Shown one piece after another: positions 1-64,000 of a stretch of DNA of 64,000 nucleotides. Location: contig NC_016024.1 in assembly GCF_000226295.1 (NCBI RefSeq), positions 1,037,501 through 1,101,500 on the forward strand. The letters run 5' to 3'. The translations under genes were made by a program, and so were the position numbers. The notes beneath the pieces were generated by a model. The model saw only the letters and a program-made list of their open reading frames with translations. It ran no database searches and was not told the DNA's origin. How positions within the stretch are numbered: the first letter of the stretch is position 1; the number at the start of each line of letters is the position of its first letter. Source of the DNA: Chloracidobacterium thermophilum B (GTDB lineage: Bacteria; Acidobacteriota; Blastocatellia; Chloracidobacteriales; Chloracidobacteriaceae).

Positions 1-204
1 AAAGGTGCCGGCGGAGAGATTCAGCTCACCGACGCCATGCGCCTGTTGCTCAAAGAGCAGGCCATGTATGCGCACGAGTTCCACGGCGTCCGCCACGATG
101 CCGGCGACAAGCTCGGTTTTCTCATCGCCACGGTCGAGTTTGCGCTTCAGCGTCCAGACCTCGGCCCGGAGTTCCGCGCCTATCTCAAGTCACTCACCCT
201 GTAA
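1..204 (+). CDS. galU: UTP-glucose-1-phosphate uridylyltransferase, C-terminal fragment
   Basis: The last 67 codons of a gene that enters from the left edge; it is open from base 1 and stops at TAA 202-204. The enzyme joins UTP and glucose-1-phosphate into UDP-glucose, the cytosolic precursor for envelope polysaccharides. The visible residues match the GalU C-terminus: the stretch GAGGEIQLTD, then a LLLKEQ helix, then the HDAGDKLGFL motif and a closing PDLGPEFRAYL. The start and nucleotide-binding half lie outside the window. It is followed after 77 bases by an S9 peptidase on the same strand. The family call is secure from the C-terminal motifs; the full-length state cannot be judged. Confidence 0.9.
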   Translation, partial: KGAGGEIQLTDAMRLLLKEQAMYAHEFHGVRHDAGDKLGFLIATVEFALQRPDLGPEFRAYLKSLTL

Positions 205-281
205 CCCCGAAATCCTGAAACTGGTGTGCCCGGCGGGTTGCCTGACGTAAACCGCTGCGGGCAACGCCGCGCTCTGTCGCC

Positions 282-2459
282 ATGCCACTGTACCGAACCG
301 TGAACTGGAAACGAATCGTCAGAACCGCCCGTCCCACACTCCGACGGAGACTTGCCCTGTGCGGCATGGCTTTCGTCGCAGCGCTCATTGCCCCGGCCCG
401 GCTCTCCGCACAGACACCGCCGGCAGCGGCCAAGCGCCCCATCACCCACGAAGACGTGTGGCTGATGAAGCGCGTCGGCGCGCCGGTTCCCAGCCCCGAC
501 GGGTTGTTCGTCGTGTTTTCCGTCGTTGACCCGGCCTACGATCCCAAAGACCAGTCCAGTGACCTGTGGCTGGTACGCGGCGATGGCAGCGCTCCGCCCC
601 GGCAGTTGACGTTCACCAAAGCCGCCGAGTCGGATGTCACCTGGAGTCCTGACAGTCGCCGCATTGCCTTCGTCACCAAACGGGAAGGCGATGAGGTCAA
701 CCAGGTCTATCTCCTGGATGTGGTCGAAGGCGGAGAAGCCCGGCGGGTGACATCCCTTTCGACGGGCGCGAGCGCCCCGCGCTTCAGCCCTGACGGCAAG
801 ACCCTGCTGTTTTCGAGCGTGGTCTTCCCCGGTGCGCTCACCGACGCCGACAACCAGCGCATTGCTGCTGAACGAAAAAACCGGAAGTACAAGGCACGGG
901 TTTATGACGGCTACCCGATCCGGCGCTGGGACCACTGGTTGGACGATACGCAGACCCACCTGTTCGTACAGCCACTGGAGAAAGGCGCGCCAGCCCGGGA
1001 TGTGCTGGCCGGGACAAAGCTTGTCGCGGAACCCGGCTTTGGTGGGCGTGCGACAAATGCCGCCGACACGCTCGATGCCATCTGGACGCCGGACGGTGCG
1101 GCCATCGTGTTTACGGCCACCACCGAGCACAAACAGGCTGCCTATGCTCCCGTTGAAACACACCTGTATGTGGTGAGCGCCCAGGGCGGTGAACCGCGCC
1201 GCCTGACCAGCCCCGGTCACACCTACAGCCGCCCGCTGTTCGCCCCGGACGGGAAGAGACTCTATGCCTTGTGTTCGCCGACCACTGACGGCAAGGTGTA
1301 TCACCTTGACCGTCTGGCACGCTTTGACTGGCAGAATGGCCAACTGGTGAACGAGTCGCGCCCGGCAGAAGGCTTTGACCGTTCCGTGGAGTCTTTTGGT
1401 CTGACACCGGACAGCCAGACCGTGTACGTGACGGCGGAAGAGGCCGGACACGAAAAGCTCTTTCGCATCCCGGCACGTGGCGGCCCGGCACAGCTTGCCT
1501 TTGAGGTGAAACTCGGCTGCTACACGAACCTGTCCATTCCCCCGCAGGCCGCAAGTCCACTGCTGTTTGCCAACTGGGAAAGCGCCGTCAATCCGGCCGA
1601 AATCGTACGGATTGACCCCGACGCCGGGCGGCACGTGGCGTTGACCAGCTTCAACGTGGCGGCGGCGGCGCAAATTGACTGGCAACCGCTGGAGCACTTC
1701 TGGTTCACGAGCCGGGCCGGCAAGCGCATCCACAACATGCTTGTGCTGCCGCCGAACTTTGATCCCAAGCGGCGCTACCCCATCTTTACTTTCATCCACG
1801 GCGGCCCCCACACCATGTTCCGCGATCAGTTCTTTCTGCGCTGGAACTATCACCTGCTGGCGCAGCCAGGCTATCTCGTTCTGCTGACGAACTACACCGG
1901 CTCGACCGGTTTTGGGGAAGCCTTTGCCCAGGCGATCCAGGGCGATCCCTTCGGAACCTGCGGGAGTGAAATCACGGAGGCCGTGGACGCGGTGGCCAAA
2001 GCGTTCCCCTATGCCGATGGCGAACGGGTGGCGGCCGGCGGCGCCAGCTATGGCGGCCATCTGGCCAACTGGTTGCAGGCCACGACAACCCGCTACAAGT
2101 GCCTCATCTCCCACGCCGGGCTCATCAATTCCGAGTCGCAGTACGGAACGAGCGACACCAGTTACTTTCGCGAATTGGCCAACGGCGGGCCCGTCTGGGA
2201 ACAGAATGAAACCTGGCGCAAACAGAATCCCATCCGGTACGCGGCTAATTTTCAGACGCCAATCCTGCTGACGATTGGCGAGAACGATTTTCGCGTCCCG
2301 CTCAACCAGACCCTTGAAAACTGGACGATTCTCCAGCGCCGCCGTATTCCCAGCCGGCTCATCGTGTTTCCCGAAGCCAACCACTGGATTCTGCGCGGTG
2401 AGGACAACCGGTATCTCTTCCAGGAGGTGCATGCCTGGCTGGCAAAGTATCTGCGCTGA
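282..2459 (+). CDS. S9 family peptidase (acylaminoacyl/dipeptidyl peptidase type)
   Basis: A 725-residue serine peptidase of the prolyl oligopeptidase clan, probably exported, which cleaves short peptides. A basic N-terminus and a hydrophobic segment ending in LSAQ form a likely signal peptide; an in-frame ATG at 366 starts directly before that segment and is an alternative start. Residues about 60-430 carry WD40-like/PD40 propeller repeats (several SPDG-type turns). The C-terminal alpha/beta hydrolase domain has the nucleophile Ser589 in GGASYGG, Asp669 in GENDFRVP and His701 in EANHW, so the triad is complete. No clear ribosome binding site marks either start. Length and domain order are normal for the family. 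Confidence 0.9.
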   Translation: MPLYRTVNWKRIVRTARPTLRRRLALCGMAFVAALIAPARLSAQTPPAAAKRPITHEDVWLMKRVGAPVPSPDGLFVVFSVVDPAYDPKDQSSDLWLVRGDGSAPPRQLTFTKAAESDVTWSPDSRRIAFVTKREGDEVNQVYLLDVVEGGEARRVTSLSTGASAPRFSPDGKTLLFSSVVFPGALTDADNQRIAAERKNRKYKARVYDGYPIRRWDHWLDDTQTHLFVQPLEKGAPARDVLAGTKLVAEPGFGGRATNAADTLDAIWTPDGAAIVFTATTEHKQAAYAPVETHLYVVSAQGGEPRRLTSPGHTYSRPLFAPDGKRLYALCSPTTDGKVYHLDRLARFDWQNGQLVNESRPAEGFDRSVESFGLTPDSQTVYVTAEEAGHEKLFRIPARGGPAQLAFEVKLGCYTNLSIPPQAASPLLFANWESAVNPAEIVRIDPDAGRHVALTSFNVAAAAQIDWQPLEHFWFTSRAGKRIHNMLVLPPNFDPKRRYPIFTFIHGGPHTMFRDQFFLRWNYHLLAQPGYLVLLTNYTGSTGFGEAFAQAIQGDPFGTCGSEITEAVDAVAKAFPYADGERVAAGGASYGGHLANWLQATTTRYKCLISHAGLINSESQYGTSDTSYFRELANGGPVWEQNETWRKQNPIRYAANFQTPILLTIGENDFRVPLNQTLENWTILQRRRIPSRLIVFPEANHWILRGEDNRYLFQEVHAWLAKYLR

Positions 2460-2503
2460 AATGCTTTACACGGTGTTCACGCGCCAGTGATTATCTGGGG
2501 GCT

Positions 2504-3088
2504 ATGAAGTTGCTGGTGTCACGTATCCTGTCGGATGTCTTCAACCCGCTCGTCAATGCGGTGGTGGCGTTTCTCGTCATCATTGCGACCGACCCGAATG
2601 CTCAGGGGGCGAGTAAAGTCCTGGCAGCGGTTGTGTCTGTGGTCTTTGCGGCGGCTCTGCCCCTGTCTGCCCTGCTGGTGATGAAGCAACGGGGACTCAT
2701 CACCAACGTCAACATTGACCGCCGGGAACAGCGGACGCGCCCCTTCATCCTTGGCATCCTGTGCTATGCGGTGGGTTTCTTCTTCCTCAAACTCTTTCAC
2801 GCGCCACGGCTGGCCCAAGGGTTGATGTTTTGCTACGCGGTCAATACGGCGGTGATTCTGGCCATCACGCGCTACTGGAAAATCAGCGTCCACGCGACAG
2901 GCATCAGTGGCCCGCTAATGGCGCTCTACTACCAGCTTGGGGCGGTTGTGCTGCCGTATTTCAGCCTCATTCCCCTTGTTTGCGCCTCGCGGGTGGTGAT
3001 GAGAAAGCATACGGTCGGGCAGGTCGTGGCTGGCACGGCCCTTGGCTTGACGGCAACCGCCGCACAAATCAATCTGCTGTTCCGCTGA
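2504..3088 (+). CDS. PAP2-like integral membrane protein
   Basis: A 194-residue protein with about five to six hydrophobic segments. It resembles membrane phosphatases of the PAP2 superfamily, which act on lipid phosphates or polyprenyl pyrophosphates. A basic stretch ending in RTRPF, an SVHATGISG segment and an SRVVMRKHTVGQ segment fall in the order of the three PAP2 signature motifs. The aspartate expected after the final histidine is not present (Gln instead), so catalysis is uncertain and it may be a divergent or inactive relative. It starts 44 bases after the S9 peptidase and could be co-transcribed with it. Confidence 0.6.
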   Translation: MKLLVSRILSDVFNPLVNAVVAFLVIIATDPNAQGASKVLAAVVSVVFAAALPLSALLVMKQRGLITNVNIDRREQRTRPFILGILCYAVGFFFLKLFHAPRLAQGLMFCYAVNTAVILAITRYWKISVHATGISGPLMALYYQLGAVVLPYFSLIPLVCASRVVMRKHTVGQVVAGTALGLTATAAQINLLFR

Positions 3089-3187
3089 TGGGCGCTCTTC
3101 CGCTGTCTTTTTTGGCGCTGACCGGGACCGTTCCGGGACTGAGCCGGGCGCGAAATCATGAGTTTTTTTCGGAAAGCCTGAACAACG

Positions 3188-4270
3188 ATGAAACGCTGTC
3201 ACAATTTCAATGCCGGGCCGGCCGTATTGCCCGTGCCCGTACTCGAACGCATCCGGGAAGAAATGCTCTGCCTGCCGGGCGTCGGGATGTCGGTTCTGGA
3301 AATCAGTCACCGTTCCAAGACCTTTGAAACCATCCTGTCCGAGACCGAAAATCGCCTGCGCCGTCTGCTGAATGTGCCGGAGACGCACCACATTCTGTTT
3401 CTGCAGGGTGGGGCCAGCTTGCAGTTCAGCATGGTGCCGCTCAATTTTCTGACCAGGGACGGTGTTGCCGACTACATTGTGACCGGAAGCTGGTCGGAAA
3501 AGGCCGTTGAGGAAGCCCGGAAAATCGGGCGGGTCAATATCGCGGCCACAACAAAGGAAGAGAACTACGCCCGGATTCCGAACCAGAGTGAACTACGGCT
3601 CGACCCCCAGGCGGCTTACGTTCACTTTACGTCCAACAACACGATTTTTGGCACGCAGTGGCCGACGGAGCCGGAAGTCGGGACGACGCCGCTCGTGTGT
3701 GATGCCTCGTCGGATTTTCTGAGTCGTCCGCTGGATGTCAGCAAATACGCCCTTTTGTACGCCGGGGCCCAGAAAAACGCCGGCCCCGCCGGAGTCACGA
3801 TTGTCATCGTACGCGAGGACTGGCTGGAGCGTATTCCCGGTGGGTTGCCGACGATGCTCGACTACCGCACGCATGTGAAGCATCGGTCGCTGTACAACAC
3901 GCCGCCCGTCTTTGCCATTTACGTGGTGGGACTGGTGCTGGAGTATCTTGAAGCCCAAGGGGGGCTGGCCGCCGTTGCGGCAGCCAGTGCCGAAAAAGCC
4001 GGAAAGCTCTATGCCGCCATAGATAGCGGAAGCTTTTACCGGGGCACGGCTGAGCGCAACTCCCGTTCGCTGATGAACGTCTGTTTTCGGCTGCCCAATC
4101 CCGATCTGGAAGCGGTTTTTCTCAGGGAAGCTGCGGCCAACGGGTTTGAAGGGCTGCCGGGCCACCGTTCGGTGGGTGGCATCCGCGCTTCGCTCTACAA
4201 CGCCCTGCCGATGGAAAGCGTCCTCGCACTCATAGACTTCATGCGTGACTTCGCCCGTCGCCACGCATAG
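3188..4270 (+). CDS. serC: Phosphoserine aminotransferase
   Basis: A 360-residue PLP enzyme that converts 3-phosphohydroxypyruvate and glutamate to phosphoserine, the second step of serine synthesis in the cytosol. The N-terminus FNAGPAVLP, the LFLQGGAS phosphate-binding loop, the TSNNTIFGTQW region and the PLP lysine Lys196 in GAQKNAGPAG are diagnostic. The C-terminal GHRSVGGIRASLYNA closes a full-length family member. serA, the first enzyme of the pathway, is at 22-24 kb on the opposite strand, so the pathway genes are not an operon here. It starts about 100 bases downstream of the PAP2-like gene. Confidence 0.97.
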   Translation: MKRCHNFNAGPAVLPVPVLERIREEMLCLPGVGMSVLEISHRSKTFETILSETENRLRRLLNVPETHHILFLQGGASLQFSMVPLNFLTRDGVADYIVTGSWSEKAVEEARKIGRVNIAATTKEENYARIPNQSELRLDPQAAYVHFTSNNTIFGTQWPTEPEVGTTPLVCDASSDFLSRPLDVSKYALLYAGAQKNAGPAGVTIVIVREDWLERIPGGLPTMLDYRTHVKHRSLYNTPPVFAIYVVGLVLEYLEAQGGLAAVAAASAEKAGKLYAAIDSGSFYRGTAERNSRSLMNVCFRLPNPDLEAVFLREAAANGFEGLPGHRSVGGIRASLYNALPMESVLALIDFMRDFARRHA

Positions 4271-4444
4271 GCTGGCAGCGGAGTCAGTCAGGAATCCGGC
4301 GTGGGGGAGGGTAATCTATTGTATCTTGACGGCTTGCGGTTGCCCGTTTACGCTTCGCAACTGGGAATCTTCTGAATTGACCGCACCTGTGACGGCACTG
4401 CTGCCGACCGGCCGGACCGCCCGATTTCAAGCGAGGTACAAGCG

Positions 4445-4885
4445 ATGACGTTTGATGAGGCTCTGAGCATACTCAAGAAACGTGGGCAGAAGATGACGCC
4501 ACAGCGGTCAACGGTGTTGCGCATCCTTATGGAATCGGCCCGTCCGCTGACGGCCCAGGAAGTTCACCGCGAAGTGACCAAGATTCACCCGCACGTCAGT
4601 CTGGACACGGTGTATCGCAACCTGACCCTGCTGACCGACGTGGGGCTGGTTCACCAGTCCAATCTGCAGAACCGAGACGTGGCGCGTTTTGAGTTCCAAG
4701 GCAATGAGCACCGGCACTATGCCATCTGCCTCAACTGCCACAAGACCATCCGCCTCGACTGGTGCCCGGTCGAAACCAAGCTCATGACGCAGGCGCTGCG
4801 CAAGCAGTTTGCCATTGTCAAGCATGCGTTCGAGGTCTATGGCTACTGCGCCGAGTGCCACTTTGCGCTTTCGGCTTCCGCCTGA
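4445..4885 (+). CDS. Fur-family metal-dependent regulator
   Basis: A 146-residue DNA-binding repressor of the Fur/PerR/Zur superfamily. An N-terminal winged helix (KMTPQRSTVLRIL, then LDTVYRNLTLL) is followed by a dimerisation domain. It has two CxxC pairs, Cys95/Cys98 and Cys135/Cys138, which normally hold structural zinc, and regulatory-metal histidines near NEHRHY (His89, His91). Whether it senses iron, peroxide or zinc cannot be told from sequence. The ATG at 4445 has a weak GAGG about ten bases upstream. The 174 bases before it hold no gene and probably its promoter. It converges with the DUF3299 gene. Confidence 0.88.
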   Translation: MTFDEALSILKKRGQKMTPQRSTVLRILMESARPLTAQEVHREVTKIHPHVSLDTVYRNLTLLTDVGLVHQSNLQNRDVARFEFQGNEHRHYAICLNCHKTIRLDWCPVETKLMTQALRKQFAIVKHAFEVYGYCAECHFALSASA

Positions 4886-4931
4886 GTTGCCGCCGCCGGG
4901 GTTGCTGCGTCACCGGTCCGGCCGTTCCCGG

Positions 4932-5480
4932 CTACTCGATGTCGCGGTCGTCGGCCAGGTCGCGGATAGCTGTGGCCTGAAGCCGTAACAGGCTGGTGAC
5001 GTAACCATCTTCCCATTCCGGCCCAACCGACAGGGTGCCCCGGACAAGCACCGGCTCTCCATAGTTGTTCAGTTTCATCTTCCCGGCGCGAACCAGAATC
5101 ATGTGCTGGAGCATGGGTGGCGCGCCAAAGCAGCAGCCATTGGCCGACTGGGTCAGGAGAAACTCGGTCTCTCCGGTAGGGCTGTACAGCGGCAGGGCAA
5201 AGCCGGCAATTTCGACCTGCTTGCCGTCAAGCGCCTGAAGTGCCGCCGGAGGCGGCGTTGGTGTCGTGGCGCGTGGGTCAAAGTCGTAGTTGAGGTTTTT
5301 GATGTAGTCGAAGCGGAGACGGATGACATCCCCCTGAACGTCCAGCGGCCGGCTTGCGCTGGATGACGGCCGAACTGCCGGTTGTGGGGCCAGCAGGCTA
5401 CCGACAACCATCAGCAACAGCAGCCCGCCCAGCCCAAAGTAAGGCGCATGTGCGCGCAGGTATGCGGAAAAGCGAGACAT
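4932..5480 (-). CDS. DUF3299 family membrane-anchored protein
   Basis: About 182 residues: a short cytoplasmic start, one hydrophobic segment (LGGLLLLMVVGSLL) and a periplasmic domain. The domain has the DUF3299 features: a predicted OB-like strand around VEIAGFALPL, then EFLLTQS and a conserved NGCCFGAPP cysteine pair, then MILVRAG. The family function is not established; the vicinal cysteines suggest metal or redox chemistry, but that is inference. An in-frame GTG at 5513 would add 11 residues; ATG 5480 was preferred because it places the membrane segment near the N-terminus. It lies between fur (convergent) and hemL (same strand, upstream). Confidence 0.65.
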   Translation of the reverse strand: MSRFSAYLRAHAPYFGLGGLLLLMVVGSLLAPQPAVRPSSSASRPLDVQGDVIRLRFDYIKNLNYDFDPRATTPTPPPAALQALDGKQVEIAGFALPLYSPTGETEFLLTQSANGCCFGAPPMLQHMILVRAGKMKLNNYGEPVLVRGTLSVGPEWEDGYVTSLLRLQATAIRDLADDRDIE

Positions 5481-5549
5481 CCGTAATCCGTAAGGCACAG
5501 AGGATAAAGCCACATCCAGGGAAGCTGGCAGGTTCCGGCACGACCGGCA

Positions 5550-6869
5550 TCAATGGTACGCCAGTTTATCCAGCGCCCGCTCTGCCGCGGCCAGCGTCGC
5601 TTCAACAACTTCATCCGTGTGGGCCAGGCCCATAAAGGCGGCTTCGTATTGTGACGGCGGCAGGTAAACCCCTTCGTGCAGCATGGCGTGGAAGAAGCGC
5701 CCGAAAAGCGCCGTGTCGCTTTTGGAGGCCGAGTCCCAGTCGGTCACTTCGCCGTCGGTGAAAAAGATCGTAAACATCGAGCCCACCCGGTTGAGTGTCG
5801 CCGGAAGGCCCGCCTTGCGGATAAGCTGGAGCAGCCCTTCAGAAACCTTTTTGGTCTGCCGGTCAAGCTGTTCGTACACGCCAGGCTGCTGGAGCAGGCG
5901 CAGCGTGGTCAGTCCGGCCGTCATAGCGACCGGGTTCCCGGACAGCGTGCCGGCCTGATAGACCGGGCCGGCCGGGGCAACGCAGTCCATGATGTCGGCC
6001 CGTCCGCCATAGGCTGCGGCCGGCAAGCCCCCGCCCATGACTTTCCCCAGGCAGGTCATATCCGGCAGGACACCGTAAAGCTCCTGCGCGCCGCCGCGCG
6101 CCAGCCGGAAGCCGGTCATCACCTCATCAAAGATGAGAACCGCACCATGCTTTTGCGTCAGGTCACGCAGCCCCTGCAAGTAGCCTGGCCTGGGTGGGAC
6201 GCAGCCCATATTGCCCACAACCGGCTCGACGATGACAGCCGCAATGTCATCGGGGTACGCCGCAAATGCCGCCTCGACGGCTGCCAGGTCGTTATATGGA
6301 ACCGTGATGGTCTGCTGGGAAACTTCAGCCGGCACGCCTGGACTGTCTGGCAGCCCCAGCGTCGCTACGCCGGAGCCGGCCTTGACCAGAAAAGCGTCTC
6401 CGTGACCGTGGTAGCAGCCAATAAACTTGACGATTTTGCGGCGTCCCGTAAAGCCGCGCGCCACGCGGATGGCCGCCATCGTGGCTTCCGTTCCGCTGCT
6501 CACCATGCGGACTTTTTCGATGGAAGGCACGAGGGAAACGATGAGTTCGGCGATTTCGACTTCGAGTTCCGTCGGCGCGCCAAATGAAGTGCCGCGTTCG
6601 ATGACCGAGTGGATGGCTGCCAGAACTTCCGGGTGTGCGTGTCCCAGAATCATCGGCCCCCACGAGCCGATGTAGTCCACGTAACGTTTGCCATCCACAT
6701 CGGTCATGTAGGGGCCGTGGGCCGAGCGGATGAACAGAGGCGTCCCACCCACGCCCCGAAAGGCCCGAACAGGACTGTTGACACCGCCGGGAATCACGGC
6801 GCGGGCTTGCTCAAAAAGGGTTTCGGAACGGCTGGGACTCACTTTTTCAGTTTCCATCGTGATTGGCAT
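5550..6869 (-). CDS. hemL: Glutamate-1-semialdehyde 2,1-aminomutase
   Basis: A 439-residue PLP enzyme making 5-aminolevulinate from glutamate-1-semialdehyde, the C5 entry into haem and bacteriochlorophyll synthesis. Family motifs are [11 protein letters not shown] near the N-terminus, [14 protein letters not shown], the CYHGHGD stretch, [11 protein letters not shown] and the PLP-lysine motif [12 protein letters not shown]. The frame stays open upstream to 6992, but the family start matches ATG 6869 (MPITMETEK) or ATG 6857. The gene fits the bchM found at 19.8 kb, since a phototroph needs large tetrapyrrole flux. It reads toward DUF3299, with 69 bases between. Confidence 0.95.
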
Positions 6870-7058
6870 GGTCGCTTTGCATTGAGGAACAGGAAAAAGG
6901 TCTTGGGGTTCAGCGTGGTTGTGGTGAATCCGAAAGGGAGAGCACCGAATGGCCACGGCTACCTTATGACCGTGGCGCACATCAACCTTCACCGTTGCTG
7001 ACAGCTTTTAGCGCCAACCCGTGTGCGAGTCAAAGGGCGGACGAAGAGTGGCTCCGGC

Positions 7059-8579
7059 TCACGGAGGGGGCGCCATGGTCGCCTCAAGAGCGTGCAGCAG
7101 CTCTCTGGCGCTGGCGTCCCGCCCCTCGGCCAGTTCCAGACCGCGCCGCAGTTCGTTGCGCGCCGCTTCGGCCTCTCCAACGGTAATGTACGCACGCCCG
7201 GCGCAGTAGCGCACGTCGGGCTGCTCCTTGAGCGCCTCTGGCAGCCCGGCGTACCGTTCGAGCAGTTCGAGCAGGCGGTCCGTGCCCGGCTTGGTGGCTG
7301 TCTGGTTCACCGGGCGCAGGTTGCCGGGGTTGTCACTCCGGGTGAGTTCGTTTCCGATCAGAAACTGAGTTTCATCGGCCAGGGTGGTCAGCAGGTTCTC
7401 GAACGTGTCCGCCGAGGCACCTTCATACTGGTCAAAAGCCGTCCGGTAGGCCGCCAGAGCCGCCGGTTTGTCACCTTTGAAACTGAGCGCAATGGCCAGG
7501 TTTTCATACGCCAGCGGGTAGAGTCCCTGGCGGAGAGCAATGGCTTTCCGAAACGCCTCAATCGCCGCATCGAGTTCGGGGGTGCCCTTGAGCTGACTGC
7601 GCAGCAGGCGGACATTGCCCAGGTTGAGGTAGGCCTCCGGGAAGTTTGGCTGCTGCCGGACGGCTGTCTGAAATTCCCGGATGGCCGCATCGTACGCCGC
7701 CCGCTTCTCGTACAGCCGCCCCAAGTTGTAGTGCGCCAGGGCGTAGCCTGCTTCCGGCTCCCGACCGCCCGGCACAGGTTTACCCAGGGCGGCCCGAAAG
7801 GCCTGTTCGGCGCGCTCCAGATCGCCCAGCGCCTCATACAGCAGCCCCAGGTTGTTCCAGGCTTCACGAAACTGGGGGCGGAGCTTGATGGCCGTCTGAT
7901 AGCTGGCTATAGCGGCTTCCAGCTCGCCACGGTGCGACTGCGCCATGCCCAGATTGAAGTGGGCGTTGGCCAGCCGTGGGGAGATGGCAAGCGCCGCCTG
8001 GTAGGCCTGGATGGCACGGTCAATGTCGCCGGTGCGATAGCAGGCTACCCCAAGGTTGACCTGCGCGGCCGCATCCCTGGGGTTGAGAGCCAGAACGGCC
8101 AGGAACTTGTCCCGTGCGTCCGCTTCCCGGCCCAGCTCCAGAAGCACACGTCCCCAGCCGGCAAGGGCTTCGGTAGCTTTCGGGTTGGCTTGCAGGGCCT
8201 GCTGGTAGAGCGGAATGGCCTCCTGATACCTGCCTTTGGCAGCCAGGACAGCGGCCCGCTCCGTGAGCGTCGGCTGGCGTTTCGGCAGGGTGATGACCTG
8301 CTGTTCGGTACGGGCCAGTGCCTCACCGACCTGCTGGATGCCGCGTTTCTGGGCAATTTCGATGGGAACCACCCGCAGCGCCGAAGTGCGGGCGCTGATG
8401 GTGGGATCAATCCGCAGCGAGGTTGTCCGTGACCGTTCTGCTGTCGGATCAATCCGCAGCGAGGATGGGTTTTGGTCGGGCCCCCGGACCCACCAGAACC
8501 CAAAGGTTTCGTAACCTCCGGTGACGGCAAGAAAGCACAGCGAGGCGACGATTGGTGTGGTCCGTGGTGCGTAAGGCAT
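7059..8579 (-). CDS. TPR-repeat protein, probably exported or membrane anchored
   Basis: About 506 residues starting at ATG 8579. The hydrophobic N-terminus (IVASLCFLAVTGG) could be a signal or anchor. Residues about 100-500 form at least nine tetratricopeptide repeats, recognisable by recurring A-x-x-x-L/Y-x-x-A-L-x-L-x-P periodicity such as AIQAYQAALAISP and AIASYQTAIKLRP. It should act as a protein-interaction scaffold; no catalytic motif is seen. Near the N-terminus a short unit, SLRIDPT, occurs twice, encoded by a direct DNA repeat at about 8412-8464. The gene diverges from the kinase at 8725, so the two may share a regulatory region. Confidence 0.8.
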   Translation of the reverse strand: MPYAPRTTPIVASLCFLAVTGGYETFGFWWVRGPDQNPSSLRIDPTAERSRTTSLRIDPTISARTSALRVVPIEIAQKRGIQQVGEALARTEQQVITLPKRQPTLTERAAVLAAKGRYQEAIPLYQQALQANPKATEALAGWGRVLLELGREADARDKFLAVLALNPRDAAAQVNLGVACYRTGDIDRAIQAYQAALAISPRLANAHFNLGMAQSHRGELEAAIASYQTAIKLRPQFREAWNNLGLLYEALGDLERAEQAFRAALGKPVPGGREPEAGYALAHYNLGRLYEKRAAYDAAIREFQTAVRQQPNFPEAYLNLGNVRLLRSQLKGTPELDAAIEAFRKAIALRQGLYPLAYENLAIALSFKGDKPAALAAYRTAFDQYEGASADTFENLLTTLADETQFLIGNELTRSDNPGNLRPVNQTATKPGTDRLLELLERYAGLPEALKEQPDVRYCAGRAYITVGEAEAARNELRRGLELAEGRDASARELLHALEATMAPPP

Positions 8580-8599
8580 ACCGCATCTTTGCCCGAACG

Positions 8600-8629
8600 T
8601 TGTCTTGCAACGCCAAGGTGCAATATAGT
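8600..8629 (+). promoter_or_regulatory. Candidate sigma70-like promoter for the kinase genes
   Basis: TTGTCT at 8600-8605 and TATAGT at 8624-8629 are separated by 18 bases, in the 146-base gap between the divergent TPR and kinase genes. The ATG of the kinase lies about 90 bases downstream. This is a match by eye to the housekeeping consensus only. Confidence 0.35.
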
Positions 8630-8724
8630 TTGGCAGGACGTAGAGCAACAAGTTGCATACTGGCCTGGCTCAGCGTTTCTGTCCGTTTCCGTCTGCATGG
8701 CTGCGATGGGTGTGTTGTTTTCGT

Positions 8725-10452
8725 ATGAATGTCGAAACTGCGAGTCTGCTCGAACTCGGCGCTGTGATTGACGGAAAGTACCGGATTGATGCGCTGCTTG
8801 GGCAGGGCGGGATGGGGAAGGTGTTCCGTGTCACCCACCTTCAACTGAAAAAGACCTTTGCGCTGAAGGTGATGCTGTTCGACGTTGTCCGCAACGCCGA
8901 AGAGCGGCAGCACCGGCTGGCGCGCTTCCGGCGCGAGGCAGAAGCGCTGGCCCGGATCAGCCACCCCAACATCGTCATGGTGACGGATTTCGGGACGCTG
9001 GGCGAGGAACAGGTGCCCTACATCGTCATGGAGTTCATCGAGGGGACGACCTTGCGCGAACACTGCCGGGAACTTGGACCGGCACCCATCGAATTTGCCC
9101 TCGAAGTGACGTGCCAAATCTGCGCCGGTCTCCACACGGCGCACACCCAGGGCATCATTCACCGCGACCTGAAACCGGAAAATGTCATCCTGCAAACGTT
9201 GCCCGATGGGACAACCATGGCGCGGGTTCTGGATTTCGGCATTGCCAAACTTGCTCGTGAAGGCGGGGAAAAAAACGAAACCCTCACGCGCGAAAGTCCG
9301 GGAATCGGCTCGCCCGGCACGCCGAAATACATGGCGCCGGAACAAATCCTGGGGCAGCCGAGTGATCCGCGCACGGACGTGTTTGCCATCAACCTCATGC
9401 TCTACGAGATGCTGGCTGGTGCGCCGCCCAGTGTACCGGTCATCCTCGCCGAGCCAAAGCCGCTCTCCGAGCTTCGGCCGGACGTACCGGTTGAACTCGA
9501 CGCCATCATCAGGCGGGGCCTGTCAAAGCTCCCGGAGGAGCGCCAACCCTCAGCGCTGGAGTTGAAACGCGAGCTGGAGGCGCTCGAAAAAACCTTGACC
9601 TTGGAAGCCGCACTGCGCGACCGCACGACGCCGCCGGATGTGCTTACAACAACGCCTGGCTTTTCTCCGGTCACCGGGCAGAACCGTCCGGTACTCCCGA
9701 CGCTTCAGTTGGGGACGCTGTCGCCACCAGCGCGCACGGTGAGCGTGTGGCCCATCGCCCTTGGGTTGCTGCTGCTCGTGGCTGGGGGCGGCTGGTTTTT
9801 CTACCCGCAGATCAGCGCCGCGCTGAGTGGTAAGCCATACCTCTCACCAACGGCACTGCCCGCCGACCTGCAACCCAAGATGGTCGTTGTTCCAGGTGGC
9901 GAGACGCTGATCGGGACCAACCGGGGCGATAAGCTCTCCATCCCGGAGTTCAAAACGACCATTTTGCCCTTTCGGGTGTCGCAGACGCTTGTCAACAACG
10001 CTCAGTATGCGGAGTTCGTCAGGCGGACGAAGCATCGTGCGCCCACGACCTGGAACGGACCGTCACCACCGGTAAGCGATCTGGACAAGCCCGTGACTGG
10101 GGTGAGCTGGAATGACGCCGATGCCTACTGCCGGTGGCTTTCCCAGGAGACCGGTACGCGCTACCGGCTCATCAAGGAGTTTGAATGGGAATACCTGGCG
10201 CGCCAGCGTGACCGCAAGGGCGTCCGGGATTTGCTCGATACTGGTTTTCTGGAGTGGACGGCCGATAGCCTGACGGTCTATCCCGGCGGAAAAGGATTTG
10301 CGCCAAACCCCGACCTGCGTATCTTTCGTGGCCGGGATGACCGTGAAAATCCAAACGAAGGTGTCACCTACCGCTTTCCTCAGAAACCGGACTTTACCAA
10401 CAATCGGCTGGGCTTCCGGGTTGCGGCCGATCCCAAGGGGGGAGGGGAATGA
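8725..10452 (+). CDS. Ser/Thr kinase fused to a formylglycine-generating-enzyme-like domain
   Basis: A 575-residue membrane kinase. Residues about 16-285 are a Hanks-type kinase with glycine loop GQGGMG (26-31), Lys48, the catalytic HRDLKPEN motif with Asp148, DFG, and APE after the activation loop. A single transmembrane segment (about 339-362) follows a linker. Residues about 383-575 look like the FGE-sulfatase/SUMF1 fold: [13 protein letters not shown], then [18 protein letters not shown] and an EFEWEYLA-like segment. Such domains can be catalytic or merely ligand-binding; no conclusion is drawn. ATG 8725 begins just before the kinase fold. It overlaps the next kinase by four bases (ATGA), so the pair should be translationally coupled. 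Confidence 0.88.
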
Positions 10453-11459
10453 TGTCCACGTCGGGCACGGTGGAGTCCTACAAATCCCTCATCGGACAAA
10501 CCCTCAACGACAGCTACCGCGTCGAGAAGATGATCGGAAGTGGGGGGATGGGGGCTGTCTTTCTGGCCACCCACCTGACGCTGGGCAGCCCGGTGGCGAT
10601 CAAGGTGCTTTCCCCGGCGCTGACCTCCGATCCTTCGCTGGTCAAACGTTTTCAGCGCGAGGCCAGGATTGGCGGCCAGCTTACACACCCCAACATCGTC
10701 CGGGTGCAGGACTTTGGCAAGACGCCCGACGGGCTGCTCTTCATGGTCATGGAGTACGTTGCCGGGGAAACCCTGGCAGCCCGGTTGTCCCGGGTCGGGA
10801 AGCTCTCGCTCGAAGAGTGCCTTGCCATTCTGGAGCCGCTGTGTGACGCGCTCGAACTGGCCCACGGCAAAAACCTCCTGCATCGTGACCTCAAACCAGC
10901 CAATGTCCTTGTTGGGGAACTCAACGGCCGCCTCACTGTCAAGCTCCTTGATTTTGGCATCGTCAAGCTGCTCCAGCCTGACGAACAGGTTTCCCAGTTG
11001 ACGGCCGTCGGACAGGTCTTTGGGACGCCCCTCTACATGGCGCCCGAACATCTCATGGGGATGACCCTGACGCCCCAGGCCGACCTCTACAGCCTGGCCG
11101 TCATGACGTATGAACTGCTGACCGGGCAGCCCCCAGTGCAGCACGACGATCTGCGAAAGATGCTGGAGCTGAAAATGAAGCCTCCGCCTTCGGTGACGAC
11201 CTACGTTGCGTCCCTTCCTGCCGGGTTGGATGGCGTCTTTGCCAAAGCACTCCACGCCAATCCCGAACAGCGGTATGCCACGGCTATGGACTTTTTCCGG
11301 GGCTTGCAGTCTGTTTACAAGCAAAAGACCCAGGAAATGCTTTCAGCCGCTTTTGCCAAACAATCCAGTTCGGTGACAGATGAGACCTCGGACACCACAC
11401 GCCCCTCCAAAAGTTGGTTGGGAGGCTGGTGGAACAAGGTCTTTGGCAAGAAATCCTGA
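10449..11459 (+). CDS. Ser/Thr protein kinase, soluble
   Basis: A 336-residue Hanks-type kinase with GSGGMG at residues 30-35, Lys52, HRDLKPAN with catalytic Asp147, DFG and an APE-containing activation segment. Unlike its upstream partner it lacks a transmembrane segment, and it ends in a short polar tail, so it is probably cytosolic. It overlaps the upstream kinase through ATGA, which suggests a two-kinase operon and possible cross-phosphorylation. Its substrate is unknown; FHA and PP2C proteins at 15.7-18.5 kb are candidates by proximity only. Confidence 0.9.
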
Positions 11460-11517
11460 GCTTTGACGAAATCTGCCACTGGCAGTCAGGGGCACTGCCT
11501 GCCGATAAGGGGGAAGT

Positions 11518-11961
11518 ATGTTTGAGAAAATACTCTTGGCAACCGATGGCTCTGAGACGGCGTTGAAAGCGGCCCGGGCCGCAGGTGAATTGGCCAGCAA
11601 AACCAACGGCTCCATCACACTGCTGTTTGTGATGGAGCCATTCAATGAAATGGCCTACATCAGCCTGCCCGGTTATGAGTTGGGTATTGACCCGGAAAAG
11701 GTCGCCCGTTTCCAGCGGGAATCCGCCAATGCGGTTCTGGAGCGCACGGCGGAAGTCCTGAAACCGTTTGGCGTGCCCTTTGTCACGCGCTATGAAATCG
11801 GCACTCCTTCCGCGACCATCGTTTCTGTGGCGGAAAACGAAGGGTTCGAGGTCATTGTCGTCGGGAGTCGTGGGCGTGGGCCGATTGCTTCGTTTTTGCT
11901 CGGCAGCGTGTGTGATCGCGTCATGCATCGGGCACACTGCCCGGTGTTGGTCATCAAATAG
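11518..11961 (+). CDS. Universal stress protein, UspA family
   Basis: A 147-residue single-domain Usp. It begins with the typical strand KILLATDGSE, and near the C-terminus has the ATP-binding signature VVGSRGRGPIASFLLGSV followed by CPVLVIK. It probably binds ATP and acts in the cytosol in stress adaptation; partners cannot be deduced. A strong purine-rich ribosome binding site (AAGGGGGAAG) precedes the ATG. It follows the kinase pair by 58 bases; that gap contains a short inverted repeat (11481-11499) too weak to call a terminator. Confidence 0.92.
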   Translation: MFEKILLATDGSETALKAARAAGELASKTNGSITLLFVMEPFNEMAYISLPGYELGIDPEKVARFQRESANAVLERTAEVLKPFGVPFVTRYEIGTPSATIVSVAENEGFEVIVVGSRGRGPIASFLLGSVCDRVMHRAHCPVLVIK

Positions 11962-12033
11962 ACGGCCGTAACCCGGTTGGTTTCACCGTGCCGGATGTGC
12001 GTCGGCAGTGTGTGTGTGGCTGGAAGTCAGCTC

Positions 12034-12990
12034 ATGGTGATTGAGTCTCCGCCGCAATCGAAGTCGTCACCGGTACGGCCGCACGCGCGGACTTACCACC
12101 GGGCCTATCTGAACAACCTGCTGGCCAATCATTTCCATACGCCCCTCGTGGTCATCGAGGCGCCGGCCGGGTACGGCAAGACGACCCTGCTGAGTGCCGT
12201 GACGCATCGCTCCGGGGCACAAGTCGGCTGGTTGGCACTGGATGCTGCCGATGCTGCCCTGAATACCTTCATAGCCAACGTTTGCGCGGCGCTCTACCGC
12301 CTGCCAATCGTGCCCGACTACCAGGTTCTGGATACTCAGGACATTCGTTCGGCTGTCAAGCTTGTGGTGAGCAGCATGCGCGAGTTGGGTATCGAAACCC
12401 TGGTGCTGGACAACTTCGAGCACGTTGCCGATGTCCCGGCCATCAATCAGTTGATTGAGCAGGTGGCGGCTGAGTTGCCGCCGCCTGTGCAGCTCATCAT
12501 TGCAACACAACGTACGCCGATCTTCAAACGTGCCGGTCGCAGCCGGGTGACACGTCTCGATGTCACCGAGTCGGATTTGCGTTTTGACCCGGAAGATGTC
12601 GTTGGTTATTTCGCCCAGGTGGCACGCTATGAGGTTAGCGCCGATGAAGGCGGGCTGATTGTCGAGCGGACGCAGGGACAGGCTGCCGCTGTCAACCTTG
12701 TCTTGCAGGTGGCTTATGGTCTGCCGTCGTATCTGCGCATCAACTTTGAGATGTTGTTGCCTGCTGCCAGCCAGGCGGTGATGGTGTCACTGTTGCGAGA
12801 ATGTCTGCGGCGCGCGCCCGTGGCCTTTGATGAAGCCATTCACCTTCTCAGGAGCGGCGCGGACACGCCAGCGAGCCAGGCACTCTATCAGTTCCTGGCG
12901 GCTGCCAACTGTCTGGTACACACCCTCGATGATGAAGCGCGCACACTGGTCATTCATCCACTGCTGCGGGAGCTTTCCACCCGCCTGTAA
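12034..12990 (+). CDS. MalT/LuxR-type P-loop NTPase domain protein without DNA-binding domain
   Basis: A 318-residue protein matching the N-terminal NTPase half of large MalT-type LuxR regulators. It has Walker A APAGYGKT at residues 43-50, an acidic Walker B-like VLDNFEHV, and an IATQRTP sensor-type stretch. It ends without the TPR-like sensor domain or the C-terminal LuxR helix-turn-helix, so it is either a stand-alone STAND-type switch or a truncated relative. The frame is open upstream from TTG 11977; ATG 12034 was chosen because the conserved region starts soon after. Its last 41 bases overlap the convergent methyltransferase gene. Confidence 0.65.
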   Translation: MVIESPPQSKSSPVRPHARTYHRAYLNNLLANHFHTPLVVIEAPAGYGKTTLLSAVTHRSGAQVGWLALDAADAALNTFIANVCAALYRLPIVPDYQVLDTQDIRSAVKLVVSSMRELGIETLVLDNFEHVADVPAINQLIEQVAAELPPPVQLIIATQRTPIFKRAGRSRVTRLDVTESDLRFDPEDVVGYFAQVARYEVSADEGGLIVERTQGQAAAVNLVLQVAYGLPSYLRINFEMLLPAASQAVMVSLLRECLRRAPVAFDEAIHLLRSGADTPASQALYQFLAAANCLVHTLDDEARTLVIHPLLRELSTRL

Positions 12991-14107
12991 AAGCTGACCG
13001 GGGGGCCGGTAAGCCGGCTGGCAGTTCACTTCCCTTGCTTTGGACAAGCACCTTGAACCGGTCGCCAAAGCCCCCCGGTACGAGAAAGTGCTTGAGTGCC
13101 AGACGTTCCTGGAGCGCTTCCCGTCCAAGTTCCGGCCGGGTTGCGGCAGCGAGCCGGTCAAGCAGCCCAAGCTGGATGAGGTAGTCGGCCTGCCGCGTCA
13201 ACTGTACGCATCGCAAACCGTGGCGGATACCGTGGTTGACCAGCGCCGAAAAGTTAACGTCGGCGGTGAGGTCCTGTTGGCCGGGAGTGGCCAGGAGGTC
13301 TTCAGCGAGGCGATGGCGCGTGAAGCCCCGGATGGTGCCGGTTAGCCGCCCTGACAGATGGGGGCCTGTGTCACCGTAGTCAATGGTGATGAGATAGCCC
13401 CGCCCCAAGGCTGCGGCGGCCCTGGTGAGCCAGTCCAAAGCGTCCAGCGCGACTTCGCACTGCTCATCTTCAGCAAGCTCGATTTCACCCAAGGCCAAGT
13501 AAGCCATGAAGTCCTGGGGGCGGGTGGGCGTTCCCCAGACGAGACAGAGCTGATCCTGGCTGACTGACACCAGCCCTTCGAGATGTTGTCCCCGGCGGCA
13601 GGTGAGCAGGTGAACCGGCAGGGCATCCACAAGTTCATTCGAGAAGATCAGTCCGGTGACAGGAGTGCCTGACAGCTCATCCAGCGTCTGCCACCTGACC
13701 TGTTCCCGGAAAGCCGCCAGCCGTGCCGCCTGGGCGGCCCGCATGGCGGGGCTGTGTTCGTCAATGACATAACGCAGGTAGTGCAGGATGTGGGGCGCGT
13801 CCGTCGCCAGCGCCGTCAGAATGTCGGCTGCCAGGTCGCCCGTACCAGCGCCGCATTCGACGACCGTGAAATCCCCCGGCTGCCCCAGGGCCTGCCAGAT
13901 GGCCTGTATCTGGCACGCCAGCAGTTTGCCGAAATGGCCCGCAATGCTGCTGGAGGTGTAGAAGTCGCCAGCGCGTCCGATGCGGTGGCTGGCGGTGGTG
14001 TAGTAACCGTCTGCCGGATCGTAGAGCGCCAGCGCCATGAAGTCACGAAAGGGCAGGGGGCCGTGATGGATAATACGGTCACGAATGAGGGCTTCCAGGC
14101 GGTTCAT
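12950..14107 (-). CDS. MidA/NDUFAF7-family SAM-dependent methyltransferase
   Basis: A 385-residue class I methyltransferase of the DUF185 family, related to the mitochondrial complex I assembly factor NDUFAF7, which methylates an arginine. Family features are the N-terminal PLPFRDFMALALYDPADGYY, then GDFYTSSSIAGHFG, the SAM loop VVECGAGTGD (residues about 83-91), and FSNELVDALPVHL. Whether the bacterial protein modifies NADH dehydrogenase is inference. Its start is 13 bases from the stop of tyrS, so the two are probably co-transcribed. Its 3' end overlaps the convergent NTPase gene by 41 bases. Confidence 0.85.
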   Translation of the reverse strand: MNRLEALIRDRIIHHGPLPFRDFMALALYDPADGYYTTASHRIGRAGDFYTSSSIAGHFGKLLACQIQAIWQALGQPGDFTVVECGAGTGDLAADILTALATDAPHILHYLRYVIDEHSPAMRAAQAARLAAFREQVRWQTLDELSGTPVTGLIFSNELVDALPVHLLTCRRGQHLEGLVSVSQDQLCLVWGTPTRPQDFMAYLALGEIELAEDEQCEVALDALDWLTRAAAALGRGYLITIDYGDTGPHLSGRLTGTIRGFTRHRLAEDLLATPGQQDLTADVNFSALVNHGIRHGLRCVQLTRQADYLIQLGLLDRLAAATRPELGREALQERLALKHFLVPGGFGDRFKVLVQSKGSELPAGLPAPRSAFTGGWKAPAAVDE

Positions 14108-14119
14108 CGTCGTGTCCGG

Positions 14120-15400
14120 TTAGGGTGTACCCACCACCCGCAGCAGGTGATACGTACGCGCCCCTTTGCGCAGAACGCCATACTGCCCGCCAATCAGCCG
14201 TTCGCGGGTAATACGGGCGTGGACGGACTCGACCCGCTGGTTGTTGAAGTACAGTCCGCCCCCTTCGATAAGACGGCGCGCTTCGCTCTTTGAGCTGACC
14301 AGCCTGGCGGCTACAGCCAGATCGGATGGCAGTGCACCGTCGTCGGCAAACAGCGCCGCCGGGACCTCAGTTGAAGGTGCATCGTGAAAGACGGCAAGCA
14401 GGGTGTCCGCATCAATGTCCGTGATGGGATCCCCGCCGAACAGGATGTTGGTGGCCGCCAGCGCCGTCCGCAGGCCGGCTGCGCCGTGGACAAATTCCGT
14501 GACGGCTGCTGCCAGCGAACGTTGGGCCTCCCGTTTTTCCGGCGCTGTCGCCACGGCCGCTTCCAGGTCGGCTATCTCTGCAGCCGACAGAAACGTGAAA
14601 GCTTTCAGGTAGTTGATGACACTGGCATCTTCGGTGTTGAACCAGAACTGGTAAAACTCATACGGGGATGTGCGGTCATCGGTCAGCCACACGGCACCCT
14701 GTTCGGTTTTGCCGAACTTCGTGCCATCGGCCTTGGTGATGAGGGGCATGGTCAGCCCGTGGACGCTGCTTCCGCGCAGGCGACGGATGAGTTCAATGCC
14801 GGCCGTGATGTTGCCCCACTGGTCGCTGCCGCCGATTTGCAGGGTGCAGTCATAGCGGTCGTACAGTTCGAGATAGTCGCGTGCCTGAAGCAGCATGTAG
14901 CTGAACTCGGTGTAGGAGATTCCTGTCTCCAGGCGACGCCGGACAGATTCCTTGCCCAGCATCATGTTGATGGAGAAATGCTTGCCGGTTTCGCGGAGAA
15001 ACGTCAGCAGCGGCAGGTGGCCGAGCCATTCCAGGTTGTTGACGAGGCAGGCGGCATTGGTGCCGGAGAAGTCAAGGAACCGGGATAGAAGGCGTTCAAT
15101 AGCCTGCACGTTGGCCGCAATGGTGTCTGCATCCAGAAGCGGGCGTTCGGCCGTCTTGCCGCTGGGGTCGCCGATGAGACCTGTGCCACCGCCGGCCAGC
15201 GCTATGGGGCGGTGGCCGGCGCGCTGAAAGCGCACCAAGGTCAGAAGCGGCAGAAGATTGCCGACGTGCAGGCTGGGTGCCGTCGGGTCAAAGCCGGCAT
15301 AGACAGTGAGGGGGTGGTGCTCCGTCAGGTGCCGGGGGAGATCGGGCGTGTAGTCTTGAACCAGTTGCCGCCAGGTCAGTTCATCGAAAAGTGTCATCAT
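14120..15400 (-). CDS. tyrS: Tyrosine-tRNA ligase
   Basis: A 426-residue class I aminoacyl-tRNA synthetase charging tRNA-Tyr. The HIGH-type motif appears as HVGN at residues 45-48, the tyrosine-recognition region as QIGGSDQWGNI, and the KMSKS loop as KFGKT (228-232), the form typical of bacterial TyrRS. The C-terminus has an S4-like RNA-binding domain (RRLIEGGGLYFNNQRV). Length and domain order are normal. ATGs at 15400 and 15397 are both possible. It heads a probable operon with the MidA-like gene and diverges from the FHA protein across a 279-base gap. Confidence 0.97.
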   Translation of the reverse strand: MMTLFDELTWRQLVQDYTPDLPRHLTEHHPLTVYAGFDPTAPSLHVGNLLPLLTLVRFQRAGHRPIALAGGGTGLIGDPSGKTAERPLLDADTIAANVQAIERLLSRFLDFSGTNAACLVNNLEWLGHLPLLTFLRETGKHFSINMMLGKESVRRRLETGISYTEFSYMLLQARDYLELYDRYDCTLQIGGSDQWGNITAGIELIRRLRGSSVHGLTMPLITKADGTKFGKTEQGAVWLTDDRTSPYEFYQFWFNTEDASVINYLKAFTFLSAAEIADLEAAVATAPEKREAQRSLAAAVTEFVHGAAGLRTALAATNILFGGDPITDIDADTLLAVFHDAPSTEVPAALFADDGALPSDLAVAARLVSSKSEARRLIEGGGLYFNNQRVESVHARITRERLIGGQYGVLRKGARTYHLLRVVGTP

Positions 15401-15679
15401 TGGGTTCAGAAAAACTTCTTGTGGCCAGGTTCACTGGCGAGTGAGCATAATCAGGGATCGGCTCCAGTCAGCCGGTAGGTCTGTTGCCCAGAGGCATACT
15501 TTTCGGCTTGTTTTGCCGATTTGAGCGTATGTATAGTCCATCCCACGGGGAGATTCAGGGAAACACACGCTTGGGGAAAGCAAGAGCTTGCCGAGGTGGT
15601 GTATCATATCGCTGGCCATCCGTCAGGTTTTTACTCCGAACCAACTGACCGAGATATTTTGAGACTGTGTGAGACGAGC

Positions 15680-16609
15680 ATGACACTCAACACTACGGGC
15701 GAAATAGCCTGCTCTGTATGTGGCGCATCAAATGCTGCGGACTGGTTGTATTGCCAGCAATGTGGCTCTCCATTGAAATCTGAGCCGGCTTCCGTAGCGC
15801 GCTCGGCTTCTCCAAGCAGCGGAAAGCCGGGGGAACCTCCGGTTGATATTCCGCCGACGCTTGTGGCGCCACCGGTTGTTCCGCCGACTGTGGTTGCCCA
15901 GCCAGCGGTACCGCCGCCCGTGCCGCCGACAGTCGTGGCCCAGCCGGTTGTTCCGCCGACTGTGGTTGCCCAACCAGCGGTACCGCCACCCGTGCCGCCA
16001 ACCGTAGTGGCTCAACCGTCTGTATCCACGCCCGTGCCGCCGACAGTCGTAGCCCAGCCGGTTGTTCCGCCGACTGTGGTTGCCCAACCAGCGGTACCGC
16101 CGCCTGTGCCGCCAACCGTAGTGGCTCAACCGTCGGTGCCCCCGCCTGTGCCACCCACGGTCATCGCGCGTTCCCCGGCAGCCGGTGGCGCGGCTGATAC
16201 GGTTGTCTGTGACCAGTGCGGCAAAATCAATCCGGCGACCAACAGTTTCTGTGCTGGCTGTGGAGCACCTTTGCCCTCTCCGCTGATGAAGACCATCGTC
16301 CGTACGTCGGAACGCCCCCCAACGCGGGTAGCGCGTCTGTGTCTCATCCAGGAAGGCGGCGGAGACGGGGAAGTTTATGAAATCAAGGGGGATGAGCTGA
16401 CGATTGGACGCAACTCAGGCGATATCCGATTTCCGCATGATGGCTACATGTCCGGCCGGCATGCCCGCATCATTCGCCGTGGCGATGAATTTATTCTTCA
16501 GGATGACAACTCGCGCAACGGCACGTTCAAGAAAATTGACGGCCCCGTGACACTTAAGTCCGGTGACATCCTGCTGATCGGAAAACAGTTGTTTCGCTTT
16601 GAGGTGTAG
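15680..16609 (+). CDS. Zinc-ribbon, proline-rich repeat and FHA-domain protein
   Basis: About 309 residues. A first zinc ribbon (Cys11, Cys14, Cys25, Cys28) is followed by a long low-complexity region built from VPPTVVAQP and AVPPP units. A second ribbon (CDQC, then CAGC) leads to a C-terminal FHA domain with GRNSGDIRF, SGRHARI and DDNSRNGTF. FHA domains bind phosphothreonine, so this is likely a reader of the local Ser/Thr kinases. ATG 15680 precedes the first ribbon; the frame is open further upstream to 15521 but without family resemblance. A PP2C phosphatase follows 80 bases later. Confidence 0.85.
   Translation: MTLNTTGEIACSVCGASNAADWLYCQQCGSPLKSEPASVARSASPSSGKPGEPPVDIPPTLVAPPVVPPTVVAQPAVPPPVPPTVVAQPVVPPTVVAQPAVPPPVPPTVVAQPSVSTPVPPTVVAQPVVPPTVVAQPAVPPPVPPTVVAQPSVPPPVPPTVIARSPAAGGAADTVVCDQCGKINPATNSFCAGCGAPLPSPLMKTIVRTSERPPTRVARLCLIQEGGGDGEVYEIKGDELTIGRNSGDIRFPHDGYMSGRHARIIRRGDEFILQDDNSRNGTFKKIDGPVTLKSGDILLIGKQLFRFEV
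15868..16170 (+). repeat. Coding tandem repeat (VPPTVVAQP / AVPPP units)
   Basis: Repeats of roughly 33 to 69 bases encode alternating VPPTVVAQP and AVPPPVPP units within the FHA protein. Copies are nearly identical at DNA level, including synonymous positions, which implies recent expansion or slippage. Copy number is likely to vary between strains. Confidence 0.85.
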
Positions 16610-16689
16610 GGTGCCAAAATGCGGGACTATCCTGGTGTGGCAGTAGCAACCTAAAGGCCTGCGGGATTTTTCAGCCTTGTGAGGGGTGA

Positions 16690-18474
16690 GTGGCGGCTTC
16701 TGTATCCAGTCGGACAGAAACGTGGGTCTCGATTTCAGTGCGCACGGATATTGGCCTGCGGCGGACTGGAAACGAAGACAATCTTCAGGTGGTTGATTTG
16801 ACCAATCAACGGCTTGGTTTGGCGGGCCGTGATTCATCCCTGTCTCCTGAAGTGGCGCAGCACCGGCTGGGTAAGCTGGGCACTCTGCTGATTGTCAGTG
16901 ACGGAATGGGCGGCGCGGCCGCCGGGGAAGTCGCCAGTGAAATGGCGGTGGACATTGTCGCCCGTGAAATGCTGCGCCAGGTACACGCGGGTGTGCCCTC
17001 ACGCGAAGCCATGCGCAGGGCGGCCGATAGAGCCAACGCGGCCATCTGGGAGCGATCGCAGAATGAAAGCGCCATCCGCGGGCTGGGGGCAACGCTCACG
17101 GCTGTTCACTTGTGTGGGCAGGAGGCGACGGTCTCACAGGTCGGAGACTCACGGGCATATCTCATTCGTGAGGGGACGATTCGGCAGCTTACAGAAGACC
17201 AATCCTGGGCCAATGCTGTCAAAAAGTCCGGTGTCAGTCAGGTAGTCAATGTCCCAAACAACATCATCCTGCAGGCACTTGGCACCCAACAGGTGGTCAA
17301 CACGGAAATCACCACAGAAGTCATTCACCCGAACGACATCTTGCTGCTGTGCAGTGATGGCCTTTCCAACAAGGTCGAGGAGCACGAACTGTTGAGTTAT
17401 GTCGTTACCTCCAGTTCACTCGACGCTGCGGCTGAAGCCTTGGTCAAGCTGGCTAATGACCGGGGCGGTGAAGACAACATCACCGTGGTGATTGCACGAC
17501 TTTCCACTGTGGATGATCCCGATACCATCTCGGCATCCCGTGCGACCCAACTTCTGGTTTCTGAACCATCAGGGGAGAATGTGATGCCGGTTGGTGTTGG
17601 CCGTGCCACTTCTGACCTGCCTAGCGGGCACCCAACGCTTGCCAATTTCACGGTCACAACCGAGAGTAACCGCACGACAACGACGACGGCGCATCCAACC
17701 ACCGGCCCCGCCGCCAGCACCTCAGCGGACCGATGGCCGTCCCTGCCGGCATCGGAGTTGCCATCGTCACCCACCGCGTCGGCTGTGGAAACGCCGGCGT
17801 CACCGACGATGCCTTCGCCCCAAAGTTTGTCAAGGAACGGCAAGCTCTTTGTCCTGTTGGCGCTGGCGGCCGTGGGAGTGATTATCTTGGCTGGTGTTGC
17901 AGCCATGATTTGGGTCTTGCAGTCGCGGGCCGAGAAAGAGCGGACTGGCAGGACAGAACCACGGCCACATCCGGTGCTGGCACCCATCGGTTTGCCATCG
18001 GCTACGCCGGAGACGCCACCACTGACTCCGCCGTCAGTGGAATCGGGCGGTGCCGATGGGATTGGACGGGCTGATGGCCTATCGTTGGATGACGTCGAGA
18101 AAGAACTGGACCAGATCGAGCAGCAGGTGCGGAGTGTCGAACGTCGGCTTGACCAAATCGCAGGCCAGGATGCTGAGCGTCAAAACTGCAAGAAGAGAGG
18201 CGAGCAACTGGCTGCGCTCAAAGAAGCGCTGAAGCGTCACCGCCAGAAGCAGGCCAGAGCGGATGATCCTTCTGTGAATGACATTCAAAAAGAGATGCAA
18301 GCTATCGCACAGTGGCTTGATACGTTGCCTGCGTCGCTCCGTGAAATGAAAACACCCGATAACAAGTTGCCGTCGCCTCCCGGCACCCGTCCGGTTGACG
18401 AACTCCGGCGCACGGTCGAACGAACGGTTGAAGGGCTGACAAACAACGCCTCGCAGTTCATCCGGCATCCCTGA
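16690..18474 (+). CDS. PP2C-family protein phosphatase with transmembrane segment and coiled-coil tail
   Basis: A 594-residue protein starting at GTG 16690 with a close GAGGGG. Residues about 12-275 form a PP2C (PPM) Ser/Thr phosphatase with metal-binding motifs RRTGNEDN, SDGMGGAAAGE, VGDSRAY, LLLCSDGLSNKV and RGGEDNITVV. A Thr/Pro-rich linker leads to one transmembrane segment (about 395-420, rich in Leu, Val and Ala). An outer region of about 150 residues follows with strong heptad character (ELDQIEQQVRSVERRL), probably a coiled coil. It presumably reverses phosphorylation by the kinases at 8.7-11.5 kb and works with the adjacent FHA protein. Confidence 0.9.
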   Translation: MAASVSSRTETWVSISVRTDIGLRRTGNEDNLQVVDLTNQRLGLAGRDSSLSPEVAQHRLGKLGTLLIVSDGMGGAAAGEVASEMAVDIVAREMLRQVHAGVPSREAMRRAADRANAAIWERSQNESAIRGLGATLTAVHLCGQEATVSQVGDSRAYLIREGTIRQLTEDQSWANAVKKSGVSQVVNVPNNIILQALGTQQVVNTEITTEVIHPNDILLLCSDGLSNKVEEHELLSYVVTSSSLDAAAEALVKLANDRGGEDNITVVIARLSTVDDPDTISASRATQLLVSEPSGENVMPVGVGRATSDLPSGHPTLANFTVTTESNRTTTTTAHPTTGPAASTSADRWPSLPASELPSSPTASAVETPASPTMPSPQSLSRNGKLFVLLALAAVGVIILAGVAAMIWVLQSRAEKERTGRTEPRPHPVLAPIGLPSATPETPPLTPPSVESGGADGIGRADGLSLDDVEKELDQIEQQVRSVERRLDQIAGQDAERQNCKKRGEQLAALKEALKRHRQKQARADDPSVNDIQKEMQAIAQWLDTLPASLREMKTPDNKLPSPPGTRPVDELRRTVERTVEGLTNNASQFIRHP

Positions 18475-18550
18475 AGCCCCGAACCCGGTTGACACTGGCA
18501 GAAGCTATTGATTGCGCTGGTGGTCCTTGGGTTGGCATCGGAAGCGCAAC

Positions 18551-18584
18551 TCCAATGGCCGGACGGCTCCAATGGCCGGACGGC
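18551..18584. repeat. 17-bp perfect tandem duplication
   Basis: TCCAATGGCCGGACGGC occurs twice head to tail in the intergenic gap between the PP2C gene and the metallophosphoesterase gene. No function is evident; it may be a slippage product. Confidence 0.8.
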
Positions 18585-18642
18585 TTCGGGCGCGGTGTGA
18601 AAACCGGGAAGGGTTTGTGACTTTTCTCTGAGGTTGATGATT

Positions 18643-19692
18643 ATGCGAAACCGTAGGTTATTGGTAGTGGTTGGTTTGGCCTGGCTGCTGAGCAGCAGTA
18701 CGCTGTGGTGGTCAGCCGTGGCACAGACGCCCTCCGTGCCGGCGCATGTGCTGGGAACAGACGACAAGGCCGCCTTCGCCATTCACTTTTCCGGCGAAAT
18801 GCACGCCAATCTCGATACCTGTGGCTGCCCGGCCAATCCCAGCGGCGGACTTCACCGCCGCGTGACCATGGCGCAGGCGTTCCGCGCAAACTTTGCCGAG
18901 ACACCGCTGCTGGAACTCTCTGTCGGGGCTATCTTCAACGACCAGGGGGTATTGCTCAATCCCCCCTTCAAGGATGTCCTCGTTCAGAACGACTATGCCC
19001 TGCGCGGGTATAGTGCCTATCCCTTCGACGCCGTCAACCTGACCTATCAGGATTTGCGGGTACTGCACCAGTATTTCACCACCCAGGCTGCCAAGCAGGC
19101 GGCGGCGAATTTTCCCGTGCTGAAAGCTTACGTTTCGGCCAATGCCACGCCGGCCGTGAACGAGAAGACGCACATTGCCCTGCCGCGCTTTGTCATCAAG
19201 GAAGTGAAATCACCGCACATTCCAAAGAACCACAAGCTGCGGATCGGGATTACCGGGGTGTGCGAGCAGGCACCCAGCGAAGGTACCGGCTATGTCTGGC
19301 GTGACCCCGCCACGGCGCTCAAGGAAGTGCTCCCGGAGCTGAAAAAGCAGGCGGATGTGGTGGTTGTGCTGGCCTACCTGCCCCTCGACCAGGCCAAGAC
19401 ACTGGCGGCGGAACTCGAAGGGATAGATGTCATGATTGTCGGGCACACGCAACCTTCACTGCTCACGCTGGAGACCGTGGGAAATACGGCCGTGGTCGTC
19501 AACAACTATGAAACCAAGGCGCTTGGGGAGCTGCGGGCCTATATAGCCGACGACGGCAAGCGGACGTACAGCAGCCGCTTCATCCTGCTCGATGCGACGA
19601 TTCCCAGTGAGCCAAACGCCCTGAAAATCGTCAGAGAAGCCAAGGCGGCCATTGAGGAAGCGCGGCGCAGCATGGTGCAGGCTACGCCCTGA
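18643..19692 (+). CDS. Secreted metallophosphoesterase, 5'-nucleotidase-like
   Basis: About 349 residues with an N-terminal signal peptide (LLVVVGLAWLLSSSTLWW, cleavage near AVAQ). The mature part begins like UshA/5'-nucleotidase relatives, with GEMHANLDTCGCP in place of the usual metal-binding strand. It later has DVVVVLAYLPL and a metal-ligand-like VMIVGHTQPSLL. The CGC cysteine motif is typical of a subset of these proteins. The C-terminal nucleotide-binding domain of full UshA proteins seems absent, so the substrate is uncertain. ATG 18643 has a GAGG nine bases upstream; ATG 18637 is possible. It ends at a strong hairpin shared with convergent bchM. Confidence 0.7.
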   Translation: MRNRRLLVVVGLAWLLSSSTLWWSAVAQTPSVPAHVLGTDDKAAFAIHFSGEMHANLDTCGCPANPSGGLHRRVTMAQAFRANFAETPLLELSVGAIFNDQGVLLNPPFKDVLVQNDYALRGYSAYPFDAVNLTYQDLRVLHQYFTTQAAKQAAANFPVLKAYVSANATPAVNEKTHIALPRFVIKEVKSPHIPKNHKLRIGITGVCEQAPSEGTGYVWRDPATALKEVLPELKKQADVVVVLAYLPLDQAKTLAAELEGIDVMIVGHTQPSLLTLETVGNTAVVVNNYETKALGELRAYIADDGKRTYSSRFILLDATIPSEPNALKIVREAKAAIEEARRSMVQATP

Positions 19693-19717
19693 CGCTCTGC
19701 CGGAGCGCAAACGTGTC

Positions 19718-19761
19718 AACCGGCGTTTCCCGGTCAATCCTTCCAGGGAACGCCGGTTTTA
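19718..19761 (+). terminator. Rho-independent terminator between convergent genes
   Basis: Arms AACCGGCGTTTCCC (19718-19731) and GGGAACGCCGGTT (19746-19758) pair with a single bulge around a 14-base loop, followed by TTTT/TTTTAT on the plus strand. It lies just after the metallophosphoesterase stop and before the bchM stop, so it may work in both directions. Confidence 0.75.
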
Positions 19762-19787
19762 TTGTCCCGGTTTGGTCCCGGAGTGGC

Positions 19788-20468
19788 TCACTGGCTCGGA
19801 AGTTCATCGGGTCGCAATTCAACCAGAGTGGTCTGGTAAAAGCTGGAGCTGATATGGACGGCGCGGTGCACCCGCAGCGAGGTTTCCTGCGCCAGGCGCG
19901 CATAGAGCCGCCTGGCTTTGATCTGGGCAATGGCAGGGGATGTGTTGCCTTTGGGAAAGAGCTTTCCGACAGCATGCATCACCTTGAAGAAAGCCGTGCT
20001 GGGCGTGAAGGTGAAGTAGAGTGCTTCGCGGGTGTGCGTCCCCAGATGCCGCAGAAGTTGCACCAGGTCATCTTCCTCGTAGTAAATCAGGCTGTCCAGG
20101 CACACGATGGTGTCGAAGACCTCGGTGACGCCGTAGAAATCCGCTTCGTGAAACGTGGCTTCCGGGACCCGTTCACGGGCGGCCTGGACTTCACGGGCTG
20201 AAATATCCACACCCGTGACGCACGCGCCGGCGTCCACAAGGCGACGGGCGAAGGCGCCGGTGCCGCAACCTGCGTCAAGAACAGTCCGCCCCTGCCAGTT
20301 GCCGCCCCACGCCAGAATCGTGGCCATGGTCTTCTCACGACCGGCGACAATGCTCGCCTGAATCCGATTTTGCGCTTCACCGCGCGCAAAACGCTGCCAT
20401 TTTTCAAAGCCAACGGTATCAAAGTAGTGGCGAATGCGATCCTGCGCCGTCGCGTATGAAGATGGCAT
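19788..20468 (-). CDS. bchM: Mg-protoporphyrin IX O-methyltransferase
   Basis: A 226-residue class I methyltransferase that methylates Mg-protoporphyrin IX on its propionate, a committed step of (bacterio)chlorophyll synthesis. BchM traits are the N-terminal YFDTVGFEKW, the NRIQASIVAGREKT stretch, SAM loop VLDAGCGTGAFARRL, CLDSLIYY, FTFTPSTAF and the end SSSFYQTTLVE. ATG 20468 was chosen, with GGAG about ten bases upstream; the frame extends to GTG 20507, but that codon directly abuts its GGGAGG. No other bch gene adjoins it, so it is dispersed from the main pigment genes. It diverges from the photolyase. It is the best evidence that the host is phototrophic. Confidence 0.88.
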   Translation of the reverse strand: MPSSYATAQDRIRHYFDTVGFEKWQRFARGEAQNRIQASIVAGREKTMATILAWGGNWQGRTVLDAGCGTGAFARRLVDAGACVTGVDISAREVQAARERVPEATFHEADFYGVTEVFDTIVCLDSLIYYEEDDLVQLLRHLGTHTREALYFTFTPSTAFFKVMHAVGKLFPKGNTSPAIAQIKARRLYARLAQETSLRVHRAVHISSSFYQTTLVELRPDELPSQ

Positions 20469-20570
20469 CGGGGTTGCACTCCACAGCTCAAACGGTTTGA
20501 AATACACACCTCCCTTCCAGCGTCCAATCCGGGCCCCGGAAAGTCAAGCCTGTATTCAGGCAGGTCAGCT

Positions 20571-22085
20571 ATGGAAACCATCTGGATTCTGGGCGATCAG
20601 TTGGTGCGCTGCCATCCGGCTTTTGAACGGGTGGAACGCTCCACAGCCAGGGTGCTGATGATTGAGTCAGCCGCCCATGCACGACGGGTGCGCTACCACA
20701 AGCAGAAGCTCGTCTTTCTCTTTTCAGCCATGCGGCACTATGCGGAAGAACTGCGCGCCCAAGGGTGGACGGTGGACTACTACCGTGAACAGCCCGATTT
20801 TGAAGCCGGTCTCGTGGCCTATCTCCGCCAGCACCGTCCAAGCCGCATCTGGCTCATGGAACCCAACGAATACGGGGTTGCCGAACTACTGAAACGCCTT
20901 GTTGCCGCGCATGGACTGTCACTTGACATCCTGCCGACGACCATGTTCATCAGCGACCGGGCATCGTTTGCCGCCCGGGCGCAGGGAAAGAAAACGCTCG
21001 TTCTGGAAAACTTCTACCGGCGCATGCGGCAGATGACGGGGCTGCTGATGGAGCCGGACGGCGAACCGACGGGCGGCACGTGGAACTATGACCGGGAAAA
21101 TCGCCAGGTGCCGCCGCCGGACCATCGGTTTCCGCCTCTGCCCCGCTATGCCCCGGATGCCATCACCCGTGAGGTGATGGACTGGGTACGACGGGATTTC
21201 CCCGATGGTTACGGCGTCATCGAACCCTTCCACTGGGCCACGACCCGCGCCGAGGCCGAAGATGCCTACCAGGATTTCATCGAACACCGGCTTGATCTTT
21301 TTGGCCCCTATGAAGATGCCATGGTGCGCGGGCAGGCTGCGCTGTACCACACTCTGGTATCACCTTATGTCAATGTCGGCCTGCTTGATCCGCTGGTAGC
21401 GGCCAGGCAGGCCGAGCAGGCGTACCGTGCCGGAAAAGCCCGGCTCAACTCCGTGGAAGGCGTCATCCGGCAGTTCATCGGCTGGCGGGAGTTCATCTAT
21501 CAAATCTACTGGCTGCGCATGCCGGAAATGGCCCAGGCCAACTTCTTTGGCGACACCCGTCCACTGCCGCACTACTACTGGGATGGCGAGACGCGGATGC
21601 AGTGTCTCCGGGAAACCATCACCCAACTTCAGCAGACCGGACACACGCACCACATTCAGCGCCTTATGGTGCTGGGCAACTTTGCGCTGCTGGCCGGAGT
21701 GCTGCCACAGGCAGTCAACGAGTGGTTCTGGTTGGCGTACATAGACGCCTATGAGTGGGTCACGCTGCCCAACGTGTTGGGCATGTCACTGTACGCCGAC
21801 GGCGGCTTTCTGGCCACAAAGCCTTACGTGGCCAGTGCTGCCTACATCAACCGCATGAGCGATTACTGCCAGGGCTGTGCCTACAACCCGAAGCAGCGCC
21901 ATGGAGAAGGTGCTTGCCCGTTCAACAGCCTGTACTGGGACTTTCTCGACCGACACCGTGCCAAGCTGTTTCCAAACCAGCGCATGCGCATGATGTACGC
22001 TGCCTGGGACAACATGGACCCACAGGAACGCACCGCCACACTGGCCTGGGCCGCCACGCTGCTCACCCGTCTGGAAGAGCTTTAG
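20571..22085 (+). CDS. Fe-S bacterial photolyase/cryptochrome (PhrB-type)
   Basis: A 504-residue protein of the bacterial FeS-BCP (PhrB/CryB) group, which repair (6-4) photoproducts with FAD and a lumazine-type antenna and carry a [4Fe-4S] cluster. Four cysteines, Cys345, Cys433, Cys436 and Cys449 (CQGCAYNPKQ, then GACPFN), have the same spacing as the cluster ligands of Agrobacterium PhrB. The N-terminus WILGDQL starts the Rossmann-like antenna domain, and SVEGVIRQFIGWREFI begins the FAD-binding half. Length is typical. AGGTCAGCT precedes ATG 20571. It shares a gap of about 100 bases with bchM, read in the opposite direction. Confidence 0.92.
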   Translation: METIWILGDQLVRCHPAFERVERSTARVLMIESAAHARRVRYHKQKLVFLFSAMRHYAEELRAQGWTVDYYREQPDFEAGLVAYLRQHRPSRIWLMEPNEYGVAELLKRLVAAHGLSLDILPTTMFISDRASFAARAQGKKTLVLENFYRRMRQMTGLLMEPDGEPTGGTWNYDRENRQVPPPDHRFPPLPRYAPDAITREVMDWVRRDFPDGYGVIEPFHWATTRAEAEDAYQDFIEHRLDLFGPYEDAMVRGQAALYHTLVSPYVNVGLLDPLVAARQAEQAYRAGKARLNSVEGVIRQFIGWREFIYQIYWLRMPEMAQANFFGDTRPLPHYYWDGETRMQCLRETITQLQQTGHTHHIQRLMVLGNFALLAGVLPQAVNEWFWLAYIDAYEWVTLPNVLGMSLYADGGFLATKPYVASAAYINRMSDYCQGCAYNPKQRHGEGACPFNSLYWDFLDRHRAKLFPNQRMRMMYAAWDNMDPQERTATLAWAATLLTRLEEL

Positions 22086-22122
22086 TTTGAAATGAACAGG
22101 CCGTGTGACCTGCGCCACATCG

Positions 22123-23712
22123 CTACAGGTGAATACACCGTGCCTTGAGAACCGCCGGAATCTCGTGCAGCTTGGCCATGACTTCATCGGGCACGGGTGA
22201 ATCCACCTGGATGAGGGAAATGGCCGTCCCGCCGACTTCCTTGCGTCCAAGGTAGAGCCGGGCAATGTTGACGCCGCCATCGCCGAGTGTGGAACAAATC
22301 CGCCCCAGCACGCCGGGCTGGTCCCGGTTGGCACACAGCAGCATGTGCCCTTTCGGGATGGCTTCGATGGGAAAGCCGTTGACCCGGACGATCCGCAGAT
22401 CGGACTCACGGAAAATGGCGCCGGCCACATCGCTTTCCCCTTGGTCAGTCTCTGCCCAGAGGGCGATAAGGCTGGCAAAGTCCTTGGCGACGCGATTTTT
22501 GGTTTCCGAGACGACCATGCCGCGTTCTTCGGCAATGAGCGCCGCATTGACGAAGTTGACCCGATTGCTCGTCCCTGAAAGCAGCCCGACCAGAATCGCC
22601 TGGGTGATGGGACGCACGTCCAAGTCGGCGACCTTGCCACTGTATTCAATGACCAGACGGCGTACGTGACTGCCGAAGGCCTGCCCCTGAAACATGCCGA
22701 GCTTAATGCCAAGGTCCACATAGGGCCGTAGTTCAGACATCAGCTCAGCACTCACCGAAGGCGCGTTGACGGCACCAAAGATGACGCCAGTTTCGAGAAA
22801 ATCCACAATTTGTCTGGCAATCGAGACGGCCACGCTCACCTGTGCTTCCATCGTTGAAGCGCCAAGGTGCGGAGTGCAGGTGAGGTTGGGCAGTGCCAGA
22901 AGCGGATGATCGGGCGGCGGCGGTTCTTCCTCGAAGACATCGAGCGCGGCAGCCGCCACCGTGCCGTCCTGCAGGGCGGCGGCAAGGGCGGTCTCATCCA
23001 CCAGTCCGCCACGGGCGCAGTTGATGAGCCGGACGCCACGTTTCATCTTGCGGAAGGCGTCGGCATTGATGATATGCCGGGTTTCATCCGTCAGCGGGAC
23101 GTGCAGGGTGATGAAATCGGCGCGCGCAAACAGGGTATCGAGCGCGACGAGTTCGATACCCAACTTGGCTGCGGCTTCCCGCGTCAGGTAAGGATCATAG
23201 CCAACCGTGTGCATGCCGAAGGCCGCCGCGCGCTGGGCCACGAGGCTGCCGATGCGTCCGATCCCAACGATCCCCAGGGTTTTGCCAGACAGTTCGACGC
23301 CGACGAGCTTCTTCCGTTCCCAGCGGCCCTGCTTGAGGCTCATCGTGCCCTGGGCAATGTGCCGGGCTGTAGCCATCAGCAGGGCAAAGGTGTGTTCGGC
23401 GGTGGTGACACTGTTACCGCCGGGGGTGTTCATCACCACGATGCCGCGCTTGGTCGCGGCCTCGACATCAATGTTGTCCACACCGGTGCCGGCCCGCCCG
23501 ATGACCTTGAGGTTGTCCGCCGCCGCGATGACTTTGGCCGTCGGACGGGTATCGCTGCGCACAATGAGCGCGTGGTAGGGGGCAATGAGTTCAGCCAGTT
23601 CGTCTTCTTTGAGTTCCGGCTTGACATCGAGGGCAATGTTGGGTGTCTGGCGCAAAATGCTGAGACCATCTTCGGCCAGGTTGCCACAGACGAGAACACG
23701 GTGGATGGTCAT
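22123..23712 (-). CDS. serA: D-3-phosphoglycerate dehydrogenase
   Basis: A 529-residue NAD-dependent enzyme that oxidises 3-phosphoglycerate, the first step of serine synthesis. The N-terminal substrate domain is followed by the NAD-binding GKTLGIVGIGRIGS loop, the LINCARGGLVDE motif with catalytic Arg, and TCTPHLGAST with catalytic His. The long form is complete: an allosteric substrate-binding domain (about 320-450) and a C-terminal ACT domain for serine feedback (NRDQPGVLGRICSTLG). serC lies at 3.2 kb. It converges with the photolyase gene across 37 bases. Confidence 0.97.
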   Translation of the reverse strand: MTIHRVLVCGNLAEDGLSILRQTPNIALDVKPELKEDELAELIAPYHALIVRSDTRPTAKVIAAADNLKVIGRAGTGVDNIDVEAATKRGIVVMNTPGGNSVTTAEHTFALLMATARHIAQGTMSLKQGRWERKKLVGVELSGKTLGIVGIGRIGSLVAQRAAAFGMHTVGYDPYLTREAAAKLGIELVALDTLFARADFITLHVPLTDETRHIINADAFRKMKRGVRLINCARGGLVDETALAAALQDGTVAAAALDVFEEEPPPPDHPLLALPNLTCTPHLGASTMEAQVSVAVSIARQIVDFLETGVIFGAVNAPSVSAELMSELRPYVDLGIKLGMFQGQAFGSHVRRLVIEYSGKVADLDVRPITQAILVGLLSGTSNRVNFVNAALIAEERGMVVSETKNRVAKDFASLIALWAETDQGESDVAGAIFRESDLRIVRVNGFPIEAIPKGHMLLCANRDQPGVLGRICSTLGDGGVNIARLYLGRKEVGGTAISLIQVDSPVPDEVMAKLHEIPAVLKARCIHL

Positions 23713-23763
23713 AGCAGGCTTGAATCGAAGGAAGTGAAGTCCGGGGGCGTACTGTGTGGGGGC

Positions 23764-24234
23764 TTAACGGCGTGACTTGAGTGCCGCGCGCGTTTCACGC
23801 TCAAGGTCGCGGCGGCGTTCGGTTTCGCGCTTGTCATAGGTTTTCTTGCCTTTGGCAATGGCAACTTCGACTTTGGCGCGTCCGCGCTTGAAATACAGCT
23901 TGGTTGGGACGACCGTCAATCCACGTTCCTGAGTGGCTGCCGCCAGTTTGGCAATTTCGCGTTTGTGGAGCAGCAGCCGCCGGGTGCGCCGGGGATCGTG
24001 GTTGTACCGGTTGCCGTGTGAATATGGACTGATGTGTGCTTCCATCAGCCAGGCTTCACCGTTCCGAATGACGACGTAGGCATCCTTGAGATTGACCCGG
24101 CCTTCGCGCAGGGCCTTGACCTCCGTGCCGACGAGTTCAAGCCCCGCTTCATACGTCTCGCGGATGAAATAGTCAAAGTAGGCTTCCCGATTGGAAGCGA
24201 TGAGTTTGATGCCGTCAGTGGCAGACGCGGTCAT
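23764..24234 (-). CDS. smpB: SsrA-binding protein SmpB
   Basis: A 156-residue RNA-binding protein that delivers tmRNA to stalled ribosomes for trans-translation. Family motifs are ASNREAYFDYFI, GLELVGTEVKALREGRVNLKDAY, and EAHISPYSHGNRYNHDPRRTRRLLLHKREI. The basic C-terminal tail (KTYDKRETERRRD) that enters the mRNA channel is present. Its start overlaps the end of the upstream YhhN gene by four bases, so they are probably coupled. No tmRNA gene was recognised nearby. Confidence 0.97.
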   Translation of the reverse strand: MTASATDGIKLIASNREAYFDYFIRETYEAGLELVGTEVKALREGRVNLKDAYVVIRNGEAWLMEAHISPYSHGNRYNHDPRRTRRLLLHKREIAKLAAATQERGLTVVPTKLYFKRGRAKVEVAIAKGKKTYDKRETERRRDLERETRAALKSRR

Positions 24235-24845
24235 GAGTCCGGGTATCCTTCACTGCCTTGCAAAATCTGGTCGTCCAGCATACCACCAGTGATGAGGCCC
24301 TGTGCCAGATAGTAGGTCAGCATGACCCAGAGATGGGCCAGCGGCAGGGGTATCAGGAAGCGGTCCCAGGCGAGGAGACTGTCCGAGACCGTAAAGGCCA
24401 GCGCTCCCAGAAACACAAGCCGGCTTCCCTGGCGCAGCGCCGCCGTGACACCCATACTGGTCAAAACAACAGCGTAGAGCAGAATGGGAGGCTGCCAGTT
24501 GGTGGCCTGCCCCAGAACCGCGCCCAGCGCCATCCCGTAGGCCGCCACGCCGCCTGCCCGGAACAACCGGGCACGCTGAAGCTGCGCCTCCGGCCCAAAG
24601 GCGGCTATGTAGCACAGGTGCGCGATGAGAAACGCTGTCAGCCCGACCAGAAAGAACCGGTCATCCAGGGCCAGCGCCACATCGCCGAGCGCTGACCAGA
24701 GCAGTCCGTAGCCAACGCGCCGCCCGCCGGTGGACCGGGCGGTACGCAGCAACCACCCGGCGGCGACCAGCACCGGCAGGGCCTTCAGAAGAAAGCTGCC
24801 CGGATATGGCAGCCAGGGGAGGGTTCCCAGGTAAGCCAGTGCCAA
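24231..24845 (-). CDS. YhhN/TMEM86-family membrane protein
   Basis: About 204 residues with seven to eight hydrophobic segments. Polar motifs typical of the YhhN family are KALPVLVAA near the start, SALGDVALALDDRFFLVGL, and FTVSDSLLAWDRF. Eukaryotic relatives are lysoplasmalogenases, which hydrolyse vinyl-ether lysolipids; activity of the bacterial protein is inference. The start is a TTG at 24845; no ATG or GTG exists in frame between it and the upstream kinase gene, so the true start may be TTG or slightly upstream. It overlaps smpB by four bases. Confidence 0.7.
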   Translation of the reverse strand: MALAYLGTLPWLPYPGSFLLKALPVLVAAGWLLRTARSTGGRRVGYGLLWSALGDVALALDDRFFLVGLTAFLIAHLCYIAAFGPEAQLQRARLFRAGGVAAYGMALGAVLGQATNWQPPILLYAVVLTSMGVTAALRQGSRLVFLGALAFTVSDSLLAWDRFLIPLPLAHLWVMLTYYLAQGLITGGMLDDQILQGSEGYPDS

Positions 24846-24913
24846 CAGGCTGAAAACCGCCGGGAAGCCACGTTGACCGGGATGCGAGCTGGGGATGGCC
24901 GGATACCTCCGCT

Positions 24914-27505
24914 TTATCCAGCCTTGTGCCCATTGTTGGACGAATTACCGGCTGGTGACGCATCAGGAGCCGGTGGCACGCGGTCGTCCGCCGCCTGCTG
25001 CTCATCCAAGGCTACCTTGAGCTGCTCAAAGACCTCAGAGGCCGACGGAGGCGGTTTGGGGCCGCTCGCCTTGCCATCGCCATTGACAGTTACGGCCTGA
25101 CTGTAGCGGTAGTAGGAACTGTAGCCGTAATAGTCGTAGCCATAGTAGCTGGATTGTTCCTGGGTCATCCCGTTGAGAACCACGCCCAGGACGCGGGTGT
25201 TCGTTTCATCCAGCTTCCGGCAGGTGCGTTTCACAATCTCCCGTTTCGAGCGTTGGCAGTTGACCACCAGAATGACGCTGTCGGCCATCGCCGCGAGAAT
25301 TGTGGCGTCGGCAAAGGAGAGCATGGGCGGCGTGTCCAGAATGACGTAGTCGAACTTTTCGACGGCATACGCCAGCAGCGACCGCATGCGTTGTGAACCA
25401 AGCAGTTCGGCCGGGTTGGGCGGCATCTGCCCGCAGGTAATGAGCGTCAGGTAGGGAATCGGGGAAGGCGTGAAAATTTCGCCAATTTTGCACTGCCCGG
25501 AGAGATACCGGGACAGCCCCGGCTGGAAAGTGCGTTCCTGTCCGTAGCTGTCAAACAGCTTCTGGAGTTGCGGACGCCGCAGATCGCAGTCAATGAGCAG
25601 GACCGAAGCCCCGGTTTGGGCCAGCGAGATGGCCGTGTTGAATGAGGTCGTCGTTTTACCCTCACCTGGCTGGCTGCTGGTGATGAGAATGATGCGGTTG
25701 CGAACATCCTCGGATGAAGAAAGCAGGATGGAAGTCCGAAGCTGGCGGTAGGCTTCCCCAATCGGCGAAGCCGAGAGGGCAAAGGCGCTGAGACCGACGT
25801 TGAAATCGGCCGGCAGCGGGCGTCCATCGGCCAGTTTGGCCAGCGCCCTGGTTTCGCCGCCATAGCTGTAATACCCGCTGCTTTTGCTGAGTTCTTTGGG
25901 CGAAACCTGGGGAATCAGCCCCAGCGTCGGGAGGTTCAGCAACCGATCCACGTCTTCGACGGACTTGATGCGGGTGTTGAGATATTCCCGCGCAAAAGCA
26001 AGACCGACACCGCCAAAAAGGGAGAGGAAAAAGGCAACGCTGAGGGTGTAGCTCACCCGTGGGCTGATGGGCGCGCCAGGAGTGCCGGCGCGGTCCACGA
26101 CTGTGATGTTGTTGAGGTCCATGCGCAGGTTGATTTCGGTATCCTTGGTGGTTGCCTGCAACGCCTGAAGCATCTTCTTTTTGTTGTCAATGTTGTCCTG
26201 CATCATGCGCTGCATGACGCCGTCGCCATTTTGGGTGACGACCTCATTGCGCTGTTTTTCAACCCGTGCACGCAGTTCTTCTTCGCGTCGCTTGGCGTTT
26301 TCGTAGGCCGTTTTGATGCGAACCAGCGTGTTCGCTTTCGCTTCCTTGAGTTCGTTTTCGGCCTGGGCCAGCACCTGATCAATCTGCACCACATCGGGGT
26401 GCAGTTCCGTGTAGGTTCCGAGCAGTTCGAGACGGCGCTGTTTCAGTTCGGAGATTTTGCCCCGCAGCTTCTGCAGCTCCGGATCCGATTGCATTTCGTC
26501 GAGGGAGTCAATGGGCTGAGTCAGACTGGCCTGGTAACGTTCTTCGGCGCGCAGGCGCTCTTTTTCGGCTTCGAGCAGAGCCTGGTTGAGTCCGGTCAGC
26601 CGGGCCACTTCCGGGTTGTCTTCCGGTTTGAGCGAGACAATTTTCCGTGTGCGCAAATACTCCGTCAGTTTTCGTTCTTCTTCGAGAATTTCCTGCTGGA
26701 GGCGCGCGGCCGTCGAGGACAGAAACTCCTTCTGGCTGCTGCCCTGCTGGAGGCGGTCGGAAACATTGCGGCGGGCGAAGACCTCGGCCACAGTGTTGAC
26801 CACCGCCTTGGTTGTTTCCGGGTCGTGGTGCTGGAAGGTAATGCGGACGAGGCGTGTGCGGGGGACATTGTAGGCTTGTAGTCCACTGGCCAGTCGCCCA
26901 ATCTGCGGCGCATAGCGCTGAAGCTCATCTTCAGTGGTGGCAGGAGTGGGGCTGGCCTCCGGCAACTCCGCAGATTTTGTTTCACTCTGGGGAGGCTTGC
27001 GCGGCCCACGGGGAGAGCGGATGAGATCGAGCAGCGCCGCGCTGAGCGTGGTCGGCCCAGTAGCCAGAAACTTTGGGTCACGGTCGAGCTTGAGGGTCTT
27101 GACGACTTCAACAAGCAACGAAGGACTCGAAATTTTACGAATCTGCGTGTTGAGGTAATCCGGGTCCACCGAATAGGGCACAAAGGCAATGCGCCCGCTT
27201 GAGGAATAAAGTTCTTTTTCCGGGGCAACTTCAATGTGGCTGGACGCCTCGTAAACGGGCTGCATGCGCGAAAGCGCCAGCCCGGTGACGGTCATCGTCA
27301 GCACGACACAGAGAATGACCGTAAACTTGTACCGCAGAATCGTCAGGAACGCCTGCCGGATTGGCTGTCCGGCATCTTCCTGCGGCAGGGTGTACTGATA
27401 GCTCCCACGCCGGCGCATGCGATCCTGAACGGTTGGCGTGGCGAGGTCCAGCTCGGCCGCCGTCGGCGCAAGCATGACGTTGTTGTTCGGATGTTCTTGT
27501 GGCAT
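24914..27505 (-). CDS. Wzc-type polysaccharide co-polymerase and tyrosine autokinase
   Basis: An 863-residue inner-membrane protein of the Wzc/GumC class controlling capsule or exopolysaccharide chain length. A first transmembrane segment (about 60-80) is followed by a Wzz domain, a long periplasmic coiled coil rich in E, K, R and Q, and a second transmembrane segment (about 485-510). The C-terminal BY-kinase has Walker A PGEGKTT (about residue 618), Walker A' LIDCDLRRP and Walker B VILDTPP. The tail has an alternating Tyr/Gly cluster (YYGYDYYGYSS), the expected autophosphorylation site. ATG 27505 starts the conserved part. No other polysaccharide gene is adjacent; two glycosyltransferases are at 38-40 kb. 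Confidence 0.93.
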   Translation of the reverse strand: MPQEHPNNNVMLAPTAAELDLATPTVQDRMRRRGSYQYTLPQEDAGQPIRQAFLTILRYKFTVILCVVLTMTVTGLALSRMQPVYEASSHIEVAPEKELYSSSGRIAFVPYSVDPDYLNTQIRKISSPSLLVEVVKTLKLDRDPKFLATGPTTLSAALLDLIRSPRGPRKPPQSETKSAELPEASPTPATTEDELQRYAPQIGRLASGLQAYNVPRTRLVRITFQHHDPETTKAVVNTVAEVFARRNVSDRLQQGSSQKEFLSSTAARLQQEILEEERKLTEYLRTRKIVSLKPEDNPEVARLTGLNQALLEAEKERLRAEERYQASLTQPIDSLDEMQSDPELQKLRGKISELKQRRLELLGTYTELHPDVVQIDQVLAQAENELKEAKANTLVRIKTAYENAKRREEELRARVEKQRNEVVTQNGDGVMQRMMQDNIDNKKKMLQALQATTKDTEINLRMDLNNITVVDRAGTPGAPISPRVSYTLSVAFFLSLFGGVGLAFAREYLNTRIKSVEDVDRLLNLPTLGLIPQVSPKELSKSSGYYSYGGETRALAKLADGRPLPADFNVGLSAFALSASPIGEAYRQLRTSILLSSSEDVRNRIILITSSQPGEGKTTTSFNTAISLAQTGASVLLIDCDLRRPQLQKLFDSYGQERTFQPGLSRYLSGQCKIGEIFTPSPIPYLTLITCGQMPPNPAELLGSQRMRSLLAYAVEKFDYVILDTPPMLSFADATILAAMADSVILVVNCQRSKREIVKRTCRKLDETNTRVLGVVLNGMTQEQSSYYGYDYYGYSSYYRYSQAVTVNGDGKASGPKPPPSASEVFEQLKVALDEQQAADDRVPPAPDASPAGNSSNNGHKAG

Positions 27506-27828
27506 GGCCGTTATCTGGGGTGACGTTGCGTGTGCGGACCAACGTCTGAAAACACAAGTGGAATGCTTGTGGCGAACCGGTCGCAAATCCAATCTTCAAA
27601 CCAAAGTCAATACGAGCCAACGTTGATATGGGCTGGCCAGTGATGTCCGCAGACACACCGCAAATCGTTGCCGCTGGCCAACCTGCCCCCACTATATCGC
27701 GTTTACCCTTGGCTGAACAGCAAGATACCAACGCTCTGGCGAGCCGCTGAGGAAGAACGTTGTTTGGCCGGTGAAAATTGGTCTAGTCTGCCCGTGTTTC
27801 TCATCCCTGCCAACACTGAGAGGTGGAT
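27506..27828. other. Intergenic region between divergent wzc-like gene and peroxiredoxin
   Basis: A 323-base stretch without a convincing gene. It must hold the promoters of both divergent neighbours. A TTGACT is readable on the minus strand near 27605-27610, but no good -10 element pairs with it. No hairpin, RNA gene or repeat was recognised. Confidence 0.5.
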
Positions 27829-28290
27829 ATGCCTGAAGTAGGTTCGCCTGCGCCGCCCTTCACCGCGCCCGACATGCACGGCAACCCCGTGAGTCTCGAA
27901 CAGTTCCGTGGTCAGAAAGTCGTGCTGTACTTCTATCCCAAAGACGATACGCCAGGCTGTACCAAAGAAGCCTGTAGCTTCCGCGATGCCTATGCCGACT
28001 ACCGGGAGAAGGGGATCGTCGTGCTGGGCGTGTCGCTCGATGACGAAGCCTCCCACCGGGCCTTTGCCGAAAAGTACCAGCTTCCCTTTACCCTGCTGGC
28101 CGATACCAACCATGCGGTTTCAGAAGCCTACGGCGTGTATGGCGAGCAGGAGTGGCAGGGCAAAAAGTTCATGGGCCTTGCCCGCAAGACCTTTCTCATT
28201 GATGAGCAGGGCATTCTGATCAAGGTATTCGACAAGGTTGACGTCGAAAATCACAGCCGGGAAGTGCTGGCTGCCTTTGGGTTGGCTTGA
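27829..28290 (+). CDS. bcp: Thiol peroxidase, Bcp/PrxQ-type peroxiredoxin
   Basis: A 153-residue atypical 2-Cys peroxiredoxin that reduces hydrogen and lipid peroxides in the cytosol. Peroxidatic Cys44 sits in DDTPGCTKEAC and the PrxQ-type resolving Cys49 lies five residues later. The fold continues with VVLGVSLDDEASH and RKTFLIDEQGIL. ATG 27829 has a GAGAGG six bases upstream, preferred over GTG 27823. An FHA-PrsW gene follows 36 bases later on the same strand. Confidence 0.94.
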   Translation: MPEVGSPAPPFTAPDMHGNPVSLEQFRGQKVVLYFYPKDDTPGCTKEACSFRDAYADYREKGIVVLGVSLDDEASHRAFAEKYQLPFTLLADTNHAVSEAYGVYGEQEWQGKKFMGLARKTFLIDEQGILIKVFDKVDVENHSREVLAAFGLA

Positions 28291-28326
28291 TGCCCCTGTG
28301 CCTTCGGCTGGGTCTGAGAGGAGAGT

Positions 28327-29856
28327 ATGCGACTCTGTCTGTCTGTTCTGAATGGTTCCCTGAACGGTCAGGTCTATCGGCTGCATGAGGGTGCGCTGCT
28401 TCTGGGGCGTGGCACGGATGCTGGAATCCGGTTCAACCCAGCCGTGGACAGTATGGTGTCGTCCCGCCACTGTCTGATTCAGGCTGAGCCGGACGGATTC
28501 TACGTGGTGGACAACCAGAGTACGAACGGTACATACGTCAACGGCCAGCGGATTCAGCGCGCCCGCCTCAATCATGGAGACATTATCGAGCTGGGCAACC
28601 CCGGTGTTCGTTTGCAGGTTGCTTTGGAAGCGCCAGTGACCAGCCCGGCGGCCTTTGCGCCGGGGGCGCCCACCTTCGGTCATCCGGCGGCTGCTGACGG
28701 AGGCACGGCGCGCCTGCGGGAAACGATTGCCGGTTTGGGGATGTACAACCCGGAGCGCAAGCCTATGGCGCCCGAAGCAGAGGCTTCGCCAATGGGGGTG
28801 TACATTGGCGCGGCGGTGGGCATCCTCGTCTGCCTGGTGCTCACCCTTGTTGTGGCGCTCATCGTGCTGTCCGAGTTGGGGATTGTCGTTGCCATCATTG
28901 CCACAGTAGTGGCGTTTGTCCCAGCATTTTTCTACATGCTGCCCTTTCTGTGGCTGGACCGGTATGACCCGGAACCGGTTTGGGCCCTGGCGGCGTCCTT
29001 TGCCTGGGGCGGTCTGGTGGCCGTTGTGGTGTCCTACATCCTGAACTCACTCTTTGGAGCCATCGCTTTCAGTGTGGGGGGCGAAGTCGCCGGGAACATC
29101 GTGGGTGGCGTGATTTCGGCGCCCATTGTGGAAGAGGGGTCGAAGGGACTGGGGCTGCTGCTCATATTGCTGTTCCTCCGCCGGGAGTTCGACGACATCG
29201 TGGATGGGGTGGTCTATGGCAGCTTCATTGCCCTTGGTTTTGCCACCGTGGAGAACATTCTCTATTACGGGCGGAGCCTGCTCGGTGGTGGGCTGGAGAG
29301 ACTGCTGATCGTCTTCATCATGCGGGGCATCATGTCTCCCTTTGCCCACGTGACCTTCACGGCAATGACCGGCATCGGGTGTGGTCTGGCGCGGGAGTCC
29401 CATAATCTTGCCGTGCGCATTCTGGCGCCGCTCGGTGGCTACATCCTGGCGGTCATCCTGCACATGGTCTGGAATGGCATGGCTACCTTTTTAGGCGCTG
29501 GCTTTCTCATTGGCTACGCCCTGTTTGAAGTGCCGTTCTTTCTGGCTTTCATTGGCTTTCTCATCTATGTTGCGCGGCGCGAGGGGAAGATTCTCCGGGA
29601 GATGCTGTCTGTCGAGGTTGCCCGCGGCCTCATCACGCCGGAACAATTGGCTATTGCCACCTCCACCCTCCGCCGTACCCTGTGGCCGCTCCAGGGGAAC
29701 TTTGCCGCGCGCCGCGCTTTCCTCCGCAACGTCTCGAAGCTGGGACTTTCCTACTGGCACGTTCAGCGGGCCGTGGCCGCCCAAAGTGAAACCCGTAGCC
29801 TGCCGCAGATTCCACGGCTGCAAGCTGAAATCCTCCGTTTACGGGAGCAGGTCTGA
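28327..29856 (+). CDS. FHA domain fused to a PrsW-type intramembrane protease
   Basis: A 509-residue fusion. Residues about 1-90 form an FHA domain (LLLGRGTDAGIRF, SSRHCLI, NQSTNGTYVNG) expected to bind phosphothreonine. After a linker come about eight hydrophobic segments with PrsW/CPBP-clan motifs: APIVEEGSKGLG (the double glutamate), REFDDIVDGVVYGSFIALGFA, ENILYY and FAHVTFTAMTG with a conserved histidine. PrsW proteins are glutamic-type membrane proteases that cut anti-sigma factors. A C-terminal cytosolic part of about 90 residues follows. The fusion suggests proteolysis gated by Ser/Thr phosphorylation, which is inference. The target is unknown. Confidence 0.85.
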   Translation: MRLCLSVLNGSLNGQVYRLHEGALLLGRGTDAGIRFNPAVDSMVSSRHCLIQAEPDGFYVVDNQSTNGTYVNGQRIQRARLNHGDIIELGNPGVRLQVALEAPVTSPAAFAPGAPTFGHPAAADGGTARLRETIAGLGMYNPERKPMAPEAEASPMGVYIGAAVGILVCLVLTLVVALIVLSELGIVVAIIATVVAFVPAFFYMLPFLWLDRYDPEPVWALAASFAWGGLVAVVVSYILNSLFGAIAFSVGGEVAGNIVGGVISAPIVEEGSKGLGLLLILLFLRREFDDIVDGVVYGSFIALGFATVENILYYGRSLLGGGLERLLIVFIMRGIMSPFAHVTFTAMTGIGCGLARESHNLAVRILAPLGGYILAVILHMVWNGMATFLGAGFLIGYALFEVPFFLAFIGFLIYVARREGKILREMLSVEVARGLITPEQLAIATSTLRRTLWPLQGNFAARRAFLRNVSKLGLSYWHVQRAVAAQSETRSLPQIPRLQAEILRLREQV

Positions 29857-29905
29857 AGCGTCCGAATGGTGGGCGCATGTGGCTTCTGCTCCGAAAGACT
29901 GAGCC

Positions 29906-31507
29906 ATGAACACACTGGAGTCTGCCCCCCGGCGCCTCGATTCCGGCATCCGTGCCAACCTGCGCTACGACTTCCCGGCCGGCGTCGTGGTCTTTCTCGT
30001 GGCCCTGCCTCTGTGTCTGGGGATTGCCCTGGCGTCCAATGCGCCTCTGTTTTCCGGCATCATTGCCGGCATCGTCGGGGGGATCATCATCGCTCCGCTT
30101 TCGGGTTCAGCCCTGTCGGTGAGCGGCCCGGCGGCCGGGCTGGCCGTGATTGTGGCCCAGGGGATTGCCACTGCTGGCGACTTTCGCGCGTTTCTTGCGG
30201 CGGTCGTGCTGGCCGGACTGTTTCAGATTGTCTTTGCCCTGATACGCGGCGGTGGGTTGGCGGATTACATTCCGAACTGCGTCATCAAAGGCATGCTGGC
30301 CGGCATTGGGATCGTCATCATCCTCAAGCAGATTCCCCATGCTTTGGGACGCGACCAGGACTTTACCTTCACCGATACCCTCAGCTTTCTCAATTTCGAG
30401 GAAAGCTCAACTATCGGCGCCATCATTGCCGGCATCTTCAGCGCCCAGCCGACGGCCGTCGGGATTACCCTGCTGTCTCTGGTGGTTCTCCTAGTCTGGG
30501 AGCATCCCCGGCTCAAGCAGATTCCATGGCTGATTTTGCTTCCCGGCCCGCTGGTGGTGGTCGTGTTGGGTCTGCTCATCAATGAGACACTGCGCTGGAG
30601 TGGAAGCCAGCTTTATCTCCGCGCTGAGGAAGCGCACCTGGTGGCCCTGCCGGTGGCAACTGACCTCCAGAGCTTCATCGCCCAGTTCACCTTCCCGGAT
30701 GTACAGGCACTGCAACGTGCCGAGATCATCAAGTTGGCCCTGACCTTGGCCGTTGTTGCCAGTCTCGAAACGCTGTTGTGCGTTGAGGCAAGCGACAAAA
30801 TGGACCCCTTCAAGCGGATTTCCCAGCCCAACCGGGAACTGTTTGCGCAGGGCGTGGGCAACATGGTGAGCGGGCTGATTGGCGGTCTGCCGCTCACGTC
30901 GGTCATCGTCCGCACCACGGCCAACATTTACGCCGGTGGACGAACCCGCATGTCAGCTTTCATCCACGGCCTCCTGCTGTTGTTTGCCGTGTTTTCGATT
31001 CCGGGGCTGCTCAACCGGATTCCCATTGCTTCTCTGGCGGCCATTCTCCTGCTCGTGGGCTACAAGCTGGCCAAACCGGAACTGTTCAAAGCGATGTATG
31101 CCCAGGGCTATGCGCAATTTGCTCCTTTTGTCGTTACGGTGGTGGCCATCGTGGCGACAGACCTTCTGGTGGGTATTGGTATCGGTCTTGTCTTTGGACT
31201 GTTCTTCGTCATCCGCGCCAACTACCGCTCAGCCGTCACGCTGGTCAGTCACGAAGACGCCTACCTGCTGCGCTTCAACAAGGACGCCACGTTCATCAAC
31301 AAGATTGAACTCAAGCGCAAGCTCCAGAGCATTCCCGATGGCGCAACCCTGTTCATTGACGGCACACGTGCGCTCTACGTGGATCAGGACATCCTCGACG
31401 TGGTGAATGAATTTCGAGCTGCCGCCAGGTATCGGAATATCACGGTGAGCACAAGTAACTTCGACGAAAAGGCGCCGCGTCTGGCGCAACCACAACCGGC
31501 CCACTGA
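29906..31507 (+). CDS. SulP-family anion transporter
   Basis: A 533-residue SLC26/SulP permease with about 12 to 14 membrane segments. The start has [24 protein letters not shown]; then come [14 protein letters not shown] and [10 protein letters not shown], and [18 protein letters not shown] in the middle. It ends in a short STAS-like domain ([20 protein letters not shown]). Members move sulfate or bicarbonate, often with sodium or protons. The beta-carbonic anhydrase 26 bases downstream suggests bicarbonate, as with BicA-like partners; this is inference. A phototroph could use it for carbon supply or pH balance. Confidence 0.9.
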
Positions 31508-31533
31508 CCAGACACCTCAAAGCGAGCACCCCT

Positions 31534-32214
31534 ATGACTGAACGTTTGCCAGAGTCGTCCGTCAACGGCATGAACGAGTACCGCAAGCTGTTGCTTGCCA
31601 ACAAAGCCTGGGCACAGGAAAAGCTTGACTTGCGTCCCGATTACTTCATCCGCATGAAGGATGTCCAGTCGCCGGCCTACCTGTGGATCGGGTGTTCTGA
31701 CAGTCGTGTGCCGGCCGAGGACATTACGGGCACGGAGCCGGGCGAACTGTTTGTCCATCGCAACGTGGCGAATCTCGTCATCCACACGGACATCAATCTG
31801 ATGAGCGTCGTCGAGTACGCCATTGATGTGCTGGGCGTGCGCCACGTCATCATTTGCGGGCATTACAACTGCGGTGGTGTCAAAGCTGCCATGTCGCGCA
31901 AGAGCTTTGGCCTCATCAACAAGTGGCTGCGCCACATCAAGGACGTGTACCGTAACTATGCCCGCGAACTGGAATCATTCACCGACCCGGAGGCCCGCTT
32001 CCGCCGACTCGTCGAACTCAACACAATTGAACAGGTGCGGAATCTCGCTGAGACTTCCATCGTCCAGAAATCCTGGCTCAAGCATGGACGCCCATGGCTG
32101 CACGGATGGGTGTATGACATCCGCACCGGTTTGCTTCAGGAACTGACCTTGATTCGGCCGGGCGATTTGCCCGACGATATTTACCGTTACGAATTTCCGC
32201 CGGAGTCGCTGTAG
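31534..32214 (+). CDS. can: Beta-class carbonic anhydrase
   Basis: A 226-residue zinc enzyme interconverting CO2 and bicarbonate. Zinc ligands are Cys54 in GCSDSRVP, His110 and Cys113 in GHYNCGG, with the Asp56-Arg58 catalytic dyad. The C-terminal [12 protein letters not shown] is typical of the Escherichia coli Can subgroup. ATG 31534 is used; ATG 31570 is an alternative. It lies 26 bases after the SulP transporter and nine bases before the SDR gene, in a same-strand cluster. Confidence 0.96.
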
Positions 32215-32223
32215 GTCTCTGTC

Positions 32224-33045
32224 ATGTCATCCGTCATGCTGGTGACCGGTAGCGCCAGTGGCATCGGTCGTTACGTCGCCGAGGCATACTACCGCGCCGG
32301 TCATCGGGTTGTTTTTGCCGACCGGGCTGCAGCGCAGGTCCGTGACATCTGTGCTGCCCTCGCTGCGGAAGCCGGCGGGGAAGCCGTCCCCTGGGCGCTG
32401 GATGTTCGGGATGAGCAGGCCTGGGAAGCCGCCATTACCGACACCGTCAGCCGCTGGGGACAACTCGACCTGGTGTTGAACATTGCCGGGTATCTCCACG
32501 TGGATGCGCTGCTGTCCGCGCCGCTGGCGGCTGTCCATGACCATCTGGACATCAACGCCAAGGGCGTCATTTTCGGGACCCTGCTGGCGGCCCGCCAGAT
32601 GGTCCGGCAGCCCCACGGCGGACACATCATCAACGTGGCGTCGCTGGCAGGGATTGCCGCCGTGCCGGGATTGACGCTATACACGGCATCCAAGTTCGCC
32701 GTGCGCGGTTTTTCGCTGGCTGCTGCCCAGGAACTTGCCCCCCACAAGGTGGCCGTAACGGTTGTCTGCCCGGATGCCGTTCAGACCCCGATGCTCGATT
32801 TGCAGGTGCATCGGGCGGAAGCGGCTTTGACCTTCTCCGGGGGGCGCATCCTGAGCGTGGCCGAAGTGGCGGCGGCTATCGAGGAAGCGCGGCAGCACCG
32901 ACCGCTGGAAGTGACCCTGCCGCGACATCGGGGCTGGCTGGCGAAACTGACCAGCCTGTATCCTCCGCTGACCACCTGGGTAGCCCCCTACCTCCGCCAG
33001 CGTGGACAGCGCCGGCAGGCCACATGGCAACAGAAGCCAGGATGA
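32224..33045 (+). CDS. Short-chain dehydrogenase/reductase
   Basis: A 273-residue classical SDR. It has the nucleotide-binding glycine motif TGSASGIG near the N-terminus, a catalytic serine region VASLAG, and the YxxxK pair in YTASKFAVRG. An aspartate or arginine choice for NAD versus NADP is not clear (FADRAA suggests NAD). The substrate is unknown. It follows carbonic anhydrase by nine bases and precedes trpC by ten, so it is probably part of a longer transcript. The long extra C-terminal helix rich in Arg is not a standard SDR feature. Confidence 0.88.
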   Translation: MSSVMLVTGSASGIGRYVAEAYYRAGHRVVFADRAAAQVRDICAALAAEAGGEAVPWALDVRDEQAWEAAITDTVSRWGQLDLVLNIAGYLHVDALLSAPLAAVHDHLDINAKGVIFGTLLAARQMVRQPHGGHIINVASLAGIAAVPGLTLYTASKFAVRGFSLAAAQELAPHKVAVTVVCPDAVQTPMLDLQVHRAEAALTFSGGRILSVAEVAAAIEEARQHRPLEVTLPRHRGWLAKLTSLYPPLTTWVAPYLRQRGQRRQATWQQKPG

Positions 33046-33055
33046 TGACTGCCTG

Positions 33056-33847
33056 ATGACCGACCGGATGATGAGCTGCGCACCTGCCCGTCCAACCCTT
33101 GCCGACATCGTATCCGCCCGCCGCCGGTCTGTGGCCGCTCACCGCCCGGTTTCGCTGTCTGAACTGGCACCGGCACAGGGGACGTTCCTCCCGGCTTTGT
33201 GCCGCAATGCACCTGCCATCATTGCCGAAATCAAGCCTGTGTCACCGGCCGAAGGTGTCCTGCAGTCCACGCCCGATCTGGCGCGTGTGCTGGCCGCTTA
33301 TGACGCCCACGCCGTCGCGCTTTCGGTTCTGACTGAGCCGGACTACTTCGGAGGAAGTTTTGACCTGCTGGCGGCCGTGGCGCACCGTTCCAGCCGCCCA
33401 ACCCTGTGCAAGGACTTCGTGCTCGATGTGCGTCAGATACACGCCGCACGTGCCGCTGGCGCGGAAGCTGTACTGCTCATCGTCAAAATTCTCGACGACG
33501 AGCAGCTCTGCCGGCTCTCCGCTGAAATCCAACGCTGGAATATGACGCCGGTTGTGGAAGTGCAGACCGAAGCCGAACTGGAACGCGCCCTGGCGCTGGA
33601 CCCGTCCGTTATCCTCATCAACAACCGCAACCTGGAGACCTTTGACATCTCTTTGGAGACCACGCAACGTCTTGCGCCGCGCGTACCTTCCCAGGTTGTG
33701 ACCATTGCAGCCAGCGGTATCCGGTGCCGCGCCGACATCGAGGCGCTGCTTCCGTACTGCCCGCGCTTTCTCATCGGGACGCACCTGATGCGCGCGCCGG
33801 ACCTGGAAGCTGCTTTTGTCAACCTTCTTGGAAAAGCGTATGCCTAA
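33056..33847 (+). CDS. trpC: Indole-3-glycerol-phosphate synthase
   Basis: A 263-residue TIM barrel that closes the indole ring in tryptophan synthesis. Family motifs are IIAEIKPVSP with the catalytic lysine, LCKDFVLD, VEVQTEAELERAL, LINNRNLETF and the phosphate-binding ASGIR and LIGTHLMRAPD. ATG 33056 is preferred; upstream in-frame codons overlap the SDR gene. No other trp gene is present, so the pathway is dispersed. It overlaps the next gene by eight bases, indicating coupling. Confidence 0.95.
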   Translation: MTDRMMSCAPARPTLADIVSARRRSVAAHRPVSLSELAPAQGTFLPALCRNAPAIIAEIKPVSPAEGVLQSTPDLARVLAAYDAHAVALSVLTEPDYFGGSFDLLAAVAHRSSRPTLCKDFVLDVRQIHAARAAGAEAVLLIVKILDDEQLCRLSAEIQRWNMTPVVEVQTEAELERALALDPSVILINNRNLETFDISLETTQRLAPRVPSQVVTIAASGIRCRADIEALLPYCPRFLIGTHLMRAPDLEAAFVNLLGKAYA

Positions 33848-35240
33848 GCATCGTCCATCCAACCATTTTGGTGAAGTTTTCCCTCCTGTGCCTTTTGACG
33901 CCGAGCGTTACGCCAAACGCCGCCGCCAGGTCTTCCGGCAACTCGGCGAGGATGTGCTGCTGCTGTACAATCCGCCGGAAGCGCACCGCACCCATGACCT
34001 GTTCTACCGCTACCGGCCGGATAGCGACGTGTATTACCTGACCGGCTTTGAAGAGCCGGAGGCGGTCGTGTTGCTGGTGGGGGGACCCTGTCCCAGGTTC
34101 ATCATGTTCGTCCGTCCGCGTGACCCGGAACGCGAAATGTGGGATGGCCTCCGGGCCGGCGTTGAAGGGGCCGTCACCTGCTACGGCGCGGACGAAGCCT
34201 TTCCCATTGAAAGCTTTGACGCTGAGATTGGGCGCTACCTTGAGCACGCCCGGACGCTCTACTTCAAGTTCGGTCGGGACGAGCAGTTCAACCAGCGGGT
34301 TCTGACGGCCTTCCGCGCCGCTGCACGGCGACGGCATCGCCAGGGGCCGGCGCCGGGCATCATCCGGGACACCCTGCCGCTGCTGGGCAGAATGCGGCTG
34401 GTCAAAGATGCCGATGAACTGCTGCGGATGCGCCGGGCGGCAGACATTGCTGCCGAAGCCCATCTGCGGGCCATGGAGCGCGCGCGTCCGGGGCAGTACG
34501 AGTTTGAAGTCGAGGCGGAACTGGAGTACGTCTTCCGCAAACGTGGCGCGCTGGGCAGTTCCTACACCTCGATTGTCGGCAGCGGCCCCAATGCCACGAT
34601 CCTCCACTACAACACGAACAACAGCCGGCTCCGCGACGGCGATCTGCTGCTCATTGATGCCGGGGCGGAGTATGGCTACTACGCCAGCGACATCACCCGG
34701 ACGTTTCCCGTCGGCCGCCGTTTTACCCCTGCCCAGCGCGACATTTACGACCTGGTGCTTCAGGCGCAAAAAGCCGCTATTGCTGCCGTCCAGCCGGGGG
34801 CGCGCTTCAATGCCTACCACGAGGTTGCCCTCGACACCCTGATTGACGGCCTGCGTCATCTCCGGCTGCTGAGCGGTTCGCACGACGAAATCAGGGAACT
34901 GCGAACCTATCTGAAGTACTACATGCATCGCGCCGGTCACTGGCTCGGCAGCGATGTCCACGACGCCTGCACGTACTTCACCGCTGAAACCCACGACGGC
35001 CAGTACCTGTATGAAAAGCTGCGCCCCGGTTGTGTCGTCACCGTTGAGCCGGGACTTTACTTTGCGCCGGGCGTCAATGACACGCCGGAGCACTACATCG
35101 GTATCGGCGTCCGCATCGAAGACGATGTGCTGGTGACACGGACCGGGAACGAAGTGCTGACGGCCGCCGTCCCCAAGGAAGTGGCTGACATTGAGGCCAT
35201 TCGCTGTGCCGCGCTGACCGAGGAGGGAAACCACGCATGA
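33840..35240 (+). CDS. pepP: Xaa-Pro aminopeptidase (M24B, PepP type)
   Basis: A 466-residue dimetal peptidase removing N-terminal residues before proline. The N-terminal creatinase-like domain (DLFYRYRPDSDVYYLTGF) is followed by the pita-bread domain with metal ligands in LIDAGAEYGYYASDITRTFP (two Asp), HRAGHWLGSDVHD (His), VEPGLYF (Glu) and GVRIEDD (Glu). All five ligand positions are present, so it should be active. ATG 33840 overlaps the trpC stop; it overlaps the next gene by four bases (ATGA). Confidence 0.94.
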   Translation: MPKHRPSNHFGEVFPPVPFDAERYAKRRRQVFRQLGEDVLLLYNPPEAHRTHDLFYRYRPDSDVYYLTGFEEPEAVVLLVGGPCPRFIMFVRPRDPEREMWDGLRAGVEGAVTCYGADEAFPIESFDAEIGRYLEHARTLYFKFGRDEQFNQRVLTAFRAAARRRHRQGPAPGIIRDTLPLLGRMRLVKDADELLRMRRAADIAAEAHLRAMERARPGQYEFEVEAELEYVFRKRGALGSSYTSIVGSGPNATILHYNTNNSRLRDGDLLLIDAGAEYGYYASDITRTFPVGRRFTPAQRDIYDLVLQAQKAAIAAVQPGARFNAYHEVALDTLIDGLRHLRLLSGSHDEIRELRTYLKYYMHRAGHWLGSDVHDACTYFTAETHDGQYLYEKLRPGCVVTVEPGLYFAPGVNDTPEHYIGIGVRIEDDVLVTRTGNEVLTAAVPKEVADIEAIRCAALTEEGNHA

Positions 35241-35536
35241 GTGAGCCTTTGTTTGACCGGGTGAAGTTTTGCAGCAGTTGCAGCCGTCGCGCGACGGACG
35301 GCGACGTGGCCGCCCTTGGGACGCGGATTCGTCCACTGTTCCAAAAACAGCTCGAAAAGGATGGCTTTGGCACCTGTGTGGGCATCAGCAGCCGTCCCTG
35401 TTTTGCCAAATGCCCGGACAATGGCATCACCGTTGCCCTGAGTACCAGTGACGACAGCCTGCCGCGGGAAGTGTATATCGTAACCTCGTTGCGCGACCTG
35501 GATTACGTGTATGCCCGCCTGCTGGGTGAAGTGTAG
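35237..35536 (+). CDS. Small thioredoxin-like [2Fe-2S] ferredoxin-domain protein
   Basis: A 99-residue cytosolic protein with five cysteines: Cys12 and Cys15 (FCSSC), Cys47 (GTCVG), Cys55 and Cys59 (RPCFAKCP). The pattern and length resemble thioredoxin-like [2Fe-2S] ferredoxins, in which four cysteines hold the cluster. Its redox partner is unknown. It overlaps pepP by ATGA, so expression is coupled, but no functional link with peptide turnover is obvious. A DUF1636-type metal-binding protein is the alternative. Confidence 0.65.
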   Translation: MSEPLFDRVKFCSSCSRRATDGDVAALGTRIRPLFQKQLEKDGFGTCVGISSRPCFAKCPDNGITVALSTSDDSLPREVYIVTSLRDLDYVYARLLGEV

Positions 35537-35574
35537 TCTTTGTGTGAAACTCCTTTTTCCCAAAACCCCACGTG

Positions 35575-37899
35575 ATGCGACAAACCATTTTCTGCCTGCT
35601 GCTTTCCCTGTGTCTGGGCTGGACACTGTGGGAAACCCCGGCTGTGGCGGTTGCCCAGTCAAAGTCCAAGCCCAGCGACAAGTTCCGCCAGCTCGATGAA
35701 GTGTTGCCCACGCCCAACGAATACCGTACGGCCTCCGGCGCGCCGGGACACAGGTACTGGCAAAATCGCGCCGACCACGTCATCAGTGTTGAACTCGATG
35801 ACGAGCGCCAGCGCATCCAGGCCAGCGAGACCATCACCTACACAAACAACTCGCCCGATGAGCTGCGCTACCTCTGGTTGCAGCTCGACCAGAACATCTT
35901 TGCCAAGGACAGTGACGCCTTCCGCGCCCAGACTTCGGGCGGACTGGACCGCGTGCCCTTCTCTGTTCTCGACAGCCTGCTGCGCCGGCCCGAATTCGAC
36001 GGCGGTTACAAGATCACAGCCGTAAAAGACGCCAAGGGGCAGCCGCTCCGGTACACCGTCGTCAAAACCATGATGCGTGTGGATTTGCCCACGCCGCTCA
36101 AGCCCGGCCAACAGGTGAGCTTTGCGGTGGACTGGAACTACAACATCAACGATGCCGTGAAGCTCGGCGGGCGCTCCGGGTACGAGTATTTCCCAAAGGA
36201 CAAGAACTACATTTACGAAATCGCCCAGTGGTTTCCGCGCATGTGCGCCTACACGGACTACCGTGGCTGGCAGCACACGCAGTTTCTTGGGGCCGGTGAG
36301 TTTACGCTGGAGTTTGGCAACTACCGCGTGTCCATCACCGTGCCGGATGACCACATCGTGGCGGCGACGGGCGTCCTTCAGAACCCCAGGCAGGTGCTGA
36401 CGCCGGAGCAGATCGCACGGCTGGAGCGCGCCAAAACGGCGGCGGCGCCGGTGCTCATCGTGACGCCGGAAGAGGCCCGGCGGGCGGAGCAGGGGCGTCC
36501 CACGGGCAGGAAAACCTGGATTTTTCAGGCGGAAAACGTCCGCGATTTTGCCTTTGCTTCCTCGCGGAAGTTCATCTGGGACGCCATGGGGCACAATGTC
36601 GAGGGCAACCAGGTCATGGCGATGTCGTACTATCCCAACGAGGGCAATCCCTTGTGGGAAAAGTATTCCACACACGCCATCATCCACACGCTCAACGTTT
36701 ATTCGCGCTACACGTTTACCTATCCCTACCCGGTGGCCATTTCGGTCAACGGCCCCGTAGGCGGCATGGAATACCCGATGATCTGTTTCAATGGTCCGCG
36801 TCCGCTTGAAGATGGCACGTATTCGGCGCGTACGAAGTACGGTCTCATCAGCGTCATCATTCACGAAGTCGGCCATAACTTTTTCCCGATGATTGTCAAC
36901 TCCGATGAGCGGCAGTGGACGTGGATGGATGAAGGTCTCAACACCTTTTTGCAGTATCTGGCCGAACAGGAATGGGAAGAAAAATATCCGTCGTTCCGGG
37001 GTGAACCACAGTACATCGTGGATTACATGAAGAGCGAAAACCAGGTGCCCATCATGACGCAGTCGGATTCGCTCCTGCAGTTTGGCAACAACGCCTATGC
37101 CAAGCCGGCGACGGCCCTCAACATTCTGCGCGAGACGATTCTGGGGCGGGAACTCTTTGACTATGCTTTCAAAGAGTACGCCCGGCGGTGGAAGTTCAAA
37201 CGCCCGGAACCGGCTGACTTCTTCCGCACCATGGAAGACGCTTCCGGCGTGGATTTGGATTGGTTCTGGCGCGGCTGGTTTTATTCGACCGACCACGTGG
37301 ACATTTCCATTGAGAATGTCCGCTGGTATCGCCTCGACACCCAGAATCCCTACATTGAAAAGGGGCTTCGCCGCCAGGAACGTGAGTCGCGTCCAGTAAC
37401 ACTTTCCCAGGAACGCAACAAACCGTTGCCAAAGCGGGTGGATCAGTACCCTGACCTGAAGGATTTTTACAACCGGTATGACGAACTCGATGTAACCGAG
37501 ACTGACCGGGAGATGTATCGGCAGTTTCTGGCGACGTTGACCGACCGCGAGAAAGAAATCCTCAACGCCGGACTGAATTTCTACTTTGTGGATTTCAAGA
37601 ATATCGGTGGTTTGGTCATGCCCATCATTCTGGAAGTGACCTACACGGACGGCACAAAGGAAGAAATGCGCTTTCCGGCTGAAATCTGGCGGCTCAACAA
37701 CTTTGAAGTCTCCAAGCTCATTGTGACGCCGAAAGAAATTGCGAGCATTACGCTAGACCCGCGATTAGAGACGGCGGACGCTGATTTTGGCGAACAACTT
37801 TTTCCCGCGCCGTCCAGTCAAGTCACGTTTCCAGGTTTTCAAGGAGCAGCGTCAGGGGCCGCCCAACCCGATGCAGTTGGAGCGCAAGGGGCAGAGTAA
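35575..37899 (+). CDS. M1-family zinc metallopeptidase, exported
   Basis: A 774-residue gluzincin with a signal peptide (TIFCLLLSLCLGWTLW, cleavage near AVAQ). The N-terminal beta domain leads to a catalytic domain with HEVGH at residues 430-434 and the third zinc ligand Glu453 in WMDEGL, the normal HExxH-18-E spacing. The upstream GGMEYP motif, equivalent to the GxMEN exopeptidase signature, binds the peptide N-terminus. The C-terminus extends beyond the catalytic domain and ends in an Ala/Gln-rich tail. It should trim peptides in the periplasm. ATG 35575 is chosen; GTG 35572 directly precedes it. Confidence 0.92.
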   Translation: MRQTIFCLLLSLCLGWTLWETPAVAVAQSKSKPSDKFRQLDEVLPTPNEYRTASGAPGHRYWQNRADHVISVELDDERQRIQASETITYTNNSPDELRYLWLQLDQNIFAKDSDAFRAQTSGGLDRVPFSVLDSLLRRPEFDGGYKITAVKDAKGQPLRYTVVKTMMRVDLPTPLKPGQQVSFAVDWNYNINDAVKLGGRSGYEYFPKDKNYIYEIAQWFPRMCAYTDYRGWQHTQFLGAGEFTLEFGNYRVSITVPDDHIVAATGVLQNPRQVLTPEQIARLERAKTAAAPVLIVTPEEARRAEQGRPTGRKTWIFQAENVRDFAFASSRKFIWDAMGHNVEGNQVMAMSYYPNEGNPLWEKYSTHAIIHTLNVYSRYTFTYPYPVAISVNGPVGGMEYPMICFNGPRPLEDGTYSARTKYGLISVIIHEVGHNFFPMIVNSDERQWTWMDEGLNTFLQYLAEQEWEEKYPSFRGEPQYIVDYMKSENQVPIMTQSDSLLQFGNNAYAKPATALNILRETILGRELFDYAFKEYARRWKFKRPEPADFFRTMEDASGVDLDWFWRGWFYSTDHVDISIENVRWYRLDTQNPYIEKGLRRQERESRPVTLSQERNKPLPKRVDQYPDLKDFYNRYDELDVTETDREMYRQFLATLTDREKEILNAGLNFYFVDFKNIGGLVMPIILEVTYTDGTKEEMRFPAEIWRLNNFEVSKLIVTPKEIASITLDPRLETADADFGEQLFPAPSSQVTFPGFQGAASGAAQPDAVGAQGAE

Positions 37900-38055
37900 A
37901 CCCCAAGGCGATAACCCACGGCCGTAAGCTTCCTGATAACAGCTTCTGGCCTTCACAGGAAGGTGAGGCTGAAAAACAACCCAGGTGTCACCGCTACCCT
38001 TTGTCGAGGCGGATGGATATACTCAGTCCATCATCTGTGAGCGTACCGGCGGTTT

Positions 38056-38972
38056 ATGGCTTCCAGGGTTGGGTTTGTCATTCTTTCCCACCGCGGCACT
38101 GATTGGCCGCTTCTGGCCCGCTTGTTTCCCGTTTGCGCGAACTGCCGGAAGCGAGCATTGCACTTCACCACGACACTTACCAGTCACCGCTCAACAGGGA
38201 ACTGATTGAGCGGTACGATGTGCAGGTTGTCCCGGCAGTAGGTCGCACCAGTTGGTCAAATATCATCAATGTGTTTGCAACCGTCGCCGAACTTGAAGTG
38301 CTTTTCCGGCAGCCAAGGCGTCCCCGCTGGTATGTGACACTTTCTCAAAGCTGCTACCCCATCAAGTCAGCATCGCACATTGCCAAAATTCTCGATGGAC
38401 TGACAGACGACTTTTATATTGACATGCGTCTGGTCAATTTCCAGGCAAGTCATTTATTGCTTGATAAGTATGTTGAGGATGCCATCAGGAAGTACACGTT
38501 GTGTCATATACCGTTCATTTCCAGATATGGTCGTTTCTACTGGCGCCCACTCAAGATTTATCGTCCGAGAAGTGTTATCCCGTTCAGAGATAGCTTTTAC
38601 GTTTTTCACGGATCAAACTGGCTGGTTCTTTCCGAATGCGCAGTAGAGTATTTGCTGAGACAGGACATTGCCTGTCATCCGGTAACAGAATTTTACCTGA
38701 CACAGTATGACCAGCAAGATGATCGTCAGTCACCTTGTCCCCAGGAGATTGTGATACAAAGCATTCTTGGTAATGCCAGGGAGCTGAAGGGAGCTTATCG
38801 CAACTGGCACTATATTGACTGGGAAGGCGCCAAAGATTGGCATCCCAATGTCTTAACCGAGCGCCACTGGTCAGCCATCATTGCTTCAGACGCTCTTTGG
38901 GCACGAAAATTTGATCTTGAGAAAAGCGCCACTTTGCTTAAGCGCATTGATACTGAAATTCTTGACACCTGA
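38056..38972 (+). CDS. Core-2/I-branching-type glycosyltransferase, frameshifted near the start
   Basis: The coding content resembles GT14 family enzymes (beta-1,6-N-acetylglucosaminyltransferases), with TLSQSCYPIK, FYVFHGSNWLVLS and a late TEFYLTQ. The main frame opens only at 38103, but the natural N-terminus (ATG 38056, MASRVGFVILSHRGTDWPL) is in another frame. The two join near 38121-38126, where one missing base separates LLARL from VSRLRELPE. This is either a real inactivating deletion or a sequence error; a start at TTG 38103 would lose the first beta strand. Base composition is visibly more AT-rich than the neighbours. It is convergent with the next glycosyltransferase. Confidence 0.6.
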
Positions 38973-38999
38973 ACTTTACCTGCCTGGTTTTTTCTTACA

Positions 39000-40175
39000 C
39001 TATCCTGCAATCTTTTCCAGTTCACTTTTGAATTTCCTCCGTATCACGACAGGATTCAATTCACCCTGGTGCAAGTGCATCGCAGCTTCACTTAATCTTT
39101 TTTGCTCGTCCCGATTAGTAGTTAATTTCTCCACAGCATCGCAGACGGATTGAGGGGAAGGATCAGTGACAACCAAGGCGCTGCGACGTTGCTGAGCAAA
39201 TTTTACGACCGTGCAGTATTCCGGGCCCCAAACGATAATGGGCTTCCCAAAGGCGCAGTAGTCGCAGAACTTCGTCGTGAACGCTGTCTCAACAAAAAAG
39301 CGCACACTGGGGTCAAAACTCATGACAACGAGAAGAAAGTCCGCTTTGGCAAGGTGCTTCACGAGTTCACGATTTGGTGTGAAGCCGTGGTAAGAACCAT
39401 CTGCCCGTGCTGCGGCCTGCTCTTCCGCCGGCCAGTCGCAAAGCCCGTAGAGGGCAATTTTTGCCTTTCCACGCTGTAGCAGGGCCCTTCGTAACTGAGC
39501 CAGCATGCTTCCGTATGTGCCTTCAATGTTTCCCGCATAAACCAGTGTTGGTTGGTGCTTCGCTGGCTGTTCACCATCTGTAGCGGGCGAAATCACCTCC
39601 AAGTTACCTAGAGGGTAAATGACATGGGCATTGGGGTGCGGCCCGAGTGCTTCACGCATACCCTCACTTGTGCAGAAAGCTACGTCGCTTTGTTGATAAA
39701 GTTCTTGCCACCTACGCTCAAGCATGGGGCGTGTCGAGGCCAGAGCTGGAAAGTAGCGTGGTTTCCAATCAGCAAAGTACGTTGCCAGCGGAATTTTTAA
39801 CCGGCGTGCCAATTTTCGCGCCAGGTGGCTCAGGCTGTTGTCAGCCAAAGCAACGATGACTTCCGGATTGAAAGCGCGAACCTTCTGCCACAACCACGGC
39901 GATATAAAGCCGGTTGCCACGAATTGCTCGTATGCCCAGGCCCATTCGTAAAAGCGGCTTCTTTTCAAACGGCGAATGAGTTGCGGTGACCGGAAGGGTA
40001 GGAAAGTTACCGACGGAGGCAACGAGGGTAAGGTGATGCCTGGAAAAGTGTCATCCAGTGGCGGGGAAATCACAAGGACTTTCATGTCGCTGGGTTGAAT
40101 AACCAATCGGTACATCACGATTGGTGCTCCACGCCACTCAACCGGCGGCTCATTGCCCATATAAAGGACGCGCAT
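39000..40175 (-). CDS. GT4-type glycosyltransferase
   Basis: A 391-residue GT-B fold glycosyltransferase. The N-terminus MRVLYMGNEPP and a mid-region LVYAGNIEGTYGSMLAQL are typical of group 1 enzymes. The C-terminal donor site reads VVMSFDPSVRFFVETAFTTKFCDYCAFGKPII, with the glutamate-containing motif replaced by a KFCDY-type loop. It probably adds a sugar to a cell-surface polysaccharide. ATG 40175 begins the conserved part; the frame stays open to 40217. Its AT-richer neighbour and lack of housekeeping context suggest an acquired surface-polysaccharide segment. Confidence 0.8.
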   Translation of the reverse strand: MRVLYMGNEPPVEWRGAPIVMYRLVIQPSDMKVLVISPPLDDTFPGITLPSLPPSVTFLPFRSPQLIRRLKRSRFYEWAWAYEQFVATGFISPWLWQKVRAFNPEVIVALADNSLSHLARKLARRLKIPLATYFADWKPRYFPALASTRPMLERRWQELYQQSDVAFCTSEGMREALGPHPNAHVIYPLGNLEVISPATDGEQPAKHQPTLVYAGNIEGTYGSMLAQLRRALLQRGKAKIALYGLCDWPAEEQAAARADGSYHGFTPNRELVKHLAKADFLLVVMSFDPSVRFFVETAFTTKFCDYCAFGKPIIVWGPEYCTVVKFAQQRRSALVVTDPSPQSVCDAVEKLTTNRDEQKRLSEAAMHLHQGELNPVVIRRKFKSELEKIAG

Positions 40176-40277
40176 TGACCTTGCTCCGGGAAAGGAGTTC
40201 ACCTTTTGGGAATACAATCACACACCTTGCCCGGTTTCACAAGGTTCGGTTTACGCCAGAACTCTGAAGCCGAGTCA

Positions 40278-40311
40278 GGCAGGTGTTTTGGGGCACGCAA
40301 AAACACCTGCC
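40278..40311 (-). terminator. Hairpin terminator downstream of the TonB receptor gene
   Basis: GGCAGGTGTTTT (40278-40289) and AAAACACCTGCC (40300-40311) pair perfectly over 12 bases with a ten-base loop. It lies 44 bases past the receptor stop in its reading direction. The A/T run is inside the stem and no U-tract follows, so the mechanism is less certain. Confidence 0.5.
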
Positions 40312-40354
40312 AGGCTTTCTTGCTCAGTAACTACGGGACTTGCACCACAGACAC

Positions 40355-42598
40355 TCAGAAAAACCGCATCGTGTAGGTAAACCGCACCCCACGTCCAATC
40401 TCCGGCGCGAACGCTTTGATAAACGACAGGTGGTTGCGGTAGAGCCGGTCGCCCAGATTGAACCCGGTGACGGAAAACACATGCGCGGTGTGGGACGTGG
40501 TGACGGTATAGGACCCGACAAGGTTGACCACTGTGTAGCCGGCCGTTGGTTCTTCCAGCGTGAAAACCCGGTCCTGCCGGTTGGCCATCAGCAACTCCGG
40601 CATCAACCGCAGCCCCTTGAACGTTCCTTCCAGTGCCACCCGCGCGCGCAATGGCGGAATGCGGGGCAGGGGAAGGCCGGTTTTCAGCTCAGCGTTCGTA
40701 TAATCGAGCTGGCTGTAAAACCAGAGATTGGGATGCAGGTTGATGTCGAGCTGGGCTTCCGTTCCCAAAAAGCGTGCGTCACCCTGGGTAAACACACCCA
40801 CTGGCAGCCCATCTTCAAACTCACCCGTCAACACAGGAAAAACAAACGAGCGGATGTCGTAGTAGTAAAACCCGGCACTGGCCCGGACGCGCCGTGACTG
40901 GTGCCGGACACTGACCTCGATGCCATTGGTGAGTTCCCGGCTCAGGTTGGCATCGCCAATTTCAAACAGCAACGTCCCAGGATGCGGCCCGAAGTTGTAC
41001 AGCTCTTCCAGCGCCGGAGCGCGGTACGAGTGCGTGTAGTTGGCCGTCAACGCCCCGTTTTCCCACAGCCCCACCCGCAGCCCGACGCCACCTGAAAAGC
41101 CGGTGAAACTGCGCGCCCGGTTGCCGCCGGTCGGTGCGTAGGCATTGCGCTCGATGCGTCCGCCGAACTGGAGGGCCGCCCGTTCAAACGTCACCTTTTC
41201 CAGCCCAAAGAAAGCAAAGTTGGTCTGGGTCGTCGCCGGCGTCAGCAGTTCCTCGCCCCGGGTTGAATAGTCCCGATACAGGCCCGAAGCACCCCACGTT
41301 CCCTGAAAGCGTCCAAGCGGACGGTGGTCAGCCAGGATACGGTAGGCGAAGGTGTCGTTGCGGAAGGCCGTTTCGACTTCGTTGGTTTCAACCTTGATTT
41401 CGTCGTGGCGGTAGCGGTTGTACTGAAGCTGTACCTGCACGTCAGTGAAAAAGGTGTCGAGATTCCGGGCGCCTGTCAGGAACCGAACCCCGTGCCGCCG
41501 GGGATTGAGACGAACCAGTTCACCCGGTTCGCCACCCTTGGGGCGCAAGGCGCGTTCCCGAACTCGCTCATCGTCATCGTTGTCCGGCAGTGGCGGCACG
41601 CCGTAGTTCTGCCCGGCATAAGTGTAGGCAACGTTGAAAAAGCCGCGTTGGCCATAGTAGCCCCCACCGCCACTGGCGTTGCCGCTCCGGGCAAAGGAGT
41701 TTTCGATGACCCCCAGCGGTGTGCGGTAATCACCTGCCCGCTGCCCGCCACCGTTGGCAAAGACCATCCACGGGCCGCGGCCGTATTTGATGCCTCCATT
41801 GCCGCCGCCAAGCGCATTGCCGGTACCGCCAAAGGCCGTAACGTAGCCTTGCAGCCCAGGATGGGACTCTTCATTGCCGGTCACGGCATTGACAACACCC
41901 CCTACAGCCGTGCTGCCGTAAAGCAGCGTGGCCGGCCCCTTGACCACTTCCAGCCGTTCGACGCCCTGCAAGTCCACAATTTCGGCGTGGTCTCCCGATT
42001 GAAAGCCAATTGAGCCGGTTGTCAGTCCATCCTGTGTGATGAGGACGCGGTCGCCATCGAAGCCCCGGATGACCGGACGCCCTGTGCCGGGACCGAAGGA
42101 GCGTTTGGCGACGCCGACTTCCCGTTCAAGGGCATCGCCCAGCGACACCGGCGCCCGCTCGGCCAGATCAAAGCTGTTGACGGTCGTGACCGCCTGAATG
42201 GCATCGCGGGTGGTTTCTTCCCGAAGCGTCGCCGTCACTGTCACCTGTTCGGTTTCGGCGCGGAGTTTCAGCATGAAATCCAACGTCGTTGGTTCTTGGA
42301 CAATCACTGACTGGACGACATCCGGGATGCGATCCAGGTGGGCAAACACCCGGTAGTTGCCCGGTGGAACGTTTTCAAAACGGTAATTTCCGTTTTCGTC
42401 CGTCACGGCAGAACGCCGCAGCTCGATGATGGTCACAACGGCTTCCGAAACGGGGCGGTCATCCCGTTCAAGTACGACCCGTCCCTGAAGCGTTGATCCC
42501 GACTGGGCTGCGGCACTGGCAACCCAGAGCAGACACCAGCCCAGGAAGCCGAGGGCCCAGCGCCATCTGAGCGGGGCAGAAGAGAAACACACTGGCAT
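40355..42598 (-). CDS. TonB-dependent outer-membrane receptor
   Basis: A 747-residue receptor. The signal peptide (LGFLGWCLLWVASAAAQ) is followed by a carboxypeptidase-regulatory-like beta-sandwich (residues about 36-115; GRVVLERDDRPVSEAVV, then DENGNYRFENVPPGNYRV). A plug domain follows (VIRGFDGDRVLITQDGL, VEVVKGPATLLYGSTAVGG), then a 22-strand barrel ending in the aromatic TYTMRFF. It takes up a chelate or large solute using TonB energy. The cargo is unknown; its divergent position next to an RND efflux operon hints at metal traffic. A strong GGAGG ribosome site precedes ATG 42598. Confidence 0.93.
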   Translation of the reverse strand: MPVCFSSAPLRWRWALGFLGWCLLWVASAAAQSGSTLQGRVVLERDDRPVSEAVVTIIELRRSAVTDENGNYRFENVPPGNYRVFAHLDRIPDVVQSVIVQEPTTLDFMLKLRAETEQVTVTATLREETTRDAIQAVTTVNSFDLAERAPVSLGDALEREVGVAKRSFGPGTGRPVIRGFDGDRVLITQDGLTTGSIGFQSGDHAEIVDLQGVERLEVVKGPATLLYGSTAVGGVVNAVTGNEESHPGLQGYVTAFGGTGNALGGGNGGIKYGRGPWMVFANGGGQRAGDYRTPLGVIENSFARSGNASGGGGYYGQRGFFNVAYTYAGQNYGVPPLPDNDDDERVRERALRPKGGEPGELVRLNPRRHGVRFLTGARNLDTFFTDVQVQLQYNRYRHDEIKVETNEVETAFRNDTFAYRILADHRPLGRFQGTWGASGLYRDYSTRGEELLTPATTQTNFAFFGLEKVTFERAALQFGGRIERNAYAPTGGNRARSFTGFSGGVGLRVGLWENGALTANYTHSYRAPALEELYNFGPHPGTLLFEIGDANLSRELTNGIEVSVRHQSRRVRASAGFYYYDIRSFVFPVLTGEFEDGLPVGVFTQGDARFLGTEAQLDINLHPNLWFYSQLDYTNAELKTGLPLPRIPPLRARVALEGTFKGLRLMPELLMANRQDRVFTLEEPTAGYTVVNLVGSYTVTTSHTAHVFSVTGFNLGDRLYRNHLSFIKAFAPEIGRGVRFTYTMRFF

Positions 42599-42726
42599 AC
42601 AAGTCCTCCGAAGATACGTGTTTCACAGCTTTTTATTTTCACGAATTTTCCTAACTACCCAAGATGGCCAGAAGAATGCAACCGCTCGCCGCTGGTCGGG
42701 CGTGAGAAAGGATACTTGACTTTATG

Positions 42727-42744
42727 CTTTTATAGTTATAAAAG
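42727..42744. promoter_or_regulatory. Perfect palindromic operator candidate in the divergent promoter region
   Basis: CTTTTATA and TATAAAAG form an 8-2-8 perfect inverted repeat. TTGACT at 42716-42721 could be a -35 element, with TATAAA (42737-42742) inside the right arm as -10 and a short 15-base spacer. An ArsR-type repressor gene closes the downstream operon, so this is its likely binding site. Confidence 0.5.
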
Positions 42745-42779
42745 TGCGATAGCTTGCAGAACGAGGTGCTCTTGCCGTG

Positions 42780-43997
42780 ATGTCCAGCTGGTGGAAGCGA
42801 ATCGCCGTCGTGGTTGGAGTTATTTTTGGAGTGGCTGGACTCCTGTGGCTGGGCAGTCGGCTGGCCTCCCATAAGCCATCGGCGGCGGCTGAAAATCGTC
42901 CCGTGCTGACGGCGAATGTCAGCCGGGAAGTCGTGCGCCGGCAGCCCTATCCGCGAGTGTGGCGGATTGCGGGGACACTCCGGCCGCGGGAGGTCGCCAG
43001 CCTGTCCGCTGAAGTGACGGCGCGTGTGACATCCGTTGCCGTCAGGCTTGGCGACAGCGTCCGCGCCGGGCAGCGTCTGGTGACGCTCGATGCCGCCCTC
43101 CCGACAGCCGGACTGGCAACCAGCCAGGCGGAAGTCGAAGCCCTGAAAAACGCAACCGAGGCCATCCGCCGCCGGATTGAAGCGGCTGAAGCCAACGTAC
43201 GCGGGGCCCGCGCCGAACGCGATCTGGCCCAGACCCTCTACGAACGGCAGGAAAAGCTCTTTGTCACTGGCGATGTGCCCCGGCAGAGCCGCGACATTGC
43301 TGAAGGCCGGCTCAAGGCGGCTGAGGCTGCCCTTGAAGCTGCCGAGCGGCAGTTGGCGGCCGAGCAGGCGGAACTGGCCCGCGCCCAGGCGCAGGTTGCC
43401 GTCGGACAGCAACGCCGCCGCGAAGCCGAAACCCAGGTGGCGCAGACCCAGATTGTCGCGCCTTTTGCCGGACGTATTGCCGCGCGCCTGGTTGATCCTG
43501 GTGCGCTGGCTGCACCCGGCGTGCCACTGCTCGTCCTGGAATCGGTTGGCCCGTTGCGCGCCGTCGCTGAAGTCGAAGCCGAACCGGCAGCGGCCCTGCG
43601 CCTTGGACAAACCCTGCGGATTGAGCTGCCCGGTGGGGAAGTGGTGGACGGAACGTTGGTTGAACAAAGCCCGGCGGCTGATCCGGTGACGCGCACCGTC
43701 ACCATCAAGGTTGAACTGCCGCCGTCGGCCAGGGCCTCCAGCGGCATGTTTGTCCGCGTCCTGATACCGCGTGACATCCGCGATGTTCTGACCGTTCCGG
43801 CAGCGGCCGTCGCTGAGCAGGGTGGATTGCAGAGCGTCTTTGTCGTGGACGCAGCCAGCATCGTCCGGCGGCGCATCATCACCGTCGGCGAGCGGCTTGA
43901 CGGCCGGGTGGAAGTGCTGACGGGACTGCGTGAAGGCGAAACCGTGGTGTTTGGCCACGCTGAGTTGCGCGATGGCGTCAAGCTGTCAGCGCCATAA
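42780..43997 (+). CDS. RND efflux periplasmic adaptor (HlyD/MFP family)
   Basis: A 405-residue membrane fusion protein linking an inner-membrane RND pump to an outer-membrane channel. The single N-terminal anchor (VVVGVIFGVAGLLWLGSRL) is followed by a lipoyl half (VTSVAVRLGDSVRAGQRLVTLD), a long alpha-helical hairpin rich in Ala, Glu and Arg (about 115-230), the second lipoyl half and a beta barrel (GRIAARLVDPGALAAPG). The C-terminal VVEVLTGLREGETVV-like region is typical. ATG 42780 is used; GTG 42777 directly precedes it. It is the first gene of a four-gene operon with DUF2892, RND pump and ArsR. Confidence 0.92.
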   Translation: MSSWWKRIAVVVGVIFGVAGLLWLGSRLASHKPSAAAENRPVLTANVSREVVRRQPYPRVWRIAGTLRPREVASLSAEVTARVTSVAVRLGDSVRAGQRLVTLDAALPTAGLATSQAEVEALKNATEAIRRRIEAAEANVRGARAERDLAQTLYERQEKLFVTGDVPRQSRDIAEGRLKAAEAALEAAERQLAAEQAELARAQAQVAVGQQRRREAETQVAQTQIVAPFAGRIAARLVDPGALAAPGVPLLVLESVGPLRAVAEVEAEPAAALRLGQTLRIELPGGEVVDGTLVEQSPAADPVTRTVTIKVELPPSARASSGMFVRVLIPRDIRDVLTVPAAAVAEQGGLQSVFVVDAASIVRRRIITVGERLDGRVEVLTGLREGETVVFGHAELRDGVKLSAP

Positions 43998-44029
43998 GTT
44001 TGCTTGTCATCCAAGGAGGAACATTGGTT

Positions 44030-44242
44030 ATGCCTATGGAACGTATCCTGTTTGTGATTGCCGGTGTTGTGGTCCTGGCGAGTCTGGCGGCCGGCGTATG
44101 GTGGACGCCCTATGCCCTGCTGCTGACGGCTTTTGTCGGGCTGAATCTCATTCTGGGCGGGGTGGCGGATTGGTGTCCGATGATGGCCATTCTGCGCCGC
44201 CTGGGGGTCAAACGCGCGGCTGAAATAGCCTGCGAGCGGTAA
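44030..44242 (+). CDS. DUF2892 (YgaP-type) small membrane protein
   Basis: A 70-residue protein with two transmembrane segments (ILFVIAGVVVLASLAAGVWW and YALLLTAFVGLNLILGG) followed by ADWCPMMAILRRLG, the standard DUF2892 ending with a conserved cysteine. The family often accompanies rhodanese domains or sulfur-stress genes. A strong AAGGAGG ribosome binding site supports ATG 44030 (or ATG 44036). It lies between adaptor and pump, so it may be an accessory of the efflux system. Confidence 0.82.
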   Translation: MPMERILFVIAGVVVLASLAAGVWWTPYALLLTAFVGLNLILGGVADWCPMMAILRRLGVKRAAEIACER

Positions 44243-44310
44243 TGGGTGCGCGTCGCATCCTGTGAAGCAACTCCTGTGACGCAGTTCCTGCGACGGAAGT
44301 GGAGTTTGTT

Positions 44311-47300
44311 ATGTCGGCTGAAACGGACAATCTCATGTCGCGCATCGTGCGCTTTTTCATTCTGTCCAGGCTGACGCCACTGGTCATTCTGGCCTCGGTG
44401 CTGGTCGGATTGGCGGCCGTGTGGGCGTTGCCACGCGAGGAAGAGCCACAGATTGTCGTTCCGATGATTGATGTTATGAGCCGTCTGCCCGGAGCCTCGG
44501 CAAAGGAGACCGAGCAGCGGCTGACAACGCCGCTGGAGCGGCTGGCGTGGTCCATTCCTGGTGTGGAGTATGTCTATTCGACAACAACGCCCGGCGAGAC
44601 CCTCGTGGTCGTCCGGTTTTTCGTGGGTGTGCCGGAAGAGGATGCTCTCGTCCGGCTGCGCCGACAGCTCGATGCCAATGCTGCTGCCCTGCCACCAGAA
44701 GCGACGCCGCCACAGGTGGTGGCCCGTTCAATAGATGACGTGCCCATCCTGGCACTGACCTTCTGGAGCACCACCCAGGACGATCTCGCCCTGCGGCGCG
44801 TTGCGACCGAAGTGGAAAACATCGTCAAGCAGACGCCGGACGTTTCTGAAACCCAGGTCATTGGCGGAGCGCGGCGGCAGTTTCGGATGATCGTTGATCC
44901 GGCACGGATGGAGGCCTACGGCCTGACGGCTGATGCACTGGCAGCGCGCCTTGCGGCTGCCAACCGGGGGCTGTCGCCTTCCGAAGTGGCCCGTGACGAC
45001 AAAGCGTGCGTTGTCATCGCCACAGCTACCGTGGACAGTGCGGCGGCCCTGGGAGAGATTGTCGTCGGCGGAAGCCCGGAGCGGTGGATTCGCCTGCGCG
45101 ATGTTGCCGACATTCAGGATGGCGCTGAGGAAATGACGCACTTTGTGCGTCATGCAGCACGTGACGAGACAACCGGGCAGCCCATCGGTGAATATCCGGC
45201 TGTGACACTTTCCATCTCCAAGCGGAAGGGGGTCAATGCGACACAACTGGCCGATGAAATCCTCAAGCGGGTTGAGGCACGCCAAGGGGATGTTATCCCT
45301 TCCGATGTACACATGACGGTGACGCGCAACTATGGTGTGACCGCAGCCGAGAAATCCAATGAGCTGCTGTTCCACATGTTCATTGCTGTCGTTTCCGTTA
45401 TGGTGCTCATTGGCTTCATGCTCGGCTGGCGTGAATCGTGGATTGTCGGCGTTGCCATTCCGGTCACGCTGGCGCTGACGCTGGCTACCTTTTACTGGCT
45501 GGGCTTTACACTCAACCGCATCACACTGTTTGCCCTGATTTTCTCGATTGGGATTCTGGTGGATGACCCCATCGTGGATGTCGAAAACATCGTGCGTCAT
45601 GCGCGCATGGCCAAAAATCGCCGGCGGTCGGCGCTGGACATCACGGTGGAAGCCGTCAACGAAGTGCGTTCACCGCTCATTCTGGCGACGCTGGCCGTGA
45701 TGGCTGCCATTTTGCCCATGGCATTTGTCGGCGGACTGATGGGGCCCTACATGCGCCCGATTCCGATTGGGGCTTCGGCAGCAATGGCCTTTTCAATGCT
45801 GGTGGCTTTTGTGGTTACGCCCTGGGCCGCTTACCGGATTCTTTCCCGCAAGGCCTCTTCCGGGGACAGCCACACAGGAGATGGCGAACATGGAGACGAA
45901 CCAGAAGGCTTCATGACGCGGCTTTACCGGCGCGTTATGAAGCGCATCATTTACGAGCCGAAATGGCAGTGGTCGTTTCTGGGCGGTATCGTCGGATTGC
46001 TTCTCATCGCTCTCCTGCTGGTGCCGCTCAAGGCCGTCATCGTCAAGATGCTGCCCTTTGATGACAAGTCGGAGTTTCAAGTCATCGTGGACATGCCGGA
46101 AGGCACACCGCTGGAGCGTACCGGTGCGCTGGCGCGTGAGTTGACCGATTACCTGCTGACCCAGTCCGATGTGCGTGATGTCCAGTCCTACGTCGGGACG
46201 GCCGCGCCCTACAACTTCAACGGGTTGGTGCGGCATTACTTTCTGCGGCGCGGGCCGCTGGTGGCTGATTTGCAGGTCAACCTGACAGACCGGCACAACC
46301 GTGCGGCCAAATCGCATGACATTGCCAAGCAGGTGCGTCCGGGGCTGACGGCACTGGCGGAAAAGTACGGTGCGCGCATCAAGGTCGCCGAGGTGCCGCC
46401 AGGCCCGCCGGTGCTTTCCACACTGGTTGCCGAAATCTATGGCCCGAATGACGCTGAACGGGAGCGCATTGCCCGTGAAGTGCGGACGGTTTTTGAGCGA
46501 ACCGAGGGCGTTGTGGATGTGGACTGGTACGGTGTCGAGCCGCAGCCCCAAACCGTTTTTCGGCTTGACCGTGAGCGTCTCGCCTGGCATGGCGTTTTGG
46601 AGCAGGACGTGTTGGGTACGCTGGAGTGGGCGCTGAGCAAGCGGGTCATCGGTCTGGCTCATCTCCCGACCGAGCGCGAGCCGACACCGATTGTGTTGGA
46701 GACTCCCCGTGCCTTCCGGTCGGATGCCGATGCCCTGGCGCGCCTGCGCCTGTCCGGCCGGCAGGGAAGTGGTGTGGCGATTGAGGAACTCGTGCGGCGT
46801 GAGGATGGACTGGCCGAGCGTCCGCTGTATCACAAGAATCTGATGCCGGTGGTGTATGTCACTGGCGACACTGGTGGGCGGACGGAAAGCCCGGTGTATG
46901 CCATTCTCAAACTCAACGCGGCGCTGGACGAACTCAAGCTGCCGGACGGAACCGTGATGGAGCGCTACGTTGCCCGCCAGCCGGAAAGCGACGCCCGGTA
47001 TGCCATGAAATGGGATGGCGAATGGCACATCACTTATGAAGTCTTCCGTGACCTGGGGCTGGCGTTTGCCGTCGTACTGGTGCTCATCTATGTACTGACA
47101 GTGGGTTGGTTCGATTCCTTCATCACGCCGCTGGTCATCATGGCTGCGATTCCCTTTTCGCTGGTCGGGATTTTGCCGGCCCATGCCGCCTTTGGAGTGT
47201 TTTTCACGGCAACTTCGATGATTGGCTTCATTGCCGGAGCCGGCATCGTGGTACGCAACTCGATTATCCTGGTGGATTTTATCGAGCTGCGGCTGGCAGA

Positions 47301-47604
47301 GGGGATGCCGCTGGAAGAAGCGGTGATTGATGCCGGCGCCGTCCGTTTCCGCCCGATGGTGTTGACGGCTGCGGCCGTGATTGTCGGGGCCGGGATCATC
47401 CTTCTCGATCCGATTTTTCAGGGCTTGGCGCTGGCGCTGATTTCAGGCGAAATTGCCAGCCTGTTCCTGTCACGTTTGGCTGTTCCAACGCTATATTATC
47501 TTGCGCACCGCCCGCGGCCGGTAGCTGCACGTCCATTGCCGGAGGACCGTGCAGAAGCGCCCGTGGCTGATGTGGCTGAAGTTGAAACTGCCTTGAAATC
47601 CTAG
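44311..47604 (+). CDS. RND-family efflux pump, inner-membrane permease
   Basis: A 1097-residue AcrB-type proton antiporter with 12 transmembrane segments in two repeats and two large periplasmic loops. The charged TM4 motif GILVDDPIVDVENIVRH holds the paired aspartates for proton relay, and the second half ends with GIVVRNSIILVDFIELRL. Similarity of layout is to the AcrB/CzcA/MexF superfamily; metal selectivity cannot be assigned. The substrate is unknown, though a cognate ArsR repressor suggests metal or sulfur stress. GGAG precedes ATG 44311; GTG 44299 is less likely. The stop codon touches the start region of arsR. Confidence 0.94.
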   Translation: MSAETDNLMSRIVRFFILSRLTPLVILASVLVGLAAVWALPREEEPQIVVPMIDVMSRLPGASAKETEQRLTTPLERLAWSIPGVEYVYSTTTPGETLVVVRFFVGVPEEDALVRLRRQLDANAAALPPEATPPQVVARSIDDVPILALTFWSTTQDDLALRRVATEVENIVKQTPDVSETQVIGGARRQFRMIVDPARMEAYGLTADALAARLAAANRGLSPSEVARDDKACVVIATATVDSAAALGEIVVGGSPERWIRLRDVADIQDGAEEMTHFVRHAARDETTGQPIGEYPAVTLSISKRKGVNATQLADEILKRVEARQGDVIPSDVHMTVTRNYGVTAAEKSNELLFHMFIAVVSVMVLIGFMLGWRESWIVGVAIPVTLALTLATFYWLGFTLNRITLFALIFSIGILVDDPIVDVENIVRHARMAKNRRRSALDITVEAVNEVRSPLILATLAVMAAILPMAFVGGLMGPYMRPIPIGASAAMAFSMLVAFVVTPWAAYRILSRKASSGDSHTGDGEHGDEPEGFMTRLYRRVMKRIIYEPKWQWSFLGGIVGLLLIALLLVPLKAVIVKMLPFDDKSEFQVIVDMPEGTPLERTGALARELTDYLLTQSDVRDVQSYVGTAAPYNFNGLVRHYFLRRGPLVADLQVNLTDRHNRAAKSHDIAKQVRPGLTALAEKYGARIKVAEVPPGPPVLSTLVAEIYGPNDAERERIAREVRTVFERTEGVVDVDWYGVEPQPQTVFRLDRERLAWHGVLEQDVLGTLEWALSKRVIGLAHLPTEREPTPIVLETPRAFRSDADALARLRLSGRQGSGVAIEELVRREDGLAERPLYHKNLMPVVYVTGDTGGRTESPVYAILKLNAALDELKLPDGTVMERYVARQPESDARYAMKWDGEWHITYEVFRDLGLAFAVVLVLIYVLTVGWFDSFITPLVIMAAIPFSLVGILPAHAAFGVFFTATSMIGFIAGAGIVVRNSIILVDFIELRLAEGMPLEEAVIDAGAVRFRPMVLTAAAVIVGAGIILLDPIFQGLALALISGEIASLFLSRLAVPTLYYLAHRPRPVAARPLPEDRAEAPVADVAEVETALKS

Positions 47605-47615
47605 TGGTGACGTTT

Positions 47616-47975
47616 ATGCCAATCTCCTCCCACCGTTTGAGTGACGAAGCCCTGGAACTGGTAGCGGCCCGCTTTCGTGTGTTGTCCGAACCGACACGCC
47701 TGAAGTTGCTCAACCTCCTGCGGGAGCATGGGGAACTGAACGTGACGGAAATCGTCGCCGAGACAGGCTACGGCCAGGCCAATGTTTCCAAGCACCTGAT
47801 GCAGTTGCTTGAAGCTGGCATGGTCGCCCGCCGCCGGGACGGGACGAGCGTGCGGTACCGCATCGCCGACGAGAGCATCTTTGCCCTGTGCGAACTGGTG
47901 TGTGCCGGTATCGAAGCCCAGTTGCAGGCGCGGCAGGCGGCGCTGGCTGCGAGTGCCAACGTCCCCGCGGCGTGA
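47616..47975 (+). CDS. ArsR-family transcriptional repressor
   Basis: A 119-residue winged helix regulator. The DNA-recognition part reads FRVLSEPTRLKLLNLL, TGYGQANVSKHLMQL and the wing RRDGTSVRYRIAD. The classic ELCVCDL metal box is replaced by ELNVTEI. Two cysteines, Cys92 and Cys96 in LCELVC, lie in the C-terminal helix, where several ArsR proteins bind metal or form a disulfide. It probably represses its own operon through the palindrome at 42727-42744. Overlapping GTG 47604 or ATG 47616 may be used. Confidence 0.88.
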   Translation: MPISSHRLSDEALELVAARFRVLSEPTRLKLLNLLREHGELNVTEIVAETGYGQANVSKHLMQLLEAGMVARRRDGTSVRYRIADESIFALCELVCAGIEAQLQARQAALAASANVPAA

Positions 47976-48200
47976 TCAACCTGGTTTGCTTCCCTGTAGC
48001 GGTAGGTCAGGGTGATTTCTTCACCGGCTTTCAACAGAAATTCCCAGGTCAATTTCGAGGTCGGGTTGACGGTCGAACGGCCTTGGCTGTCCGCTCGACC
48101 TTTGCGTTCGGGGTGGTCGTCAGCACTTCACTTGTGACCCTCTCGGTGGACAGCGATTTGCACGCCGTGCAGTTTCCTTGGATGAAAGGAAAACTCTGGC
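47960..48200 (-). pseudogene. Decayed remnant resembling a DUF4139-type C-terminus
   Basis: Within a 363-base stretch without an intact gene, the minus strand reads TVNPTSKLTWEFLLKAGEEI then TLTYRYREANQ (about 48075-47975). This resembles the C-terminal beta strands of DUF4139 proteins (LxWExxLxxGExxxLxYRY). Upstream, SEVLTTTPNAKVERTAK continues plausibly but in another frame, and stops interrupt both. There is no start codon for a full gene. It overlaps the 3' end of arsR slightly. Similarity was judged by eye, so this is tentative; the rest of the gap holds only the terminator at 48271-48305. Confidence 0.35.
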
Positions 48201-48270
48201 TACGTAGCTGAAAGCTGCCTACCTTGTGAGCTACAGATGTTCAGGAAAAGCTGGGTTGCTTCGGTTCACA

Positions 48271-48305
48271 GTAAAAAGCCGGTGGGCCAAGGCAGCCCAC
48301 CGGCG
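48271..48305 (-). terminator. Rho-independent terminator of the cytochrome operon
   Basis: On the minus strand GCCGGTGGGC (48305-48296) pairs perfectly with GCCCACCGGC (48288-48279) around a seven-base loop, directly followed by a TTTTT run (48278-48274). It lies 33 bases after the last operon gene and is a textbook intrinsic terminator. Confidence 0.88.
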
Positions 48306-48338
48306 GCTGAAGTCACAGGCAACGGCTCCGGTACTGCG

Positions 48339-49790
48339 TCAGAAGTTGGTTTTGCCGGCCTGGGCAATGTGGCCGGAGCGGGTTTTGACGTTGTGGTTGA
48401 GGATGGCATCGAGGTAGTCCGCCAGGGCCTCGATCTCATCCGGCGTCCCGACCAGCGGCGGCATGTAGCTCCGGTAGGGTGAATCCGGCTTGTTTTCGTG
48501 AAGCGTTTTCAGAAAGGCCATAATAGCCTGCCGGTCGCGGCCCTGAAGCAGACGCGCCATGGGGCGGTAGCCCTCGACCGTATGGCACGCCAGACACTGC
48601 CCGCGAAACATGAGTTCACCCCGCGCCAAGTTGGCCGTCGTCTCCGGCCCAATCTCACGTCCAAAGGCCACCTGCCGCAGGGAGACCGGTGGCACATCGG
48701 TTTTCAGCCACATCGAATTCGCCAGATAGCCTTCGCGGTTGAAGCGCTCGACTTCCTGCTTGCGGATGCCGTTTGAATACATGTGCTCGCCAATGACAAA
48801 CGGCTTGCGCAGCATTTCCCGCGAATGCTCGGCCGAGGCCGTGGCGGCAAAGGCCAGAAACAGGACACACAGCGCACGTCCCAGGTTGAAGTGCCGTGAG
48901 TTGCGCCAGGCCGAAAAGTACACAAAGGCCAGAATCGTCGCCGAGGTCATGACAACGACCGTGGCGGCGCGCGTTACCTGCGTGAACGTGCCCTGTCCGA
49001 TGGTGGAAATCCCCAAGTTCAGCAGGGCGCGCTGGGATTCCGGCACACTGGCCAAGTACCAGAAGAAGCAGACCGGCACGAGGATGAACGATGGCAGGAG
49101 CCACTTGGCAGACCAACGGATGAGTTCATCCTTGAGCTGCGGTTCGGCAATTGGATCAATCCGGCTGGCGGTGATGAGGGCATACACCCCAGCCATAGAG
49201 ATGCACACCAGCGTCCGCAGCACGAGGCTGGGGAAGTAGGTCGGGTTGAAAAACGCCTGCCAGAAATAGGCCGCTTCCTGTCCCGTGCCGGCAGCACCAA
49301 GCCAGCTCGCGCCGGGCGTGAGCATGAAGGTCAGAATGCCGTTGATGATGACCAGACTCATCCACGCGCAGAAGGCATAAATCCAGCCTACGATGAGGTG
49401 GGTGCGGCGGGGAAGCTTGTCCCAGCCGTAGTAGTACACGGCGGCCGCGGTCAGCTCGACGATGAAGAACACCCACTCAATCGCCCAACCGAAAACAAAG
49501 TTGTGGATGAGCGTGCTGGTGGACTCCGGGTGTGCCAGCCCGATGGCAAACCAGATGCCCACGCCCGACATTGCACCAAATACACCGGTCAGAATGATGA
49601 AGAACCGGGCATGGTCGCGCAGCGCGCGCAGCCAGTCTTCGCGGCCTTCCCGCAGCGCCTTGGCTTCGGCCATCGGCAGGTAGAAGCCCCCGCCCACGGC
49701 GAAGTGCGAAATCATGACGTGGAAGATGGCAATGAGTCCGATGACCCAACCGCTACCGATGAGGGGAACATCCCAGAACGGATAGTTCAT
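48339..49790 (-). CDS. CydA-like membrane haem protein with C-terminal cytochrome c domain
   Basis: A 483-residue protein. About eight hydrophobic segments resemble cytochrome bd subunit I: FHVMISHFAVGGGFYLPMAE near the N-terminus (His24, His29), FVFGWAIEWVFFIVELTA, and further histidine-containing helices. The bd quinol-binding Q loop was not recognised. A C-terminal domain has a CLACH haem c site (about residue 400) and a likely axial Met in YMPP. The frame is open to 49847, but ATG 49790 (MNYPFWDVP) starts the conserved part. It is last in an operon with cytochrome b, Rieske and another CydA-like protein, suggesting it passes electrons onward from a quinol-oxidising complex. Confidence 0.78.
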   Translation of the reverse strand: MNYPFWDVPLIGSGWVIGLIAIFHVMISHFAVGGGFYLPMAEAKALREGREDWLRALRDHARFFIILTGVFGAMSGVGIWFAIGLAHPESTSTLIHNFVFGWAIEWVFFIVELTAAAVYYYGWDKLPRRTHLIVGWIYAFCAWMSLVIINGILTFMLTPGASWLGAAGTGQEAAYFWQAFFNPTYFPSLVLRTLVCISMAGVYALITASRIDPIAEPQLKDELIRWSAKWLLPSFILVPVCFFWYLASVPESQRALLNLGISTIGQGTFTQVTRAATVVVMTSATILAFVYFSAWRNSRHFNLGRALCVLFLAFAATASAEHSREMLRKPFVIGEHMYSNGIRKQEVERFNREGYLANSMWLKTDVPPVSLRQVAFGREIGPETTANLARGELMFRGQCLACHTVEGYRPMARLLQGRDRQAIMAFLKTLHENKPDSPYRSYMPPLVGTPDEIEALADYLDAILNHNVKTRSGHIAQAGKTNF

Positions 49791-49809
49791 AACGCAAGGC
49801 TCCAAGGGG

Positions 49810-50931
49810 TTACTTGAGGTCGAGATAGCCCCAGATGCTGAAGACAATCATGCCCAGCAGGGCAAAGTAGCCAAAATACGTCGCCATCTGCGCCCGCCGT
49901 CCGCCGGCGGTGCGGGTGTCAAACAGTGGAATCGCGGCCCAGATGACAATGGCGAGGGTAAAGAGGGAAATGCCCAGCGCCTCACCGGCTGCACCGGGAA
50001 ACCAGCGCCCAAAGACCTTGAGCACCTGAAACTGGCTCATGAAGTACCATTCCGGGTGAATGCCCACCGGCGCTGGGGCCAGCGGGTCGGCCTGCGGCCC
50101 CAACTGCCACGGGTACAGCGACGCCAGAATCGAAAGCACATTGAGGGCAATGAGCCACATGCCCAAATCGAGCGAGAAGAAATCGGGGAAGAAAGGAATC
50201 GTCCGCCGTTCGCTTTCCGGTTTGGCTTCTTCACTGGGCGGCAGGGCATTCCCGTGCTTCTGCACGAGCCACAGGTGAAAGGCCAGGATGGGCAGGTAGA
50301 TGAGCGGCAGGATGACGACGTGCAGGGCAAAGAACCGCTGGATGGTCGTTTCGCTCACTTCGGGGCCGCCGCGTACGATGTCCGTCAGGAAGGTGCCCAC
50401 CAGCGGCAGGGCGGCCGGGATTTCCAGCCCGACTTTGGTGGCAAAGTAGGCCAGGTCATCCATCGGGAGCAGGTAGCCGCTGAAGCCAAACAGCAGCGTC
50501 AGGGCCAGCAGGGCCATGCCGCTCCACCAGCCAAACTCACGGGGCTTGCGGTAGGCCTTCATGAAATAGACTGAAAACATGTGCACGAAGACGGCAAACA
50601 CCATGAGGTTCGCCGACCATGAGTGCGCCGAGCGGATGAGCCACCCGAACTGGATGTCGTAGGTAATCTGGCGGACGGATTCATACGCCTCCGCACCAGG
50701 CCGGTAATAGACCAGCAGCAGGACGCCGCTGAAAACCTGTACGAAGAAGAAAAACAGGGAAATGCCGCCCCAGTAGTACCAAAACGAATGCTTGTGGTCG
50801 GGGACGGTTTTCTTGCGCGCCAGTGCCAGGATTTCTTCCAGTCCCAGCCGTTCGTCCACCCACTCGTAAACGGCGGTGGCGAGCGAGCGGGAGCGCGCCA
50901 CATCAGGCTTTGGTGACCACGATGCGTCCAT
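49810..50931 (-). CDS. Cytochrome b subunit of a Rieske/cytochrome b complex
   Basis: A 373-residue membrane protein with about eight segments and two b-haem sites. Haem ligands are His103 and His117 (HSWSANLMVF, then FVHMF), and a later pair separated by 14 intervening residues (LHVVILPL, then AFHLW), the b6-type spacing rather than the 13 of mitochondrial-type b. The C-terminal half contains HPEWYF, the subunit IV-like quinol-site region, so b6 and subunit IV parts are fused. ATG 50931 has GGAGG six bases upstream and overlaps the Rieske gene by 29 bases. It pairs with the Rieske protein to oxidise quinol. Confidence 0.93.
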   Translation of the reverse strand: MDASWSPKPDVARSRSLATAVYEWVDERLGLEEILALARKKTVPDHKHSFWYYWGGISLFFFFVQVFSGVLLLVYYRPGAEAYESVRQITYDIQFGWLIRSAHSWSANLMVFAVFVHMFSVYFMKAYRKPREFGWWSGMALLALTLLFGFSGYLLPMDDLAYFATKVGLEIPAALPLVGTFLTDIVRGGPEVSETTIQRFFALHVVILPLIYLPILAFHLWLVQKHGNALPPSEEAKPESERRTIPFFPDFFSLDLGMWLIALNVLSILASLYPWQLGPQADPLAPAPVGIHPEWYFMSQFQVLKVFGRWFPGAAGEALGISLFTLAIVIWAAIPLFDTRTAGGRRAQMATYFGYFALLGMIVFSIWGYLDLK

Positions 50932-51394
50932 CTTGAACCTCCACACTGTAGCGGGTCAGGGGTTTGGGGGGCGGGCCGGCGACGTTCTGGCCCGTCTTCG
51001 GGTCATACACTCCGCCGTGGCAGGCGCAGTAAATCCGGGATTGTTCCGGTTCATAACTCACCGTACAGGCCAAATGCGTACAGACCGCGCCCAGCGCGAC
51101 CCAACTGCCGTCCGTGTGGTGAATGAGCATGGCGGGCGTCGTTCCGAACTTGAACATCAGGGAAGAACCCGGCGGAAGTTTGTCTGCCCCATCCAGGACG
51201 GCCTGCGTCACCGCCCCTTGAGCGGCGGCCTTGCGGGCCGGTGTGGCGAGATACTGGTACACCGGATAGCCGATAAGTCCGGCATAACAGGCGCCCAGCG
51301 CCCCGATGCCAAGGGCGACAAAGGTACGGCGGGTGGCATCCGTGGTGACTTCAGTCTGTTCCAGGGTGTGTTCCGTGGCAGGCACATCAGGCAT
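50903..51394 (-). CDS. Rieske [2Fe-2S] protein
   Basis: A 163-residue high-potential iron-sulfur protein of the quinol-oxidising complex. A twin-arginine-like TRRTFVALG precedes the N-terminal membrane anchor (ALGACYAGLIGYPVYQYL), in line with Tat export. Cluster ligands are Cys105 and His107 in CTHLAC, and Cys123 and His126 in CACHGG; Cys110 and Cys125 form the usual disulfide. ATG 51394 has AAGGAG nine bases upstream. It overlaps both neighbours (29 bases with cytochrome b, 8 with the upstream gene), so translation is coupled across the operon. Confidence 0.95.
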   Translation of the reverse strand: MPDVPATEHTLEQTEVTTDATRRTFVALGIGALGACYAGLIGYPVYQYLATPARKAAAQGAVTQAVLDGADKLPPGSSLMFKFGTTPAMLIHHTDGSWVALGAVCTHLACTVSYEPEQSRIYCACHGGVYDPKTGQNVAGPPPKPLTRYSVEVQDGRIVVTKA

Positions 51395-52487
51395 GGTGGG
51401 CAACTCCTTTGGCTTTGGCCAGTACGTGGATCATCCATCCAATCGCGCCAAGTCCGGCGACGAACAGCACAAGAAAGAGCACGACGACTTGCCAGTTGGC
51501 GGCGACCGGCTGCTGCCAGACATCAAAACCCTTGGCGAGCAGGGTCAGGTCACGAATTCCATCCCGGGCGATGACCGCCATGACCGTGGCCAGGAAGCCG
51601 GTGGCGGCCGCGCCAATGGCAGGTATCCAACCCGTTACTTTCAAGGACAGGAACCCAAACAGGGCCAACAGTCCGGCACAGGCCAGAAAGCCCGGCAGGC
51701 TCCAGGCGTAAAAGGCATGGTCAGCTAGGGCGGCTTTGACAACCGCCGGTTGGGTCGCATGAACCCAAACGCCTGTACCTATCGCCAGCAGTCCACCCAG
51801 CCCGGCAAGCCAGCTTCCCCAACGGTGGAGCAGTGCCCGGACATCCGTTTCAGCCTGGCCAAACTGCGCCAGCACCAGCAGCGCCGCGCCAGTGACGGCA
51901 AAGGACGTCAGCATCATGAAGAGGAAACGGGGCAGCGTCGTCGGGTCGCCGGTCGGGAGCTGCGCACCAAGCGGGTCAGCGCGGTACAGCTCCAGCCAGA
52001 CCTCGGGCCGGAGCATCAGGGTGAGGTTGGTGGCGTAGATGCGTCCGATGTAGGTCACACCAACCAGTGACAGCAGGCTCAACCACCAGAAGGTGCGCCG
52101 CTGGTCCGCCCGGCGGGCCGCTACATAGAGCAGGTAGTAAGCTGCCGTAAGAATAAAAATGACGGCCAGCCAGTAAACACCAATGAGAATGCTGCTTGTG
52201 TAAAGGGCGCGCCCATACAAAACCTGCGCAAACAGCAACGGCGGGATACCCAGGTTGACCAGGTAGGTCATCACCACGGGCAGCCGGCGGGCCAGATCGG
52301 CCGAAGCGCCATACAGCGGGGTGTCAGCGTCGTTTCGGCTGCGGAAGTTCCACAGCGCAGCCAGCGTCAGGCCGCCGACCATGAGGTAAATCGTCACAAA
52401 ATGCAGTGACAGGGTGACGATGTGCAGTACCTTGAACAGCCATACCGGGGCCGGCAGGGGGATGGGATCAAGCGTTGGAAACGGCAT
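51387..52487 (-). CDS. Polytopic membrane protein of the Rieske/cytochrome b operon, CydA-like N-terminus
   Basis: A 366-residue protein with about nine hydrophobic segments, first in the operon. Its N-terminus (LHIVTLSLHFVTIYLMVGGL; His22, His29) aligns by eye with that of the CydA-like protein encoded last in the operon: both have His-Phe at 29-30 followed by a Gly-rich turn. Later IPPLLFAQVLYG and YWLAVIFILTAAYYLLY also echo that protein. It lacks a CxxCH, so no c haem. It may be a second b-haem-binding subunit, but the family is not recognised with certainty. ATG 52487 is chosen; upstream in-frame residues look unrelated. Confidence 0.65.
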   Translation of the reverse strand: MPFPTLDPIPLPAPVWLFKVLHIVTLSLHFVTIYLMVGGLTLAALWNFRSRNDADTPLYGASADLARRLPVVMTYLVNLGIPPLLFAQVLYGRALYTSSILIGVYWLAVIFILTAAYYLLYVAARRADQRRTFWWLSLLSLVGVTYIGRIYATNLTLMLRPEVWLELYRADPLGAQLPTGDPTTLPRFLFMMLTSFAVTGAALLVLAQFGQAETDVRALLHRWGSWLAGLGGLLAIGTGVWVHATQPAVVKAALADHAFYAWSLPGFLACAGLLALFGFLSLKVTGWIPAIGAAATGFLATVMAVIARDGIRDLTLLAKGFDVWQQPVAANWQVVVLFLVLFVAGLGAIGWMIHVLAKAKGVAHHA

Positions 52488-52751
52488 GCAGTGTCTCCTC
52501 GACAGACAGAGGAAGAACGCTTGGGGACGTTCACCTGCGAATACATAGAGGGTGAAGGCTGCCGCGACAGCAAGGGGGGATGACCTTCCGTGAACCAACG
52601 TACAATTCAGGCTGTGCTGGGTCAAAAAAATCAAAGCCGCTTCTTCTGGCTGTTGCCTGGAAAAATGTGCGGCAAAACGGTAATCTGCTCTGGCTGTGGA
52701 TCGAGCGGAGGAATGGCCGCCGGAAGTGTAGGCTGATTCAGGTGTGTCGTT

Positions 52752-53312
52752 TCAGCAGTGCAACGCCGCCAGCAGCCGGTTGACCGTGCTGACCGGCAGC
52801 CCGACGACATTCTGGTAGTTGCCTTCGATGTGGGTAATGCGGGTGCCAGCCCGTCCCTGGATGGCGTAAGCGCCAGCCTTGCCGAAGGGTTCACCGGAGG
52901 CGATGTAATCCGCAATCCAGTCTTCGGAGAGGTCGTCAAAGGTTACAATGGTGCGTTCGTAGGTGACGAGGCACCGTTCATCCGGCGTCCGGCGCAGAGC
53001 CACGCCGGTCAGGACTTCGTGTTGCCGTCCGCTCAGGCGGCGGAGCATCTGCGCTGCCTCGGCCGCATCGGCTGGCTTTCCCAGAAGCTGCCCATCAAGA
53101 ACAACCGTGGTATCCGCGCCCAGGATGAGCGCCGGTTCGGAGATATTCACGGCTTTGGCCTTGGCCAAGGCTACCCGCTGGACGTACTCCGCCGGGGTCT
53201 CCCGTGGGTCCGGCGTCTCATCAGCGTCGGTGGGACAGACTTCAAACGTATAGCCCGCCAGCGTGAGTAACTCGATGCGCCGGGGAGAAGCCGAAGCCAG
53301 AATAAGCTTCAT
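52752..53312 (-). CDS. maf: Maf-type nucleoside triphosphate pyrophosphatase
   Basis: A 186-residue cytosolic house-cleaning pyrophosphatase of the Maf/YhdE family that hydrolyses non-canonical or dTTP/UTP nucleotides. The N-terminal LILASASPRRIELL is diagnostic. It continues with PTDADETPDP, YVQRVALAKA, ILGADTTVVLDG and SGRQHEVLTGV, then DWIADYIASGEPFGKAGAYAIQG. ATG 53312 precedes the conserved start; ATG 53321 is possible. It sits upstream of the cytochrome operon on the same strand, 264 bases away, and follows the NosL-like gene. Confidence 0.95.
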   Translation of the reverse strand: MKLILASASPRRIELLTLAGYTFEVCPTDADETPDPRETPAEYVQRVALAKAKAVNISEPALILGADTTVVLDGQLLGKPADAAEAAQMLRRLSGRQHEVLTGVALRRTPDERCLVTYERTIVTFDDLSEDWIADYIASGEPFGKAGAYAIQGRAGTRITHIEGNYQNVVGLPVSTVNRLLAALHC

Positions 53313-53334
53313 GGGATGCATCGGGAAAACGTTG

Positions 53335-53868
53335 TTAGGGAGAGGTTTTGTAGTAGTTGGTCTGACGAATGGCACGCCGCAGTTCTTCCCAAGTCAGGAT
53401 CCGTCCGCCGTGGGCCTTCCGGGCCGCTTCGGCGTCATCCCGAACCGCAAAGGACGCTGTGACGGGGGGCATGGCTGCCCGAACTTCAAGCTTGGATTCG
53501 TAGAGGTGAAATGCCGTCTGGGCCGGGACGAGGGTGTGGCGCTGGTAGTCGAACACGTCTAGGCGCGTCACTTCGGGATGGCGGTCGGTGTAAACAACCG
53601 CGCACAAGGCCGAACAAAGCAGGACAGGGGGTTGATTGGGGATGGTCGCTTCAAAGAAGTTTTCGCTTTCCTCCCGGATGACCGGCATACCACAGATGGG
53701 GCAGGCAGGTGGTGACGGTTTGTTATCCGGGCGCGCCGTTGGCTGAGCCGCTGCTGGCTGGCTGGGGGGGGAGCCCGGTTGGCAACCGGTCAGCAACAGG
53801 CCCAGCAGGACGGGAAGGGTTTGCAACAGGTGGCGGCGTGTCTTGTCCGTTGTTCCGTCAGGCTTCAT
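53335..53868 (-). CDS. NosL-like copper-binding lipoprotein
   Basis: A 177-residue lipoprotein. The signal peptide ends in a lipobox with Cys29 (LLLTGCQ). The mature part has CPICGM (Cys56, Cys59, Met61), the NosL copper(I)-binding motif, then a second cysteine pair (Cys85, Cys89). NosL delivers copper to nitrous oxide reductase, but no nos gene is nearby, so this is probably a general copper chaperone or sensor. The Pro/Ala-rich linker after the lipobox is typical of such anchors. AAGGAG precedes ATG 53868. Confidence 0.82.
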   Translation of the reverse strand: MKPDGTTDKTRRHLLQTLPVLLGLLLTGCQPGSPPSQPAAAQPTARPDNKPSPPACPICGMPVIREESENFFEATIPNQPPVLLCSALCAVVYTDRHPEVTRLDVFDYQRHTLVPAQTAFHLYESKLEVRAAMPPVTASFAVRDDAEAARKAHGGRILTWEELRRAIRQTNYYKTSP

Positions 53869-54063
53869 GACGTAGCTCCTTGGTTCAAAGTGACTGCAAC
53901 GCATCGGCTGCCTGGGTGACGGCTGATTTGACAGTCGCCGCGCCGCATGACTACCATCACTGAGAATAGGCGTAATCAGGGGCATGATTCGCTTAAATGA
54001 CACAAATGCTTGCGCCAAAAAAGCCCGGCACTTAGCTTTCCAAGCCCAGAGCAGGACCCCGCC

Positions 54064-54876
54064 ATGGCAACGCTAGGGCAGGAACTCAGGCAGCAACGCG
54101 AAGCGCGTGGCAAGTCACTCGAAGAAATCTCACAGGTGACAAACATTGCCATCCGTTTTTTGCATGCCATTGAGCGCGATGACTACCGGGAGTTACCGGG
54201 CGAACTGTACAACCGGTCTTTCATCCGTCAGTTCGCACGGGCAATTGGTTATGACGAGGCCCGTGCCCTGCAGCTTTATGAACGGCAGTCGGGCAGTCCA
54301 CGAATTCCGACGGATGAGGAAGTCAGCCGCACGCCGGAGTTTCTTCCGTCACCCAAAACCGGCAATGCCCTGTTGCTGACGTTGACCCTCTCCATAGTGG
54401 TCATTGTCGTTGCCGGGACTTCGTATGCTTTTCCCGGCTGGTGGAAGTTCCTCAGCCATCCGCTACTTTCGTCGCAGAAGACTTCTTCGCCCCAGGCACC
54501 GCCCACCCCAAGCGCCGAGCCGCCTCCAGTCGCTACGACCACACCGGCTTCGCCTCCCGACCCGGCGTTGCCGCCGCCAACGGACGAATTGGTTTTGGAA
54601 CTGCGTGCCACGGGAAAGTGCTGGACCAGAATCCAGGTGGACGGCGGCAAGCAGGAGGAATTCATCCTGCTGCCGGATGACGTACGGCTTTATCGCGCCA
54701 AGGAAAAAATCGTGCTGTCGCTCGGTGCCCGGCAGTTCGTGTCGGTGACGGTCAATGGTCGCTCCCTCGAACTCCCCTCACGGGATGGCATTACGGTCAA
54801 GCGCGCCGTCATCACACCGAGTACTGTCGAAACCGGATTGATGGGACAGCTCAACCCGGCTGCTGACCTGCGATGA
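54064..54876 (+). CDS. RodZ-like membrane protein with helix-turn-helix domain
   Basis: A 270-residue bitopic protein. An N-terminal HTH_25 domain (LGQELRQQREARGKSLEEIS, then RFLHAIERDDY and RSFIRQFARAIGYDE) is followed by one transmembrane segment (about 103-125) and a Pro/Thr-rich linker. The C-terminal domain resembles DUF4115 (LELRATGKCWTRIQVDG, LLPDDV). RodZ anchors MreB to the membrane for cell-shape control, but similar proteins also act as regulators, so the role is inferred. ATG 54064 starts the HTH. It overlaps the next gene by four bases (ATGA). Confidence 0.82.
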   Translation: MATLGQELRQQREARGKSLEEISQVTNIAIRFLHAIERDDYRELPGELYNRSFIRQFARAIGYDEARALQLYERQSGSPRIPTDEEVSRTPEFLPSPKTGNALLLTLTLSIVVIVVAGTSYAFPGWWKFLSHPLLSSQKTSSPQAPPTPSAEPPPVATTTPASPPDPALPPPTDELVLELRATGKCWTRIQVDGGKQEEFILLPDDVRLYRAKEKIVLSLGARQFVSVTVNGRSLELPSRDGITVKRAVITPSTVETGLMGQLNPAADLR

Positions 54877-56000
54877 TCCGTTCACACGCGGGACGCGACA
54901 CGTTGCGAAGGGGCCTGTGCTGGTTCATCCATCTGTGCTGGTGGAGTCTGGTGTGGGGAACCGGTGATGCACGGGCAGCGGTGGTCTGTTGCGCTGTCCA
55001 TCAGGACCTCACCTGGCTCGCCAGATACCCGGTCGTCTCCGAGGCGACGACGTTCCCCACCCGGTCAGGTCCCGTGCGGGCACGCCTGTACCGGCCTGAA
55101 GGGCTGTCCAATGCCCCAGCGCTCGTGCTGGTGCATGGCATTCACAAAGACGGCATGGATGAAGCCCGTTTGAAAGCCTTTGCGCAGTCGCTGGCGGCGA
55201 CGGGCTTGCTGGTGCTGACGCCCCATGTGCCTTCGCTGGCCGATTACCGCATTGAAAAAAGCGCCGTGGAGCTGATTGGGTGGTCGGCGGAGGCGCTCCA
55301 CCGGCAGACCCGCCGGCGGGTAGGCGTTATGGGACTGTCCTTTGCCGGCGGACTCTGCCTGGTGACAGCCGCTGACCCGCGCTTTGCTCCCAGCATTGGC
55401 TATGTTCTGGCCGTCGGCGCCCACGACGATCTGGAGCGGGTGGCTAACTTCCTGCTGACGAATGAAATCCCGACGCCCGGCGGCGAGCTGCTCCGGCTGC
55501 CGGCCGATCCCTATGGCGTCCTGCTGTTTGCCTATGAATATGCTGCTGCGCTGTTTGCGCCGGCGGAGGTCGAACCCGGACGGGTGGCCCTGCGGTACTG
55601 GCTGTGGGGGGAGACGGACAAAGCCCGTGAGCAGGCGGAACGCATGTCGTCGGAGGGAAAAGCCACCCTGCAGGCACTATGGAATGGCAACAATACAGCC
55701 GTCCTGCCGGTGCTGCGGCGGCAGCTCGCACAGCGGCGCGCGGCGCTGCGCAGCGTTTCTCCGCATGATGTGCTGGCCCGGGTGCGGTGTCCGGTGTTTC
55801 TCGTGCATGGGGCGCACGATGCCGTTGTGCCCTGTTCCGAAACCCAGTGGCTGGCGCGGGGACTGCAGGGGCGTTGCCGCGTTCTGATCAGCCCGGCCGT
55901 CGGGCATGTGGAAGTGGCCGCCACGGCCACGCCGGCCGAAAAGCTCGAAGTGGCACAGTTTCTGCGCGAATTTCTGGAGTTGGCGCATCGCCTCCGCTGA
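54873..56000 (+). CDS. Exported alpha/beta hydrolase
   Basis: A 375-residue hydrolase with a likely signal peptide (LCWFIHLCWWSLVWGTGDARA). The fold shows VLVHGIHKDG (oxyanion region), the nucleophile elbow MGLSFAGGL, an Asp in VHGAHDAVVP and the catalytic His in VGHVEVAA, so the triad is complete. Dienelactone-hydrolase and esterase relatives share this order; the substrate is unknown. It is translationally coupled (ATGA) to the RodZ-like gene and converges with lptE across 35 bases. Confidence 0.8.
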   Translation: MIRSHAGRDTLRRGLCWFIHLCWWSLVWGTGDARAAVVCCAVHQDLTWLARYPVVSEATTFPTRSGPVRARLYRPEGLSNAPALVLVHGIHKDGMDEARLKAFAQSLAATGLLVLTPHVPSLADYRIEKSAVELIGWSAEALHRQTRRRVGVMGLSFAGGLCLVTAADPRFAPSIGYVLAVGAHDDLERVANFLLTNEIPTPGGELLRLPADPYGVLLFAYEYAAALFAPAEVEPGRVALRYWLWGETDKAREQAERMSSEGKATLQALWNGNNTAVLPVLRRQLAQRRAALRSVSPHDVLARVRCPVFLVHGAHDAVVPCSETQWLARGLQGRCRVLISPAVGHVEVAATATPAEKLEVAQFLREFLELAHRLR

Positions 56001-56035
56001 GGTTGCGCCGCCGCCCCGGCCGTTCAGAACCGCGT

Positions 56036-56641
56036 TCAGAACCGTTCCAGCATGGTGGTGACGACACTGCGCGCAAAATCGCGGGCCAGACGTTCCACCG
56101 CCGGGTCTTCTTCGTTGAAGAACGAGCGTGGATCGGAAGAAAACTCGTATTCGCCGCGAAATTCGAGGTTGGGTTGGTCAAACAGCACCCGGTTGCGGGT
56201 CTGGTCGCGGAGGGTGACACGCGACCGGATGGCCACCTGAAACAGCCGCACCGTGCCGCGATTGTCCACCAGCGCCTGGCCGGTCGTCACCGCGAGGATG
56301 TCGCCGGACAGCACCGCGTCGGACTGCTCCGGCTTGTTGGTCAGAACAACAGGCAGGCGGCGACGCAGGATTTCCTCAATGACGGCCTGGGTGAACCGTT
56401 GCTCGATGCGGTAACGCAGGGTTTGGTTGGTAAAAGGCAGAACCGCAAGGGTTTTGACTTCCGGCGGAAAAGCGCCCCCGGCGTCCAGCCGGCGGTAGCC
56501 GCAGGGGCCCGCCCCGACACAGCCCAACAGCAAAAGCCAGACCACCAGCGGCCGGCCCCACCAGCGGACTGGCTGAAGACGGACGGTGGCATATTCGGTG
56601 GATGTTGGGCGGTTTGGGACGGTGAAGCGTGTCATCCTCAT
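56036..56641 (-). CDS. lptE: LptE-type outer-membrane assembly lipoprotein
   Basis: A 201-residue lipoprotein. A hydrophobic signal (PLVVWLLLLGC) ends in a lipobox cysteine followed by CGYR, the usual start of LptE/RlpB proteins. The body has VKTLAVLPFTNQTLRYRIEQ and FTQAVIEEILRRRLP, matching the DUF799/LptE pattern, so it should help LptD place lipopolysaccharide in the outer membrane. ATG 56641 or 56635 is the start; longer frames run into the IscB element. The sequence just upstream is the right end of that element, so its native promoter or upstream coupling may have been displaced. Confidence 0.75.
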   Translation of the reverse strand: MRMTRFTVPNRPTSTEYATVRLQPVRWWGRPLVVWLLLLGCVGAGPCGYRRLDAGGAFPPEVKTLAVLPFTNQTLRYRIEQRFTQAVIEEILRRRLPVVLTNKPEQSDAVLSGDILAVTTGQALVDNRGTVRLFQVAIRSRVTLRDQTRNRVLFDQPNLEFRGEYEFSSDPRSFFNEEDPAVERLARDFARSVVTTMLERF

Positions 56642-56651
56642 GCGCGGGAGA

Positions 56652-56671
56652 CCCCGGCCTTCAGGCCGGGG
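56652..56671. repeat. Right-end hairpin of the IscB element
   Basis: CCCCGGCC and GGCCGGGG pair over eight bases with a TTCA loop (TGAA on the minus strand). It has the same loop as the outer left-end hairpin, as expected for ends recognised by an IS200/IS605-type enzyme. It sits 10 bases upstream of the lptE start. Confidence 0.75.
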
Positions 56672-56719
56672 AGGGATAGCGCAGCGGCGCAAGCCGCCCT
56701 GTTCCCGCATCTCCTTTCT

Positions 56720-58051
56720 TCAGATGGCTATCCTTGTCCACGAATATCCATACCCGTCTGCACGCTGGAGCAGTGTGCAAAATCGGTGATGGATGCCTTG
56801 TACCAGCCCGGTTGCGGACTGGATGTTGAAACTGCCGCTGGCTCGAATGGCGACACGACCCAGGTAGTTGCCTGCCTTTTTGCCGGTCGTCACGACCACA
56901 CGCACCAGGTCCCCGGTCTGAAACCCGAATGCACTCTTGCTGCGGGTCAGGTCTCCGCGTGGAAACCCATGCTTCGTCAGGCGCGTGCGTTGATAGCTCC
57001 CGCGTCCTGTGCACTGGATGTTCAGCGTCGGAACCCGCCAGTTGGTAACAGCGTGGACTTCGCCCACACAGGCTGCATCCAGCGCATGCGCCTTTGGAAG
57101 GTTGAGCCGATGTCGGTTCCACTTCGTCCGCCCGCCCGTTCCAGCCTCGACCGGCAGGGCTGTGGCCGTCAGGCGGCGCCACAGTTCCCATCGCGTGCTG
57201 TTGACGGCAGCCGCATCGCGCAACGGCGCTTTTCGCTGGGCCTCGATGCGGGCCAGTCGCTTCGGGTCTTTCGCCAGAAAATCCTCAATGCCTTGCGCGC
57301 CCTTGCGCCGGTTGCAAGGATGACAGGCCAGCGTCAGATTGCTCACGCGGTCACTTCCGCCCTTTGAGCGCGGATGAATGTGATCGATCCCCAGCGGCAC
57401 GTTTTCTGCATCGCAGTAGGCGCACTTGCGACCCCACTTCTCCAACAGATACTCCCGCACTTCGCAGCCAGCCAATGTTCCTTGCTGGTACTCGATGCCG
57501 GAGATTTCCGGGTTTTGCAGCGCCTGGGTGTCGAACCGCACCAGTTCCTGCGACAGTGACGAAACCGGCGCCCAGCGGCACAGCCGCCGCACCCAGGACG
57601 TGATCGTGTCCACGCGGTGTTGCAGGCTGGGCGGCAGCCAACCATTCCGCCGGGTTCGGTTATCGAAGCGGGACTGGCGGTGGCGCAGGTTCGCGCAGCG
57701 CCGACGCCGACGAAACGCCGCGCGCTGTCTGAGTGCAGCGCGGATCGCGTGCCCGCGGTGAACGAGCTCAGCCAGGAACAGCACGTGGGCGCTGCGCTGC
57801 ACTTCGCCCGTGTCGGCACCGACCTCTTGCGACTCTCGAACCAGGGCCACACCCGTTGCCCTGCTGCCGGGATCGAGCTTGAGCCGCACGGGTTGCAGGG
57901 CGCAATCTTCCTGCTCACGATCGAGCAGCCGGATGGTGAATGGCACCAGCCGATGCACCCGCGCCCGCCCACGTTCCAACAGCAGCCGCGCCCGCTTCTC
58001 CGAGCACGGCATCAGCGGTTTTTTCCTGCGATCCAACACGAAAACTGCCAA
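56720..58051 (-). CDS. iscB: IscB RNA-guided nuclease (OMEGA effector)
   Basis: A 443-residue protein with all IscB parts. The N-terminal PLMP region (LDRRKKPLMPCSEKRARLLL) is followed by split RuvC: Asp60 in KLDPGSRATG, an arginine-rich bridge helix (about 105-130), Glu169 in SQELVRFD, and His322/Asp325 in KAHALDAA. An HNH domain is inserted (CAYC, then Asp223-His224 in GIDHIHPRSKGG, and CHPCN zinc cysteines). The C-terminal TAM-interaction-like domain contains TGDLVRVVV and KKAGNYLGRV. Catalytic residues are all present. TTG 58051 was chosen because AAAGGAG lies six bases upstream; TTG 58057 would add two residues. IscB proteins are ancestors of Cas9 that use an omega-RNA guide. Confidence 0.93.
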   Translation of the reverse strand: MAVFVLDRRKKPLMPCSEKRARLLLERGRARVHRLVPFTIRLLDREQEDCALQPVRLKLDPGSRATGVALVRESQEVGADTGEVQRSAHVLFLAELVHRGHAIRAALRQRAAFRRRRRCANLRHRQSRFDNRTRRNGWLPPSLQHRVDTITSWVRRLCRWAPVSSLSQELVRFDTQALQNPEISGIEYQQGTLAGCEVREYLLEKWGRKCAYCDAENVPLGIDHIHPRSKGGSDRVSNLTLACHPCNRRKGAQGIEDFLAKDPKRLARIEAQRKAPLRDAAAVNSTRWELWRRLTATALPVEAGTGGRTKWNRHRLNLPKAHALDAACVGEVHAVTNWRVPTLNIQCTGRGSYQRTRLTKHGFPRGDLTRSKSAFGFQTGDLVRVVVTTGKKAGNYLGRVAIRASGSFNIQSATGLVQGIHHRFCTLLQRADGYGYSWTRIAI

Positions 58052-58059
58052 GTTCAACT

Positions 58060-58360
58060 CCTTTCAAACCGCCCTTACGGGCCTTGTGGGCATTTCTGCC
58101 CATCTCCCCTCGGAAATGTCTGCAACCGGCTCCTTCCTTGCGGAAGCGATGAGAACCTTCGGCGCTTTACCTTTCACCAGCATGATCCCCACCTTCCAGT
58201 GTCCGGGACTGAGGAAGCATCCCGGAGTGGGTCTTGACGACCTGTTGCAAACGTAGCGGGTTGGATACCGCTTTTCCTGGTCAACCCGGCTTGCTCCCAA
58301 AACTCCGGCCTTTGGGCCGGGGTAGTGAACAAGCTCCGCCCTTCAGGGCGGGGTAGTTGA
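58060..58360 (-). ncRNA. Putative omega-RNA of the IscB system
   Basis: About 300 bases immediately upstream of iscB without a real gene but with several hairpins: GCCC-TTAC-GGGC (58071-58082), TGGGCA-TTTC-TGCCCA (58087-58102), CTTCC-TTGC-GGAAG (58133-58146) and CCGGGA...TCCCGG (58203-58225). IscB omega-RNAs lie here, with the guide at the 5' end, read from the bases outside the element's left end (about 58361-58380). The 3' boundary probably lies at the iscB ribosome site. The call rests on position and structure. Confidence 0.75.
58298..58360. repeat. Two tandem copies of the element left end
   Basis: The left end occurs twice, 31 bases apart: outer copy 58330-58360 and inner copy 58298-58329. 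Each has the unit ACTACCCCG plus a short hairpin (CCGCCC/GGGCGG outer; CCGGCC/GGCCGG inner) and each is preceded, on the minus strand, by CTTG. The hairpin loops differ. Confidence 0.85.
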
Positions 58361-61300
58361 CAAGGTGGATTCCTGACCATCAAAGGTAATGACGGTGTCG
58401 TCCGGCAGTCCGGCCAGCCACTCGGCAAACCGGGCCGCCAGGTCAGCCTTGGTGGCGGATTCTCCCGGTGTAAAGGGAAGCGGTACCGGGACCGGAACTA
58501 CCGGACTGCCGGCCACCAGCGCCGCATTGATGGCGTCAATGGTTTCCGGCGCGATGACCAGTTCCTTTGCCGGAGTTGAAGACGACAGTGCTGCCAGCGT
58601 CGCCGTGACGAGCCGCTCTTCCGATTCTGTAAGGCCCAGCGTCCGCAACCCTTGCTGGATGAGGCTCCGGTTTTGCAGCACACACTGGCGAAAGTGCTGA
58701 ATGCCCTGGTTGACCGTCGTGGTGAGTTGTTCAAGCTGCCTGGAGAGAGGAGGCATGAACCGGCGCTGGATGAGTCCGCTGACCAGCGGTTGGTGGTCGA
58801 GAAACTCGCGCAGGTGCAGGTTACGCCGCCGGGCGTTGATGTCCGAAAGAATGCGGTTGGCACGGGCAGCATACTGCCGGTCGGCAATGGTCAGACGGGA
58901 CAGGGTCTCGAAAAGCCGCCAGGTCGGGCTGCCCAGAAACTCCGTCAGCGGTGTGAGGTCAAGATGTTTCGTGGCCTGTTCGTCGCGGGCCACACAGTCT
59001 TCGATGTAATGCTTCTTGAAGCGTTCAAAAACCTGCTCGAAGCGCAACCGTTTGTCCTCGTCAAGCAGCCGGTGTGGATGCTCGAAAAAGTTACCCAACT
59101 CGCGCCGCGCATTGCGCGCGTCGGCATCGGCTGCCGGCAGGGCGCTGAGCGTGTACGCCTTGGCCATGACATAGAACGGCAGCCAGTCAAGAAACTCGAC
59201 CAGAACGCGCAGGTCAATGACGGCCCGCTGATAGATCGTCGGGTTGGCGGCAAAAATGTCCACAATGCGCGCCAGCCCCATCTCCAGGGAAATGCGCTCG
59301 AACAATACGGCTTCGACAGCCGCCGCCGTGGTTTCAAAGTAGCGTTTGCAGGTGATGATGAGTTGCCAGGTGCGCGTCGTCAGCATTTCTGGCGGCAGGG
59401 ACGCAAACCGTTCCGTCAACCGGTAGTTGAGCCATTTCTGGTACCACTGCGCCAGACTTTCCCGTACCTGCTTCCGGTCGGTAGCCAAATCCGGCAGGTC
59501 AAAGCGTTCGGTCAGCAGCCGACACCATTCGGAGAGGGTTTCTGACGAGTAGGTAATCGCCGCCGTACGGCGGACGGACCCATACTGCCGGAAACTCACA
59601 TCCTGGGTGAGTTCGGCAGCCGTGAAAATCCGCAGCCCGGAAACATCCACCAGCTCGATGCGCCAGCCGGCAACGAGCGCCATCATGACGATTTGCTGGG
59701 CCGGTTCGAGCAATCCATAAGGCTCACGGCGCAGCGTCTGGTACACCACCTGAACCGGGACGGCATCTGAGCCGGCCGCTTCAACCAGCCGCAGGACCTC
59801 GCTGATACACGGTTCGCCCAGCGCCTCGTCGCGGTCCATGGCAAGCTGGTAGAGCCCTTCCCGTTCGATGACAATGTGAAAAGGCAGCGCAAAGTGCCGC
59901 GCCATTTCCTGTACGGTGGGGTCCGTCGGATTCAATCCGCCCAACAGGCCCAGCACCAGGCGTTTTGTCTCACGTTCCGTCAGCGGGGCCGGAAAGACCG
60001 GATGGGCCGGAAACCGCAAGTCAAGGGGTTTGCGGATGATGGTGCTGAGAAACTCGCTGAACGTACGGGGAAGTCCGCCCGGAAACAGTTGTGTGAGACG
60101 GTAACAGTCGCCATTGGCGGACAGCAGTTCGCCCTCTTCGACGTAGTGGCGCAGAAACAGCATGCGGGTTTGGGCTTCAAGTGCGGCAACCCGCTCCGCA
60201 ATTTCATCGCCAAACACGTCTTCGCCCCGCGTGTAGGCAATCCACAACGACTTGAGGACTTCGGCCTCGCCTTCGGTAAGAGGCGCCGGCCGCCAGTAGA
60301 GCAGGCTCGGCGTGGTCGTACTGCCATCGGGTCCGCCCGGCGACTGGCTGCGTTCAATGCACAGTTGCCAGTCGTATTCGCAGAGTTCGTCCGCCCAGTG
60401 GTAAATGATGGACGGCTTGGCGTCAGATTCATCCTCGGTCGGAATGACAATGGCTGAGGGGGTAAACAGATCGCCGCTGCGTTCGATACCGACGGGCGGA
60501 TTGGTGAAGATTTCCGATGGCATCCCAAAGCTGACGATGCCCCGCCGTCCGGTGTTGCGCCATGGCACGGTTAACTCGTCGCGGTAGGATTTTGCGCCGC
60601 TGAGCAGCAGGGCATCGAGAGTGAAGGGAAAGTCGTGAAACAGCGCGCTGCCGCCCAGTGTGACGAGCAGGGCATCAAGGGTGTCGTCGTTGGGGGTTTC
60701 GGCCAGGGCGACTTTCAGACGCGCTTCGGGATCAAACTGCTCGACGACGGTCAGGCTGTAGCGACAGGTTGCCCCGATGCCTTCCTTGACGATTTGCCCT
60801 TCACTGTGGGTGTAGAGGTCATCCAGCAGGAACGCTGCCTGGTTGTAGCCAATATCACCCAGCATCATCGCGTTGGTGAGTTCATCGGCGCTGACCGAAC
60901 GCCCGACGAGCGAGTAGAGAAACAGGCCCTTGAGCAGGAGTTTGGCCGGGATGCGCTGCTCGAAACTCAGCGCCGGAAGCCGCATTGTCGAAAGGTAGTC
61001 ATAGACGGCGACGGCGCGGGCCAGGGTCGGATGGCGTTTCAGCTCGAAGTCGTACTTGTCAAACAGGTCATCGAGTGAAATGAGCTGCATCGGCCGTCGC
61101 CGCAGAGCGCCGCCGATAATCCCGTTGATGAAACTGAACAGGGAAAAACTTTCGCAGTAAGTGGAAAGTCCGGGGGCGACTTCCAGCACGGCCGGGTGAA
61201 CCGGGTAGAGGCTGCAAAATTCTTCTTCGCTCCAGTGAAAGCGCGGAAGTGCCTTGAGGGTTTCCTGGTAGAGTGCCGCCAGTTCGGCCCGTTGCTGGGG

Positions 61301-62065
61301 GGTTTTGCGAAACACCGCCTGGTCGGTGATCCGGCGCAGGTTATCCAGCGTGAGGGTATCCGTCTGGTAATCCGCTGTCAGACGGGCCGCTGTGCCGGTA
61401 TGCGCAGCCGTGACATCGCTATCGAGCGCCAGCAGCAGCGCAAAGGGCAGGCTGCGGGATTTCTCGGCCAGTTTCGTCAGCCAGTCGAGAGTTTCCTGCA
61501 CCAGGGCCCGCCGGGGCGCGCGGAAGACATCGGAAATGTCATCCACGACAAACAGAAGCGCCATGCCGGGAAACAGCTTGCTGGCCAGAAGTTCACAAAC
61601 CTGTTGGCTTTCGAGGACGGAAAACCACTGCATGTCGTCAAACGCAATGGGGCTGTCCGGGATGTTGGCCAGCGCCGTACGCAGCAGCGTGGGAAAATCC
61701 ATCCCTTCACTGAGCAGTCGGGCACCGGAGAGGTACACCGGCAGAAACGTCGTGCCTTCGAGGCGCTTGACCGCGTTGGCCAGCGGTGGGTTGCCGGACA
61801 CGAGATGACGGGTCTTGGGCGTACAGGCCAGGGCCCGCACCACAGCCAGCGTATGGCTTTTTCCGGTACCCCGGGGTCCCGTAATCAGTCGGGCGGCTTC
61901 GGAGGTTTTGGGTGCGGCAATACCCTCGATGAGCCGCGCCGTGAGCCGGGACAGTTCTGAGGTGAAGTGGTAGGACCGGATGATGCGCTCCGGGTTGACC
62001 TCCAGGAAATTCACCAGTGGATCAATTGGCTGATAATCGAGATAGGCGCGGATGTTCTGTAACAT
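58343..62065 (-). CDS. Large P-loop ATPase, BREX BrxC/PglY-like in layout
   Basis: A 1240-residue protein. The N-terminal ATPase has Walker A GPRGTGKS (residues 63-70) and Walker B LLFVVDDIS (about 171-179), followed by a long mainly helical region with several leucine-rich stretches. The length and N-terminal P-loop recall BrxC/PglY-type ATPases of phage-defence BREX systems (possibly DUF6079), but no PglZ, methyltransferase or other BREX gene is in view, so the assignment is tentative. The last codons and stop (TCA ACT ACC CCG CCC TGA) lie inside the IscB element left end, so the native C-terminus has been replaced. A DUF512 gene lies 36 bases upstream. Confidence 0.6.
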   Translation of the reverse strand: MLQNIRAYLDYQPIDPLVNFLEVNPERIIRSYHFTSELSRLTARLIEGIAAPKTSEAARLITGPRGTGKSHTLAVVRALACTPKTRHLVSGNPPLANAVKRLEGTTFLPVYLSGARLLSEGMDFPTLLRTALANIPDSPIAFDDMQWFSVLESQQVCELLASKLFPGMALLFVVDDISDVFRAPRRALVQETLDWLTKLAEKSRSLPFALLLALDSDVTAAHTGTAARLTADYQTDTLTLDNLRRITDQAVFRKTPQQRAELAALYQETLKALPRFHWSEEEFCSLYPVHPAVLEVAPGLSTYCESFSLFSFINGIIGGALRRRPMQLISLDDLFDKYDFELKRHPTLARAVAVYDYLSTMRLPALSFEQRIPAKLLLKGLFLYSLVGRSVSADELTNAMMLGDIGYNQAAFLLDDLYTHSEGQIVKEGIGATCRYSLTVVEQFDPEARLKVALAETPNDDTLDALLVTLGGSALFHDFPFTLDALLLSGAKSYRDELTVPWRNTGRRGIVSFGMPSEIFTNPPVGIERSGDLFTPSAIVIPTEDESDAKPSIIYHWADELCEYDWQLCIERSQSPGGPDGSTTTPSLLYWRPAPLTEGEAEVLKSLWIAYTRGEDVFGDEIAERVAALEAQTRMLFLRHYVEEGELLSANGDCYRLTQLFPGGLPRTFSEFLSTIIRKPLDLRFPAHPVFPAPLTERETKRLVLGLLGGLNPTDPTVQEMARHFALPFHIVIEREGLYQLAMDRDEALGEPCISEVLRLVEAAGSDAVPVQVVYQTLRREPYGLLEPAQQIVMMALVAGWRIELVDVSGLRIFTAAELTQDVSFRQYGSVRRTAAITYSSETLSEWCRLLTERFDLPDLATDRKQVRESLAQWYQKWLNYRLTERFASLPPEMLTTRTWQLIITCKRYFETTAAAVEAVLFERISLEMGLARIVDIFAANPTIYQRAVIDLRVLVEFLDWLPFYVMAKAYTLSALPAADADARNARRELGNFFEHPHRLLDEDKRLRFEQVFERFKKHYIEDCVARDEQATKHLDLTPLTEFLGSPTWRLFETLSRLTIADRQYAARANRILSDINARRRNLHLREFLDHQPLVSGLIQRRFMPPLSRQLEQLTTTVNQGIQHFRQCVLQNRSLIQQGLRTLGLTESEERLVTATLAALSSSTPAKELVIAPETIDAINAALVAGSPVVPVPVPLPFTPGESATKADLAARFAEWLAGLPDDTVITFDGQESTLSTTPP

Positions 62066-62101
62066 GGTTATTCACAGGACACAGAGAATGCCTTCATATC
62101 A

Positions 62102-63505
62102 TCAAACCATTTTCTGAAGCGCGCCACTGTCCGGCGGTGTGGCACGGGTTGTGCGGAGCGCCGCTGCCACAAAATCTTCACCCGTCATCCCGGCCAGATG
62201 GACTTCCATGCCGAGTCGCTGGCCGACATCCGCCAGCGTCAGGTTATCGAGGAACAGATGCCGTTCGCCCATCACCATTTCATTGGGGATAAGCAGATGC
62301 TCGCCTTTGAAGTGGTCCCGCATGGCGATGAGATCGCTGCCCGTCACCAGTCCGGCCACGTTGACTTCCGGGCCAAAGTATTCGTTCCGAATGGCAACCA
62401 CGTGCAGGCGGGTGCCGAACTCCGCATTGAGCTGCTCCGCCAAGCGTAAGAGATGTGAAGCAAACAGGGCGCCGGTCGCCACTGTGACCGGCAGAAACGG
62501 CCCCTGCAGCGGACGTTTCCGCAGCCGCCGCACGGCCTTCTGGAAGCTGTCCAGGAAGCGCCGGACCATCCCCACCCCGTCTTCAATCTGGGGGTAGTCG
62601 CCATAGTGCCGTGCCGGGGGAATGGGCACTCCGGCACGGATGTAAAACTCATCGCCCAGAAAGGCAAAACTCGTCCCATAGCGACGTTTGAGTTCGTGCT
62701 GAATGGGCGTGACCAGCTCGATGATGCTGGCTTCCCATTCATCGGTGGGTGCTACGAGCAGGTGGCGTTTCCGGTGGTGTTTGGTCAGCCCGACCGGCAC
62801 GATGGCTACTGAACTCACCCCTTCGGGATGGAGTGCTGCCAGGTCATAGATGGTACGGCGCAACACATCGCCGTCATTGATGGTTGGACACAGCACGACC
62901 TGCGCGTGCAGTTCGATACCGTGAGCCAGCAGCCGCCGCATGGTGCCGAGAATGTCATCCGCCTGCTTGCGCCCCAGCAGGTGCCGCCGCACTTCGGGGT
63001 CGGTGGCATGGACCGAGACATACTGAGGCGAAAGGCGTTGCTCGACAATCCGGTTGAATTCTTCCTCGGTGAGCGTCGTCATCGTGGTGTAGTTCCCGTG
63101 CAGGAACGACAGCCGGATGTCTTCATCCCGGAAAAACAGCGACGGACGCGCATCCGGCGGGTTTTGCTCACAGAAGCAGAACAGGCATTCGTTGCCACAC
63201 TGCCGGGGCTTGAACGCTTCAAAGTCCAGTCCCCATATCTCGCCTTCGCCGATCTCGACGTGAAGCTGGCGGGTGGTGCCATCCGGGTGGATGACCGTGA
63301 GTGTCACCGCATCTTCCGAGCCGGTGTAGAACTGAAAATCCAGATAGTCCCGGACTTTGCGCCCGTTGACGGCCAGAATGCGGTCGCCCGGCCGCAGACC
63401 CACGGCCGCGCCGAGTCCATCCGGGTCCACTTCCGTCACGGTGACGCCTTTTTTGGCCTTGAGTTCGACAATCGGGTAAATGGTTTCAAATTGCAGGCTG
63501 TACAT
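62102..63505 (-). CDS. DUF512 radical-SAM protein with PDZ-like domain
   Basis: A 467-residue protein. An N-terminal PDZ-like domain (GVTVTEVDPDG, LRPGDRILAVNG; about 15-80) is followed by a radical-SAM-like core with CGNECLFCFC: Cys103, Cys107 and Cys110 match the CxxxCxxC cluster motif, plus Cys112. Next comes a TIM-barrel-like segment (HGNYTTMTTLTEEE, SVHATDPEVRRHLLGR, HAQVVLCPTINDG). The C-terminal DUF512 part reads VAIVPVGLTKHHR and FLGDEFYIRAG. The function is unknown, although the family is widespread. It precedes the large ATPase gene by 36 bases on the same strand, perhaps co-transcribed. Confidence 0.88.
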   Translation of the reverse strand: MYSLQFETIYPIVELKAKKGVTVTEVDPDGLGAAVGLRPGDRILAVNGRKVRDYLDFQFYTGSEDAVTLTVIHPDGTTRQLHVEIGEGEIWGLDFEAFKPRQCGNECLFCFCEQNPPDARPSLFFRDEDIRLSFLHGNYTTMTTLTEEEFNRIVEQRLSPQYVSVHATDPEVRRHLLGRKQADDILGTMRRLLAHGIELHAQVVLCPTINDGDVLRRTIYDLAALHPEGVSSVAIVPVGLTKHHRKRHLLVAPTDEWEASIIELVTPIQHELKRRYGTSFAFLGDEFYIRAGVPIPPARHYGDYPQIEDGVGMVRRFLDSFQKAVRRLRKRPLQGPFLPVTVATGALFASHLLRLAEQLNAEFGTRLHVVAIRNEYFGPEVNVAGLVTGSDLIAMRDHFKGEHLLIPNEMVMGERHLFLDNLTLADVGQRLGMEVHLAGMTGEDFVAAALRTTRATPPDSGALQKMV

Positions 63506-63701
63506 CGGTCATGCATCCCACCGGACAGAAAGCCGGGATACGCAGGTTGTGCCGGCTGGCAGGCACAACGCTGGTCAAGCTTACGAAGCACAAAGCCATG
63601 AAAGGCTAACGGCCGGCGGTCACGACGGCAAATCATTCCCGTACCCGGAAGGTGAATATCGGTTGGGTGTAAGCGATATGGGCTCTGGGGTGAGACCTGG
63701 G

Positions 63702-64000
63702 TCAGGGCCAGTCTGGTGCGGGCTTTGCCTGAAAGGCAGCTTGCCCGTGGCGCATGGCATCCACGAGCAGAATGGTCATCATGGTTTTGGCATCCACGAT
63801 GCCTCCCTGATAGACGAGGTTTCGCGCTTCGGCAAACGGCAGGCGGACCGTGCGGATGTCCTCATCGGTGTCCAGGCTTTGCGGGCCGGGAGTCAGTCCG
63901 GTGGCAAGGAAACAGTACAGGATTTCCGTGCTGTAGCCGGGCAGGGCGTAAAACTTTGTCACGAACGTCAGGGTGGAGGCCTGGTAGCCGGTTTCTTCCC
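63702..64000 (-). CDS. Nudix hydrolase, ADP-ribose pyrophosphatase type (5' part outside window)
   Basis: The C-terminal part of a gene that enters from the right edge. The frame begins within EETGYQASTLTFV, the end of a Nudix box (REXXEEXGU pattern, its first half off the window), and continues with KFYALPGYSTEILYCFLATGL, a stretch typical of ADP-ribose pyrophosphatases. It hydrolyses ADP-ribose or related nucleotide sugars with Mg2+. The stop is near 63702. The missing catalytic glutamates cannot be checked. Confidence 0.85.
   Translation of the reverse strand, partial: EETGYQASTLTFVTKFYALPGYSTEILYCFLATGLTPGPQSLDTDEDIRTVRLPFAEARNLVYQGGIVDAKTMMTILLVDAMRHGQAAFQAKPAPDWP

Follow-up and report, generated by a model that had tools for sequence, protein, structure and literature searches.

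A gene of Chloracidobacterium thermophilum B, located within a 64,000-nucleotide stretch of DNA that was analysed as a whole (the window), encodes an FHA domain joined to a PrsW-type intramembrane protease domain. This FHA-PrsW protein is a real and conserved fusion that, judged by its residues, is probably active. Both halves look functional, as the FHA pocket and the PrsW motifs are essentially invariant in 80 distinct relatives. With a probability of about one half, the protein acts as a kinase-addressed intramembrane protease, in which the FHA domain would dock a threonine-phosphorylated membrane partner for PrsW to cut.

The fused protein and its two halves

The open reading frame begins with ATG behind a purine-rich stretch, and its product runs from the N-terminal FHA domain through a disordered linker and the PrsW-type membrane domain to a conserved tail (Table 1). 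It is no chance reading frame, since orthologs of 80-96% identity with the same neighbor occur in the genus and the membrane part, modeled alone with 56 sequences, reaches a mean pLDDT of 93.3. The best named relative among the best 80 of 341 matches belongs to an uncultured Chloracidobacterium (81% identity). The gene is the single PrsW match in the C. thermophilum B genome, which harbors at least 36 kinase matches and 22 FHA matches.

Table 1. Features of the window around and upstream of the FHA-PrsW gene
Feature	Position	Strand	Basis or remark
Ser/Thr kinase with FGE-sulfatase domain, candidate local kinase	8653..10452	+	
Ser/Thr kinase, candidate local kinase	10449..11459	+	
PP2C-type phosphatase, one predicted membrane helix	16690..18474	+	
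Upstream neighbor, Bcp-type peroxiredoxin (AhpC/TSA)	27823..28290	+	Pfam
FHA-PrsW fusion gene, 509 aa	28327..29856	+	ORF and Pfam
FHA domain	28327..28632	+	Fold, residues 1-102; Pfam match 25-90
Disordered linker, residues 103-154	28633..28788	+	pLDDT < 50 for 104-154
PrsW-protease domain, residues 216-407	28972..29547	+	Pfam; 8 predicted membrane helices counting flanks
Motif 1, E269-E270-G-S-K273	29131..29145	+	E269, E270, K273 in 80/80
Motif 2, F305-A-T-V-E309-N310	29239..29256	+	F305, E309, N310 in 80/80
Motif 3, H341-V-T-F-T345	29347..29361	+	H341, T345 in 80/80
Motif 4, H379-M-V-W-N383	29461..29475	+	H379, W382, N383 in 80/80
Conserved C-terminal tail, residues 421-509, predicted cytosolic, T489-x-S491	29587..29853	+	Helices in predicted fold
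Downstream neighbor, SulP-family anion transporter	29906..31507	+	Pfam
Downstream neighbor, beta carbonic anhydrase	31534..32214	+	Pfam

The FHA half matches Pfam FHA (PF00498) over residues 25-90 with 68 bits against a cut-off of 20.7 (E 1e-18) and contains the stretches GRGTDAGIRF and NQSTNGTYVNG. From these stretches and from EE and HxxxT-type motifs in the membrane body, an initial annotation had proposed an FHA domain fused to a PrsW-type protein, a proposal borne out by two Pfam matches well above their cut-offs. Residues R28, S45, H48, N67, and G68, which we take to be the phosphothreonine-pocket positions of FHA domains, are consistent with such a pocket. Among 80 distinct proteins with the FHA-PrsW order (distinctness being judged on the last 200 residues), G27, R28, S45, H48, D62, G68, and T69 are kept in all and N67 in 79. 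An AlphaFold2 model of the whole protein displays a confident FHA domain, a disordered linker at residues 104-154, and a helical membrane body. The solved structures nearest to the predicted FHA fold are OdhI and GarA (Z about 18), and the domain is a putative phosphothreonine reader. The fold and the pocket are shared with GarA, OdhI, and FhaA of Actinobacteria; to our knowledge, these proteins are soluble or joined to other partners, with no membrane protease.

The membrane half matches Pfam PrsW-protease (PF13367) over residues 216-407 with 180.4 bits against a cut-off of 23.5 (E 3.8e-53). Four motifs, E269-E270-x-x-K273, F305-x-x-x-E309-N310, H341-x-x-x-T345, and H379-x-x-W-N383, lie in membrane helices, where the published PrsW definition places EExxK, FxxxE, H, and HxxxD/N. 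The EE and HxxxT motifs noted in the initial annotation are both real, although HxxxT is the third PrsW motif and the fourth is HxxWN. The annotation had named loss of the EE pair or the histidine, or a lack of similarity to PrsW, as evidence against it; E269, E270, H341, and H379 are present in 80/80 fused proteins, as are K273, F305, E309, N310, T345, W382, and N383. An alignment of 56 membrane domains, FHA-less ones from three phyla included, reveals that the motif residues are invariant and W382 nearly so.

The Bacillus subtilis PrsW, the site-1 protease that cuts RsiW (PMC4602095), shares the Pfam family and the four motifs with FHA-PrsW. The protein could accordingly be read as a classical PrsW that makes the site-1 cut in an anti-sigma factor, FHA serving only for fine tuning, and the complete set of motif residues agrees with this. 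In contrast with the B. subtilis enzyme, FHA-PrsW adds an FHA domain and scores 56.3 bits against the cut-off of 225 for the NCBIfam PrsW equivalog NF033739, so it is a PrsW-family member and not an equivalog of that enzyme. In addition, no anti-sigma gene was found as an adjacent substrate among the neighbors examined, and the classical reading is unlikely.

The membrane part was folded separately because FHA and FHA-like structures filled the first 50 rows when the complete model was used as the query of the fold search. Foldseek with the membrane part alone returned no match below E 0.29. The best VIA-align match is chain C of 9c7u from the human BOS complex, with a Z of 13.5 (rmsd 4.4, 191 aligned) on a scale where values under about 13 may carry little meaning for helical bundles, and it stands well above the remaining matches. 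We take this chain to be TMEM147, an APH-1-like protein. The superfamily includes APH-1, which is itself non-catalytic, and the membrane domain might by analogy have ceased to be a protease and become a scaffold under phospho-regulation, or it might process substrates of another class in the manner of CPBP enzymes. This reading is very improbable given that EExxK, FxxxEN, H, and HxxWN are complete in 80/80 fused proteins. The alignment to Rce1 (4cad; Z 5.9, rmsd 4.2, 163 aligned) falls under the tool's level for a meaningful match. A published PrsW model (PMC4602095) puts EExxK and HxxxD like the conserved residues of type II CAAX proteases.

Hydropathy gives eight membrane segments, the number ascribed to most representatives of the PrsW-protease family. 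Positive charge is carried by the tail and by the loops after TM2, 4, and 6, and both protein ends are therefore predicted to be cytoplasmic; loop 5, with two K+R, does not fit neatly. Fold and topology are predictions for this protein.

The predicted cytosolic tail carries the motif T489-x-S491-[LF], which could make the FHA domain an intramolecular switch that binds phosphothreonine in its own tail and thereby gates the protease, opening or closing it. Of the fused proteins, 79/80 retain T489 and S491 (with one gap), the +3 position is F or L in 77/80, and the +3 preference of FHA domains is compatible with these residues. However, the same motif is present in three FHA-less proteins (L022, L117, and L119) and need not be an FHA ligand. 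As a built-in ligand it was set aside, and the switch is kept as a weak and rather improbable rival.

Distribution and probable repeated joining

The initial annotation had called for a search in other Acidobacteriota, and the fusion is found there. In Blastocatellia, 58 relatives were surveyed, and 44 genomes harbor a total of 56 PrsW matches. FHA is present on 50 of these, consisting of 31 FHA-PrsW proteins and 19 of a second arrangement, PrsW-zinc ribbon-FHA, in which a C-terminal FHA lies behind zinc ribbons. FHA is absent from four (L011, L012, L018, and L022), and two are cut by contig ends (L006 and L166). The fusion of FHA and PrsW is not rare.

An even phylum sample of 297 genomes contains PrsW in 85. 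Outside Blastocatellia, 7 of 70 PrsW matches carry FHA (L031-L035, L037, and L038); L040, another match there, is truncated, and L132 and L133 were excluded as duplicates of L031 and L039. Ten of these 70 matches were not recovered by our own PrsW profile (L128, L130, L174, L205, L206, and L208-L212), and no FHA reading frame was found in these ten loci. In L039/L133, residues ∼530-625 display repeated threonine motifs (TRPL, TIRT, and TSPI) where the related L031 has FHA; this tail could be a phosphothreonine ligand and not a reader.

The fusion was detected in none of 30 Myxococcota loci examined, from a list with about 100 further matches, and in one of the 30 Chloroflexota loci given by the search (L288). 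Fourteen of 20 further Chloroflexota reading frames have an FHA match, a figure that is not a rate as they were picked for long frames. A restriction of the fusion to Acidobacteriota is unsupported, the contig scan covering the best 80 of 341 relatives.

Trees built on chosen subsets of 62 and 55 sequences place the Acidobacteriota FHA-PrsW proteins in one clade (support 99/95) and the PrsW-zinc ribbon-FHA proteins in a separate one (93/88). L031, which has PrsW followed by FHA without ribbons (Pfam FHA at 487-550), groups with FHA-less relatives, and the Chloroflexota FHA-PrsW group is placed elsewhere in the tree (100/99). This pattern suggests about four separate joinings of FHA and PrsW, one of them in Chloroflexota. 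Intervening losses of FHA between joinings are possible, and support is low at some deep forks. In the first tree, three FHA-less Chloroflexota proteins fall inside the Acidobacteriota group at a weak fork (87/70) that is not in the second; the second tree tags L289 as FHA-less, and its N-terminus resembles a degraded FHA.

The fused FHA of Chloroflexota keeps GR and SREH and has lost the NGT stretch, with a Pfam FHA match of E 3.3e-14 in L288. Its sequence suggests a degraded or altered reader, and phospho-binding by it is doubtful. The NGT-less form is seen in L288, L302-L307, L311-L313, L315, L317, and L318.

The domain pairing itself is already known in print. Zhang et al. 2012 (Biol Direct 7:18, PMC3482391) state that PrsW occurs in several bacteria as a fusion with FHA, PilZ, Zn-ribbon, and cyclic nucleotide binding domains, and they regard such proteins as more likely to be signaling peptidases. 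The initial annotation had called the combination not commonly described; this is not supported, as the class of fusion is named there and the 50/56 count argues against rarity. The domain pairing and the proposal that cleavage is coupled to the signal sensed by the attached domain are the same as here, but the passage is a single sentence that gives neither organism nor gene context. The present analysis adds to this pairing counts of conserved residues, two arrangements within a single class, repeated joinings, and neighborhoods with kinase and phosphatase genes, and the evidence that the pairing is common, repeated, and tied to kinases and phosphatases is new. Beyond PMC3482391, the literature search found no paper pairing FHA with PrsW. 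LIC_20173 of Leptospira, described in PMC12943098 as a PrsW-PilZ fusion, likewise joins PrsW to a signal-reading domain, but has PilZ (c-di-GMP-type) where FHA-PrsW has FHA.

Kinase and phosphatase genes and the proposed mode of action

Downstream of FHA-PrsW, Pyrinomonadaceae-like relatives have a gene for a Ser/Thr kinase (STPK) with PEGA and double zinc ribbon domains, zinc-ribbon genes, and an FHA-STPK gene. Among the 50 loci whose downstream DNA extends for 4 kb or more, an STPK starts within 4 kb downstream in 23 and is absent from that range in 27; within 4 kb upstream, an STPK occurs in 2 of 53 loci. One genus of this family has 18-29 kinase matches per 3-4 Mb genome, about one per 160 kb. 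By chance, about one downstream case would be expected in 50 loci, a comparison to be read with the shared ancestry of the loci. Most of the kinase synteny is contributed by a single family in which housekeeping neighbors are also kept, and hence it does not represent many independent events. An FG-GAP protein with one predicted membrane helix is encoded upstream in many relatives; it was considered as a substrate on the grounds of its position and set aside.

The second arrangement is tied to a phosphatase. In 15 of the 19 Blastocatellia cases, the gene immediately preceding PrsW-zinc ribbon-FHA encodes an FHA-GAF-SpoIIE phosphatase; 14 of these cases were seen directly, and in one (G032) the gene is apparently split over L156/L166. 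The phosphatase gene is missing ahead of L140, L141, L142, and L155. Pfam identified the full FHA-GAF-SpoIIE set in L143 and L146; the others were assigned by similarity, and some of them are cut at the end of the stretch. The gene pair is seen in L143 (1-1686 and 1688-2956), L144, L146, L150, L151, and others.

In L084, an STPK-FGE gene (4992-7997) ends three bases ahead of the FHA-PrsW start. FHA proteins often bind their kinase, as in the case of mycobacterial FHA proteins, and one STPK in the window has a predicted membrane helix. These points are compatible with FHA as a localization or clustering module that parks the protease by an activated, autophosphorylated kinase and leaves the choice of substrate to the membrane domain. 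This role is rather unlikely: clustering by itself leaves unexplained a joining at either end, about four times, although this point is not decisive against it. The L084 kinase has the same domain pair as the window kinase at 8653-10452.

The favored mechanism, that of a kinase-addressed protease, is built on the observation that the fusion exists and is conserved, on the functional residues present in both halves, and on the kinase/phosphatase gene ties in relatives. The FHA domain would sit in the cytoplasm on its flexible linker. A Ser/Thr kinase would phosphorylate a threonine on a membrane partner, which might be a regulator anchored in the membrane or else a membrane kinase, and FHA would bind this phosphothreonine. 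Docking would then present the membrane helix or juxtamembrane segment of the partner to the PrsW site (EExxK, FxxxEN, H, and HxxWN), the cut would free or destroy its cytosolic part, and a PP2C/SpoIIE-type phosphatase would reset the phospho-mark. Protease activity and phospho-dependent substrate choice are putative in this scheme, as are the identity of the substrate and any link to an anti-sigma factor.

Bacterial regulated intramembrane proteolysis is generally portrayed as a response to triggers outside the cell. If the cytosolic end of the protein reads phosphothreonine, kinases could trigger cutting from inside. The roughly four joinings and the kinase/SpoIIE clusters tentatively point to phosphothreonine-gated intramembrane proteolysis as a general bacterial signaling mode, at somewhat less than even odds; nearly all PrsW proteases of Blastocatellia would then be so controlled. 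The repeated joining of FHA, together with the kinase/phosphatase gene clusters, provides concrete genes for testing inside-triggered cutting.

The locus in Chloracidobacterium

The initial annotation had linked the protein to local Ser/Thr kinases. The link gains from the kinase and SpoIIE-type phosphatase neighbors in relatives, but the window kinases nearest to FHA-PrsW lie 17-20 kb upstream and none is adjacent in its own genus. A gene at 15521-16609, which adjoins the PP2C gene, encodes a protein that combines zinc ribbons and a long repeat of the PPTVVAQP type with a C-terminal FHA (match at 16400-16582), and belongs to a kinase-FHA-phosphatase stretch at 8.6-18.5 kb.

Across the genus, bcp adjoins FHA-PrsW in six of six loci and SulP in five of six, the sixth having carbonic anhydrase directly after. 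The gene order might tie the protease to bicarbonate/sulfate uptake or to oxidative stress. In the window, bcp, FHA-PrsW, SulP, and carbonic anhydrase lie close together on one strand at 27823-32214, an arrangement kept across the genus.
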